NCBI GenBank assembly: GCA_944389515.1
Contig: CALXMQ010000010.1
Location: 1-37,527, forward strand
Length of the DNA: 37,527 bases
Source of the DNA: an uncultured Alphaproteobacteria bacterium
Lineage (GTDB): Bacteria > Pseudomonadota > Alphaproteobacteria > Rs-D84
Direction of reading: 5' to 3'
The notes beneath the pieces are model-generated. The model worked only from the letters and a program-made list of their open reading frames with translations, had not been told where the DNA came from and did no database searches. This document shows positions 1 through 37,527 of this stretch, piece after piece. Each line of letters opens with the position of its first letter. Within the stretch, counting starts at the first letter, position 1. A program made the position numbers and the translations under genes.

Positions 1-1
1 T

Positions 2-1273
2 GATGAACTGTATAATATTGCCCAGGGTATATTCTTGAACATTGATAACAATATGTTAGAACAATGTCAAAAGGCAGCAGATGAAGCCATGATAAAGGTT
101 TGTGGTGATACTGAAAATTGCAATAATTTGACAGTTGATGAAAATATTGGTGCGCGTTCATTGGAATACAAGATTTGTGAATACACCAACAGTGAAAATA
201 GTTTGGATATTGATTATGCAAAATGCAGAACAGATGTATCACAAATTTTGGATACGGAACTGGGACGTGTAGAAGGTTCAACCAGTACACAACTGGGGCC
301 GGTTACACCGTTTGCTGGGGTTATTGATGGCACCATTTATTGGGAAAGTGTAGAAATTGGTGACGATGGGCGTTTAATCACAGTGGATCAGTATTTGGAA
401 AATATTGGTCAACCAAATATGGACAGCCAAAATCGTGAAAAAATATCATCTGAATTGGCGGTGTTGCAAAGCAGTATTGATACGGCAATAAATGCCGTAG
501 AGGCAGACCCCCAGGTACAATTCTGTATGACAGGACGTACCGTTCAAGGTGTAAATGATCGCAATGTTGTTGACCGCAGTGGCAGCACAACAGGGCGTTT
601 CCCAGAATTGACCAAACAAATGCGCATGATTATCGCAAATGCGGCATTAAAGGTTGCCAAGGATAATTATTATAAAAAGTATGACGAATTAAATGAAAAG
701 TTATTGCAAGATTATGCGACGATTGGTGAACGTATGGCTGAAATTCAGGGCGAAAATGCATTGGATGCACGGCGCGAAATTGCACGAATTGCATGCATAA
801 ACTTTGCAGATATGTCCAGTTTACCAAAATCACCAGAACCACCGAAAAACGCGTTTGGTAAAGTTTTGTCGGCGGTGGCAATGATTGGGGCGGCAGTTGC
901 AATACCGTTTACTGCTGGGATGTCAGGATTGACGCTGGTTGGCAGTTCGCTTGTTTCCACAGCAACCATCGCAACAGGAGCAGTTGCAACCGCAGCTATT
1001 GGTACGGCGGCCATAGGATTGGCAGGCAATGCCGGATCGGGCAGTGCAAATGGCGCGGATGCGTCTGCCCAGCGCGAGTTGATTGGTTCCAAGCAGTTGA
1101 ATCAATGGAATTATAAAGAAACCATTACTTCAACGTTTGAGTGGGACACATTGGTTTGTCACAAATGCACACGTACGCAACAATGTTCCAAAACCAAGAA
1201 TCCGCTGTTTGGGAATAAATATTGCAAAACATGGGCGGATGCAGTTGAATCATGTGTTGATGTGCAATTCTGA
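2..1273 (+). CDS. Cys-containing Gly/Ala-zipper envelope protein, 5'-truncated
   Basis: The frame is open to the first bases of the window, so the gene begins upstream. The TTG at 35 is probably internal. About 420 residues are visible. The N-terminal part has a Cys pattern (C-x8-VCG-x4-C near the start) resembling the Cys repeats of the secreted proteins at 19804-22594. The middle is helical and charged. A Gly/Ala/Thr-rich hydrophobic stretch follows, about 55 residues long and encoded near 870-1050, with many small-xxx-small spacings that suggest membrane insertion or oligomerisation. The C-terminus has a second Cys cluster (CHKC...C...C...C). I do not recognise a named family. By analogy with the intact relatives I infer an exported protein, but its signal peptide lies outside the window. 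An intrinsic terminator follows directly. Confidence 0.75.
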   Translation, partial: DELYNIAQGIFLNIDNNMLEQCQKAADEAMIKVCGDTENCNNLTVDENIGARSLEYKICEYTNSENSLDIDYAKCRTDVSQILDTELGRVEGSTSTQLGPVTPFAGVIDGTIYWESVEIGDDGRLITVDQYLENIGQPNMDSQNREKISSELAVLQSSIDTAINAVEADPQVQFCMTGRTVQGVNDRNVVDRSGSTTGRFPELTKQMRMIIANAALKVAKDNYYKKYDELNEKLLQDYATIGERMAEIQGENALDARREIARIACINFADMSSLPKSPEPPKNAFGKVLSAVAMIGAAVAIPFTAGMSGLTLVGSSLVSTATIATGAVATAAIGTAAIGLAGNAGSGSANGADASAQRELIGSKQLNQWNYKETITSTFEWDTLVCHKCTRTQQCSKTKNPLFGNKYCKTWADAVESCVDVQF

Positions 1274-1292
1274 TGCGGATGATAAATCCAGA

Positions 1293-1317
1293 ACGGGGCA
1301 GTTGCCCCGTTTTTTTA
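1293..1317 (+). terminator. Intrinsic terminator after the first gene
   Basis: An ACGGGGCA/TGCCCCGT inverted repeat at 1293-1310 runs into a tract of T residues, 20 bases after the stop codon. A second small hairpin (CGGGC-GTAA-GCCCG, 1337-1350) without a T tract lies between this and the converging HNH gene. Confidence 0.85.
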
Positions 1318-1355
1318 TTGTTCTGACGTAATACCCCGGGCGTAAGCCCGATGGA

Positions 1356-2543
1356 TTATTTATTGTTTTGACACAAATACGAATTCAGTCGATTGAATTT
1401 TGACATGGTATATTCGCGCAATTTCGTTTGATTATTTTTTGTTGTATGTAATATCGCATCTGGATATGGAACTGCATTATAAGTTTTTGGGGCAACGGTC
1501 AGTGTTCTGAAATTATGTTCTTGTAATTCTTCATTTTCATTAAAATACAGGTGTAATGATTGATAAAACATCATCATTTGCGATGAATCAGACATCATGT
1601 GTATTGGATAATCAAACGGCATGGCGTTCATTTTTGCAGATATTATGTCTGATAATTTTTTCTTTTGAGATTTTTTATTGATGGCATTTTTGATGCGACG
1701 TGAAAATTCTGCGATATCTGGGCATGGTTCGACACCGTATTGATTGGCATATATCATTATATCTTTGTGACGACAAATATCCAGTTCTGGTGGTGTACGG
1801 TCGGGCTTTTGCAATGTTTGTGCGTATGATTTATAAATTGGTGTACCATTTGTTGGCATTTTATCTGATAATAAAACGTAATATTGAAATGTATTAAATA
1901 AATCGATATAGCACCATAATCTGGTATGTTGTTGAAATAAAATCATACTGTGATACAGCCCCATTTTTGTTTCCAGTTCCAGATAATTATCAATCGGATT
2001 CATTGCGTAAAATGGAATCAGTGGATAATTAAATGTTATACTGGATATATCGCTGGGTGATTTTTGGATGTGTAATCCGTGTTGTAATAATTTAGAATCA
2101 ATGCCAGATGCCAATGCATAGTTAAATGCGATTTTATTCATGCCTTGCTGAAAATAGGTATTTTGCAAATCAAATTTATATTCAACAATTTCCAATGGCA
2201 ATTTGGTTGCATCGCAATGTAATTGGCGACTTAATTCCGGGCAAGATACAACTTTGCCTGATTTTATATTGGCGATATATTTTTGACCATTGTATATAAC
2301 GTATCCGGTACATGGCGGTTCTGATTTTGTGTTATTTGTTTTAGAAAATTTATCAATGCGACTGATAATAGGGTTGAATATTGTTGTAAATGGGGCATCG
2401 ATATATTTGCTGATATAATTATTACATTGTGGGCAACATATGTCTGTGGATTCATATAATCCACCCAACGCGTTTTGTATGACGTGTTCTTTGCTGGGGG
2501 TGGTGATTTCTTGATTACAATATATACATTTTGTTCTGGTCAT
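1356..2543 (-). CDS. HNH endonuclease family protein (HNH_5-like)
   Basis: This 395-residue protein has a treble-clef HNH_5-type motif at its N-terminus. A C6-x2-C9 knuckle is followed by the EH dyad (E19-H20) in a KEHVI context, the GG turn at 27-28, then a second knuckle ending C-x2-C-N at 37-41. In this family the His activates water for metal-dependent phosphodiester cleavage and the cysteines hold zinc. The remaining 350 residues match nothing I recognise. The gene stands alone, so a defence, mobile-element or repair role cannot be chosen. No Shine-Dalgarno is visible. The start is the only ATG before the motif and sits 9 bases after a good -10 box, suggesting a leaderless mRNA. Confidence 0.8.
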   Translation of the reverse strand: MTRTKCIYCNQEITTPSKEHVIQNALGGLYESTDICCPQCNNYISKYIDAPFTTIFNPIISRIDKFSKTNNTKSEPPCTGYVIYNGQKYIANIKSGKVVSCPELSRQLHCDATKLPLEIVEYKFDLQNTYFQQGMNKIAFNYALASGIDSKLLQHGLHIQKSPSDISSITFNYPLIPFYAMNPIDNYLELETKMGLYHSMILFQQHTRLWCYIDLFNTFQYYVLLSDKMPTNGTPIYKSYAQTLQKPDRTPPELDICRHKDIMIYANQYGVEPCPDIAEFSRRIKNAINKKSQKKKLSDIISAKMNAMPFDYPIHMMSDSSQMMMFYQSLHLYFNENEELQEHNFRTLTVAPKTYNAVPYPDAILHTTKNNQTKLREYTMSKFNRLNSYLCQNNK

Positions 2544-2552
2544 AATGATATT

Positions 2553-2580
2553 AGCATAATGCCAAATAAAAATTTGTCAA
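2553..2580 (-). promoter_or_regulatory. Promoter of the HNH gene
   Basis: On the minus strand, TTGACA (2580-2575) is followed after 16 bases by TATGCT (2558-2553). Only 9 bases separate the -10 box from the ATG, so transcription should begin within about three bases of the start codon. Confidence 0.55.
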
Positions 2581-2632
2581 TTTGGAATATTTGGATTATC
2601 AAAAGTGTGGTGCCATATATGAAAAAATAAAA

Positions 2633-2660
2633 CCCCACCAACAATGGTGGGGATTTTTTA
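2633..2660 (-). terminator. Intrinsic terminator of the outer-membrane protein gene
   Basis: CCCCACCA (2633-2640) pairs with TGGTGGGG (2645-2652). T-rich flanks on both sides let it work in either direction. It lies just beyond the stop codon of the gene at 2673-3476. Confidence 0.85.
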
Positions 2661-2672
2661 TTTATGTTTATT

Positions 2673-3476
2673 TTAGAACGTATAACGTGCACCTAATTTA
2701 ACTTCGTGGGCGTATACAAATTCACCACCAACGGTTGATGAATTAAATCTGTATCCGATATCCAATGCCCAATCTTCGTTAAAGTTGTATGCGGCACCGA
2801 CGCCAACCTGCCATTCAAAGCGATACAGGGTGTCATTGGCAACCTCTAATTCTTGTTCAATTCCATACAATATACTTAGTAACATATCAGCTGCTGCACC
2901 TGCAAATTGTCCCGGGCTGGCCAGTAATTTATCTTCGTCAATGTCGATTTCAACGGTTGCTTTTTGTCTGTAAACACCGAAACCAACGCCGGCACCAACG
3001 TATGGTGTCCAGTTTGAACCACCCAATTCGAAATCATAATACATGTTTAATAAATAAGAATTATGACGTACAGATATTGAGTTTTCGATTTCAGTTGGGA
3101 TATCTATGCCATTTGGGAAAAGTCCAGGTACAGATGTGTGAAAGTTCCCATTAAATATTGAATAATCATCTTCGGATGCACTGCGGATGGCAACTTCTAA
3201 TTCGGCGCGGACGTTATCGATTTTTACACCGGCAGTGATTTCGCCAGCAAACGCCATATCAAAGTCCATGTTACTGCCACCGTTTGGAATAAATGCCTCG
3301 CCAACAGTTGATAAGTCGGCTGGATTTATTTTTGATTGATCAAAGCCAACGCGTTTGGCAGATGTGTTTGCATCATCAATAACCAGACCCAATCCAACAT
3401 ATGGGGTAATTTCTGCCGCAAATGCAGATGGCGCAAACATTGCCGCCGCCATAAATAAAGCAATTTTCTTTTTCAT
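2673..3476 (-). CDS. Outer membrane beta-barrel protein
   Basis: A 267-residue porin-like protein. Residues 1-20 form a clear signal peptide (MKK, hydrophobic core, AFA cleavage site). The mature part alternates polar and hydrophobic residues and ends with an aromatic C-terminus (RYTF) typical of substrates of the BAM complex. It contains a TPYVGAGVGFGVY strand, a hallmark of OmpA-like/OMP_b-brl 8-strand barrels, and two more barrel proteins in this window share this type of strand. Role and ligand are unknown. A strong AGGGAGA Shine-Dalgarno supports the start, and an 18-base palindrome overlaps the promoter region, so expression may be controlled by a repressor. Confident as a barrel, not as to function. 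Confidence 0.85.
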   Translation of the reverse strand: MKKKIALFMAAAMFAPSAFAAEITPYVGLGLVIDDANTSAKRVGFDQSKINPADLSTVGEAFIPNGGSNMDFDMAFAGEITAGVKIDNVRAELEVAIRSASEDDYSIFNGNFHTSVPGLFPNGIDIPTEIENSISVRHNSYLLNMYYDFELGGSNWTPYVGAGVGFGVYRQKATVEIDIDEDKLLASPGQFAGAAADMLLSILYGIEQELEVANDTLYRFEWQVGVGAAYNFNEDWALDIGYRFNSSTVGGEFVYAHEVKLGARYTF

Positions 3477-3498
3477 TGTTTCTCCCTTAGATAATTAT

Positions 3499-3516
3499 TT
3501 AGGTATAAATACCTAA
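3499..3516 (-). promoter_or_regulatory. Perfect 18-bp palindrome overlapping promoter (putative operator)
   Basis: TTAGGTATAAATACCTAA is a perfect dyad located 22-40 bases upstream of the ATG of the barrel gene. A -35-like TTGATA lies at 3531-3526 (minus strand), so the dyad covers the probable -10 region. This is the position of a repressor operator. The regulator is unknown. Confidence 0.5.
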
Positions 3517-3549
3517 TGAAAACTATATCAAATAAACGCATAAGTCAAT

Positions 3550-3577
3550 GAAAAAACAACAATTAGCGTTGTTTTTC
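3550..3577 (-). terminator. Intrinsic terminator downstream of lpxI
   Basis: AAAAACAAC and GTTGTTTTT arms around a 7-base loop, with a T run on the minus strand, lie 30 bases after the lpxI stop codon. Confidence 0.65.
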
Positions 3578-3606
3578 GCGGTAAAAATGGTGTTTTTATG
3601 CATTGA

Positions 3607-4440
3607 TTATTCGTCGACTGCGATAATAAATATTTTTAATTCGTTTGCACGTTTTATCACAGCGTCACGATTTACCACAAAACATGTTTTTGTGTTGACC
3701 ACAATACCACGCAATTTTGCCGCCGCCACAGCATTGACCGTATCAACACCAATGGCCGGGATATCAATGCGTAAATCTTGGCCTGGTTTTGTCATTTTGG
3801 CAAATACCCCACTGGGGCGACGATGATTTTTACGCATTTCAACAACGCGTTCCAGCATTTTTGCGGTGCCTTCGGCGGCTTCGACCGCGATGACCTGTTT
3901 ATCGACAACGACAGATGCGCCAATATCCGCAGCACCGATTGTGTGTGATACGTCAATGGCGCGTTCAATGTCACGTGTGTCACGCGCAGTTGGTTTTGTT
4001 TTGGTTTGAATTCCGGCATGTTGAAATGCCAATTCTGGTGCCACGTCTTGGGCAGCGACAATTTCAAAACCACGTTTTTCCAGTGCCTTGTTTAATGCGA
4101 CAGCCATTGAATCATACCCCCGTTGATGTTTAAGAATACTGAATAATAACCCGATTGACCATAAATCTGGTCGAATATCAGACAAATTTGGATGTCCCAA
4201 TGCACCAACAAATGTCAGCTTTTTTATTCCACGACGTCTGAATTGGCGAACCGCCGGCCATCCGCCCCCAGGACGTACAGCAATATCAGGTTGCAGGCGT
4301 GCGTCGTAAAATGGTTTCAGACCAACAACGTATACATCCCACCCAGCGCGACGTAATGCATCGCGTGTTAAAAATGGCAAATCTAGTGCGCCTGCAATCA
4401 GTGCGATTTTTTTATCTGATTTTTTTGTCTGTTTTTTCAT
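3607..4440 (-). CDS. lpxI: UDP-2,3-diacylglucosamine pyrophosphatase LpxI
   Basis: This 277-residue protein matches the LpxI (DUF1009) family along its length. It has an N-terminal IALIAGALDLPF segment, a VGAL...RPDL stretch, then the characteristic C-terminal half: SHTIGAADIGASVVV, VIAVEAAEGT, TKPGQDLRIDIPAIG and a terminal GI-V-NT strand. LpxI hydrolyses UDP-2,3-diacylglucosamine to lipid X plus UMP in lipid A synthesis and replaces LpxH in most alphaproteobacteria. It indicates an LPS-bearing outer membrane. The gene is separated from the usual lpxA/lpxB neighbours, at least within this window. There is no Shine-Dalgarno. A -10-like TACCAT ends 7 bases before the ATG, suggesting a leaderless message. 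Confidence 0.9.
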   Translation of the reverse strand: MKKQTKKSDKKIALIAGALDLPFLTRDALRRAGWDVYVVGLKPFYDARLQPDIAVRPGGGWPAVRQFRRRGIKKLTFVGALGHPNLSDIRPDLWSIGLLFSILKHQRGYDSMAVALNKALEKRGFEIVAAQDVAPELAFQHAGIQTKTKPTARDTRDIERAIDVSHTIGAADIGASVVVDKQVIAVEAAEGTAKMLERVVEMRKNHRRPSGVFAKMTKPGQDLRIDIPAIGVDTVNAVAAAKLRGIVVNTKTCFVVNRDAVIKRANELKIFIIAVDE

Positions 4441-4447
4441 ATTTCAA

Positions 4448-4476
4448 ATGGTACGAATAAAACAAACTGGAATCAA
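4448..4476 (-). promoter_or_regulatory. Putative leaderless promoter of lpxI
   Basis: On the minus strand TTGATT (4476-4471), a 17-base spacer and TACCAT (4453-4448) precede the ATG by 7 bases. That places the expected transcription start at the A of the start codon. Confidence 0.45.
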
Positions 4477-4526
4477 GTTACATTTTATGATAAAATTTTA
4501 CTGATAAAATATTGGGTGAATAAAAT

Positions 4527-5288
4527 ATGAAAAAGATATCATATGTTGGAATCTTGGCCGTATTGTTGACTGGGCCATCGTTCGCTGGGTACAGTGACGA
4601 ACAATTTCGTAACGAAATTATCGAAGGGCTGGATTTAATTGGTGCACGTGCCAATGTGGATAAACCTGATGCGGCGCCTGGGGAATTGGGACTGGATGTT
4701 TATCAGACGGCTGATGCTGGGGTCAATGATGATATGCAAATGTTTATCCCAACAAAAATGTATATGCGTGCCGGTGGGGGATTGAATTTGCCGTTCGCCA
4801 CAGATGCTGTACGACGTGGTGATACAGAATATGACAGTGCTGGCAGTTGGACAACCCAAATTGGTTTGGGATGGAATTTGTCTTCGTATGTTCGTACGGA
4901 AATTGATTTCCAAGAATCTACGTTCAAGTTTTCAGATATTGATAATGATGCAACGTATCAGACGATTGGTGGTATGCTGTATTTCGATTTTGCACGTCGT
5001 TATGTTCAAATGGGTGACGTTACGTATCGACGCGCATTTGTACCGTTTATCGGAATTGGTGCTGGGGCTGGGGTATATAAATTTAATGGCGCCGGTGGGG
5101 CAGACGGCTTTGTGATTGCGGCGCCGCGTGCAACGTTGGGATTTAATGTTATGCTGAACGATTTAATTGGTATTGATATTATGTATCAATATCAAATGAT
5201 GATTGGTAATGGTTTTGGTTGGGATGTTCGTGCTGGGGGTGTGGATAATATCAGTAATATTATCGCGTCTTTCCGGGTGAATTTCTGA
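4527..5288 (+). CDS. Outer membrane beta-barrel protein
   Basis: A 253-residue protein with a signal peptide (residues 1-20, ending SFA-G). A short helical segment (about 21-45) follows, then a barrel with amphipathic strands, a FVPFIGIGAGAGVYKF strand and a C-terminal FRVNF, typical of BAM-assembled 8-strand OmpA-like barrels. It is divergent from lpxI and is followed after 19 bases by another barrel gene, so the two are probably co-transcribed and may form related surface proteins. Ligand and role are unknown. Confidence 0.85.
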   Translation: MKKISYVGILAVLLTGPSFAGYSDEQFRNEIIEGLDLIGARANVDKPDAAPGELGLDVYQTADAGVNDDMQMFIPTKMYMRAGGGLNLPFATDAVRRGDTEYDSAGSWTTQIGLGWNLSSYVRTEIDFQESTFKFSDIDNDATYQTIGGMLYFDFARRYVQMGDVTYRRAFVPFIGIGAGAGVYKFNGAGGADGFVIAAPRATLGFNVMLNDLIGIDIMYQYQMMIGNGFGWDVRAGGVDNISNIIASFRVNF

Positions 5289-5307
5289 TAACAGATGGGG
5301 AATAAAA

Positions 5308-5955
5308 ATGAAGTCTAAAATTTTATTTGGTATTTTATGTATGTTGCCGATTGCGGCAAATGCGGCGATTCCCTATCGGGTGGAACAGATTGATACGCCA
5401 GCGCAGGTAAATGTTTCTGGTACAGATGACCAGGCATTGGCACGTGTACACAGATTCTATGTCGGTGGGATGTATGATTTTACAATGTGGAATAATGGCG
5501 CAGACGATGTTGTCAGCATATCTGGAAAAAATACATCTTCGTTCGAAGCGGTTGTTGGTATGCGTGCGTTTGATATTTTTAGAATAGAGGCGAATTATAT
5601 ACGTACATCTGCAAAATGGGATGCGTTCGAATTGACTGGTGATACCGCGATGATAAATGCAATATTTGATGCGCGTATTGGTAATCTGTATCGATTGTTT
5701 TATAAACAGCGTATGGTGCCATATGTTGGTATCGGGGCAGGTATATCATGGAATTCAACAGATGGAACGTCAATCGAAAATAAAATAACACCGGTTTTGT
5801 CTGCGATGGCTGGGTTGGGTGTTGAACTGGGCGAATATTTTGCACTGGATTTTGGGTACAGATATATGTATATGTTTTCACCTGAATTTGGTATGATATC
5901 TGATTTCGCGCCGGCTGGGCATCAGTTCCGTGTTGGGGCGCGTGTACATTTTTAA
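5308..5955 (+). CDS. Outer membrane beta-barrel protein
   Basis: A 215-residue protein. Its signal peptide ends at about residue 19 (AANA-A). The barrel carries the VPYVGIGAGISW strand shared with its neighbours and ends in an aromatic residue (ARVHF). A GGGGA Shine-Dalgarno precedes the ATG, and it lies 19 bases after the previous barrel gene. The RNA methyltransferase gene begins 7 bases after its stop. The three genes therefore form a likely operon although their functions look unrelated. No specific function can be given. Confidence 0.85.
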   Translation: MKSKILFGILCMLPIAANAAIPYRVEQIDTPAQVNVSGTDDQALARVHRFYVGGMYDFTMWNNGADDVVSISGKNTSSFEAVVGMRAFDIFRIEANYIRTSAKWDAFELTGDTAMINAIFDARIGNLYRLFYKQRMVPYVGIGAGISWNSTDGTSIENKITPVLSAMAGLGVELGEYFALDFGYRYMYMFSPEFGMISDFAPAGHQFRVGARVHF

Positions 5956-5962
5956 TTTGAAT

Positions 5963-6895
5963 ATGAAAACGTGTCCGTTCTTTGGAATTTGTGGTGGATG
6001 CAAATATGATGTTGCAGATGCCAGATATCGTGCACAAAAATTATCTGAATTATCAAATTTACCAATAACAGGTGCCCCTGTTTGGGTGGATGTTGGCACG
6101 CGTCGACGTGCAGATTTTGCGTTCGCAGATGGCATATTTGGTTTTTATAAACATCGATCCAAGACGATTGTGCAAATATCTTGTTGTCCGTTATTATGTG
6201 ACAAAATAAATAATTTGATTCCAGAATTGGTATCTTTGCCGTGGGGTGGGGCAGGGTCTTGTTTGGTTACGTTGTGTGATAATGGTATTGATGTATGTGT
6301 GTCATCGTCGGTGCCGTATTTTTCATCTGAATTCAAAAAGGGTGCGGAAAAATTATCGGGGGTTATTCGGGTTACTTGGAACGGGCGTGATGTTATGACG
6401 CGTGCAATTCCAGTTGTGAATTTTGATGGGCATGTGGTTGAATATCCATCTGGGGCATTTTTGCAACCAACGGTGACCAGTGAACGTGCTTTGCGTGAAA
6501 TGGTTATCGGGGCGGTGGGTGGCGCGCGACATGTCGCAGACCTGTTTTGTGGATTGGGAAATTTTACTTTTGCATTAAATGCAGATGGTTTTGATATCAA
6601 TGGCGTTGGTGTTCGACGTGATTTGTTTACACATCCATTGACGGTTGGGATGTTGAATCAATATGATTGTATTGTAATGGATCCGCCACGTGCTGGTGCG
6701 CATGCCCAGTGTCGTGAATTGATACGCAGTAATGTTGCGCGTGTTATATATGTGTCGTGCAATCCACAAACATGGCGGCGTGACACAGGCGTTTTAATGC
6801 GCGGTGGTTTTGTGTTGTCAAATTTAACACCAGTTGATCAATTTGTTGGCAGTGCGCATTGGGAACTGTTTTCAGTATTTGTTAAAGAAAAATAA
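5963..6895 (+). CDS. Short TrmA/RumA-family (COG2265) RNA 5-methyluridine methyltransferase
   Basis: A 310-residue SAM-dependent RNA uridine C5-methyltransferase homologue. The N-terminus has the iron-sulfur ligand pattern CPFFGICGGC, with a later CCPLLC. The C-terminal half has the SAM-binding DLFCGLGNF loop, the DPPRAGA motif and the catalytic cysteine in VSCNP. The chain is short: family members are usually 400-450 residues. It has no TRAM domain, and only about 20 residues separate the second Rossmann strand (DINGVGV) from DCIVMDPPR, where relatives have about 40-50. The acidic ribose-binding residue of that strand is not obvious. Alphaproteobacterial relatives also lack TRAM, but this gap is shorter still. 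I chose the ATG at 5963 over an upstream alternative start inside the previous gene. The target (23S rRNA or tRNA) is uncertain. Confidence 0.8.
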   Translation: MKTCPFFGICGGCKYDVADARYRAQKLSELSNLPITGAPVWVDVGTRRRADFAFADGIFGFYKHRSKTIVQISCCPLLCDKINNLIPELVSLPWGGAGSCLVTLCDNGIDVCVSSSVPYFSSEFKKGAEKLSGVIRVTWNGRDVMTRAIPVVNFDGHVVEYPSGAFLQPTVTSERALREMVIGAVGGARHVADLFCGLGNFTFALNADGFDINGVGVRRDLFTHPLTVGMLNQYDCIVMDPPRAGAHAQCRELIRSNVARVIYVSCNPQTWRRDTGVLMRGGFVLSNLTPVDQFVGSAHWELFSVFVKEK

Positions 6896-6913
6896 AAATC
6901 CCAGGATGCGTAA

Positions 6914-7615
6914 TTATTCACGCCATGTGACAGAATCAAACATTGCGTTTATTGCGTTACGCAGATTTTCATCATCAAAAAATTGACTGCGTTGTTCTGG
7001 GGTTGTGTTATGTGTGGAATCTTCAAAATGTGGTATGTATTTTTGAACTGCAAAGTTTTTTACGCCACGTTTATGTAAATCGTTTGCGATTTCCATTAAA
7101 TCCATTTTTGTTACAAAACGTGGGTCGCATGTAATACGTACTTCGAAATCTTTGCCGGTTGACAGCCAGAAATCTAAACTGCGAATCATGTGGTCGTGCG
7201 CGATGTTTTGACCAACAAGATCGCCGTATTTATTGCGTGTGGCCTTGTAATCCAAACCAATCCAATCAACAACATCAGCCGCACGTGCCAATGTGTCTGG
7301 GTAAAATCCGTTTGTGTGTAATCCGATTGCGAATCCCAAATCACGTACGCGTCGCATATAATCAATCAATGCGTCGCCCTGCATCAATGCTTCGCCACCA
7401 GAAAAAACGACGGCTTCTAGTTTGCCGACACGGGATTTCAGCCAATCAAAAACTTTATCCGGGTCATATTCGCCATCGTGTACAGAAATCAGATGTGGAT
7501 TGGAACAGTATGCACAATGCAATGGACATCCAACCAGAAATAACACAGCGGCTAATTTCCCGGGGAAATCAATCGTTGTGAACGATACCAATCCACCAAT
7601 CTGAATATCTCTCAT
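6914..7615 (-). CDS. nrdG: Anaerobic ribonucleoside-triphosphate reductase activating protein (radical SAM)
   Basis: This 233-residue radical SAM enzyme installs the glycyl radical on the class III ribonucleotide reductase. The GCPLHCAYC motif gives the CX3CX2C ligands of the [4Fe-4S] cluster. It is followed by the GGEAL glycine-rich SAM site and a TNG strand. The N-terminus (IGGLVSFTTIDFPGKLAAVLF) is typical of the NrdG2 type (TIGR02495). It starts 3 bases after the stop codon of the small glycyl-radical ORF and is third in the operon after nrdD, so its substrate is encoded next to it. It converges with the methyltransferase gene, and I saw no clear hairpin in the 18 bases between them. Confidence 0.92.
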   Translation of the reverse strand: MRDIQIGGLVSFTTIDFPGKLAAVLFLVGCPLHCAYCSNPHLISVHDGEYDPDKVFDWLKSRVGKLEAVVFSGGEALMQGDALIDYMRRVRDLGFAIGLHTNGFYPDTLARAADVVDWIGLDYKATRNKYGDLVGQNIAHDHMIRSLDFWLSTGKDFEVRITCDPRFVTKMDLMEIANDLHKRGVKNFAVQKYIPHFEDSTHNTTPEQRSQFFDDENLRNAINAMFDSVTWRE

Positions 7616-7618
7616 AAC

Positions 7619-7807
7619 TTATGCAGCTTTTTTCATCAATTCACTGTGACGTTGACCAGCAGTCAGACTGTTTGTTTCTGTAAATGTTTTTCTTTCGCAA
7701 AATTCAGAATATTTACCAATGTTAAAGTTGGAAACAGGTCTGATAAAACCCATTGAACGTGAAAATACTTCACATGCTGTTCTTGGTGTGTTTTCTGTTG
7801 CTGACAT
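7619..7807 (-). CDS. Separate glycyl-radical domain polypeptide of class III RNR
   Basis: A 62-residue ORF whose core (CEVFSRSMGFIRPVSNFN, then GKYSEF and RKTF) matches the C-terminal glycyl-radical segment of NrdD proteins, with Gly20 as the expected radical site (SR-x-x-G-[YF]). The start is chosen at the ATG preceded by GGGAGGAAAACATT, a strong Shine-Dalgarno. Longer readings lack one. It lies 25 bases after the nrdD stop and 3 bases before nrdG. In several bacteria class III reductase is known to be split this way, so this is probably functional rather than a frameshift. The large subunit keeps its own zinc-binding end. Confidence 0.85.
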   Translation of the reverse strand: MSATENTPRTACEVFSRSMGFIRPVSNFNIGKYSEFCERKTFTETNSLTAGQRHSELMKKAA

Positions 7808-7832
7808 AATGTTTTCCTCCCTTTTTTTTGTT

Positions 7833-9881
7833 TTATTTTGAAACTGGTTCTGATTCTGTGTTTTGATTTGCGGCAATTTCTGCATCGCATTTCGGACAGA
7901 ATTCATGACGTCCCGGCAGATATCCATGCTTTGGACATATTGAAAATGTTGGCGTCAATGTCATGTACGGAATTTTGTAGTTTTCAAAAATTGTGCGTAC
8001 AATTTTTTCAGCCGCCGCGCCACTGGATACAGGTTCGCCCATATACAGGTGCAACATTGTGCCACCGGTATATTTACGCTGTAATTCTTCTTGGTGTTCC
8101 AGTGCGACAAATGGATCATCCGTATAATTCACCGGTAATTGTGTAGAGTTTGTATAGTATGGTGCATCATGTGTCCCAGCGGTGATTATATCCGGGAAAT
8201 TTTTTACGTCTGTTTTTGCAAAACGGTATGAACAACCTTCGGCAGGGGTCGCTTCTAAATTATACAGGTTGCCGGTTTGTTCTTGGAACGTAACCAGGTT
8301 TTCACGGATAAAATCCATCAAGTCTAAGACCATTTTTTTACCAAATGGTGTCGCAATATTTTCACGGTCGTTTGTAAAGTTGCGCACCATTTCATTTGCA
8401 CCATTTACACCAATGGTTGAAAAATGGTGATCCCAGTTACCTAAATAACGACGTGTGAACGGATACAGTCCGCGTTCCATGTTTTTGGTTATTATGCGGC
8501 GTTTGATTTCCAGCGAATCGCGTGCCAAATCCAATAAACGTTTTAATTCGCGGAATAATCCTTCGCGGTCGCCTTTGTGGGTGTAACCCAAACGGGCCAG
8601 GTTTATTGTAACAACGCCAATAGAACCGGTTTTTTCAGCCGAACCAAACAATCCGCCACCGCGTTTTAATAATTCACGTACGTCCAAACGTAACCGACAG
8701 CACATAGAACGTACATCTGTGGGATTCAAATCCGAATTCAAAAAGTTTTGGAAATTTGGAATCCCATATTTTGCCGCCAAATCAAATAACGGTTTTACAT
8801 TTGGATGTTCCCATGGGAAATCTTTGGTAATATTATATGTTGGTATTGGAAATGTAAATGGACGTCCCATGGCATCGCCTTCGGTCATTACTTCCAAAAA
8901 GGCGCGATTTATCATATCCATTTCTTTCTGTAAATCACCGTATGTGAAATCTACTTGCTTTTTGCCAACAAATGGACGTTGTGGTTTCAAATCTTCGGGG
9001 CATGTCCAGTCAAATGTAAAATTGATAAATGGTGTCTGGGTTCCCCAACGGCATGGTACAGCGCAATTAAATACCAATGTTTGCATGGCATTTTTTACAT
9101 CTGCGTATGACATATTATCAACACGAACATATGGTGCCAGATATGTATCAACGGATGAAAACGCCTGGGCGCCGGCAAATTCATTTTGCAATGTGCCCAA
9201 GAAATTTACCATATGAGATATTGCCGTTGCCATATGTTTCGCAGGTTCGCATTGCAGATAGCCAGGAACGCCATTGAATCCTTCGTATAATAATTCGCGC
9301 AGTGACCAACCAGCGCAGTACCCGGTCAACCACCCTAAATCATGAATATGGATTGATGCGTTTTTGTGTGCTTCGGCAACTTCGCGTGGATACAGGTTTA
9401 ACCAATATTCTGCGGTTACGCGTTCTGATGTACGCAAAATCAATCCACCAATAGAATATCCGATATTTGCATTTTCTTTGATGCGCCAGTTAGAACCGCC
9501 GACGTATCCTTCGATAACTTCGACCGCATCAACATAAGAATCGCGGATTTCAGTCCGCTTTTGACGATATATAATATATGATTCTGCGGTTTTGTATGCG
9601 TGCGCATCCATCAATGATTCGATAACTGATTCTTGGACATCTTCGACAGTTGGATTTTTTTCTGTGAATTTTGATTCTAATTTTTTCAGCGCGTTTTGTG
9701 TTATATCAATAACCTGTTCATCTGATAATTCATGCGTTACAGCCACGGCCTTTTTTATAGCATCAAAAATCTTTTTTGAATCAAATGGGACTGATTCACC
9801 AGAACGTTTTTGTACAACGTTTAACCGTGTTGTAAGTGTTGGAATAATCTGAATTTTATTATCGTTTCCTGTCGCAGACAT
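7833..9881 (-). CDS. nrdD: Anaerobic ribonucleoside-triphosphate reductase, large polypeptide
   Basis: A 682-residue catalytic subunit reducing ribonucleoside triphosphates to deoxyribonucleotides without oxygen. Residues about 19-105 are an ATP-cone allosteric domain (VQKRSGESVPFDSKKI and on). The 10-stranded barrel follows, with conserved NASIHIHDLG, GTQTPFINFTFDW and RGGGLFG segments. The C-terminus holds the zinc ligands C-x2-H and C-x2-C (CPKHGY...FCPKC). It lacks the final glycyl-radical segment, which is encoded by the next ORF. It has a GGGG Shine-Dalgarno 7 bases before the ATG. NrdR-box-like sites lie 24 bases and more upstream, indicating repression when dNTPs are plentiful. Its presence implies anaerobic growth. 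Confidence 0.95.
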   Translation of the reverse strand: MSATGNDNKIQIIPTLTTRLNVVQKRSGESVPFDSKKIFDAIKKAVAVTHELSDEQVIDITQNALKKLESKFTEKNPTVEDVQESVIESLMDAHAYKTAESYIIYRQKRTEIRDSYVDAVEVIEGYVGGSNWRIKENANIGYSIGGLILRTSERVTAEYWLNLYPREVAEAHKNASIHIHDLGWLTGYCAGWSLRELLYEGFNGVPGYLQCEPAKHMATAISHMVNFLGTLQNEFAGAQAFSSVDTYLAPYVRVDNMSYADVKNAMQTLVFNCAVPCRWGTQTPFINFTFDWTCPEDLKPQRPFVGKKQVDFTYGDLQKEMDMINRAFLEVMTEGDAMGRPFTFPIPTYNITKDFPWEHPNVKPLFDLAAKYGIPNFQNFLNSDLNPTDVRSMCCRLRLDVRELLKRGGGLFGSAEKTGSIGVVTINLARLGYTHKGDREGLFRELKRLLDLARDSLEIKRRIITKNMERGLYPFTRRYLGNWDHHFSTIGVNGANEMVRNFTNDRENIATPFGKKMVLDLMDFIRENLVTFQEQTGNLYNLEATPAEGCSYRFAKTDVKNFPDIITAGTHDAPYYTNSTQLPVNYTDDPFVALEHQEELQRKYTGGTMLHLYMGEPVSSGAAAEKIVRTIFENYKIPYMTLTPTFSICPKHGYLPGRHEFCPKCDAEIAANQNTESEPVSK

Positions 9882-9904
9882 TTTTATACCCCAATATTTA
9901 TAAA

Positions 9905-9920
9905 ACTCAATATATAGTGG
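9905..9920. promoter_or_regulatory. NrdR box 1 of nrdD
   Basis: ACTCAATATATAGTGG agrees at 14 of 16 positions, by my alignment, with the NrdR consensus (aca-CwATATaTwG-tgt). It lies 24 bases upstream of the nrdD start. Confidence 0.7.
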
Positions 9921-9937
9921 TTGTTTTTAATATTCCA

Positions 9938-9953
9938 TAACAATATATAGTAT
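9938..9953. promoter_or_regulatory. NrdR box 2 of nrdD
   Basis: TAACAATATATAGTAT agrees at about 13 of 16 positions with the NrdR consensus. It is offset 33 bases from box 1, roughly three helical turns, as is usual for paired NrdR boxes. Confidence 0.65.
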
Positions 9954-10135
9954 ATAGATATCAGGGGCAATACATAAAAATAAAAAAATTTTTTATTTTT
10001 TGCTTTACTTTTCAAAAAGGGGATTTTCTGCGGTGTTGGTCTGGATGGTATATGTGTAAACCAGGCACAAAATACGTTTTTGTGTCAAAAAAATCCTGAT
10101 TTTTATATGGGAAATGATTCGTTTTTTGTTTGAAA

Positions 10136-10151
10136 ACACAAAATATAGTAT
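10136..10151. promoter_or_regulatory. Additional NrdR-like box
   Basis: ACACAAAATATAGTAT fits the NrdR consensus at about 14 of 16 positions. A weaker half-match (CTATATGTTG) starts 32 bases further at 10171. The site is about 255 bases from nrdD, so it may mark a second, distal promoter. Confidence 0.45.
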
Positions 10152-10295
10152 TTTTTTAGCGAATCAATTACTATATGTTGACAAAAGACGTCCAAGATTG
10201 TCGTTTGACAAGTTTTTGTGTCGTCGTAATTCGAATCAGCCGTTTTTTGTGAAATTTGTTGTTATTATGCGTGGAAAACATATATACTGATTATA

Positions 10296-10311
10296 TGTGA
10301 AATAATTCACA
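10296..10311 (+). promoter_or_regulatory. CRP/FNR-family palindrome at the acyl ligase start
   Basis: TGTGAAATAATTCACA is the exact TGTGA-N6-TCACA CRP consensus, and the dyad extends one base further each side. It ends 19 bases before the ATG and overlaps the start region expected from a -10-like TATACT at 10283-10288. That position suggests repression rather than activation. Confidence 0.6.
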
Positions 10312-10330
10312 TACAAACCAAGAGAAAGAA

Positions 10331-11929
10331 ATGATTAAAAATATATATGATATGCTGCACCAGGTGTGTGTCCAGAACAAAGATCGTATTTTCTTTGTCA
10401 GACAAAACGAAACGTATGCTGATTTGTTGCGTCGGGTTAAACAGCGTGCAGTGTTGTTGGCAAAAAAGTTTGGTGTTAAACGTGGGGATACGGTGGCGAT
10501 TTTATCAGGTAATACCCCTGATTTTATTCGGTCTTATTTCGCAATCACATCCCAGGGGGCACGCGTTTTGATGCTGGATACAGGTTTGTCGACATCAGAA
10601 CATATAAATATGATGCGTCGAACAAAATGTAAATTGGCATTGGCACAGCGTGAATATTTTATCACTGGGCGTGGTGTACCAAAAATGGTTGATATCGAAT
10701 CGATTGATGATACCGATGCGCGTGAATTTGTGGCGGCGCCAGCAACGCGCGACGATATCGCAATGTTATCGTTTACGTCTGGATCAACAGGTAATCCCAA
10801 AGTCGTGGGGTTGACGCATGACAATATTATATCGTTGGGCGAAGGTGCATTGTTTTATCAACCTGTGATACATCCTGGGTATACATTTTATGGTTTTTTA
10901 CCGTTGTATCATATATATGGTGTTGTGATAAATATTGTTGCCCCATTGGTATTGCGTGGTAAATTGTTGTTACAGCCTGTGTTGAATCCACGTGAATTTT
11001 TGGCGGATTTCAAAAAGTATAAACCCGAAGTTATCCCTGCGGTTCCACGTATTTGGGAAACTTTTTATAAAAAAATTATTGATGCCGCCAAAGAAAAGCA
11101 TGCGTATACGATTATGCGTATTGTTATATCTTTGCGTCATGTATTGCGTGCTGTGGGATTGGGGACGATTGTTACCAAGGTTACCAAGCCTGTACATGAT
11201 TTGTTTGGTGGCAAGACCAAGGTTTTGGTTTCTGCTGGGGCAACGTTAAAGCCAACGATTCGGAAATTTTTTGAACGGTTGGGCTTTGCGGTTGGTGACT
11301 GTTATGGTTTGACAGAAACGACGGGGCCAGCGAACTTTAATTTCGCATTTCGTATGCCGGATGGTTCAATGCACTATGCCGGTCCATTACCAGGAAATGA
11401 AATTGAAATTCATAATCCAGACAAGCATGGCGTTGGTGAAATATGGGTGCGTGGTAAACTGGTTATGCCGGGCTATATTGATAATGACGATGCAAATGCG
11501 GCGGCATTTGAAGATGGTTGGTTCAAAACAGGTGATTTGGGTAAATTAGATAAACGTGGGCGTCTGATTGTAAAAGGGCGTAAAAAGCAAGTCATTGTTT
11601 TGGACAGTGGTAAAAATGTATATCCAGATGAACTGGAAGATTTGTATATGCAAAACGATGAAATATTGGCCGCAGCAGTGTTTGAATATGTGATAAAAGG
11701 TAAAACAGTGCCGTTCGCAGTGTTCCAAGTTGCGCCAGGTACAACATCGTCTCGTGTATCTGCGCTGGTCAAGGCGTCTAATTTGAAAATTGCGCCATAT
11801 AAATGGGTGCGGCATTTTGCGATAACCGAGCAAGATTTACCACAAACGTCTGCACGTAAAATAAAACATTTTGCTGTGCGTGAAAAATTAGACAGGGGCG
11901 AATTTACACGTGCGTCTGATGCAGAATAA
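10331..11929 (+). CDS. AMP-forming acyl-CoA/acyl-acid ligase (ANL superfamily)
   Basis: A 532-residue adenylating enzyme that activates a carboxylic acid with ATP and normally transfers it to CoA or a carrier protein. The core motifs are all present: the P-loop-like FTSGSTGNPK (about residues 158-167), YGLTET (near 325), the GDLG aspartate, the K-GR-K hinge (LIVKGRKKQ), NVYPDELE, and a lysine near the C-terminus in QTSARKIKHF corresponding to the catalytic Lys. The length is slightly under long-chain acyl-CoA synthetases. The order of motifs resembles FadD-like long-chain enzymes, but substrate and acceptor cannot be read from the sequence. It is monocistronic, with its own terminator, and a CRP-type palindrome at its start suggests nutrient or oxygen control. 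Confidence 0.85.
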   Translation: MIKNIYDMLHQVCVQNKDRIFFVRQNETYADLLRRVKQRAVLLAKKFGVKRGDTVAILSGNTPDFIRSYFAITSQGARVLMLDTGLSTSEHINMMRRTKCKLALAQREYFITGRGVPKMVDIESIDDTDAREFVAAPATRDDIAMLSFTSGSTGNPKVVGLTHDNIISLGEGALFYQPVIHPGYTFYGFLPLYHIYGVVINIVAPLVLRGKLLLQPVLNPREFLADFKKYKPEVIPAVPRIWETFYKKIIDAAKEKHAYTIMRIVISLRHVLRAVGLGTIVTKVTKPVHDLFGGKTKVLVSAGATLKPTIRKFFERLGFAVGDCYGLTETTGPANFNFAFRMPDGSMHYAGPLPGNEIEIHNPDKHGVGEIWVRGKLVMPGYIDNDDANAAAFEDGWFKTGDLGKLDKRGRLIVKGRKKQVIVLDSGKNVYPDELEDLYMQNDEILAAAVFEYVIKGKTVPFAVFQVAPGTTSSRVSALVKASNLKIAPYKWVRHFAITEQDLPQTSARKIKHFAVREKLDRGEFTRASDAE

Positions 11930-11931
11930 AT

Positions 11932-11958
11932 ATCCGGGGTCATCCCGGATGTTTTTTG
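11932..11958 (+). terminator. Intrinsic terminator of the acyl ligase gene
   Basis: ATCCGGG/CCCGGAT arms (11932-11938 and 11944-11950) with a 5-base loop, followed by a T run. Confidence 0.9.
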
Positions 11959-11968
11959 CTTTTGTATA

Positions 11969-11996
11969 TTGACAAAATATAAAAAAGTGTTATATT
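11969..11996 (+). promoter_or_regulatory. Promoter of the gene at 12020
   Basis: TTGACA (11969-11974), a 16-base spacer and TATATT (11991-11996). The ATG follows 23 bases after the -10 box, with AAGAGGA as ribosome binding site. Confidence 0.7.
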
Positions 11997-12019
11997 TTTA
12001 GTGTGTAAGAGGAAATGCG

Positions 12020-12844
12020 ATGCAGTCATTAAATGATATTCAAATAAAAAAGATTTTGGCGTACAACATACGTCGTGCGTATATTGGCCGATTGACTGCT
12101 GAAAATTTAGGTAACGCATTTGCATTGATAAAGCGCAGTCGCGATTGGGATAATCCAGTATCGCAATGTAATTTAGCGGTGGGTAATATAAATGGCGATG
12201 TGATATGTAATGCGCTGTGGTATGAAATGTCGTATAATCCTGGGCGATTTGGTGATGTGTCGCCGTTTGTTTTTAATGGCCGTAACAGTATATATCGATT
12301 TTGTGACAAGCCATATGGTGGAAATTTGTCAGGCAAGGCAGCAGATGTTATTGCATCGATTCGTCATCATTTGATTGAATATATGAATTTGAATTCTGAT
12401 GACAAGCGGTCTTGGCGTGATGTTATTATTGCGCCTGGGGGCAATGTGTCTGTTGGTGTAAATGCAGATGGGCATTCGGATGATATGTATAAAATGTTGG
12501 CGCATTTACGTGATTGTATCAAGGTTATTACACGTCAAAATGTTTCTGATTTTGCTAAAAAGCGTGGGCAATATCGCCAGGCAATTATAAATGTTGTCAA
12601 CATCCGTCATCCAGATGGGGTGCGTTCAATCGGCTCCAATACTGGGCAGGGTACAGTTCAATGGAAGGCGGTTACACCAACAGTTATGCAAATGGAATAC
12701 GATGAACAAGATAGAATTGATAAAATGTTAGAAAGTGCCCAAATAATAATGGATAATAAAGATTATGTTTCGGCGGAATTATACAACCAGGCATTGTATG
12801 ACATGGAAACGTTGTTACAACGGGCATCTGAAAATCAGTATTAA
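12020..12844 (+). CDS. Uncharacterised cytoplasmic protein
   Basis: A 274-residue protein that I do not recognise. It has no signal peptide or membrane segment. It is of mixed composition, with a probable globular region at residues 1-220 and a C-terminal helical pair (about 230-270, rich in E, Q, A and L, with a TPR-like spacing: YVSAELYNQALYDMETLL). Two Cys residues occur in the N-terminal half. It has a clear promoter and Shine-Dalgarno and ends in a shared bidirectional terminator, so expression as a single gene is likely. The reading frame uses the same codons as its neighbours, supporting a real gene. Confidence 0.7.
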   Translation: MQSLNDIQIKKILAYNIRRAYIGRLTAENLGNAFALIKRSRDWDNPVSQCNLAVGNINGDVICNALWYEMSYNPGRFGDVSPFVFNGRNSIYRFCDKPYGGNLSGKAADVIASIRHHLIEYMNLNSDDKRSWRDVIIAPGGNVSVGVNADGHSDDMYKMLAHLRDCIKVITRQNVSDFAKKRGQYRQAIINVVNIRHPDGVRSIGSNTGQGTVQWKAVTPTVMQMEYDEQDRIDKMLESAQIIMDNKDYVSAELYNQALYDMETLLQRASENQY

Positions 12845-12851
12845 AAAATTA

Positions 12852-12882
12852 AAAACGCGTTTTTTATAACGCGTTTTATTTT
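12852..12882. terminator. Bidirectional intrinsic terminator
   Basis: AAAACGCGTT (12852-12861) and AACGCGTTTT (12868-12877) form a 10-base stem between converging genes. It overlaps the stop codon of the minus-strand gene. Confidence 0.8.
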
Positions 12883-13844
12883 AGTTCGTCTAAATCTGTG
12901 ATGACGGTTATGCCGCTGTTTTTCCATTGGGTGCATCGTATATCTAAATCCATTATATTTTTTTGCCCCAGATACAACACTGGACGCAGGCCGCGTTCTG
13001 TGCCGGCCGCCAGTACCGCATCAGCAGGTGATGGTTTTTGTTTCCCAGCGGCAAACCATGTTTCGTTATCGGCAACCCAAAAATCAGGGTCGTTATGTGC
13101 GGCAATCGCATCGCGTGATGTGAATATGATATTGTCTGTGACGGTGAATTCTGTGCCGTTTTTGGATAAGTATTCTGTTACTGGGGTTAAATCGTTTTCT
13201 GGTTCGTCGGTTGGTGATGGGTGCGGCTGGTCTGGTGGGGTGTCAAAATCTATGTCTGAAAATACAGGGGTAAAAGAAGGTATATCAGATTCGTCAGATT
13301 GTGTGCTGATATCAAAGTCAGACGGTAATGGTAATTCACCTGGTTGCGACAATTCTGGTGCTTGTTGTGCGCTTGGTTTTGGGGTGGTCATATTTGTTAT
13401 GTCAAAGTTTGATTTTGGGGTTGGACCCGTATGTGCGCGTGCACGGGCAAATGCTGCGCGCATTTCTGTTGGGTATACTTTTTGTGACACAGATTTTTCT
13501 GGCGTTGGGGTGGGTGGGGGTGGTGTTGTATCTGGTTCTTTATCCGTTTGGATTTTTACGGGTTGTAAAAAACTGGGTAATTTTATTGTAAATAATGGTT
13601 TTTTTGTACGATAAATAACCATTGTGGTGGCAATGTATAACGGTATTGCCGCCAAAATCAATATGCCGAATACAAATCCTGGGAATCCACGCAGTTGTGC
13701 ATGAAATAATATGTTCCATTGCGTGCCTGAAAACATATCAAAGTTAAACATGTATTTTAATACAGTCCACATCACCAGGACATAGCATATTGTCCATATA
13801 AATGCGTATTTATTTTTTTTAATAAAATCTAAGACTTTATTCAT
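12876..13844 (-). CDS. Inner-membrane protein with Pro-rich linker and C-terminal domain
   Basis: A 322-residue protein of unknown family. Two hydrophobic helices (about residues 13-32 and 53-77) anchor it in the inner membrane. A long disordered linker rich in P, T, S and acidic residues (about 100-215, including a TPPPPTPTPE run) leads to a compact C-terminal domain (about 220-322) with predicted alternating strands and helices (FTSRDAIAAH, GLRPVLYLG, GITVITDLDEL). With a short N-terminus and both ends on the same side, the domain should face the cytoplasm, but this is inference. The gene has a near-consensus promoter 9 bases before the ATG and no Shine-Dalgarno. Its neighbours give no hint of a pathway. 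Confidence 0.75.
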   Translation of the reverse strand: MNKVLDFIKKNKYAFIWTICYVLVMWTVLKYMFNFDMFSGTQWNILFHAQLRGFPGFVFGILILAAIPLYIATTMVIYRTKKPLFTIKLPSFLQPVKIQTDKEPDTTPPPPTPTPEKSVSQKVYPTEMRAAFARARAHTGPTPKSNFDITNMTTPKPSAQQAPELSQPGELPLPSDFDISTQSDESDIPSFTPVFSDIDFDTPPDQPHPSPTDEPENDLTPVTEYLSKNGTEFTVTDNIIFTSRDAIAAHNDPDFWVADNETWFAAGKQKPSPADAVLAAGTERGLRPVLYLGQKNIMDLDIRCTQWKNSGITVITDLDELK

Positions 13845-13853
13845 GTTATTTTT

Positions 13854-13881
13854 ATTATAGACAAGATTTGTTATTTGTCAA
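13854..13881 (-). promoter_or_regulatory. Near-consensus promoter, leaderless geometry
   Basis: On the minus strand TTGACA (13881-13876), a 16-base spacer and TATAAT (13859-13854). The ATG begins after 9 bases, leaving almost no 5' leader. Confidence 0.75.
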
Positions 13882-13980
13882 CTTTTGATATAAAGACGAT
13901 GGGTTGTGTGTTAAAAAACGCTTTTTTTTACTGATTATTTAAGGTATAATTACATAGATATTAGTAAGGGGGATTTTCTT

Positions 13981-16062
13981 ATGCAACATTTGCTGAAATC
14001 GTTTGGTATGTCTGTGGTTGGATTGGTGGTTTGCACGTTCGTTGGAAATTCTTATGCGGCGGCCACTGGGCGTGCGGCGTACAATAATGTTCAATCAGGG
14101 CGTGCCGGGGTGACAACATCTGCGTCATCGCAACGTATGCCGACAATGCCGACATTACCAAATTTCACAGTTGGAAATACGTCCCCCAGTTTACCGTCTG
14201 TGACACCAGATAATCCAAATCCAGACCCAGATCCGGATCCAGATCCAGACCCAGAGCCTGAATGTCCAGATGGTGGTGTGAAAAATTCTGAATACACCGT
14301 GGATAATTGTATGGATGATATTTTAATGTGCATAAACACGGGGGCTTTGCCGGGTGGATTAAACGATTTGTTTAACGAAGATTTACGTAATTCAATCGTA
14401 AATGGTATGAATTTATGTGCAACCCAGGTGGAACGTTGTATTGCCGAAGTACGCCGGGACTGTGCATATGTATATCGTACGTCGGCAGATGTGTGGATTG
14501 ATTTTAATGCACGCAAAGTACAACCAGAATATTATAATTTTGTTTTGCGTAAAACAGGTTTGACCCCGAACCAGGCTGAAAATACATGCTTATTATTAGA
14601 TGTAAATACGTATGGTTCATCGTTTGATGCGGTGTCAAATTCTGGCAATGTGACATCAGAATATAATATTGGTGTTGGCGCATATAACAGCCAGAACGGA
14701 AATGTATTGATTAAAAATAATCCCCAAGGTGTTACACTGAATTATGGAAATTCGGGGGTTGATGGGCAACGTGGTCATTATGCGCGTTGGAATCCGACAA
14801 CTGCGGAATGCTGGATTCGTGTCGGGGCGTATAACAAAGATTCACAAATTAAAAACAGTTGGCTGTTTGGTGCGGCGGGTAATGACCAACCGGCCGAAGT
14901 ATGGCAGTTGGCTGGCGATACATTTACATGCAATCGTGATTTGTTTGGGTTTTCATTGATGAATCAAACAAATACTGCGGCGGTTGTTGGTGTTGGCGGT
15001 GGCGCTGTGTTGGGTGCTGGGATTGGCGCGATTGCAGGTCATGGTGCGCGTGCATTTGATTGCACCAAACAAACACATCGTGAAATGTTGACCGAAGAAT
15101 TACGTGCGGATGCAAACTTTGGCACAATCAGCGAATATCTGGAAGACCCGATTCCTGCGACGATTGATGTGATAACACGTAATCAATGCGAAGAAATCGT
15201 GTTGTTGTACGATAAATTCGTTCAGGTTGAATCTGCGTTGGAAAAATGTAATACGGTCAGTGTAACTTCGTCTGAAACAACCATTTCGTCAGAAGTTCAG
15301 GCGAATTGCAGTAAATATGTAAATATCAATGACTGTTTTGCAAGTTTGCCAATGTTGGCGCCTTGTGTTGGGCAAGGATTTACCACGGCGCAACAGTGTG
15401 CGGATTATATTGCAGCGCAAAATGCCGCCGCCGCAGAACAAATGGCAACGGATAATATTGCGGCATCAGAAAATGAATTCTGTTCGTTCCAACCATTGAA
15501 TTTGGCGCGCGCACGTGGTGACAGTATTTATTGCAATGCTGGGGGTGGCGAATGCCAAAATGCGGTGCAAATCAGTGTTGATATTGAACGCTTGGACGAT
15601 GTGTTTAACAGCACAATCAAAGATTTGTTGCAAAATGGCGAAGAATCCAATATGGGCAAGGCGATTGGTATCGGCGTCGGTGTTGGTGCTGGGGCTGGCG
15701 GATTGGCAACTGCGATTACCGCGTTTGTTGAACGCAGCAACATAAATTGCCGTGTTGGTGATGGTTTGGCCCAGGTTGGTTATGGCAAATCATATTCGAT
15801 TGGTTCATTGCAAGATTTCTATGTTAAATGGAATCTGAATTTGCCAGATGTCATCATGCCAACGGCCACGGCGGTTGATTGCGATACATGGAAACGTGCA
15901 TGTGGAACAATTACTGATCTGAATGCATGCAGAAATGCACAAATAAATTACAAGCCGGCTGATGCAGCAACGGTGACATTGGTACCGACGGCGTGCGCAG
16001 TATCGGGCAGTGCATGTATTGAAAATTATCCTGTGGCCAGATCATATGGCGCATGCGAATAA
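13981..16062 (+). CDS. Large secreted Cys-rich protein with two Gly-zipper segments
   Basis: A 693-residue protein. A signal peptide (about 1-25) is followed by a low-complexity region and an Asp-Pro repeat (about 77-92). The large mature part has 26 cysteines by my count. Two Gly/Ala/Val-rich hydrophobic stretches, near residues 332-358 and 560-583, have the repeated G-x3-G spacing of glycine zippers. The even, high Cys count implies periplasmic or surface location with disulfide bonds. I recognise no named domain. The architecture resembles the first gene of the window and the minus-strand proteins that converge on it, so they may belong to one envelope structure. A GGGGG Shine-Dalgarno lies 8 bases before the ATG and a TATAAT is at 13945. 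Confidence 0.8.
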   Translation: MQHLLKSFGMSVVGLVVCTFVGNSYAAATGRAAYNNVQSGRAGVTTSASSQRMPTMPTLPNFTVGNTSPSLPSVTPDNPNPDPDPDPDPDPEPECPDGGVKNSEYTVDNCMDDILMCINTGALPGGLNDLFNEDLRNSIVNGMNLCATQVERCIAEVRRDCAYVYRTSADVWIDFNARKVQPEYYNFVLRKTGLTPNQAENTCLLLDVNTYGSSFDAVSNSGNVTSEYNIGVGAYNSQNGNVLIKNNPQGVTLNYGNSGVDGQRGHYARWNPTTAECWIRVGAYNKDSQIKNSWLFGAAGNDQPAEVWQLAGDTFTCNRDLFGFSLMNQTNTAAVVGVGGGAVLGAGIGAIAGHGARAFDCTKQTHREMLTEELRADANFGTISEYLEDPIPATIDVITRNQCEEIVLLYDKFVQVESALEKCNTVSVTSSETTISSEVQANCSKYVNINDCFASLPMLAPCVGQGFTTAQQCADYIAAQNAAAAEQMATDNIAASENEFCSFQPLNLARARGDSIYCNAGGGECQNAVQISVDIERLDDVFNSTIKDLLQNGEESNMGKAIGIGVGVGAGAGGLATAITAFVERSNINCRVGDGLAQVGYGKSYSIGSLQDFYVKWNLNLPDVIMPTATAVDCDTWKRACGTITDLNACRNAQINYKPADAATVTLVPTACAVSGSACIENYPVARSYGACE
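14218..14260 (+). repeat. Asp-Pro coding repeat
   Basis: Tandem GAYCCR-type hexamers encode alternating Asp-Pro dipeptides, a stiff spacer between the N-terminal tail and the Cys-rich domain. Slippage at this site could change its length. Confidence 0.7.
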
Positions 16063-16083
16063 ATATTAGACTAAGGTGTTCAA

Positions 16084-16110
16084 AAACCGCCGAACAGGCG
16101 GTTTTTTTAT
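16084..16110. terminator. Bidirectional intrinsic terminator
   Basis: AAACCGCC (16084-16091) and GGCGGTTT (16097-16104) with A/T tracts on both sides, between the converging genes that end at 16062 and 16107. Confidence 0.9.
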
Positions 16111-16394
16111 TTGCTGTAATAACATGGTCGGGTATATGTGCATGTGCCGGTATTGTCAGAACAACTGGAACCCGTTGGCAGATAACATACTGATATGCTG
16201 CCCTGGTTTTTATCCGCAGATGTGCCATTACCAGGGCATGGTAAACATTGATTGGATGTCAGGTAATATCTTGGTTTGCATGCAGTATATTGTTTTGTTA
16301 CTATATCGCATCCACTGATGGCATGTGATGGCGATGCATATGTTATTATGATTGTCATGGCGGTGGTGATAAAAATTATGTTGCGTGGTATCAT
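16107..16394 (-). CDS. Small secreted Cys-rich protein (CYxP module)
   Basis: A 95-residue protein with a signal peptide (about 1-25, ending SHA) and a 70-residue mature part with 10 cysteines. It has a C-x2-C knot (NQCLPCPGNG) and a terminal module I-S-V-C-Y-L-P-x10-C-x-Y-x3-C-Y-Y-S. The same module ends the protein at 30879-31763 (I-T-A-C-Y-I-P-x10-Y-x-F-x3-C-N-Y-S), so the two are related. It lies 24 bases after the next Cys-rich gene and is likely co-transcribed with it. Function unknown. Disulfide bonds in the periplasm or on the surface are expected. Confidence 0.7.
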   Translation of the reverse strand: MIPRNIIFITTAMTIIITYASPSHAISGCDIVTKQYTACKPRYYLTSNQCLPCPGNGTSADKNQGSISVCYLPTGSSCSDNTGTCTYTRPCYYSK

Positions 16395-16418
16395 GTGTTT
16401 CTCGTTATGTTATATCGG

Positions 16419-16814
16419 TTACATTTTGCATGTACAGTCTGGATTTGAATTTGCACTGGTGTCTGTGGTTATGCGGTAACATGGGCCGGTGCTTTGGCTG
16501 GGGGCGCATGTGCCGTATATGTTGTTGTAATATCCCATCGCATCAGAATCACTGGTGGTGTCACGTTCGCACATACCGTTTAACACGTTTAATTTATGTT
16601 CACCGGGGCATGAATAAAATGTTCCAACGGTGCCTGTTGGGCAACAGCATTGACCAGAATATATATTTTTGTTGCATTCAGATAATGATGAACATGTTGT
16701 TGCTATAATTGCGTTGGCATCATTATGTATTAGTGTAAAGACGGTTATAATTGATATAAATCGACCGATTAGTATCGGTGTTTTTATTTTTGAAAAAATC
16801 CCTGCTTTCTGCAT
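16419..16814 (-). CDS. Small secreted Cys-rich protein
   Basis: A 131-residue protein with an N-terminal hydrophobic stretch (about 15-35) that ends in a signal-peptidase-like ANA site. Its roughly 95-residue mature part has a dozen cysteines, including the runs QCCCP and CTCKM. The segment CPTGTVGTFYSCPGEHKL resembles the CPxGT knots of the large OmpA protein just upstream. The start has AGGGGAT 7 bases ahead, which also forms the end of a short leader ORF. Its own promoter (TTGCCC, 17 bases, TATAAT) lies between it and the OmpA gene. No assigned family. Confidence 0.7.
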   Translation of the reverse strand: MQKAGIFSKIKTPILIGRFISIITVFTLIHNDANAIIATTCSSLSECNKNIYSGQCCCPTGTVGTFYSCPGEHKLNVLNGMCERDTTSDSDAMGYYNNIYGTCAPSQSTGPCYRITTDTSANSNPDCTCKM

Positions 16815-16818
16815 ATTT

Positions 16819-16866
16819 TTATCCCCTATATTTCGCCGAATCCAAACGGTGGTTTTTATTCAGCAT
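16819..16866 (-). CDS. Possible leader peptide upstream of Cys-rich gene
   Basis: A 15-codon frame (MLNKNHRLDSAKYRG) begins about 9 bases after the expected transcription start and stops 4 bases before the ATG of the gene at 16814. The downstream Shine-Dalgarno lies inside it, which would couple translation. A similar frame (RLDSA core) occurs before the related gene at 30879. It could equally be a non-coding repeat copy. Confidence 0.3.
   Translation of the reverse strand: MLNKNHRLDSAKYRG
16827..16866 (-). repeat. Copy C of a short dispersed element
   Basis: This stretch aligns without gaps to two copies at 30728-30756 and 30855-30827 (minus). All begin ATG and share the core CCGTTTGG-[AG]-TT. 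Copy C matches copy B at about 22-24 of 28 positions. Confidence 0.5.
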
Positions 16867-16881
16867 AAAATTGATACTATT

Positions 16882-16910
16882 ATTATACAGACTTTTTGTC
16901 CATCGGGCAA
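16882..16910 (-). promoter_or_regulatory. Promoter of the small Cys-rich pair
   Basis: On the minus strand TTGCCC (16910-16905), a 17-base spacer and a consensus TATAAT (16887-16882), in the gap after the OmpA gene. The small genes can thus be expressed independently of the large operon. Confidence 0.55.
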
Positions 16911-16916
16911 GTTTTT

Positions 16917-19784
16917 TTATGCCCGGGGACATGCCGCATTTGTTGCAGTAACTGTGACATTGCGACATTTGTCGTCTGGTTGTCCCTGGGTTGTTTCTGT
17001 ACAGTTTTCTGCACCGGCACCGACGGCATACATGTTGGTTGCGGATAATCCGGCGGCTGATAATGCCGATTTTACTGCGTCTGCACGTTGTTTGGATAAT
17101 TGTGCGTTTCGTTTATCAGAACCGGTTGTATCGGTATTTCCAACAATTTTTATACAATATGCATCTTGGCCAGCAAATTGTGCATTAAAATCAGTTACAA
17201 AGTCTTGTAATGTTTGTTGGGCGGCATTGGTTAAATTTGCACTGCCCAATGCGAACAGATTTTGTGCAGGTAATGTAATCGGTTCTGTTTCCAGTACCGG
17301 TTGTTTTATAACGCATTGACCATCGGTGTTTAATTCATGCGTCAGTTCTGGGCATTCACATTTTGGCAATGCGTCAGAACTTAAAACATATCCATCGGTA
17401 CATGTGCATTGACCAGTATCTGGGTTTACTGTTACATGACCGGCGGTTTCGTCGCATTGTGGTTCAACATCAGTGGTTGGTGTGACGCACGTGTCATTTT
17501 CGCCTGGAACGGTGCCATCAGGGCATGCACATTGGTTGTTTACAACAACCAGGTCGCCAGGACATGTGTCGCATGCAACACTGGATGTGTTAAATACTTG
17601 TTTGGTTGCGTCTGGACATACACAATTTGGGAACGTGCCAGTTGTCCCAGACGGGCATTGTGCGCCTTGTTCATTATTTGGTAATGCCACTGTATCATCA
17701 TGTAATTTTTTCAGTGGTTCATATTTAGCCCGAATTTCATCAGACATTTCCCGTGGTTTGTCACCAACATAGTTGGCCAGTACATTTCCAGCAATGCCCA
17801 CCAAAGCCCCAGCACCAGCAACAATCGCCCCAGTTGTCAGTTGCGATTGTGTTTCTGCACGTTGTGCGGCCCATGCGGCGGCATCTGCCCCAGATGGGTC
17901 AGACAGTGCGCGTGAAAGTGATGTATATGCGCCGCCAGTTATGCCAACGGATTCATTGTCATACAGACCAGATGTTGCGGCATCCAAGATAACTTCTGAT
18001 TCAATGCCGGGTGCCATACCAAGTGATTCTTTGCGTAATTTCAGGTCTGCCGCCAATGTGGTGTATTCGTTATATATCGGCAACAGTGTATTTGCGCCAG
18101 GTAATTGTATATTTGTTTCGCCACCAGTTATATTGCGGCCGGCACCGTAATCACAACGGAACGTTGCCAGATATGCTGCCATATCCATTTCTGCATCTGT
18201 ATCTGCGTTTTGTTCGGCCATTGCAGATGCCAGTTGCATTCCACCAATACCCATTGCACCAATGGCGGCACCACCAATCAGTTTGTTTGCCAGTGATTGT
18301 TCGCGTTCCTTCATTGCGTTTGCATTTTCTTGTAATTCTGCGATTTCTTGTTGTGCATCTTCTTGGGACAGTATTGGTTCAATGCAAGATTTTTTATCGT
18401 TACTGATACTGAATCCGTCTTTGCATTGATCAATTATACAAACCTCGGTACCAGATGTTGCGTCCCATTGGCGATGTGCAGATTTTGCATTTTTCGGCAT
18501 TGGGTGGCAATTTCCAGATACCGCAACACATTGACCATCGGATACTTCAAACCCAGCATTGCATTCTGTGGCATAACATTTACCGCGCTTTAATTCGCCG
18601 GCGGTGGCGTTTTCAATTTGTGCGATTTGTTCATCAGAACATGGACCTTGGCTGATTTCACATGCGGTGTTATCATCGTTTGGTAAATATCCCTTGGCAC
18701 ATTTTTTTATTTCGCATTTCAGTGTATTATTTTCCCAAACATATTTTGATTTTTCAGCATTTGCGTCATTTGGATTACAATCTTTATCAACCTGGTCTTC
18801 GCATCCATCGCCGGCGGCATTTAATACATATCGTGGTGATTCACAATTTAATGCGTCACATGTTTTGGTTTTTGCGTTCATTGTGTATCCATGTGCACAA
18901 GTGTCTGGTACACAATGGATGCCAGAGCCATCAATGACTTTGCCATCAGGGTTACGTTCTGTATGACCAGAAGCAGCGTTTATAGCGGCCAATTCTTCGG
19001 CAGTACACGCACGGGATTTATAGTCTGCTGCAATAACCGTTTCGTTTAAAGTAGCTAGGGGTATTTTTATTTTTTGATTTTCGCCAGGGGTAATGGTTAC
19101 ATCTGTATATCCCGTAAAAGAAATAAAATATTTTTGGTTCACAGGAACATTTTTAAGTTCAAAGCACCCTTTATCATTTGTGATTGTGGAATTTTCAGAT
19201 GTTGCCTTTATGCCAAATGGCATAACAGTTGCACCAACCAGCGGTTCGTCGTTTGAATCAACAACACAACCAGACAATGTTGTGGTGCCGGTGTTTGATG
19301 CAGATGTTGTATCCGTGGTTGTTTTTTCAGGCGCATCAGATGTGGACGTTGAACTTGTTGACGCAGATGATGCCGTGGACGTTTTTCCATAACATTCGAC
19401 GTCAATCTTTTCCTGAATAAATTGGTCTTTGGCGCGCCTTTTGATAGACGTGTCTGTTTCCCTATATAAATCCCAACATACTTCTGGAACAACTTCGCGT
19501 GGTGTTTGTCCTGCTTTATATTCGTATGTAAAATTGCCAGTACCAATAACATAACAATTACCAGAACCGTCACTTGTATAAGGGGTATTTAACTTGGTTT
19601 CTTGTTCCTTGTCTGCTTGCGCACTCATTTGTTCATATATTTCTTTATAACGTGGCTCATCAGAATAACTCATCAAGTATTGCTTATTGATGTCCATTTC
19701 GCATTCTTCTTGATCTGATATTACTGCGCCAAATGTGGGCAGGGTAAATAAAACTGCAAAAATTCCAAATAAATACTTTTTCAT
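16917..19784 (-). CDS. Large Cys-rich envelope protein with OmpA peptidoglycan-binding domain
   Basis: A 955-residue mosaic protein. The signal peptide is residues 1-20 (MKK...FGA). Residues 170-245 form a carboxypeptidase-regulatory-like (CarbopepD_reg_2) Ig fold, with SGCVVDSNDEPLVGATV and later ISFTGYTDVTITPG. Residues about 270-460 hold repeated C-x2-G-[YF]-x(5-9)-C knots. Two Gly/Ala-rich hydrophobic stretches (near 485-505 and 630-660) flank a helical part, more Cys knots follow, and residues 838-955 form an OmpA domain (VGNTDTTGS, LSKQRADAV, terminal CRNVTV) that binds peptidoglycan diaminopimelate. The protein should be periplasmic or outer-membrane associated, tethered to the wall. 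I start at the ATG of MKK rather than an upstream alternative that overlaps the preceding gene. It is the third gene of a minus-strand operon. Confidence 0.88.
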   Translation of the reverse strand: MKKYLFGIFAVLFTLPTFGAVISDQEECEMDINKQYLMSYSDEPRYKEIYEQMSAQADKEQETKLNTPYTSDGSGNCYVIGTGNFTYEYKAGQTPREVVPEVCWDLYRETDTSIKRRAKDQFIQEKIDVECYGKTSTASSASTSSTSTSDAPEKTTTDTTSASNTGTTTLSGCVVDSNDEPLVGATVMPFGIKATSENSTITNDKGCFELKNVPVNQKYFISFTGYTDVTITPGENQKIKIPLATLNETVIAADYKSRACTAEELAAINAASGHTERNPDGKVIDGSGIHCVPDTCAHGYTMNAKTKTCDALNCESPRYVLNAAGDGCEDQVDKDCNPNDANAEKSKYVWENNTLKCEIKKCAKGYLPNDDNTACEISQGPCSDEQIAQIENATAGELKRGKCYATECNAGFEVSDGQCVAVSGNCHPMPKNAKSAHRQWDATSGTEVCIIDQCKDGFSISNDKKSCIEPILSQEDAQQEIAELQENANAMKEREQSLANKLIGGAAIGAMGIGGMQLASAMAEQNADTDAEMDMAAYLATFRCDYGAGRNITGGETNIQLPGANTLLPIYNEYTTLAADLKLRKESLGMAPGIESEVILDAATSGLYDNESVGITGGAYTSLSRALSDPSGADAAAWAAQRAETQSQLTTGAIVAGAGALVGIAGNVLANYVGDKPREMSDEIRAKYEPLKKLHDDTVALPNNEQGAQCPSGTTGTFPNCVCPDATKQVFNTSSVACDTCPGDLVVVNNQCACPDGTVPGENDTCVTPTTDVEPQCDETAGHVTVNPDTGQCTCTDGYVLSSDALPKCECPELTHELNTDGQCVIKQPVLETEPITLPAQNLFALGSANLTNAAQQTLQDFVTDFNAQFAGQDAYCIKIVGNTDTTGSDKRNAQLSKQRADAVKSALSAAGLSATNMYAVGAGAENCTETTQGQPDDKCRNVTVTATNAACPRA

Positions 19785-19803
19785 ATGCTTTTGTTCCAAA
19801 TGT

Positions 19804-21690
19804 TTAGCGCGACGATACACCACGTGTGGTGCGTGTGCCCAATGTTTTGCCGGTTGAATTGGTGTTTAATAATCCGCCACCAAGTCCAGAATTTGTTCCG
19901 CCCAACAGACCGCCACCAGTATTATTGCCAGATAAACCAGGGGTTAAACCAATCTGTAAATCCATTTCACATTTTTTTGTTTCAGAATTATATTTTTGAT
20001 TTGCGCCACATTCACACATGCCGGTGACAGTATTAAATGTGCCGCCGTTGTCGCAAATACATTTACCGTTAAACCATGTACCAACAATGTTGCAACGCTG
20101 TTCTTGGTCACTGATTGTCAGTGGTGTTGTTTCTGGGTCGCGTTCTTTGCATTTGCCATTAAAATCGTCGTATATTTCGTTTTCACCACATTGGGGATCA
20201 CTGCAAAAACCGTTTTTCCATGTACCATTGACCGCCGCACATGCGTCTTGTAATTCTTGTTGTGACGGTCTGGATGTTGATAATAACCCAGATTTTTTAT
20301 CATCTGTATCATCATCTGACTGTTTACTATCTTTATCGTCAGATTTTTTATCATCTGATTTTTTATCCTTGGTGGAAGCTTTTTTATCGCCATCTGTATC
20401 TGAGTCATCTGGACCATAATTTTCATCGTATTCATCCTGGGCATCTTTCAGGGCCTTTTCAGCCTTGTGACGATCGATTGCACGGTCGATTGCCCCAGAT
20501 GTAATCGCACCAGCCGCCACACCCAGGCCAGATCCCAATAATGCGGATGACGCAGATGTTTGTTCGCGTGTTAAACGATACGCATTTTCCATAAATGTTG
20601 TTATATCAATACCAAACCAATTTGGTGTGCAATCAAATACATCGCCGGCATATGCCTTTTTCGATGCATATAATGTGGAATCATCACCTGCATAGAAATT
20701 GACAGTGTATACGCAACTGAACGTGCGTTCGTCAAACATGGCGCCCAATGTTTGGCATTGATTGGCCATTTGGTCGCGTAATTCGTACAAACGTTCTTCG
20801 TCACGCATAACCTGTTCTTCGGCGTCAACACGCAGATTGGCAAAAACCTGCATTGCACGTGATGCCAATCCACTGTCTTGTTCAATACAGTTATTGGCGA
20901 TTGTTTCACATTTTGCAATCGCAGCATCACCAGCGGATTTGCCCAAACATTTACTGAACGTTACGCCGCATTCGGTCATTATGCAATCGTTATATCGATT
21001 ACCACAATCTAAAATCGCGTTATATGATGCCAGGCGCGCATTTATGTCACGGTCTGATTTTATTTCTGCGGCAAATAATCTGTATTCTTCGCCAGTGCAT
21101 GTCGCATCAATGTCGTTGCGGCAAGAATCCATTTTGTTGCCCCACATTGTGTCGGTGTCACCACTGCACCCGGTGAAATCGTTACCGCATTTTTCGCGCA
21201 TGCATGCACGCAAACCAACATCACATGCATTTTGATTGCCAGATAAAACCGTATTCGCAGTTGCGATTGCGTCCTGGGCATCCAATTCAGCACGTTGTGC
21301 CGCAACCAATTCAGCCAATGTTGCCGCAGATGTATCGGTGTTTGATGTGCTGGATTCAGATAAAATTTCATCAAAATATGATGATCTGTTTTCAATTACC
21401 ATTTCGTCAGAATCATCCGATGTATCAGTGGCATCCGATGAAGTGGTTGTTTCCGACTGATTATTTGTGGTTGTTGTGGTATTTGTATCGGTTGTTGTTG
21501 ACACAGTTGTGGTTGGCATGCGACCCGTTGTTGCGTTGCCACGTGTCGTTACCGATGGACGCGCAGATGTTGCCGCACCACGTGATACAACCGCCGCGTC
21601 GGCCGCGCATGCAAATAATGCAATTACCGCAGTACAGATAACACTGCGGAATATTGTTGGGTGCCGATAAAATTCTGTTTTCTGTGTCAT
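19804..21690 (-). CDS. Secreted Cys-rich protein with Cys repeats, Gly-zipper and K/D linker
   Basis: A 628-residue protein. The start is the ATG giving MTQKTEFYRHP, followed by a hydrophobic signal segment ending ACAADA. A Thr/Ser/Asn-rich disordered region comes next. Two Cys repeats follow, of pattern C-x4-[RY]-x-[AD]-C-[MI]-x3-C-G-x3-x-x-C (encoded near 21176-21236 and 20935-21005), then a helical stretch, a Gly/Ala hydrophobic segment (GSGLGVAAGAITSGAI), a Lys/Asp-rich linker, and EGF-like knots (C-x2-G-x6-C). The same Cys repeat occurs in the protein encoded just upstream, which supports a common assembly. It is the second gene of the operon, 31 bases after the first and 19 before the OmpA gene. 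Function unknown. Confidence 0.82.
   Translation of the reverse strand: MTQKTEFYRHPTIFRSVICTAVIALFACAADAAVVSRGAATSARPSVTTRGNATTGRMPTTTVSTTTDTNTTTTTNNQSETTTSSDATDTSDDSDEMVIENRSSYFDEILSESSTSNTDTSAATLAELVAAQRAELDAQDAIATANTVLSGNQNACDVGLRACMREKCGNDFTGCSGDTDTMWGNKMDSCRNDIDATCTGEEYRLFAAEIKSDRDINARLASYNAILDCGNRYNDCIMTECGVTFSKCLGKSAGDAAIAKCETIANNCIEQDSGLASRAMQVFANLRVDAEEQVMRDEERLYELRDQMANQCQTLGAMFDERTFSCVYTVNFYAGDDSTLYASKKAYAGDVFDCTPNWFGIDITTFMENAYRLTREQTSASSALLGSGLGVAAGAITSGAIDRAIDRHKAEKALKDAQDEYDENYGPDDSDTDGDKKASTKDKKSDDKKSDDKDSKQSDDDTDDKKSGLLSTSRPSQQELQDACAAVNGTWKNGFCSDPQCGENEIYDDFNGKCKERDPETTPLTISDQEQRCNIVGTWFNGKCICDNGGTFNTVTGMCECGANQKYNSETKKCEMDLQIGLTPGLSGNNTGGGLLGGTNSGLGGGLLNTNSTGKTLGTRTTRGVSSR
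20290..20430 (-). repeat. Lys/Asp/Ser low-complexity coding tract
   Basis: Repeated units encoding K-[SD]-D-D-K-K-S and similar make a highly charged linker in the 628-residue Cys-rich protein. Near-identical short DNA units (ATCTGATTTTTTATC and variants) make the tract prone to slippage. Confidence 0.65.
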
Positions 21691-21721
21691 TATGTTTTTT
21701 ATCTTGTGTATATATCCTGGT

Positions 21722-22594
21722 TTAATCCAATACCGCACATGCCAAATCATAAAATTCGCACAACAGTGTCGCAGTGGCACGTTCAGATTCAAATCCGGTG
21801 GCGCATTTGTTTGGCATACTGCGTTCACAAATTGTATCAACACATGTATTACGCGCAGAATTATCGCGGCATGCGTTTTGTGCACTTATCAACTTCTGTT
21901 CACGTGCAGATTGATATCCGGCGACAATATTGGCCAATAATGTATCTGCATTTTTAATTGCGGTATCACGGGCGTTGGTCAATGTCGTGCGAATATCAGC
22001 AATGTATTCGGTGCAACCAGTGGCCTCTATACTGCATGTGGAAAAGAATTCGTCAAATGCGGCGCTGGTTTCACAGGCGCGCCAATCAGGACCACAACGC
22101 TTGGCATCAATCATGCATGCGCGGATTGATGTTTGGCAACTGGGTAAACTGGCCTTGGTGGTGTTGGCGTCCGCGATTGTGGCAGACATTTGTGCACTGA
22201 TTCCAGCCGCACGACACGATTGTTCAATCAATTCATCGTATATATCAGATACGTCATCTGCGGTACAACCGTCAATCTTTTTAATACATTGAACCGTTGC
22301 CCATGCATATCGTTGGCCAGGGTCGGTTGGTGCATCTTCCAATTCATCTTCGCTGATTGTGTATCGGGCGGATGAACCCAAAGACAAACTGCGCATGCCG
22401 CCACGTTCAGATGGCGGTTCGCCGGCACTGGATGTTCCGCAATATTGGCAACGTGCCGCCGGATTTGATGATACGTTTATTGCACATACAGAATCCAGGC
22501 ATCGGGTTAAATTCATCTGGGAACATGTGGCCGCCGCCGCAATACCGGGTGCAGCCAGCATGCCAAGTATTAAAAATAGGGTATGTGGTTTCAT
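21722..22594 (-). CDS. Secreted Cys-rich protein with C-x4-R-x-A-C repeat
   Basis: A 290-residue protein. The signal peptide (1-22, ending AAAA) is followed at once by cysteines (TCSQMNLTRC). The mature part has over 20 cysteines arranged in pairs separated by helices. One segment (encoded near 22070-22142) has the same spacing as the two repeats of the next gene: C-x4-R-A-C-M, then CG-x-[DN]-[WF]-x2-C. I take the ATG with GAGAGAA as ribosome site. The longer frame upstream is not supported. It is the first gene of the operon 22594 to 16917 and shares a 151-base divergent promoter region with the gene at 22746. Family unknown. Confidence 0.8.
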   Translation of the reverse strand: MKPHTLFLILGMLAAPGIAAAATCSQMNLTRCLDSVCAINVSSNPAARCQYCGTSSAGEPPSERGGMRSLSLGSSARYTISEDELEDAPTDPGQRYAWATVQCIKKIDGCTADDVSDIYDELIEQSCRAAGISAQMSATIADANTTKASLPSCQTSIRACMIDAKRCGPDWRACETSAAFDEFFSTCSIEATGCTEYIADIRTTLTNARDTAIKNADTLLANIVAGYQSAREQKLISAQNACRDNSARNTCVDTICERSMPNKCATGFESERATATLLCEFYDLACAVLD

Positions 22595-22688
22595 TTCTCT
22601 CTTTCCATAAAAGTATATCAAAAAACAGTTTGCCTGCAAAGTAAAAATACATAATAAATATGAAAAAATAAAAAATTCATTTTTATAG

Positions 22689-22717
22689 TTGACAAAAGAA
22701 TTATTTTGTCCTATATT
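22689..22717 (+). promoter_or_regulatory. Strong promoter of the gene at 22746
   Basis: TTGACA (22689-22694), exactly 17 bases, then TATATT (22712-22717). The start codon is 28 bases further with AAAGGA as ribosome site. Confidence 0.8.
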
Positions 22718-22745
22718 ACAATGTGTAAAAAACAAAGGATTGAAA

Positions 22746-23408
22746 ATGAACTGGAAAAGATTTGCACGCGTCGGCGCAGAAGTTATCGGTGCTGTTGCGA
22801 TTGTTGTATTGTGTGTCAAGGCTTGTCAAGATGGAAATATCCGTGACGAAGTCAAGGATGTTCAGGCCAAAGTTGCTGATGCACGTGCAGCAGTAAATGA
22901 AATGAACGAACAAAATCAGGCTTTGCGTGATTCTGTGGTTATGTGGGCAGATTCTGTTGCTTTCTATAAGCAGGGATTGAAAAAATGCGAAGAAGGCAAA
23001 AAACGTGCCCCAGCACGTCGTCCAGATGCGGCGCCTGTACGCCCAGCACGTCCAGTCGTTCGTGATACTGTTATTGTCAAAGTTGATGATAACAAACCAG
23101 CCAATGTAAACGGGCATAACACCAGAATCAATATGAACGACAATACCAGAAATAATGAAAATATTATCGTTCAAAATGGTACACAAAACGCCAGCATGAC
23201 AGAAATTACATTGGGTAATTCTGCGGTGAACGATGGTAATATCGTTGTAAATAATGGTGGTAATGTCACTATTTATGATAATCCAGCGGCGGTTGATTCT
23301 TTGTCTGCCAAGGTGGATTCTTTGTTGGTGGCACGCCAGAATAATAATGCCGCTGCGTCCAGTGTCGTTATTATTAAAAAAGTAAAAACGTATCAACGTA
23401 CACGCTAA
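22746..23408 (+). CDS. Membrane-anchored coiled-coil protein with Asn-rich repeat region
   Basis: A 220-residue protein. An N-terminal hydrophobic helix (about 8-27) anchors or exports it. Residues 30-75 form a heptad coiled coil (NIRDEVKDVQAKVADARAAV and on). A basic Pro/Arg/Ala region (about 85-110) follows, then an Asn-rich stretch (about 118-180) of short N-x-x-I/V-x-x-N-G units that could stack as a beta-solenoid or curlin-like fold, and a basic tail. A Leu-Cys near the helix end is not a clean lipobox. It is divergent from the Cys-rich operon. No known family is recognised. A structural role is possible but unproven. Confidence 0.75.
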   Translation: MNWKRFARVGAEVIGAVAIVVLCVKACQDGNIRDEVKDVQAKVADARAAVNEMNEQNQALRDSVVMWADSVAFYKQGLKKCEEGKKRAPARRPDAAPVRPARPVVRDTVIVKVDDNKPANVNGHNTRINMNDNTRNNENIIVQNGTQNASMTEITLGNSAVNDGNIVVNNGGNVTIYDNPAAVDSLSAKVDSLLVARQNNNAAASSVVIIKKVKTYQRTR

Positions 23409-23442
23409 AAAAAATATATATTCTATTATATAATATGTATAT

Positions 23443-23471
23443 GGCGTCGCATTTTGGCGGCGCCTTTTTTA
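23443..23471 (+). terminator. Intrinsic terminator
   Basis: GGCGTCGC (23443-23450) and GCGGCGCC (23457-23464) pair with one G-U, followed by six T residues. It ends the gene at 22746. Confidence 0.85.
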
Positions 23472-23538
23472 TGTAAAGTTTTTTCTAGACATATAATTTC
23501 AATGTATGCTAAGATAATTTGTACAGAGAGAATTTTTA

Positions 23539-26500
23539 ATGAAATACGTCAGATTATTACTGTTTGCTTTGTTTTTAATTCCGGTTGGGGGGGCGTTTGC
23601 GGCCAATGTGTCAAATAACGAATTTATGGTTGCGGCGCAATTATTATCTGCGGCAAAAAATGCCGATATTCAACAGGTGCAAAATTTGATAAATGCCGGT
23701 GCAAATGTAAATTATGTGGACAGTACGGGATTGTCTTTGGTTTGTACTGCGTTGATGAATAATGATATTCGGGCGGCACAAATTCTGCAAATGTATGGCG
23801 CAGATGCATCGCAATGTGATCGACAAATTAAACAGTATGAATCGCGAACGCAACCCGAAGAGACAGGGGGATTGTTCAGTGGATTATCCTCTGCCCAGAC
23901 AATTTCTTTGGCGGCGGCAGGGGCCGCCGTTGTTGTAGGTGGCGTGTTGTTACTGACAGATTGGCTGGATCCGGGTAATGAAAATGGTGGTGGTTCGTCC
24001 AGTGGCGGAAATCGCCCGGGTGGTGATGGCAGTGGTGGCGACGGCAGTGGTGCGGTGGCGTCTGATGAAATTCCGGTTGGGCCGGCTTATTTTACCGCAG
24101 ATGGTGAAATCGCGTACAGTACGGCGGCATATCAACAAAATTTAGGACAATGGAATCCGTCGGTGGGCGGTATTCGGGCGGCAGACTTTAATTATTTCAG
24201 ACCGGGGGTAAAAACAGAAACAGGCGAAGATGAAGATGCACCACAAATTCAACAAACCAGTTATTTGACAGATGGAATTTTGTTGCCTTTGCAAAACTAT
24301 TTGCTGATTATGCATGGGTATTCTTCTTTTGCAAATGGGTATATGGGGCAATATACTTTTCGTGATGCAGAAAATAATCCACAAAAAGTATTGAATACCA
24401 CAGGTGGCGGAAAACCAATTCGTACAGCATTGATTACTGCAAATGGTGTAAATCCGTCGGGATCAGCTGGGCGGTCTGTGGATGGCATAGAATGGTCCAG
24501 TTCAACGGCGGTAAATGCCAATACTGGGACAATGGATAAATATGCGAATTATAATAACCCGTCGGCTGGGAATTTAGGGTCGGAATTGGAAAGCCTGGGC
24601 GGAACAGGGGTGTTTGATTTATCGGGCAGTGGAACAGCCATGAATCCGTTTGCATCGGCCACGGACAGTGCATTGGCAAAAATTGTTGCAGGTTGGGAAA
24701 CAGATGGTCGTGCGTATGGGGATATGTATGGTTTTGCACCAAACAGTCAGTTGGCCATATATCGTACTGGTAATGGCAAGGGCTGGGTTGATATTGAAAA
24801 TCCAACCGAAGGCGCAGTTGTTGGAACTTTGACCGATTCAGGTGTTGCAGGTACAGCAGGTAAAATTGAATCTGGGGATACAATCACGTTTAATGGTAAA
24901 ACGTATGTTATTTCATCTGCGCTGGATGATGCAGGCGTTACAAACCCAACAATCACAATAAATGGTACAACGTATAAATTGGGGGCAGGCAGTACATTGT
25001 TAAAGGGGACTTGTTCTGGTGATGACTGCGATGATGTTTCTGATATTGCAATTTATCAAGGAACAGATGGATATTATTATATCAATACCACAGGGGGGGG
25101 TACTGTTGATGGTGTTTATGTGATTGATAATAATAATATATATGCACAAAAAGAATTAAAAGATACTGATATCAAGACGTTTGAGGCGATATATAATATG
25201 CCGAAAATATATGAGGTTGGTGACGCAAATGGATTGTCTTCGATTGCAGTGACGGTGTTAAATCCCGAATCGCGTAATGTGTCGTATGTCAATACGGGTG
25301 GGATGGAATCTTATATATCGCTGAACAAAGGCGATGAATTGACCGCGTTTATGAACTTAGTAAACAATTATTATGATAAAGATTCGTCTGATGCACGAAC
25401 ACAGGGACAATATGCAAATGCTGTATTGGGAAGCTATGTACGTGGGTGGCCGATTTTAATTATGCCGGCTGGGGAATTTGAATATGGTGTTGGTGACGGA
25501 AAATCATTAAATGTATTGGATGCAACGTTTGAAAATTATGCACCGGCAATTTACGATAATCTGGAACATTTATTTATGACGGTTGTTGCTGTCCAGCATA
25601 CAACAGGAACATCGTCGGCGGATAGCATAGACGATTATGGTAATGGTATAAATGAAGATTTTGGCCCATTGTATTTATCCATGTGGACAGATAATAATGG
25701 AACGCCCGATAAGACCAGTGATGATATCATATATTCTTCGCGTAAATGTGGCGTGGCAGGTTTGGGAATAAATGGTGTTGATCCGTGGTGTTTTTCAGCG
25801 GCTGGGCCAACAGCTGAAATGGCGACTGCATCTGCGGCGGGGGCAGTGGCGGCATTAAAAGGTGCATTTACGTATATGGATAATGAAACTTTGTTCACAT
25901 TGATGGCGTTGACCGCAGATGGACCATATTTGGGTACAGACAGCGCAGGTAATTCGTTCACAATAGATGGATTGGTGACGTATTTGAAATCTATGTATTC
26001 TTTGCCACCTGATTATCATGAAGACCAGTTGTTGGGGCAAGATTATTTGGATGCGTTTGCCGAAGTATATGGGTATGGCATGATAAATCTGGAACGTGCA
26101 ATGACACCGGGTAATAAAATTTATTTCTATGACGGGAATAAAATAGTGTCTGGTGACGGCAACGCGTACTGGCGTATGGCGTCAAGTACGATGTTCCGGG
26201 CATCTTCGGTATTCAGTTTATCAGGTACAAGTATCAGTGCGCCATTTTTCGATGTGTTGGAAAGTGTTGATGGTGATATGACTTTGCCACGCGTGTGGAA
26301 AAATGAATTTGCGTTGGGGGTGACGGATTCGCGCGGTTTGTATATGGGGGATGTTTTGGGTGAATTCAAAACACGGCGTTCAACACCACAACGTGTGGAA
26401 TTTGGAAACTTTGGTTTTTCAATGGTTGCGTCTGAAAAACCGTATGCAGATAATTTGAACGGTTTGGATAATATGCGTTTGGATTATACATCAGGGGATT

Positions 26501-27342
26501 GGAATTTTGCGGCTGGATATCAGCGTCACTTTACAGATGGGGCGTCACGGTTTGATGGGATGTCTAATCCTGTGTTGGGGTTGATGTCAAATGCAATTAC
26601 CACAGATGTCGCGTATAATATGGGGGCTTGGTCTTTTGGGGCACGGGCATTTTCTGGGGCGATTACAGATGAAACAATGCTGGATAATGATCCAACGATA
26701 TCGTCGCAATATTTGCCAGCGCGCTTAGGCTTGATGCAGGGTGCACAATCTGATATTGCATGGAATAGTGATATGTTTGGTTTTTCTGCATCGATTGGTG
26801 CGGCGCATGAAAATAATACCTTGTTGGGTGCGGTATCTGATGGTTTGTTGGATATGGGCAATGGCGATACGGTGTATGTTGATTCTGAATTTAGATTTAA
26901 CCCAACAGACAATGTGATGTTCAGATTACGTTCAACATTTGCACGTACGTATGCAGATGCAAATGGGCAATTTATATTGGGAATTTCTGATATCGATTCA
27001 AATGCGTTTGCGTTTGGTGTTGATGCTGGGAATTTCAGTTTCAGTGTGTCACAGCCATTGGCAATCAGTCGTGGTTCTTTGCAGCATCCGTTTGCAAATT
27101 ATGAAATAATTGATATGGGTGATGGTAAATATGATTTGAATATTACGGATATGCACATAGAAGATGTGTCGTTGCAATCTGATAATCGCGAAGTCAGATT
27201 TACTGGTGCGTATCGGCATAATTTTGGTGAATTTACTGATGGGGCAATCGGATTTATATATCGGGTGCATCCAAATAATACAGATGCATTTGGAAATGAA
27301 TCGATATTTATGATGAAAATGACACATCGTTTGGGTATTTAA
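23539..27342 (+). CDS. Ankyrin-subtilase-like autotransporter, probably protease-dead
   Basis: A 1267-residue secreted protein. Signal peptide 1-21. Ankyrin-type helices fill about 27-95 (AAKNADIQQVQNLINAGANV). A Gly/Ala hydrophobic segment lies near 119-142, followed by a Gly/Ser linker. A long subtilase (S8)-like region runs from about 190 to 860. It keeps an HG at 259-260, GFAPNSQLAIYR, and the post-catalytic signature VYGYGMINLERAM seen in S8 autotransporters. However, the oxyanion Asn motif (AGN) reads AGE (E646), and the GTS-MATP serine motif reads PTAEMATAS (near 757-765) without the nucleophile. The C-terminal 350 residues are strand-rich, as in an autotransporter barrel, although the last residues (HRLGI) lack the usual aromatic end. 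It probably displays a passenger rather than a working protease. The start has GAGAG upstream. Confidence 0.85.
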   Translation: MKYVRLLLFALFLIPVGGAFAANVSNNEFMVAAQLLSAAKNADIQQVQNLINAGANVNYVDSTGLSLVCTALMNNDIRAAQILQMYGADASQCDRQIKQYESRTQPEETGGLFSGLSSAQTISLAAAGAAVVVGGVLLLTDWLDPGNENGGGSSSGGNRPGGDGSGGDGSGAVASDEIPVGPAYFTADGEIAYSTAAYQQNLGQWNPSVGGIRAADFNYFRPGVKTETGEDEDAPQIQQTSYLTDGILLPLQNYLLIMHGYSSFANGYMGQYTFRDAENNPQKVLNTTGGGKPIRTALITANGVNPSGSAGRSVDGIEWSSSTAVNANTGTMDKYANYNNPSAGNLGSELESLGGTGVFDLSGSGTAMNPFASATDSALAKIVAGWETDGRAYGDMYGFAPNSQLAIYRTGNGKGWVDIENPTEGAVVGTLTDSGVAGTAGKIESGDTITFNGKTYVISSALDDAGVTNPTITINGTTYKLGAGSTLLKGTCSGDDCDDVSDIAIYQGTDGYYYINTTGGGTVDGVYVIDNNNIYAQKELKDTDIKTFEAIYNMPKIYEVGDANGLSSIAVTVLNPESRNVSYVNTGGMESYISLNKGDELTAFMNLVNNYYDKDSSDARTQGQYANAVLGSYVRGWPILIMPAGEFEYGVGDGKSLNVLDATFENYAPAIYDNLEHLFMTVVAVQHTTGTSSADSIDDYGNGINEDFGPLYLSMWTDNNGTPDKTSDDIIYSSRKCGVAGLGINGVDPWCFSAAGPTAEMATASAAGAVAALKGAFTYMDNETLFTLMALTADGPYLGTDSAGNSFTIDGLVTYLKSMYSLPPDYHEDQLLGQDYLDAFAEVYGYGMINLERAMTPGNKIYFYDGNKIVSGDGNAYWRMASSTMFRASSVFSLSGTSISAPFFDVLESVDGDMTLPRVWKNEFALGVTDSRGLYMGDVLGEFKTRRSTPQRVEFGNFGFSMVASEKPYADNLNGLDNMRLDYTSGDWNFAAGYQRHFTDGASRFDGMSNPVLGLMSNAITTDVAYNMGAWSFGARAFSGAITDETMLDNDPTISSQYLPARLGLMQGAQSDIAWNSDMFGFSASIGAAHENNTLLGAVSDGLLDMGNGDTVYVDSEFRFNPTDNVMFRLRSTFARTYADANGQFILGISDIDSNAFAFGVDAGNFSFSVSQPLAISRGSLQHPFANYEIIDMGDGKYDLNITDMHIEDVSLQSDNREVRFTGAYRHNFGEFTDGAIGFIYRVHPNNTDAFGNESIFMMKMTHRLGI

Positions 27343-27363
27343 GACAGAATTTCGTCCGGCAAC

Positions 27364-27392
27364 AATCCCACAATATTGTGGGATTTTTTATA
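27364..27392 (+). terminator. Intrinsic terminator of the autotransporter gene
   Basis: AATCCCACA/TGTGGGATT arms around ATAT (27364-27385) with a T tract. Confidence 0.9.
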
Positions 27393-27395
27393 TGC

Positions 27396-27424
27396 TTGAT
27401 AAAAAATTTTTTTAGTTTAATATA
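27396..27424 (+). promoter_or_regulatory. Promoter of the gene at 27453
   Basis: TTGATA (27396-27401), a 16-17 base A/T spacer, and TAATAT/AATATA (27418-27424). AAAGGA follows as ribosome site before the ATG. Confidence 0.45.
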
Positions 27425-27452
27425 TGTTGACAAAACAAAGGATTGTTAAATT

Positions 27453-27866
27453 ATGAAAATTATACAACAGATAAAAGACTATTTTGCACCTGCGTACAGT
27501 GTACAATATGCAAACCCAACAGAAGATGTAAAAACATTATCTTCGTTATGTGGTGAAAAGATATATTTAACAGCCAGAAATGGAAAAAATTATTTTTATT
27601 TCTTTCCATATAATGAATATGATGTAACGGTGGCAAAGTATTTATTTGTCAGAAATGGTATTCCGATGCGTATTCATACGTCTGTGTATCATTATAAAAA
27701 AGAAAAGGCATTGCGTGTTCCAAGGGCGTTTTTGGATGCGAACCCTGATAAAAAAGATTTTGTCGAAGATATCAACAGATATAATCCAGACAATATTATT
27801 CCCGAAGAAAAATTGTTACAACGTGTGAAAGTTGCACGCCGTCAAATGCAGGGACATGCAAGATAA
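27453..27866 (+). CDS. Small uncharacterised basic protein
   Basis: A 137-residue soluble protein, rich in Tyr, Phe and Lys, with no signal peptide or membrane helix. A predicted mixed fold (KIYLTARNGKNYFYFFPYNE, then a VAKYLFVRNGIP strand-helix) precedes a basic C-terminal helix (LLQRVKVARRQMQGHAR). The basic tail might bind nucleic acid, but I do not recognise the family. The gene has its own promoter, a ribosome site and a strong terminator that overlaps its stop codon, so it is a real single gene. Confidence 0.7.
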   Translation: MKIIQQIKDYFAPAYSVQYANPTEDVKTLSSLCGEKIYLTARNGKNYFYFFPYNEYDVTVAKYLFVRNGIPMRIHTSVYHYKKEKALRVPRAFLDANPDKKDFVEDINRYNPDNIIPEEKLLQRVKVARRQMQGHAR

Positions 27867-27899
27867 TAACAAGGTCGCCATTGTGGCGACCTTGTTATT
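27865..27899. terminator. Strong bidirectional terminator
   Basis: A perfect 16-base stem (27865-27880 with 27884-27899, core AAGGTCGCCA) around a 3-base loop separates the converging 137-residue gene and grpE. Confidence 0.92.
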
Positions 27900-27906
27900 T
27901 TGTTTT

Positions 27907-28458
27907 TTATTTACAAACAACAACCATTGCGGTGCGTAAAACAGTGTCGCCAAACATGTATCCAGATTGTAATTCTTCGACAATCGTGTTTGGTGCGGTT
28001 TTATTGTCCGGGTCTGATTGTTTGGGAACAACCTGAATCGCATTATGAAATTGTGGATTCATTATTTGTCCAACCGATTCGATTTTTGTTATACCAATTT
28101 GTGCAAATGCGGCCTGCATTGCCTTGGCCATTGATTGTATCCCTTCGTCATTGGGGTTGTGTTTTAATGCGGATTCAATCGCATCCATTACCGGCAGAAA
28201 TTTTTTAGAAATAGATATTGCGCGATTGCGTGCGCTGGATTCTATATCCAATGCGGCGCGACGGCGCGTGTTTTCCAGTTCTGCGGCCAGACGCAGATAT
28301 TTATCTGTCAGTTCGGTCAGTTGTGCGCTAAGTTTTTCAATTTGCGCGTCTGGGGCAATTTGTGTATCCGCGGTTGATTCAGATTTGTTTTCTGTATCTG
28401 GTGATGGGGCATCGTCATTTACAGAAACAGTATCTATTTTTACATCTTTTTCGTTCAT
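27907..28458 (-). CDS. grpE: Nucleotide exchange factor GrpE
   Basis: A 183-residue GrpE, the DnaK nucleotide exchange factor of the Hsp70 cycle. It has a disordered acidic N-terminus (1-38), a long helix with KYLRLAAELENTRRRAALD, an EKKFLPVMDAIE-like segment, and the C-terminal beta-wing signature (NPQFHNAIQVVP, then TIVEELQSGYMFGDTVLRTAMV). Length and order are normal. It follows tpiA after 37 bases in the same direction, so the two are probably transcribed together. DnaK and DnaJ are not in this window. Confidence 0.95.
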   Translation of the reverse strand: MNEKDVKIDTVSVNDDAPSPDTENKSESTADTQIAPDAQIEKLSAQLTELTDKYLRLAAELENTRRRAALDIESSARNRAISISKKFLPVMDAIESALKHNPNDEGIQSMAKAMQAAFAQIGITKIESVGQIMNPQFHNAIQVVPKQSDPDNKTAPNTIVEELQSGYMFGDTVLRTAMVVVCK

Positions 28459-28495
28459 ATCTTGTAACCTGTGTTGTGTTTAATAAAATATAACT

Positions 28496-29200
28496 TTATT
28501 TGGTACTGGTTATTATAGGTATGAAATCATCGGGTTTCAAGGATGCACCACCAACTAATACGCCATCTACGTGTGGTATGGACATAATTTGTGCCGCATT
28601 TGTGCCTTTGACACTGGCGCCATACAGTATTGGCGTGTTGGCCAGTCCCATATCTGTCAATGTGTTTGCAATCAATTCATGGGCGGTTGCGATTTCTGGG
28701 GCTGAGGGGGTCAATCCTGCGCCGATTGCCCAACGTGGTTCATATGCGATGATAATATTGCCATTGGTATCATCTGGCACGGATTCACGTACGCCAGATT
28801 CAATAATTTCCATTGTTTTGCCGGCCTGTTTTTCATCCATCGTTTCACCAACGCAGATAATAGGTGTCAACCCAGATGCCAATGCAGCAGATGCCTTGGC
28901 ACGGACAATGGCGTTTGTTTCATTATGGTATTGGCGGCGTTCACTGTGACCAACAATAACGTATTTTGCGCCTGTTTCTGCAATCATTTTGGCAGATATT
29001 TCACCAGTATATGCGCCGTGGTCGTGGGCACTGACATCCTGGGCGCCAATATTTATTTTGCCAGAATTTGTGCACAGCATTGTATATGGTACGCATAAAA
29101 TAACCCGGTTTTCTGTATCAATATGTTCCAGTGCGGCAATCATTTCGGACAAAGTATTACGTGTTCCGTTCATTTTCCAATTCCCCGCGATAATTTTCAT
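28496..29200 (-). CDS. tpiA: Triosephosphate isomerase
   Basis: A 234-residue TIM barrel interconverting dihydroxyacetone phosphate and glyceraldehyde 3-phosphate. NWKMNG carries the active-site Asn and Lys, VGHSERR the electrophilic His, AYEPRWAIGAG the catalytic Glu and flexible loop 6, and YGASVKG and GVLVGGASL the phosphate-binding loops. AYEPRW replaces the usual AYEPVW. The length is a little short (typical about 250), with loops trimmed. The start is the ATG of MKIIAGNWKM with AGGGG upstream. The longer frame reaches into the divergent gene's promoter and is not used. Upstream of grpE in one transcript. Confidence 0.95.
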   Translation of the reverse strand: MKIIAGNWKMNGTRNTLSEMIAALEHIDTENRVILCVPYTMLCTNSGKINIGAQDVSAHDHGAYTGEISAKMIAETGAKYVIVGHSERRQYHNETNAIVRAKASAALASGLTPIICVGETMDEKQAGKTMEIIESGVRESVPDDTNGNIIIAYEPRWAIGAGLTPSAPEIATAHELIANTLTDMGLANTPILYGASVKGTNAAQIMSIPHVDGVLVGGASLKPDDFIPIITSTK

Positions 29201-29268
29201 TGAATTTCCCCTTTTTTTCATTGATTTTTCTGATATCGTTTTGCTATGGTATCGCAAAAGGGGATTAA

Positions 29269-30681
29269 ATGCTAGAATATTTACGTAATGCGGCGGATAA
29301 GCCGTTGGCAAAGATTCTGATTGGAATTTTGGCGTTTTCTTTTGTTGGTTGGGGTGTCGCAGAATGGATTTTTGGTGGCGCAGCCAGTGATACGACATTG
29401 GTGCGTGTTGGTAATTCAGAAATTACAATGCAACAATTTAGTCTGGAAAAATCACGTGAATTGGCGGCGATGTCCCGTGAACAGCAACGTGCAACATACG
29501 CAGATCCAATATTGACCCAAGAATTAAATGAACGTGTTATGTCAACATTGACAACCCAGGCAATGGCGGATAATCGTGCCGCAGATTTAGGCTTTGTCGT
29601 TTCAGATGCACAAATTGCACGCGAAATTCGCATGTTTCCAGAATTCCAAGTTGATGGGCAATTTTCAACGTTTGCATTTGATACTGTATTGGCAAACAGC
29701 GGATATAGCGAAGCAAGCTTTGCCGATGTATTGCGCAAACAGGTATTGCGTGGATATGTGTTGGGTGCAATGTCTGTACCGGTCAAAGTACCAGATTTTG
29801 CCGTGTTGGCGGCATATGATGCCAGATACAGTCAACGTGGTATAGATTACGTCACTGTTGCATACAATGATTTCAAGGTTGGTATGCCCACAGATGAACA
29901 ATTACGTGCTTTTTATGACCAAAATCCGCATGTTGTCCCAGAACAGCGTACTGTATCGTATGTGTTGATTCCGGCAGAAATGGAACAACCGGATAAATAT
30001 GATGCGGCGTATGAAAATGCGATTGCGGTCGAAGACGATATTATTGCTGGTGATACAATGGCAGATGCCGCCGCGCGTCATGACGCAAAATATATCAATC
30101 TGGGGACGTTTGATATTGATAATCGTCCTGTGGATGATTTGTTGACTGATAATATGATGGCCCGTGTATTTGATATGGAAGAGGGGCTGGAAAGTGAATT
30201 GATTGAAACCAAAAAAGGTTTTGTGATTGTTCGGGTTGATAAAATTATACCTGCACATAATGCAGAATTTGATTCAATCAAAGATGAATTGGTTGACGGT
30301 TGGAAACGCAGTGAACAGCGTAAACAGGCGTATATTCGTGCAAATGAATTATTGGTTGATTTGAATCAATCTGGTAATTTAGATGGTAAAAAAACAGTTA
30401 CTGTGACACGTACATCTGGGGCGCCGTTGGATGTGTTGAGTGCGACGTTCAATTTACCGATTGGTAATAATTCTATTGTTGATGGAACAGATGCGTTTTA
30501 TGTTTTACATATAGAATCTGAAACGCCGCCAAAACCAGATGATAAAAAGTTGGCAGAAATTCGCAAAGAATTAGAAGGATTGAATAACAAACAAATTATT
30601 GATGATTATAATGAATTTTTAATTCGCGAATATCCTGTGGATATAAACGAAAAAGTTTTTAATCGTTTCTTTGCAAAATAA
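29269..30681 (+). CDS. ppiD: PpiD/SurA-like periplasmic peptidyl-prolyl isomerase/chaperone
   Basis: A 470-residue protein with one N-terminal transmembrane helix (about 15-36) and a long periplasmic part. Residues 38-180 match the SurA_N_3/PpiD chaperone region (VGNSEITMQQF, then RVMSTLTTQAMADNRAADLGF-like helices). A reduced parvulin-like region follows (about 205-330, ending GFVIVRVDKI), then a C-terminal helical domain. PpiD helps newly exported proteins fold at the Sec translocon. The chain is clearly shorter than E. coli PpiD (623 residues). It is divergent from tpiA with AAAGGGG as ribosome site. Many secreted Cys-rich and barrel proteins nearby could be its clients, which is only inference. 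Confidence 0.8.
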   Translation: MLEYLRNAADKPLAKILIGILAFSFVGWGVAEWIFGGAASDTTLVRVGNSEITMQQFSLEKSRELAAMSREQQRATYADPILTQELNERVMSTLTTQAMADNRAADLGFVVSDAQIAREIRMFPEFQVDGQFSTFAFDTVLANSGYSEASFADVLRKQVLRGYVLGAMSVPVKVPDFAVLAAYDARYSQRGIDYVTVAYNDFKVGMPTDEQLRAFYDQNPHVVPEQRTVSYVLIPAEMEQPDKYDAAYENAIAVEDDIIAGDTMADAAARHDAKYINLGTFDIDNRPVDDLLTDNMMARVFDMEEGLESELIETKKGFVIVRVDKIIPAHNAEFDSIKDELVDGWKRSEQRKQAYIRANELLVDLNQSGNLDGKKTVTVTRTSGAPLDVLSATFNLPIGNNSIVDGTDAFYVLHIESETPPKPDDKKLAEIRKELEGLNNKQIIDDYNEFLIREYPVDINEKVFNRFFAK

Positions 30682-30698
30682 TGCAGTAATTATATAAA
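30671..30698 (+). promoter_or_regulatory. Possible promoter at the end of the ppiD-like gene
   Basis: TTGCAA (30671-30676), 16 bases, TATAAA (30693-30698). Transcription would begin at the following hairpin and could serve the leader ORF and the Cys-rich gene downstream. Confidence 0.35.
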
Positions 30699-30704
30699 TA
30701 AAAG

Positions 30705-30727
30705 TCCCCCATATGGGGGATTTTTTT
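30705..30727 (+). terminator. Intrinsic terminator (possible attenuator)
   Basis: TCCCCC-ATAT-GGGGGA followed by seven T residues. It ends the ppiD-like gene. The GGGGGA arm lies 7 bases before the ATG of a short leader frame, so it may also act as a ribosome site. Confidence 0.85.
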
Positions 30728-30784
30728 ATGTCGAAAAATACCGTCCGTTTGGATTCAGCATATTTTTTTATTCTTCGTTTTTAA
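30728..30784 (+). CDS. Possible leader peptide with RLDSA core
   Basis: An 18-codon frame (MSKNTVRLDSAYFFILRF) with GGGGGA 7 bases upstream. It shares RLDSA and its position with the frame at 16866-16819, before another Cys-rich gene. Coding status is uncertain. Confidence 0.3.
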   Translation: MSKNTVRLDSAYFFILRF

Positions 30785-30855
30785 TTTTTGCACATTTTTC
30801 GCGGCCTTGTCAAACCGAAAAAAACATAACCCAAACGGAGGTTTATTTTCGGCAT
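30728..30855. repeat. Inverted pair of the dispersed element (copies A and B)
   Basis: Copy A (plus, from 30728) and copy B (minus, from 30855) align without gaps over about 28 bases with roughly 80 percent identity, core TCCGTTTGG. They point toward each other across about 70 bases. A third copy lies at 16866-16827. The arrangement recalls small palindromic elements such as those of Rickettsia, but no family is identified. Confidence 0.5.
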
Positions 30856-30878
30856 GTTTTTATCACATGGGGGAAAAA

Positions 30879-31763
30879 ATGAGATTGTATTTTAAGATTT
30901 TTGCGCCGTTTGCCTTTGGTTTTTTTATGTTGAATCCAAGCAATTTGTGGGCAGCGTCAGTTCCATATGCTGTTGATGCAGGTCAATCCAGCACTGATAA
31001 TTGTAAACAAGAAACATGTCCGTCAAGTAATTTGGGGTATAGTGAAGATGCTTCGTTGCAATCGTCGGCTGCTGCATGCGCATCAAAAAAATCAGTTTGT
31101 TATAATTCTTATAGTTCAAGTGGAATAACAGTGTCTTTGGCCAGTTACAAGGATTCTTGTGTATCGTGCCCCAGTGGTTATGCATTAAAATTGGTAACAG
31201 ATGTTTCAACACGTGCCAGAGATTGCGAAGTAACATATTATGTGTGCGAAAATGACCCGTTGGCAGATTGCCCATCAAATTGTAAAAGTACATCTTGGAT
31301 TACCGATAAAAATCAAACTGGGCGTCAAACCAGATGCAATACATCCGAAGGTAAATGTGAATATCGTTGTATCAGTGGATATTACAACGGCAGCAGTTTA
31401 ACGTCTGGTACGTATTGCAAGGCGTGCCCAGCCAATGCAACGTGTCCAATGGGGTCAACCAGACCTGTGTGTGACAGGGGGTATTATCCACAAAAAACCA
31501 ATGATCCTGCCAGTGGTGGCATAGGTATTTCAGTCAGTTATACATATACTTGTCCACGTTGTCCGGCCGTTACGGGGTCTAATCCAGCGGTGTATGGTAC
31601 AACACCATTAAATACCAGTGTTATTGGTATCACAGCATGTTATATACCAGCCAATACCACTATCAACGTGACCGAAGGAAAGTACCAATTTACACAAAAT
31701 TGTAATTATTCTAATACTGCAACTGTGACGCCAGGAAAGCCGGCCGGGACAGTTGGGGAATAA
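30879..31763 (+). CDS. Secreted Cys-rich protein with CYxP module
   Basis: A 294-residue protein starting MRLYFK. An in-frame ATG four codons earlier is possible. The signal peptide ends near LWA-A. The mature part has about 27 cysteines in knots such as SCVSCPSGYAL, YCKACPANATCPMGST and CDRGYYP (similar to C-x2-C-x2-G-x-Y repeats of GCC2/GCC3 and EGF-like folds). The terminal module with CYIP and a later NCNYS is shared with the 95-residue protein at 16107. Gly/Ser/Thr-rich linkers separate the knots. It is expected at the cell surface or in the periplasm with many disulfides. It has its own hairpin-bordered region and is not near the other Cys-rich genes, so the family is dispersed. GGGGG serves as ribosome site. 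Confidence 0.8.
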   Translation: MRLYFKIFAPFAFGFFMLNPSNLWAASVPYAVDAGQSSTDNCKQETCPSSNLGYSEDASLQSSAAACASKKSVCYNSYSSSGITVSLASYKDSCVSCPSGYALKLVTDVSTRARDCEVTYYVCENDPLADCPSNCKSTSWITDKNQTGRQTRCNTSEGKCEYRCISGYYNGSSLTSGTYCKACPANATCPMGSTRPVCDRGYYPQKTNDPASGGIGISVSYTYTCPRCPAVTGSNPAVYGTTPLNTSVIGITACYIPANTTINVTEGKYQFTQNCNYSNTATVTPGKPAGTVGE

Positions 31764-31834
31764 CAATATGTTTTTATGGGTGGGGCCTACTCTCTACACA
31801 AATATAAAAAATCCCCACCACCCGAAATCGAATA

Positions 31835-31860
31835 AAAAATCCCCCGTGTGGGGGATTTTT
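31835..31860. terminator. Bidirectional intrinsic terminator
   Basis: AAAAATCCCCC (31835-31845) and GGGGGATTTTT (31850-31860) around GTGT, between converging genes. Confidence 0.9.
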
Positions 31861-33098
31861 TATGACAATTTATGAATTACCAATCCACTGCGTAATTTGG
31901 GTTCAAACCATGTCGTTTTGGGCGGCATGATATTGCCTGTATCCGCGATGTCGATAATTTGATTCATCGTCACAGGGTATAATGCAAATGCCACAGCCAT
32001 TTCGCCTGAATCTACACGTTTTTGTAATTCGCCCAGACCACGTATACCACCAACAAAATCAATACGTTTGCTGGTACGTAAGTCGCCCAGGTTTAATATT
32101 TTGTCGAATACCAGATTTGACAGTACTGTTACGTCCAGTACCCCAATCGGGTCATTGTCGTTATATGTACCTGGTTTGGCAGTCAATGAATACCATTTGC
32201 CGTCTAAATACATGCCAAAGTTATGTAATTTGTTTGGCTTGTATATTTCAGAGCCATTTTCGACAACATCAAATGATTCACGTAATTTGTCTAAAAATTC
32301 AGCAGGTGTCAATCCGTTCAAATCACGTACCACACGGTTATAATCAATTACGTGTAATTGACTGGCTGGGAAAATCACAGCCAAGAAATAATTATATTCT
32401 TCATCGCCTGTGTGATTCGGATTTTGTTCGCGTTTTTCTGCGCCGACACGTGCCGCAGCGGCAGTTCTGTGATGGCCGTCGGCGACATACATTGCCGGAA
32501 TATCACGGAATATTTCTGTGATGCGGTTTATAATTGTATCATCATCAATTTTCCAAAATGTGTGTCCGAATCCATCTGGGGCGACAAAATCGTATTCTGG
32601 TTCGTGCGATGACACATAATCAGATATGATTTGATTCATTTCCGCAACATCTGGGTATGCAAAGAATACAGGTTCTAAATTCGCGTTTTGAATGCGAACG
32701 TGAATCATGCGGTCGTCTTCTTTGTCTTTGCGTGTCAATTCGTGTTTTTTTATTTTGCCAGTCATGTAATCGTCCACATTGGCGGCGGCAACCAAGCCGT
32801 ATTGGGTGCGACCGTCCATCGTTTGGGCATAAATATAATACATTTCTTTGTTATCTTGAACCAGCCAGCCGCGTTCTTGCCATAATTTGAAATTTTCAAC
32901 GGCTTTGTCATATACAGGTTGTGAATGTTCATCGGCGATTGGATCAAAATCAATTTCTGGTTTAATTATATGCAGCAATGATTTTTCGCCAGCTTCGGCT
33001 TTGGCTTCGGCAGAATTCAGAACGTCGTATGGGCGCGATGCAACTTCTGCGGCCAATTCGCGTGGTGGACGTACGCCAGCAAATGGTTTTATTTTCAT
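31860..33098 (-). CDS. DUF1015 family protein
   Basis: A 412-residue member of the DUF1015 (COG4198) family. It begins MKIKPFAGVRPP and contains RPYDVL, a LHIIKPE segment, and the signature MYVADGHHRTAAA (about residues 205-217), followed by a region ending in a conserved FALYPV strand. The DGHHR loop resembles the ParB/sulfiredoxin-like nucleotide-binding motif, and related archaeal SerK uses a similar loop as a serine kinase. In bacteria the function of DUF1015 is not settled. The ATG is preceded by AAGGAG. The gene stands alone here, with no serine-pathway genes nearby to support a kinase role. Confidence 0.9.
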   Translation of the reverse strand: MKIKPFAGVRPPRELAAEVASRPYDVLNSAEAKAEAGEKSLLHIIKPEIDFDPIADEHSQPVYDKAVENFKLWQERGWLVQDNKEMYYIYAQTMDGRTQYGLVAAANVDDYMTGKIKKHELTRKDKEDDRMIHVRIQNANLEPVFFAYPDVAEMNQIISDYVSSHEPEYDFVAPDGFGHTFWKIDDDTIINRITEIFRDIPAMYVADGHHRTAAAARVGAEKREQNPNHTGDEEYNYFLAVIFPASQLHVIDYNRVVRDLNGLTPAEFLDKLRESFDVVENGSEIYKPNKLHNFGMYLDGKWYSLTAKPGTYNDNDPIGVLDVTVLSNLVFDKILNLGDLRTSKRIDFVGGIRGLGELQKRVDSGEMAVAFALYPVTMNQIIDIADTGNIMPPKTTWFEPKLRSGLVIHKLS

Positions 33099-33214
33099 GA
33101 TAACACTCCTTTTGAATTCATTGTTTGTGTAACGTTTATTATACACCTTTATTTGAAAAATCACCTTGAATATTTTTTATATTTAATTAAAACATATTGC
33201 TGTGTGTTTGAATT

Positions 33215-33775
33215 ATGAATACAGATATTTTATATATTATTAGTCAGATATTTATTACTGTGTCATTGGGGTTACAGGGATATTCGTTCTTTGTAACGAA
33301 TCGGCATTTACAGTTGATTGTGGTTATTATCAGCAATATTTGCTCGGCAGTTTGCTTTATGATTTTGGGTGGATATGTTGCCGTTGCGATGGCGGCGGTG
33401 GCCATTGCACGTGATACGGTCAGTAATTATATAAATTCACACAGAATGCCGGGCACAGAAAGTAAAATTACATATACCGATTGCGCGCTGTTGGTTTTAT
33501 GGATGACACTGTTGACGATTGGTAATATGTTGACGGCAGATGGCGTTTTATCAATGATACCTTATTTTACTACGTCTTTGTTTACAATCGCAATTTGGCA
33601 AAAAAGTTTTATGTTTTATCGTTTTTCAGGCATGATTACAAATTCGTTACTGATATTATATAACGTATTTTTACATAACATTATGGGTATAATATTACAA
33701 ACAGTTTTGCTGGGGTTCGCGATTGTCGGTTTTGTGTCTTATTTAACAGAACGTAAACACCACGTACATTTGTGA
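33215..33775 (+). CDS. YgjV-family inner membrane protein
   Basis: A 186-residue integral membrane protein with five or six hydrophobic helices (for example 7-27, 33-64, 89-108, 117-130 and 140-178) and short polar loops. The first part (ISQIFITVSLGLQGYSFFVTNR, with short connecting helices) resembles the YgjV (Imp-YgjV) family, whose function is unknown. There is no clear Shine-Dalgarno. The stop codon is 2 bases from that of the converging hydrolase gene. The family assignment is moderate. Confidence 0.65.
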   Translation: MNTDILYIISQIFITVSLGLQGYSFFVTNRHLQLIVVIISNICSAVCFMILGGYVAVAMAAVAIARDTVSNYINSHRMPGTESKITYTDCALLVLWMTLLTIGNMLTADGVLSMIPYFTTSLFTIAIWQKSFMFYRFSGMITNSLLILYNVFLHNIMGIILQTVLLGFAIVGFVSYLTERKHHVHL

Positions 33776-33777
33776 TA

Positions 33778-34866
33778 TTATCGACTTATCAATACAGGGA
33801 TAACGGTTTCTGCCTTGATAGAATCCAATGGGTGTGATTGAAATTGTATGGTGGCAAAGTCAATATTGCCCAAATTTATTTCGCGAATTGTGCGGTTGTA
33901 CATTGTGTGATAATAAACAACACGATTGCGCATGTCGGTGGCAACCGTCCATTGTGTTGCCGATGGCATATTTACAGGCGCATGACCCACAGGAAATTCC
34001 GTACCCAATGGTACATCAAAATTATTCAGTATATGAAATGCCTGCATAACGGCATCGTATGCGGTGTCTTGTTTGATAGAATAATTTTGTAAAAATGATG
34101 CCCGAACAAATCGTGATGGTGGTGTAAAATCACCTGGTAATCCCAACAGACCAGAACCAGCCCCAAATGCACGTAATGTAATAGGACCAAATTGTACCGG
34201 GCCGGCCGTGCCAGGAATTAAATTGACATAATTATTCAAATTTTTTAGTTGCCATGGGTATTCTGGGGAATTTGTCAGTACGCCCAATTCACTGTCGTAA
34301 ACGTTGGGTTTGCCGTCAACAAATTCGATAATAATTTGTTTGCCAGATGGTTCTGTGACACGCCAATGTGCCGTGGATGCGCGTGGATCGATGCTGACCA
34401 CGCGAATATCTTGGATTGCTTTTTTTACCTGGTCAACGGTGGAAAATCGCGACAGTATCCATGATACCAGTTGAAAATCAGAAATTGTGTTGGCGCGTTT
34501 TTCTGGGTCATATTCAGGATATTGACCATATCCAGGAAAATAAAAAAGCCCAGCGGACAGTCCTGCTTCGTTCATGCCGTCAACAACCCAACCAGGTTCA
34601 ACAACAGCCAAACCAACGTATCCGTACATGGTGGAAAATGCCATACCCCCAGTTTCCCCGTTCGGTAACATTGATTGTTGAACATAATTTCGTGGGACGA
34701 TTGTGTACATATTATCCATTTCGGATTCGCCCCATTCAATCGTACGCGCGGTGACAACACCGCCATCGTCTGATTCCAGGGTTATGCCAGTACACGCATT
34801 TGCCCCAGATATACAAATACAGCCAATAATTATGGCCAGTGTGGAAAGCTTCTCTCTCTTCTTCAT
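33778..34866 (-). CDS. Secreted choloylglycine hydrolase / penicillin V acylase family Ntn hydrolase
   Basis: A 362-residue exported Ntn hydrolase. The signal peptide (1-24) ends at ANA-C25, so cleavage exposes the N-terminal Cys nucleophile. Further family residues are Arg41 in ARTIEW, Asn99 in DGMNEAGL, the Asn in LTNSPEYPW and the Arg in PSRFVRASF. The position usually Asp next to Arg (RTMD) is Glu44. The GLPGDFTPPSRF stretch marks the Gram-negative branch, which includes bile salt hydrolases, penicillin V acylases and N-acyl-homoserine-lactone acylases. Bile salt deconjugation would fit a gut organism, but the substrate cannot be decided. A CATAAT 7 bases before the ATG and no Shine-Dalgarno suggest a leaderless message. 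Confidence 0.9.
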   Translation of the reverse strand: MKKREKLSTLAIIIGCICISGANACTGITLESDDGGVVTARTIEWGESEMDNMYTIVPRNYVQQSMLPNGETGGMAFSTMYGYVGLAVVEPGWVVDGMNEAGLSAGLFYFPGYGQYPEYDPEKRANTISDFQLVSWILSRFSTVDQVKKAIQDIRVVSIDPRASTAHWRVTEPSGKQIIIEFVDGKPNVYDSELGVLTNSPEYPWQLKNLNNYVNLIPGTAGPVQFGPITLRAFGAGSGLLGLPGDFTPPSRFVRASFLQNYSIKQDTAYDAVMQAFHILNNFDVPLGTEFPVGHAPVNMPSATQWTVATDMRNRVVYYHTMYNRTIREINLGNIDFATIQFQSHPLDSIKAETVIPVLISR

Positions 34867-34873
34867 GTAAGTT

Positions 34874-34879
34874 ATTATG
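34874..34879 (-). promoter_or_regulatory. -10 box of the Ntn hydrolase gene, leaderless geometry
   Basis: CATAAT on the minus strand ends 7 bases before the start codon. No good -35 hexamer is visible. Confidence 0.35.
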
Positions 34880-34972
34880 CTGTATTTATATCTAAAAATC
34901 TATAAGAAAGATTTCTTATTTTAAAATAAATACTGGTATTGGGTTTCAAAATATTTTAGCATTATTATTGGA

Positions 34973-36472
34973 ATGATAGAGAAAAAGAATACCCAATCAA
35001 AGAAGTATGTTTTAGGGCAGTATTGGACTGCGCCTGATGTTTGTGCCGATATTGTCAATAATATAAATTTTGAAAACTCGATTGTTATAGAACCTTCTTT
35101 TGGTACTGGTAATTTTTTACATGCGTTGAAGCATATAAATAATCAAAAGATAGGGATTGAATTAGATGATGAAATTTTTTCTTATCAATATGCAGATGCT
35201 AACACAAAATTATTAAATCAAGATTTTTATGATTTTGATATAAAAACGAATAAAAAATTGATATTTATTGGTAATCCACCATATAGAACACCTGCGTATT
35301 CTTTGGGGACTCATAAAGACTTTTTAATGCGTTTAACAAAGAAATATAATGTACCAGGTATTCGTGAAGAGGCCGTGTTTTTTATTTTGCATACGATTGA
35401 TATCATCAGAAATAATGGCGGATATGGTGAAATACATTATATCTTGCCCGAAGCGTTGTTAAAAAATAATTCTAAGTTTTTTACCAGATTCAAACAGTTT
35501 TTGAAGGAACAGTGTATATTTGTAAATATTCGTACAATTAAAAATACTGCGTTTGATGCTGTTTCACAAGATTTGGTATATTTGTTTTTGGATGTTAAAC
35601 CTGTAATTCATCAAGACAGGTCTTTATTCTTTTATCCTGATTTAGAGCCACAAAATGACAATGTGCAAAAATATGTTTTATTTAATGGAAATAAAGTCTT
35701 GTTAGATGATTATTTATGTTTGGGCAACGATGACATAATACCTTTTCAAAAAATTTTTAAGAGAACGTATTTAGGTTCTGTACCTTGTGAAAGTTTATTG
35801 ATGTCAGTAGAAGGTGAATCCAGGGAACATTTCCAATCACGTTTAATTTCTATAATAAATGATAAAAATATTGATATAGAGTCTTTATATGATAAATTGC
35901 AGTTCAAAGGCAAATTTCATTTGAAAATTTTTTCTGGTGCGTTGAAATCAGATGCGATGATTCAGAAAAAATTACAAATAATTTTATCGTATGTCAAAAA
36001 TTTGCAAACATATTTATCAATACAAGATTTTTGGAACAGTGACTGTTATAAAGAAATAAATGTTCGCAATGGTATTCGTTATTATTTTAGATGTGATAAA
36101 ATTAAAAAGCATAAAAATTTTGTTTATGAATTAAATCCGAATCCATGTCGATCTTTCTATTTTACAGGTAACCCGTCGCATAGTTCGACAGATTATTTCG
36201 GGTTTTGCAATTATGATATAAATCGTAACGTTTCGCCTGGTGCGAATCGTACAGTGCCGGTTGATAATGTAGAAGATAATTTAACAGATTCTTTTAAGGC
36301 GTGGTGGCGTGCGAATACAGACGAACCGTTTTATAATATATTTGAATATATTATGTATGTTGCTAAAACAGATTGGTATAAACAAATGAAACGGCAAAAT
36401 AAACGATTCTATTTTGCGATACCTGCTGAATTTATACCCAAAGAAGTACGTAATTTGAAAAAGGTTGTTTAG
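34973..36472 (+). CDS. Type II N6-adenine DNA methyltransferase
   Basis: A 499-residue amino-methyltransferase. Motif X is GQYWTAPDV (15-23), motif I EPSFGTGNF (40-48), the acidic residue of motif II sits in GIELD (61-65), and motif IV NPPY (101-104) is the catalytic tetrad of gamma-type m6A enzymes. The long C-terminal part (about 230-499) should be the target-recognition region. It methylates the recognition sequence and protects it from the neighbouring endonuclease. The coding sequence is more AT-rich than the rest of the window, with more AAA, AAT and ATA codons, suggesting recent transfer. Its stop codon overlaps that of the endonuclease gene by sharing TTAG. The recognition site is unknown. 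Confidence 0.9.
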   Translation: MIEKKNTQSKKYVLGQYWTAPDVCADIVNNINFENSIVIEPSFGTGNFLHALKHINNQKIGIELDDEIFSYQYADANTKLLNQDFYDFDIKTNKKLIFIGNPPYRTPAYSLGTHKDFLMRLTKKYNVPGIREEAVFFILHTIDIIRNNGGYGEIHYILPEALLKNNSKFFTRFKQFLKEQCIFVNIRTIKNTAFDAVSQDLVYLFLDVKPVIHQDRSLFFYPDLEPQNDNVQKYVLFNGNKVLLDDYLCLGNDDIIPFQKIFKRTYLGSVPCESLLMSVEGESREHFQSRLISIINDKNIDIESLYDKLQFKGKFHLKIFSGALKSDAMIQKKLQIILSYVKNLQTYLSIQDFWNSDCYKEINVRNGIRYYFRCDKIKKHKNFVYELNPNPCRSFYFTGNPSHSSTDYFGFCNYDINRNVSPGANRTVPVDNVEDNLTDSFKAWWRANTDEPFYNIFEYIMYVAKTDWYKQMKRQNKRFYFAIPAEFIPKEVRNLKKVV

Positions 36473-37176
36473 CTGTTGGGTAAAAACCATTCTGTGTCAT
36501 CATTAGCGTTTTTGTTGAAACGTTTGCATATAATATTTTGTAATTCTGCAAAATTATAAGCATTTTTGTTGTTGTGATTGTAACCTGGGATTTCAAATAA
36601 ATTGGCGCGTGATAGAATTTGTCCGATATTTATCTGGCCTTCGGTTTTATGGTCACGATGTTGGCCAGATAGCAGTATTTTACCGTGCTCTCCATTTATT
36701 AGTTTGGGAGTTTTACTGATTATATCACTTGGTACCAGAAATAATCGGTCACTGTTGCCATATAAAATGTGAAATATAAACCAATCACAAGTTAGTGGTT
36801 TTACCTGTTGAAAAGAACCAGACAAATGTGTGGATTCATTTAAGTTTATGATTCGAGAACCAATATAATCACTGGATTTGCCTTTCAGTGCTTTGATAGA
36901 TTTGATTTCAATACGTGTCTTATTTGTTGTGCAATCTGCATCATAACTGTTACTGCCGCCAAGATTATGTAAATCATTGAAACTTTCTGTAATAATCTTT
37001 TGTATTTTTAATCCGTAACTTTGTCCTGTGCCTGTTATGAACAATTTATAATTTGGGAACTTTTCTTGCATGCGATTTTCGTGGGCTGAAAAAATTCTTT
37101 TTAAGAATTGTATTTCTTGGGCGGATAAATTCCCATTTTGTTCAATTTCTTGTAATGCAAATTCTATTTGTGTCAT
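36469..37176 (-). CDS. Type II restriction endonuclease (PD-(D/E)XK)
   Basis: A 235-residue protein with a PD-(D/E)XK-type core: D79/D81 in SYDADCTTNK, then E90-x-K92 in RIEIKSIKAL, and a later WFIFHILYG strand. This matches small type II endonucleases in which the acidic pair and Lys bind Mg2+ for double-strand cleavage. It faces the methyltransferase gene tail to tail and overlaps its stop codon by 3 bases, the usual sign of a restriction-modification pair. It is AT-rich like its partner. GGGGA precedes the ATG. I cannot name the specificity. Confidence 0.85.
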   Translation of the reverse strand: MTQIEFALQEIEQNGNLSAQEIQFLKRIFSAHENRMQEKFPNYKLFITGTGQSYGLKIQKIITESFNDLHNLGGSNSYDADCTTNKTRIEIKSIKALKGKSSDYIGSRIINLNESTHLSGSFQQVKPLTCDWFIFHILYGNSDRLFLVPSDIISKTPKLINGEHGKILLSGQHRDHKTEGQINIGQILSRANLFEIPGYNHNNKNAYNFAELQNIICKRFNKNANDDTEWFLPNS

Positions 37177-37296
37177 TTGTTTCCCCGTAAATTAGTTTAA
37201 TTCAATATTTGATATTTATATATTTTTGTAGCATTTTAGCTAATTTTTTCAATGAAATTTTAGGCTTTTAGCCTATTTTTATAGACCCACCAAAAA
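37177..37296. other. AT-rich spacer after the endonuclease gene
   Basis: About 120 bases with no gene. It contains a small TAGGCT/AGCCTA hairpin at 37261-37275 followed by five T residues. No promoter or repeat of note is seen. Confidence 0.5.
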
Positions 37297-37299
37297 CAA

Positions 37300-37318
37300 A
37301 AACGCCACAAGGGCGTTT
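37300..37318. terminator. Hairpin with T tract
   Basis: AAACGCC/GGCGTTT around ACAAG. It could end transcription coming from either side. Confidence 0.65.
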
Positions 37319-37327
37319 TAATATTCA

Positions 37328-37527
37328 GTGCGTCTGCCACACTTCGTTAAAACTTCGTGTGGCACTCCTTCGCGTGAACTGTTCCGCTTTGGCTTGCCAG
37401 CGCATCGTCACAGACGCGAAGGGTGGTTGGGGCAGCTGGATTGTTCGTGGCTGTGCCACTCACCACACGTAAGGTTCAAACGGCGCATATTGTCAATATG
37501 CTTGTTTTCACCAACTATCGTGTCGCA
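37328..37527. repeat. GC-rich segment with nested inverted repeats, both strands partly open
   Basis: This last 200 bases is visibly richer in G+C than all surrounding DNA. It holds several dyads: TGCCACAC/GTGTGGCA (37335-37342, 37357-37364), CCTTCGCGT/ACGCGAAGG (37367-37375, 37414-37422), GTGGC/GCCAC (37447-37459) and GCATATTG/CAATATGC (37485-37501). From a GTG at 37328 a plus-strand frame of 66 codons stays open to the window edge. I recognise no family for it. It may be a dispersed element or a structured RNA. It continues past the window. Confidence 0.45.

Follow-up and report, generated by a model that had tools for sequence, protein, structure and literature searches.

The exported proteins described in this study have their closest described counterparts in the chlamydial outer membrane complex, in anchors carrying an OmpA C-terminal domain, in the Gly-zipper families and in helical-hairpin proteins with paired cysteine motifs. 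The chlamydial complex (OmcA, OmcB, MOMP) shares with the present set the combination of exported, Cys-rich envelope proteins and a genomic Dsb oxidase, as Chlamydia encodes DsbA/DsbB (PMC6752827); it differs in showing no sequence match to the set, which has a predicted peptidoglycan-binding partner and Gly-zipper segments and for which crosslinking is a prediction. Anchors with the OmpA C-terminal domain (PF00691; YiaD_Gzip_OmpA) resemble one of our proteins, D, in the GNTD...R pattern and in the Gly-rich hydrophobic segments preceding the domain. Unlike these anchors, D is 955 aa long and has a CarboxypepD_reg domain and Cys-rich repeats. The likeness to the Gly-zipper families PF13488, PF13441 and PF13436 lies in the Gly-zipper segments of the proteins E and A, and these models match a few members of the w1 family, weakly; the families do not have the large Cys arrays of A and E. 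Finally, E and the protein F resemble twin CX3C / CX9C (CHCH-like) helical-hairpin proteins in that paired CXnC motifs sit on short helices connected by a turn, but they differ in their CX6C-X4-6-CX6C spacing, in being bacterial and exported and in having no Pfam match.

The window analysed here is one entire contig of 37,527 bases within a genome of 947,067 bases (98.6% complete). The host belongs to Candidatus Enterousia, order Rs-D84 of the Alphaproteobacteria, with a genome of 0.95 Mb; close relatives are named Candidatus Enterousia excrementavium and C. Enterousia intestinigallinarum. A published survey of Rs-D84 describes the order as reduced-genome gut bacteria of around or under 1 Mb with few biosynthetic pathways, in which the standard transporters taking up sugars, amino acids and peptides are absent (PMC12306168).

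Gene content of the locus

The genes to which the analysis refers are the following.

w1, 2-1273, plus strand: the last 423 aa of a longer Cys-rich protein that the contig start truncates, with a C-terminal hydrophobic hairpin and a Cys motif
Two-TM protein, 12876-13844, minus strand: often adjoins A and w1
A, 13981-16062, plus strand: 693 aa, a Cys-rich protein with a signal peptide and two Gly-zipper segments
D, 19784-16917, minus strand: 955 aa; has a signal peptide, a CarboxypepD_reg domain and Cys-rich repeats as well as two hydrophobic Gly/Ala segments, and ends in an OmpA domain with GNTD...KQRA
E, 21690-19804, minus strand: 628 aa with a signal peptide; the helical core, in which 15 Cys are conserved, is followed by a conserved Gly-zipper segment and by a Cys-rich C-terminal tail that varies
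F, 22594-21722, minus strand: 290 aa with a signal peptide and 20 invariant Cys; all-alpha; opens the F-E-D run
G, 22746-23408, plus strand: 220 aa; has a membrane anchor at the N-terminus and a coiled-coil-like part; transcribed away from F
Ankyrin-like exported protein, 23539-27342, plus strand: 1267 aa, divergent neighbour of F

The original prediction had read F, E and D as a minus-strand run, and the open reading frames confirm it, with gaps of 31 bases (F/E) and 19 bases (E/D). It had also described A to F as exported and Cys-rich. Judged by eye, signal-peptide-like N-termini are indeed present in all six, and the Cys counts range from 8 to 43 (A 27, B 8, C 11, D 43, E 27, F 20). The proposed gene set itself needs correction. 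F, E, D and A stand, and A was found in 33/34 genus genomes. B and C, both small Cys-rich ORFs, have no relatives at E 1e-6 in the equivalent region of 34 relatives, and C starts within a dispersed repeat of ~100 bp; both are therefore placed outside the conserved set, to which the w1 paralogues must be added. G is present in a subset of relatives.

Small Cys-rich exported genes have the dispersed repeat (window 16756-16856; 16 nhmmer matches) at their 5' edge. Copies in the same genome (given as contig:position) include C3:20413, C1:97501, C9:5980, C1:40546, C1:77752, C1:33390, C1:19795, C12:15124 and others. The ends of the repeat are inverted repeats (AAACCACCG ... CGGTGGTTT), and it also has a terminator-like hairpin followed by a T run; it looks like a cassette or leader element.

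The OmpA domain predicted in D is above the Pfam cut-off (PF00691, residues 843-933, E 2e-16, 60.5 bits vs 27.2), as is its CarboxypepD_reg domain. The Asp and Arg that contact diaminopimelate in E. coli OmpA are kept in D, as judged by eye: GNTDTTGSDKRNAQLSKQRADAV. D is not a YiaD equivalog, since it reaches 58.8 bits against NCBIfam NF053611 vs a cut-off of 175.

Hydrophobic Gly/Ala stretches, another element of the original prediction, are found in A, E, D, w1 and the large 23539 protein, and not in F, B or C. The associated G-x3-G spacing carries less weight: the presence of GxxxGxxxG is within chance for the Gly content, as shuffled sequences of A, D and E have it in 28-36% of cases. A and E match no Gly-zipper model of Pfam. 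What counts for a putative Gly-zipper in E is the retention of G386, G388, G390 and G394 in at least 90% of orthologues, and not GxxxGxxxG presence alone.

In the protein encoded at 23539, the ankyrin-like N-part contains two conserved Cys, a TM-like segment rich in Gly is found at residue 121, and the C-part is long and conserved. This protein had been labelled an autotransporter; Pfam and PDB profiles return only ankyrin, in 16/19 orthologues, and no barrel or protease, an absence that does not exclude an autotransporter. A degenerate subtilisin, seen by eye in the same protein, is not claimed, as Pfam and PDB profiles lend it no support. A cytochrome reading was likewise rejected, CXXCH being absent from A, D, E, F and w1.

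Relationship of E, F and w1 and conserved cysteines of E and F

Profile comparison relates E to w1 (prob 96, E 2e-9), E to F (prob 93, E 4e-7) and F to w1 (prob 81, E 1e-5); by profile, the three are one family. A and E have in common an N-terminal element and an FDC/FTC..FG..Gly-zipper segment (prob 51-70; E 4e-5 at prob 70). The w1 family counts about 12 loci on the stretches of the host genome in which paralogues were counted, 10 or so matching strongly, and two of its members lie in tandem at C1:8874-13761. The window (contig C10, 1-77) and contig C4 (1-77) start with identical 77 bases inside two w1 paralogues, which places the assembly break in a stretch that w1 paralogues have in common; the 5' half missing from a contig-start w1 may lie at the end of C9 (36599-38212).

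Conservation in F and E is concentrated on cysteine. In an alignment of 61 F orthologues, the others being 51-76% identical to the F of the window, all 20/20 Cys are invariant vs 35/270 other positions (p 1e-16). In 51 E cores, 14/15 Cys are invariant and the remaining one is kept in 50/51 (p 2e-13). The same 20 and 15 columns remain at least 85% Cys after other families of the order are added. The cysteines are regularly spaced, in E as C156-x6-C163-x4-C168-x6-C175 and C229-x6-C236-x4-C241-x6-C248, and in F as C153-x6-C160-x6-C167-x6-C174; motifs of this paired-CX6C type occur in 8/980 ORFs genome-wide vs 1.25 expected from shuffles. As 15 is an odd number, at least one conserved Cys of E would be free or bonded to another chain.

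The exported proteome of the host is rich in Cys-rich proteins genome-wide, with up to 201 Cys per ORF. The extreme of this exported set is a single ORF of 2464 aa with 201 Cys (C8:21724-29118). Among the genes of the same genome are one for a DsbA-like protein anchored in the membrane (PF01323, E 3e-20) and one for another exported, thioredoxin-like protein with CPHC, and disulfides are therefore plausible.

Searches for known families and folds

A, E and F have no convincing match in Pfam, NCBIfam or PHROGs. PDB sequence profiles gave nothing for F, low-complexity matches only for E and none of use for w1. The predicted model of F is all alpha, with a mean pLDDT of 81.8 that approaches 95 across residues 150-290, whereas the E core model is weaker (pLDDT 67.9). 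Neither model has a clear PDB relative by Foldseek or VIA-align, and F has none in the viral library either; against the PDB, F gave no Foldseek match at E 0.001, the best VIA Z being 4.8 over 66 residues, which does not rise above noise. This lack of a PDB relative does not establish that F or E has a new fold. The set as a whole matched no pilus, secretion or S-layer system in Pfam, NCBIfam, PHROGs or Foldseek, in line with the original view that no named system has this gene content.

Distribution and linkage across the order

E was found in 186/201 genomes of order Rs-D84, a minority of the matches, in the outer families, being weak. In an evenly drawn sample of the class it matched only Enterousia genomes and none of about 380 other Alphaproteobacteria. 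The class-sample matches of w1 all belong to Rs-D84, and none came from about 396 other members of a Pseudomonadota sample. A phage search gave no E and a plasmid search no w1. The conserved set is thus restricted to order Rs-D84.

The linkage counts below were drawn from two overlapping samples, so that some genomes are counted twice. Of 115 loci having both genes, 113 have E immediately after F on the same strand. D immediately follows E in 56/72 loci with room, and is on the same strand within reach in 63. In 89/93 loci the ankyrin gene is within 3 kb of F and is transcribed away from it. The link of A is looser than that of F and E: A is within reach of F-E in 41/72 loci, and often adjoins w1 and the two-TM gene. 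Across the genus, the expectation of a conserved order was borne out for F-E, in most cases followed by D and with the ankyrin gene diverging; A travels mostly with w1.

GrpE, TpiA and SurA, which are other neighbours, are also frequently kept within the genus, and for this reason linkage in other families weighs more. There, F-E recurs with w1, A and D although the flanking genes differ. In genome G038 of family f5 (locus L095), w1-w1-w1-F-E share a strand, the gaps measuring 7-30 bases, and F overlaps E. The order w1-A-F-E-D occurs in a row in genome G193 (locus L294). Three genomes of another genus (L302-L304) have A in divergent orientation to F and E.

Twelve genomes with no, weak or partial E were searched again with the F profile: 11 were without a full F, and the twelfth had one. 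This joint absence may reflect joint loss, for which it is weak evidence, because a draft genome loses adjacent genes together. Where E-F is absent, in some cases from near-complete genomes (e.g., G145), w1-like proteins are mostly kept, which argues that E-F is a module rather than a strict part of one obligate machine. The distance correlation between E and F (partial 0.48) is hardly better than that of an unrelated control (0.42).

Secretion and pilus genes elsewhere in the genome

Relatives of VirB3, VirB4, VirB8 and VirB11, together with four tandem multi-TM VirB6-like proteins (the latter without a Pfam match), are encoded at C2:122239-125013, C7:1191-2186, C6:48132-48887 and C2:23013-28232, and make up a type IV secretion system, here in a gut bacterium whose genome is reduced. 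PilO, a T2SSE ATPase, T2SSF, a secretin, TcpQ and a prepilin-like gene (C2:131324-136004, C4:74473-77120, C4:61523-61987) correspond to an R64/TCP-type pilus. In the sections consulted, the Rs-D84 survey names type IV pili for another lineage only (PMC12306168).

Discussion

The invariant cysteines, the homology of E, F and w1, the element common to A and E, the conserved linkage, the DsbA gene, the Gly-zipper matches and the OmpA domain all point to an envelope set, and an assembly of these proteins in the envelope is likely. The fuller reading, to which we give a little less than an even chance, is that an envelope set specific to Rs-D84, made up of F, E, D, A and the w1 paralogues, forms a disulfide-stiffened surface or trans-envelope layer. 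Judging from the signal peptides, Sec would export each protein, and the DsbA-like protein, whose gene is present, would oxidize them in the periplasm. F, E and w1 would then fold into alpha-helical domains stapled by disulfides, as the helical model of F and the invariant CX6C Cys suggest. Their Gly-zipper segments may let E, A and w1 pack at or within the outer membrane, the OmpA domain of D would tether the layer to peptidoglycan, and the odd conserved Cys of E could be left for a bond to a partner chain. That the layer serves contact with a partner or host surface, in a bacterium making few metabolites of its own, is a guess and rather unlikely to be right.

Counting against this disulfide-stiffened layer are the low pLDDT of the E model, the loose linkage of A, an E-F correlation near that of the control and the retention of w1 without E-F. 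The re-oxidation of DsbA is a further difficulty in an organism of a lineage that the Rs-D84 survey reports as a fermenter without a respiratory chain (PMC12306168).

The many Cys-rich exported paralogues, the presence of DsbA and the odd conserved Cys of E would also suit a disulfide-crosslinked structural coat which, by analogy with the chlamydial outer membrane complex, stiffens the cell and has no contact or transport role. We consider such a coat unlikely, as peptidoglycan would be available for stiffness, given the OmpA domain of D and the MreB, RodA and MrdA which, according to the same survey, Rs-D84 genomes encode (PMC12306168). Moreover, A, E and F match no Pfam family, and A, D, E and F have no Pfam match to the protein families of the chlamydial complex at E 1.

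It is also unlikely that there is no assembly at all, and that independent exported Cys-rich proteins have kept their order through slow rearrangement in a small genome. Such a view could draw on the neighbours GrpE, TpiA and SurA, often kept in the genus as well, and on the E-F distance correlation, which barely exceeds the control. Nevertheless, the F-E and w1/A/D linkage persists in other families despite changed flanks, including tight or overlapping runs, and E, F and w1 are homologous. Least probable is that the proteins are extracellular accessory parts, docking to a partner, of the VirB-type secretion system or R64-type thin pilus whose VirB, PilO, T2SSE, T2SSF, TcpQ and secretin genes share the genome, because those genes are on other contigs and none is in the window (loci of relatives having been compared with the window genes only), and the set has no family match to pilus or secretion parts, A, D, E and F matching no Vir, Trb or Pil family in Pfam or NCBIfam and D having a general OmpA domain.

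Returning to the disulfide-stiffened layer, its location and its disulfides are testable predictions, and the set offers marker families for order Rs-D84. The most far-reaching version, an order-wide, disulfide-stapled, Gly-zipper and peptidoglycan-anchored contact or uptake apparatus that would obtain compounds from partner cells, seems to us quite unlikely; if true, it would be a class of envelope machine without a described relative. The Rs-D84 survey notes many hypothetical membrane proteins and suggests that they might act in cell-cell contact or partner dependence (PMC12306168), and the present set is an order-wide, otherwise undescribed candidate for the partner-facing surface proteins thus suggested.
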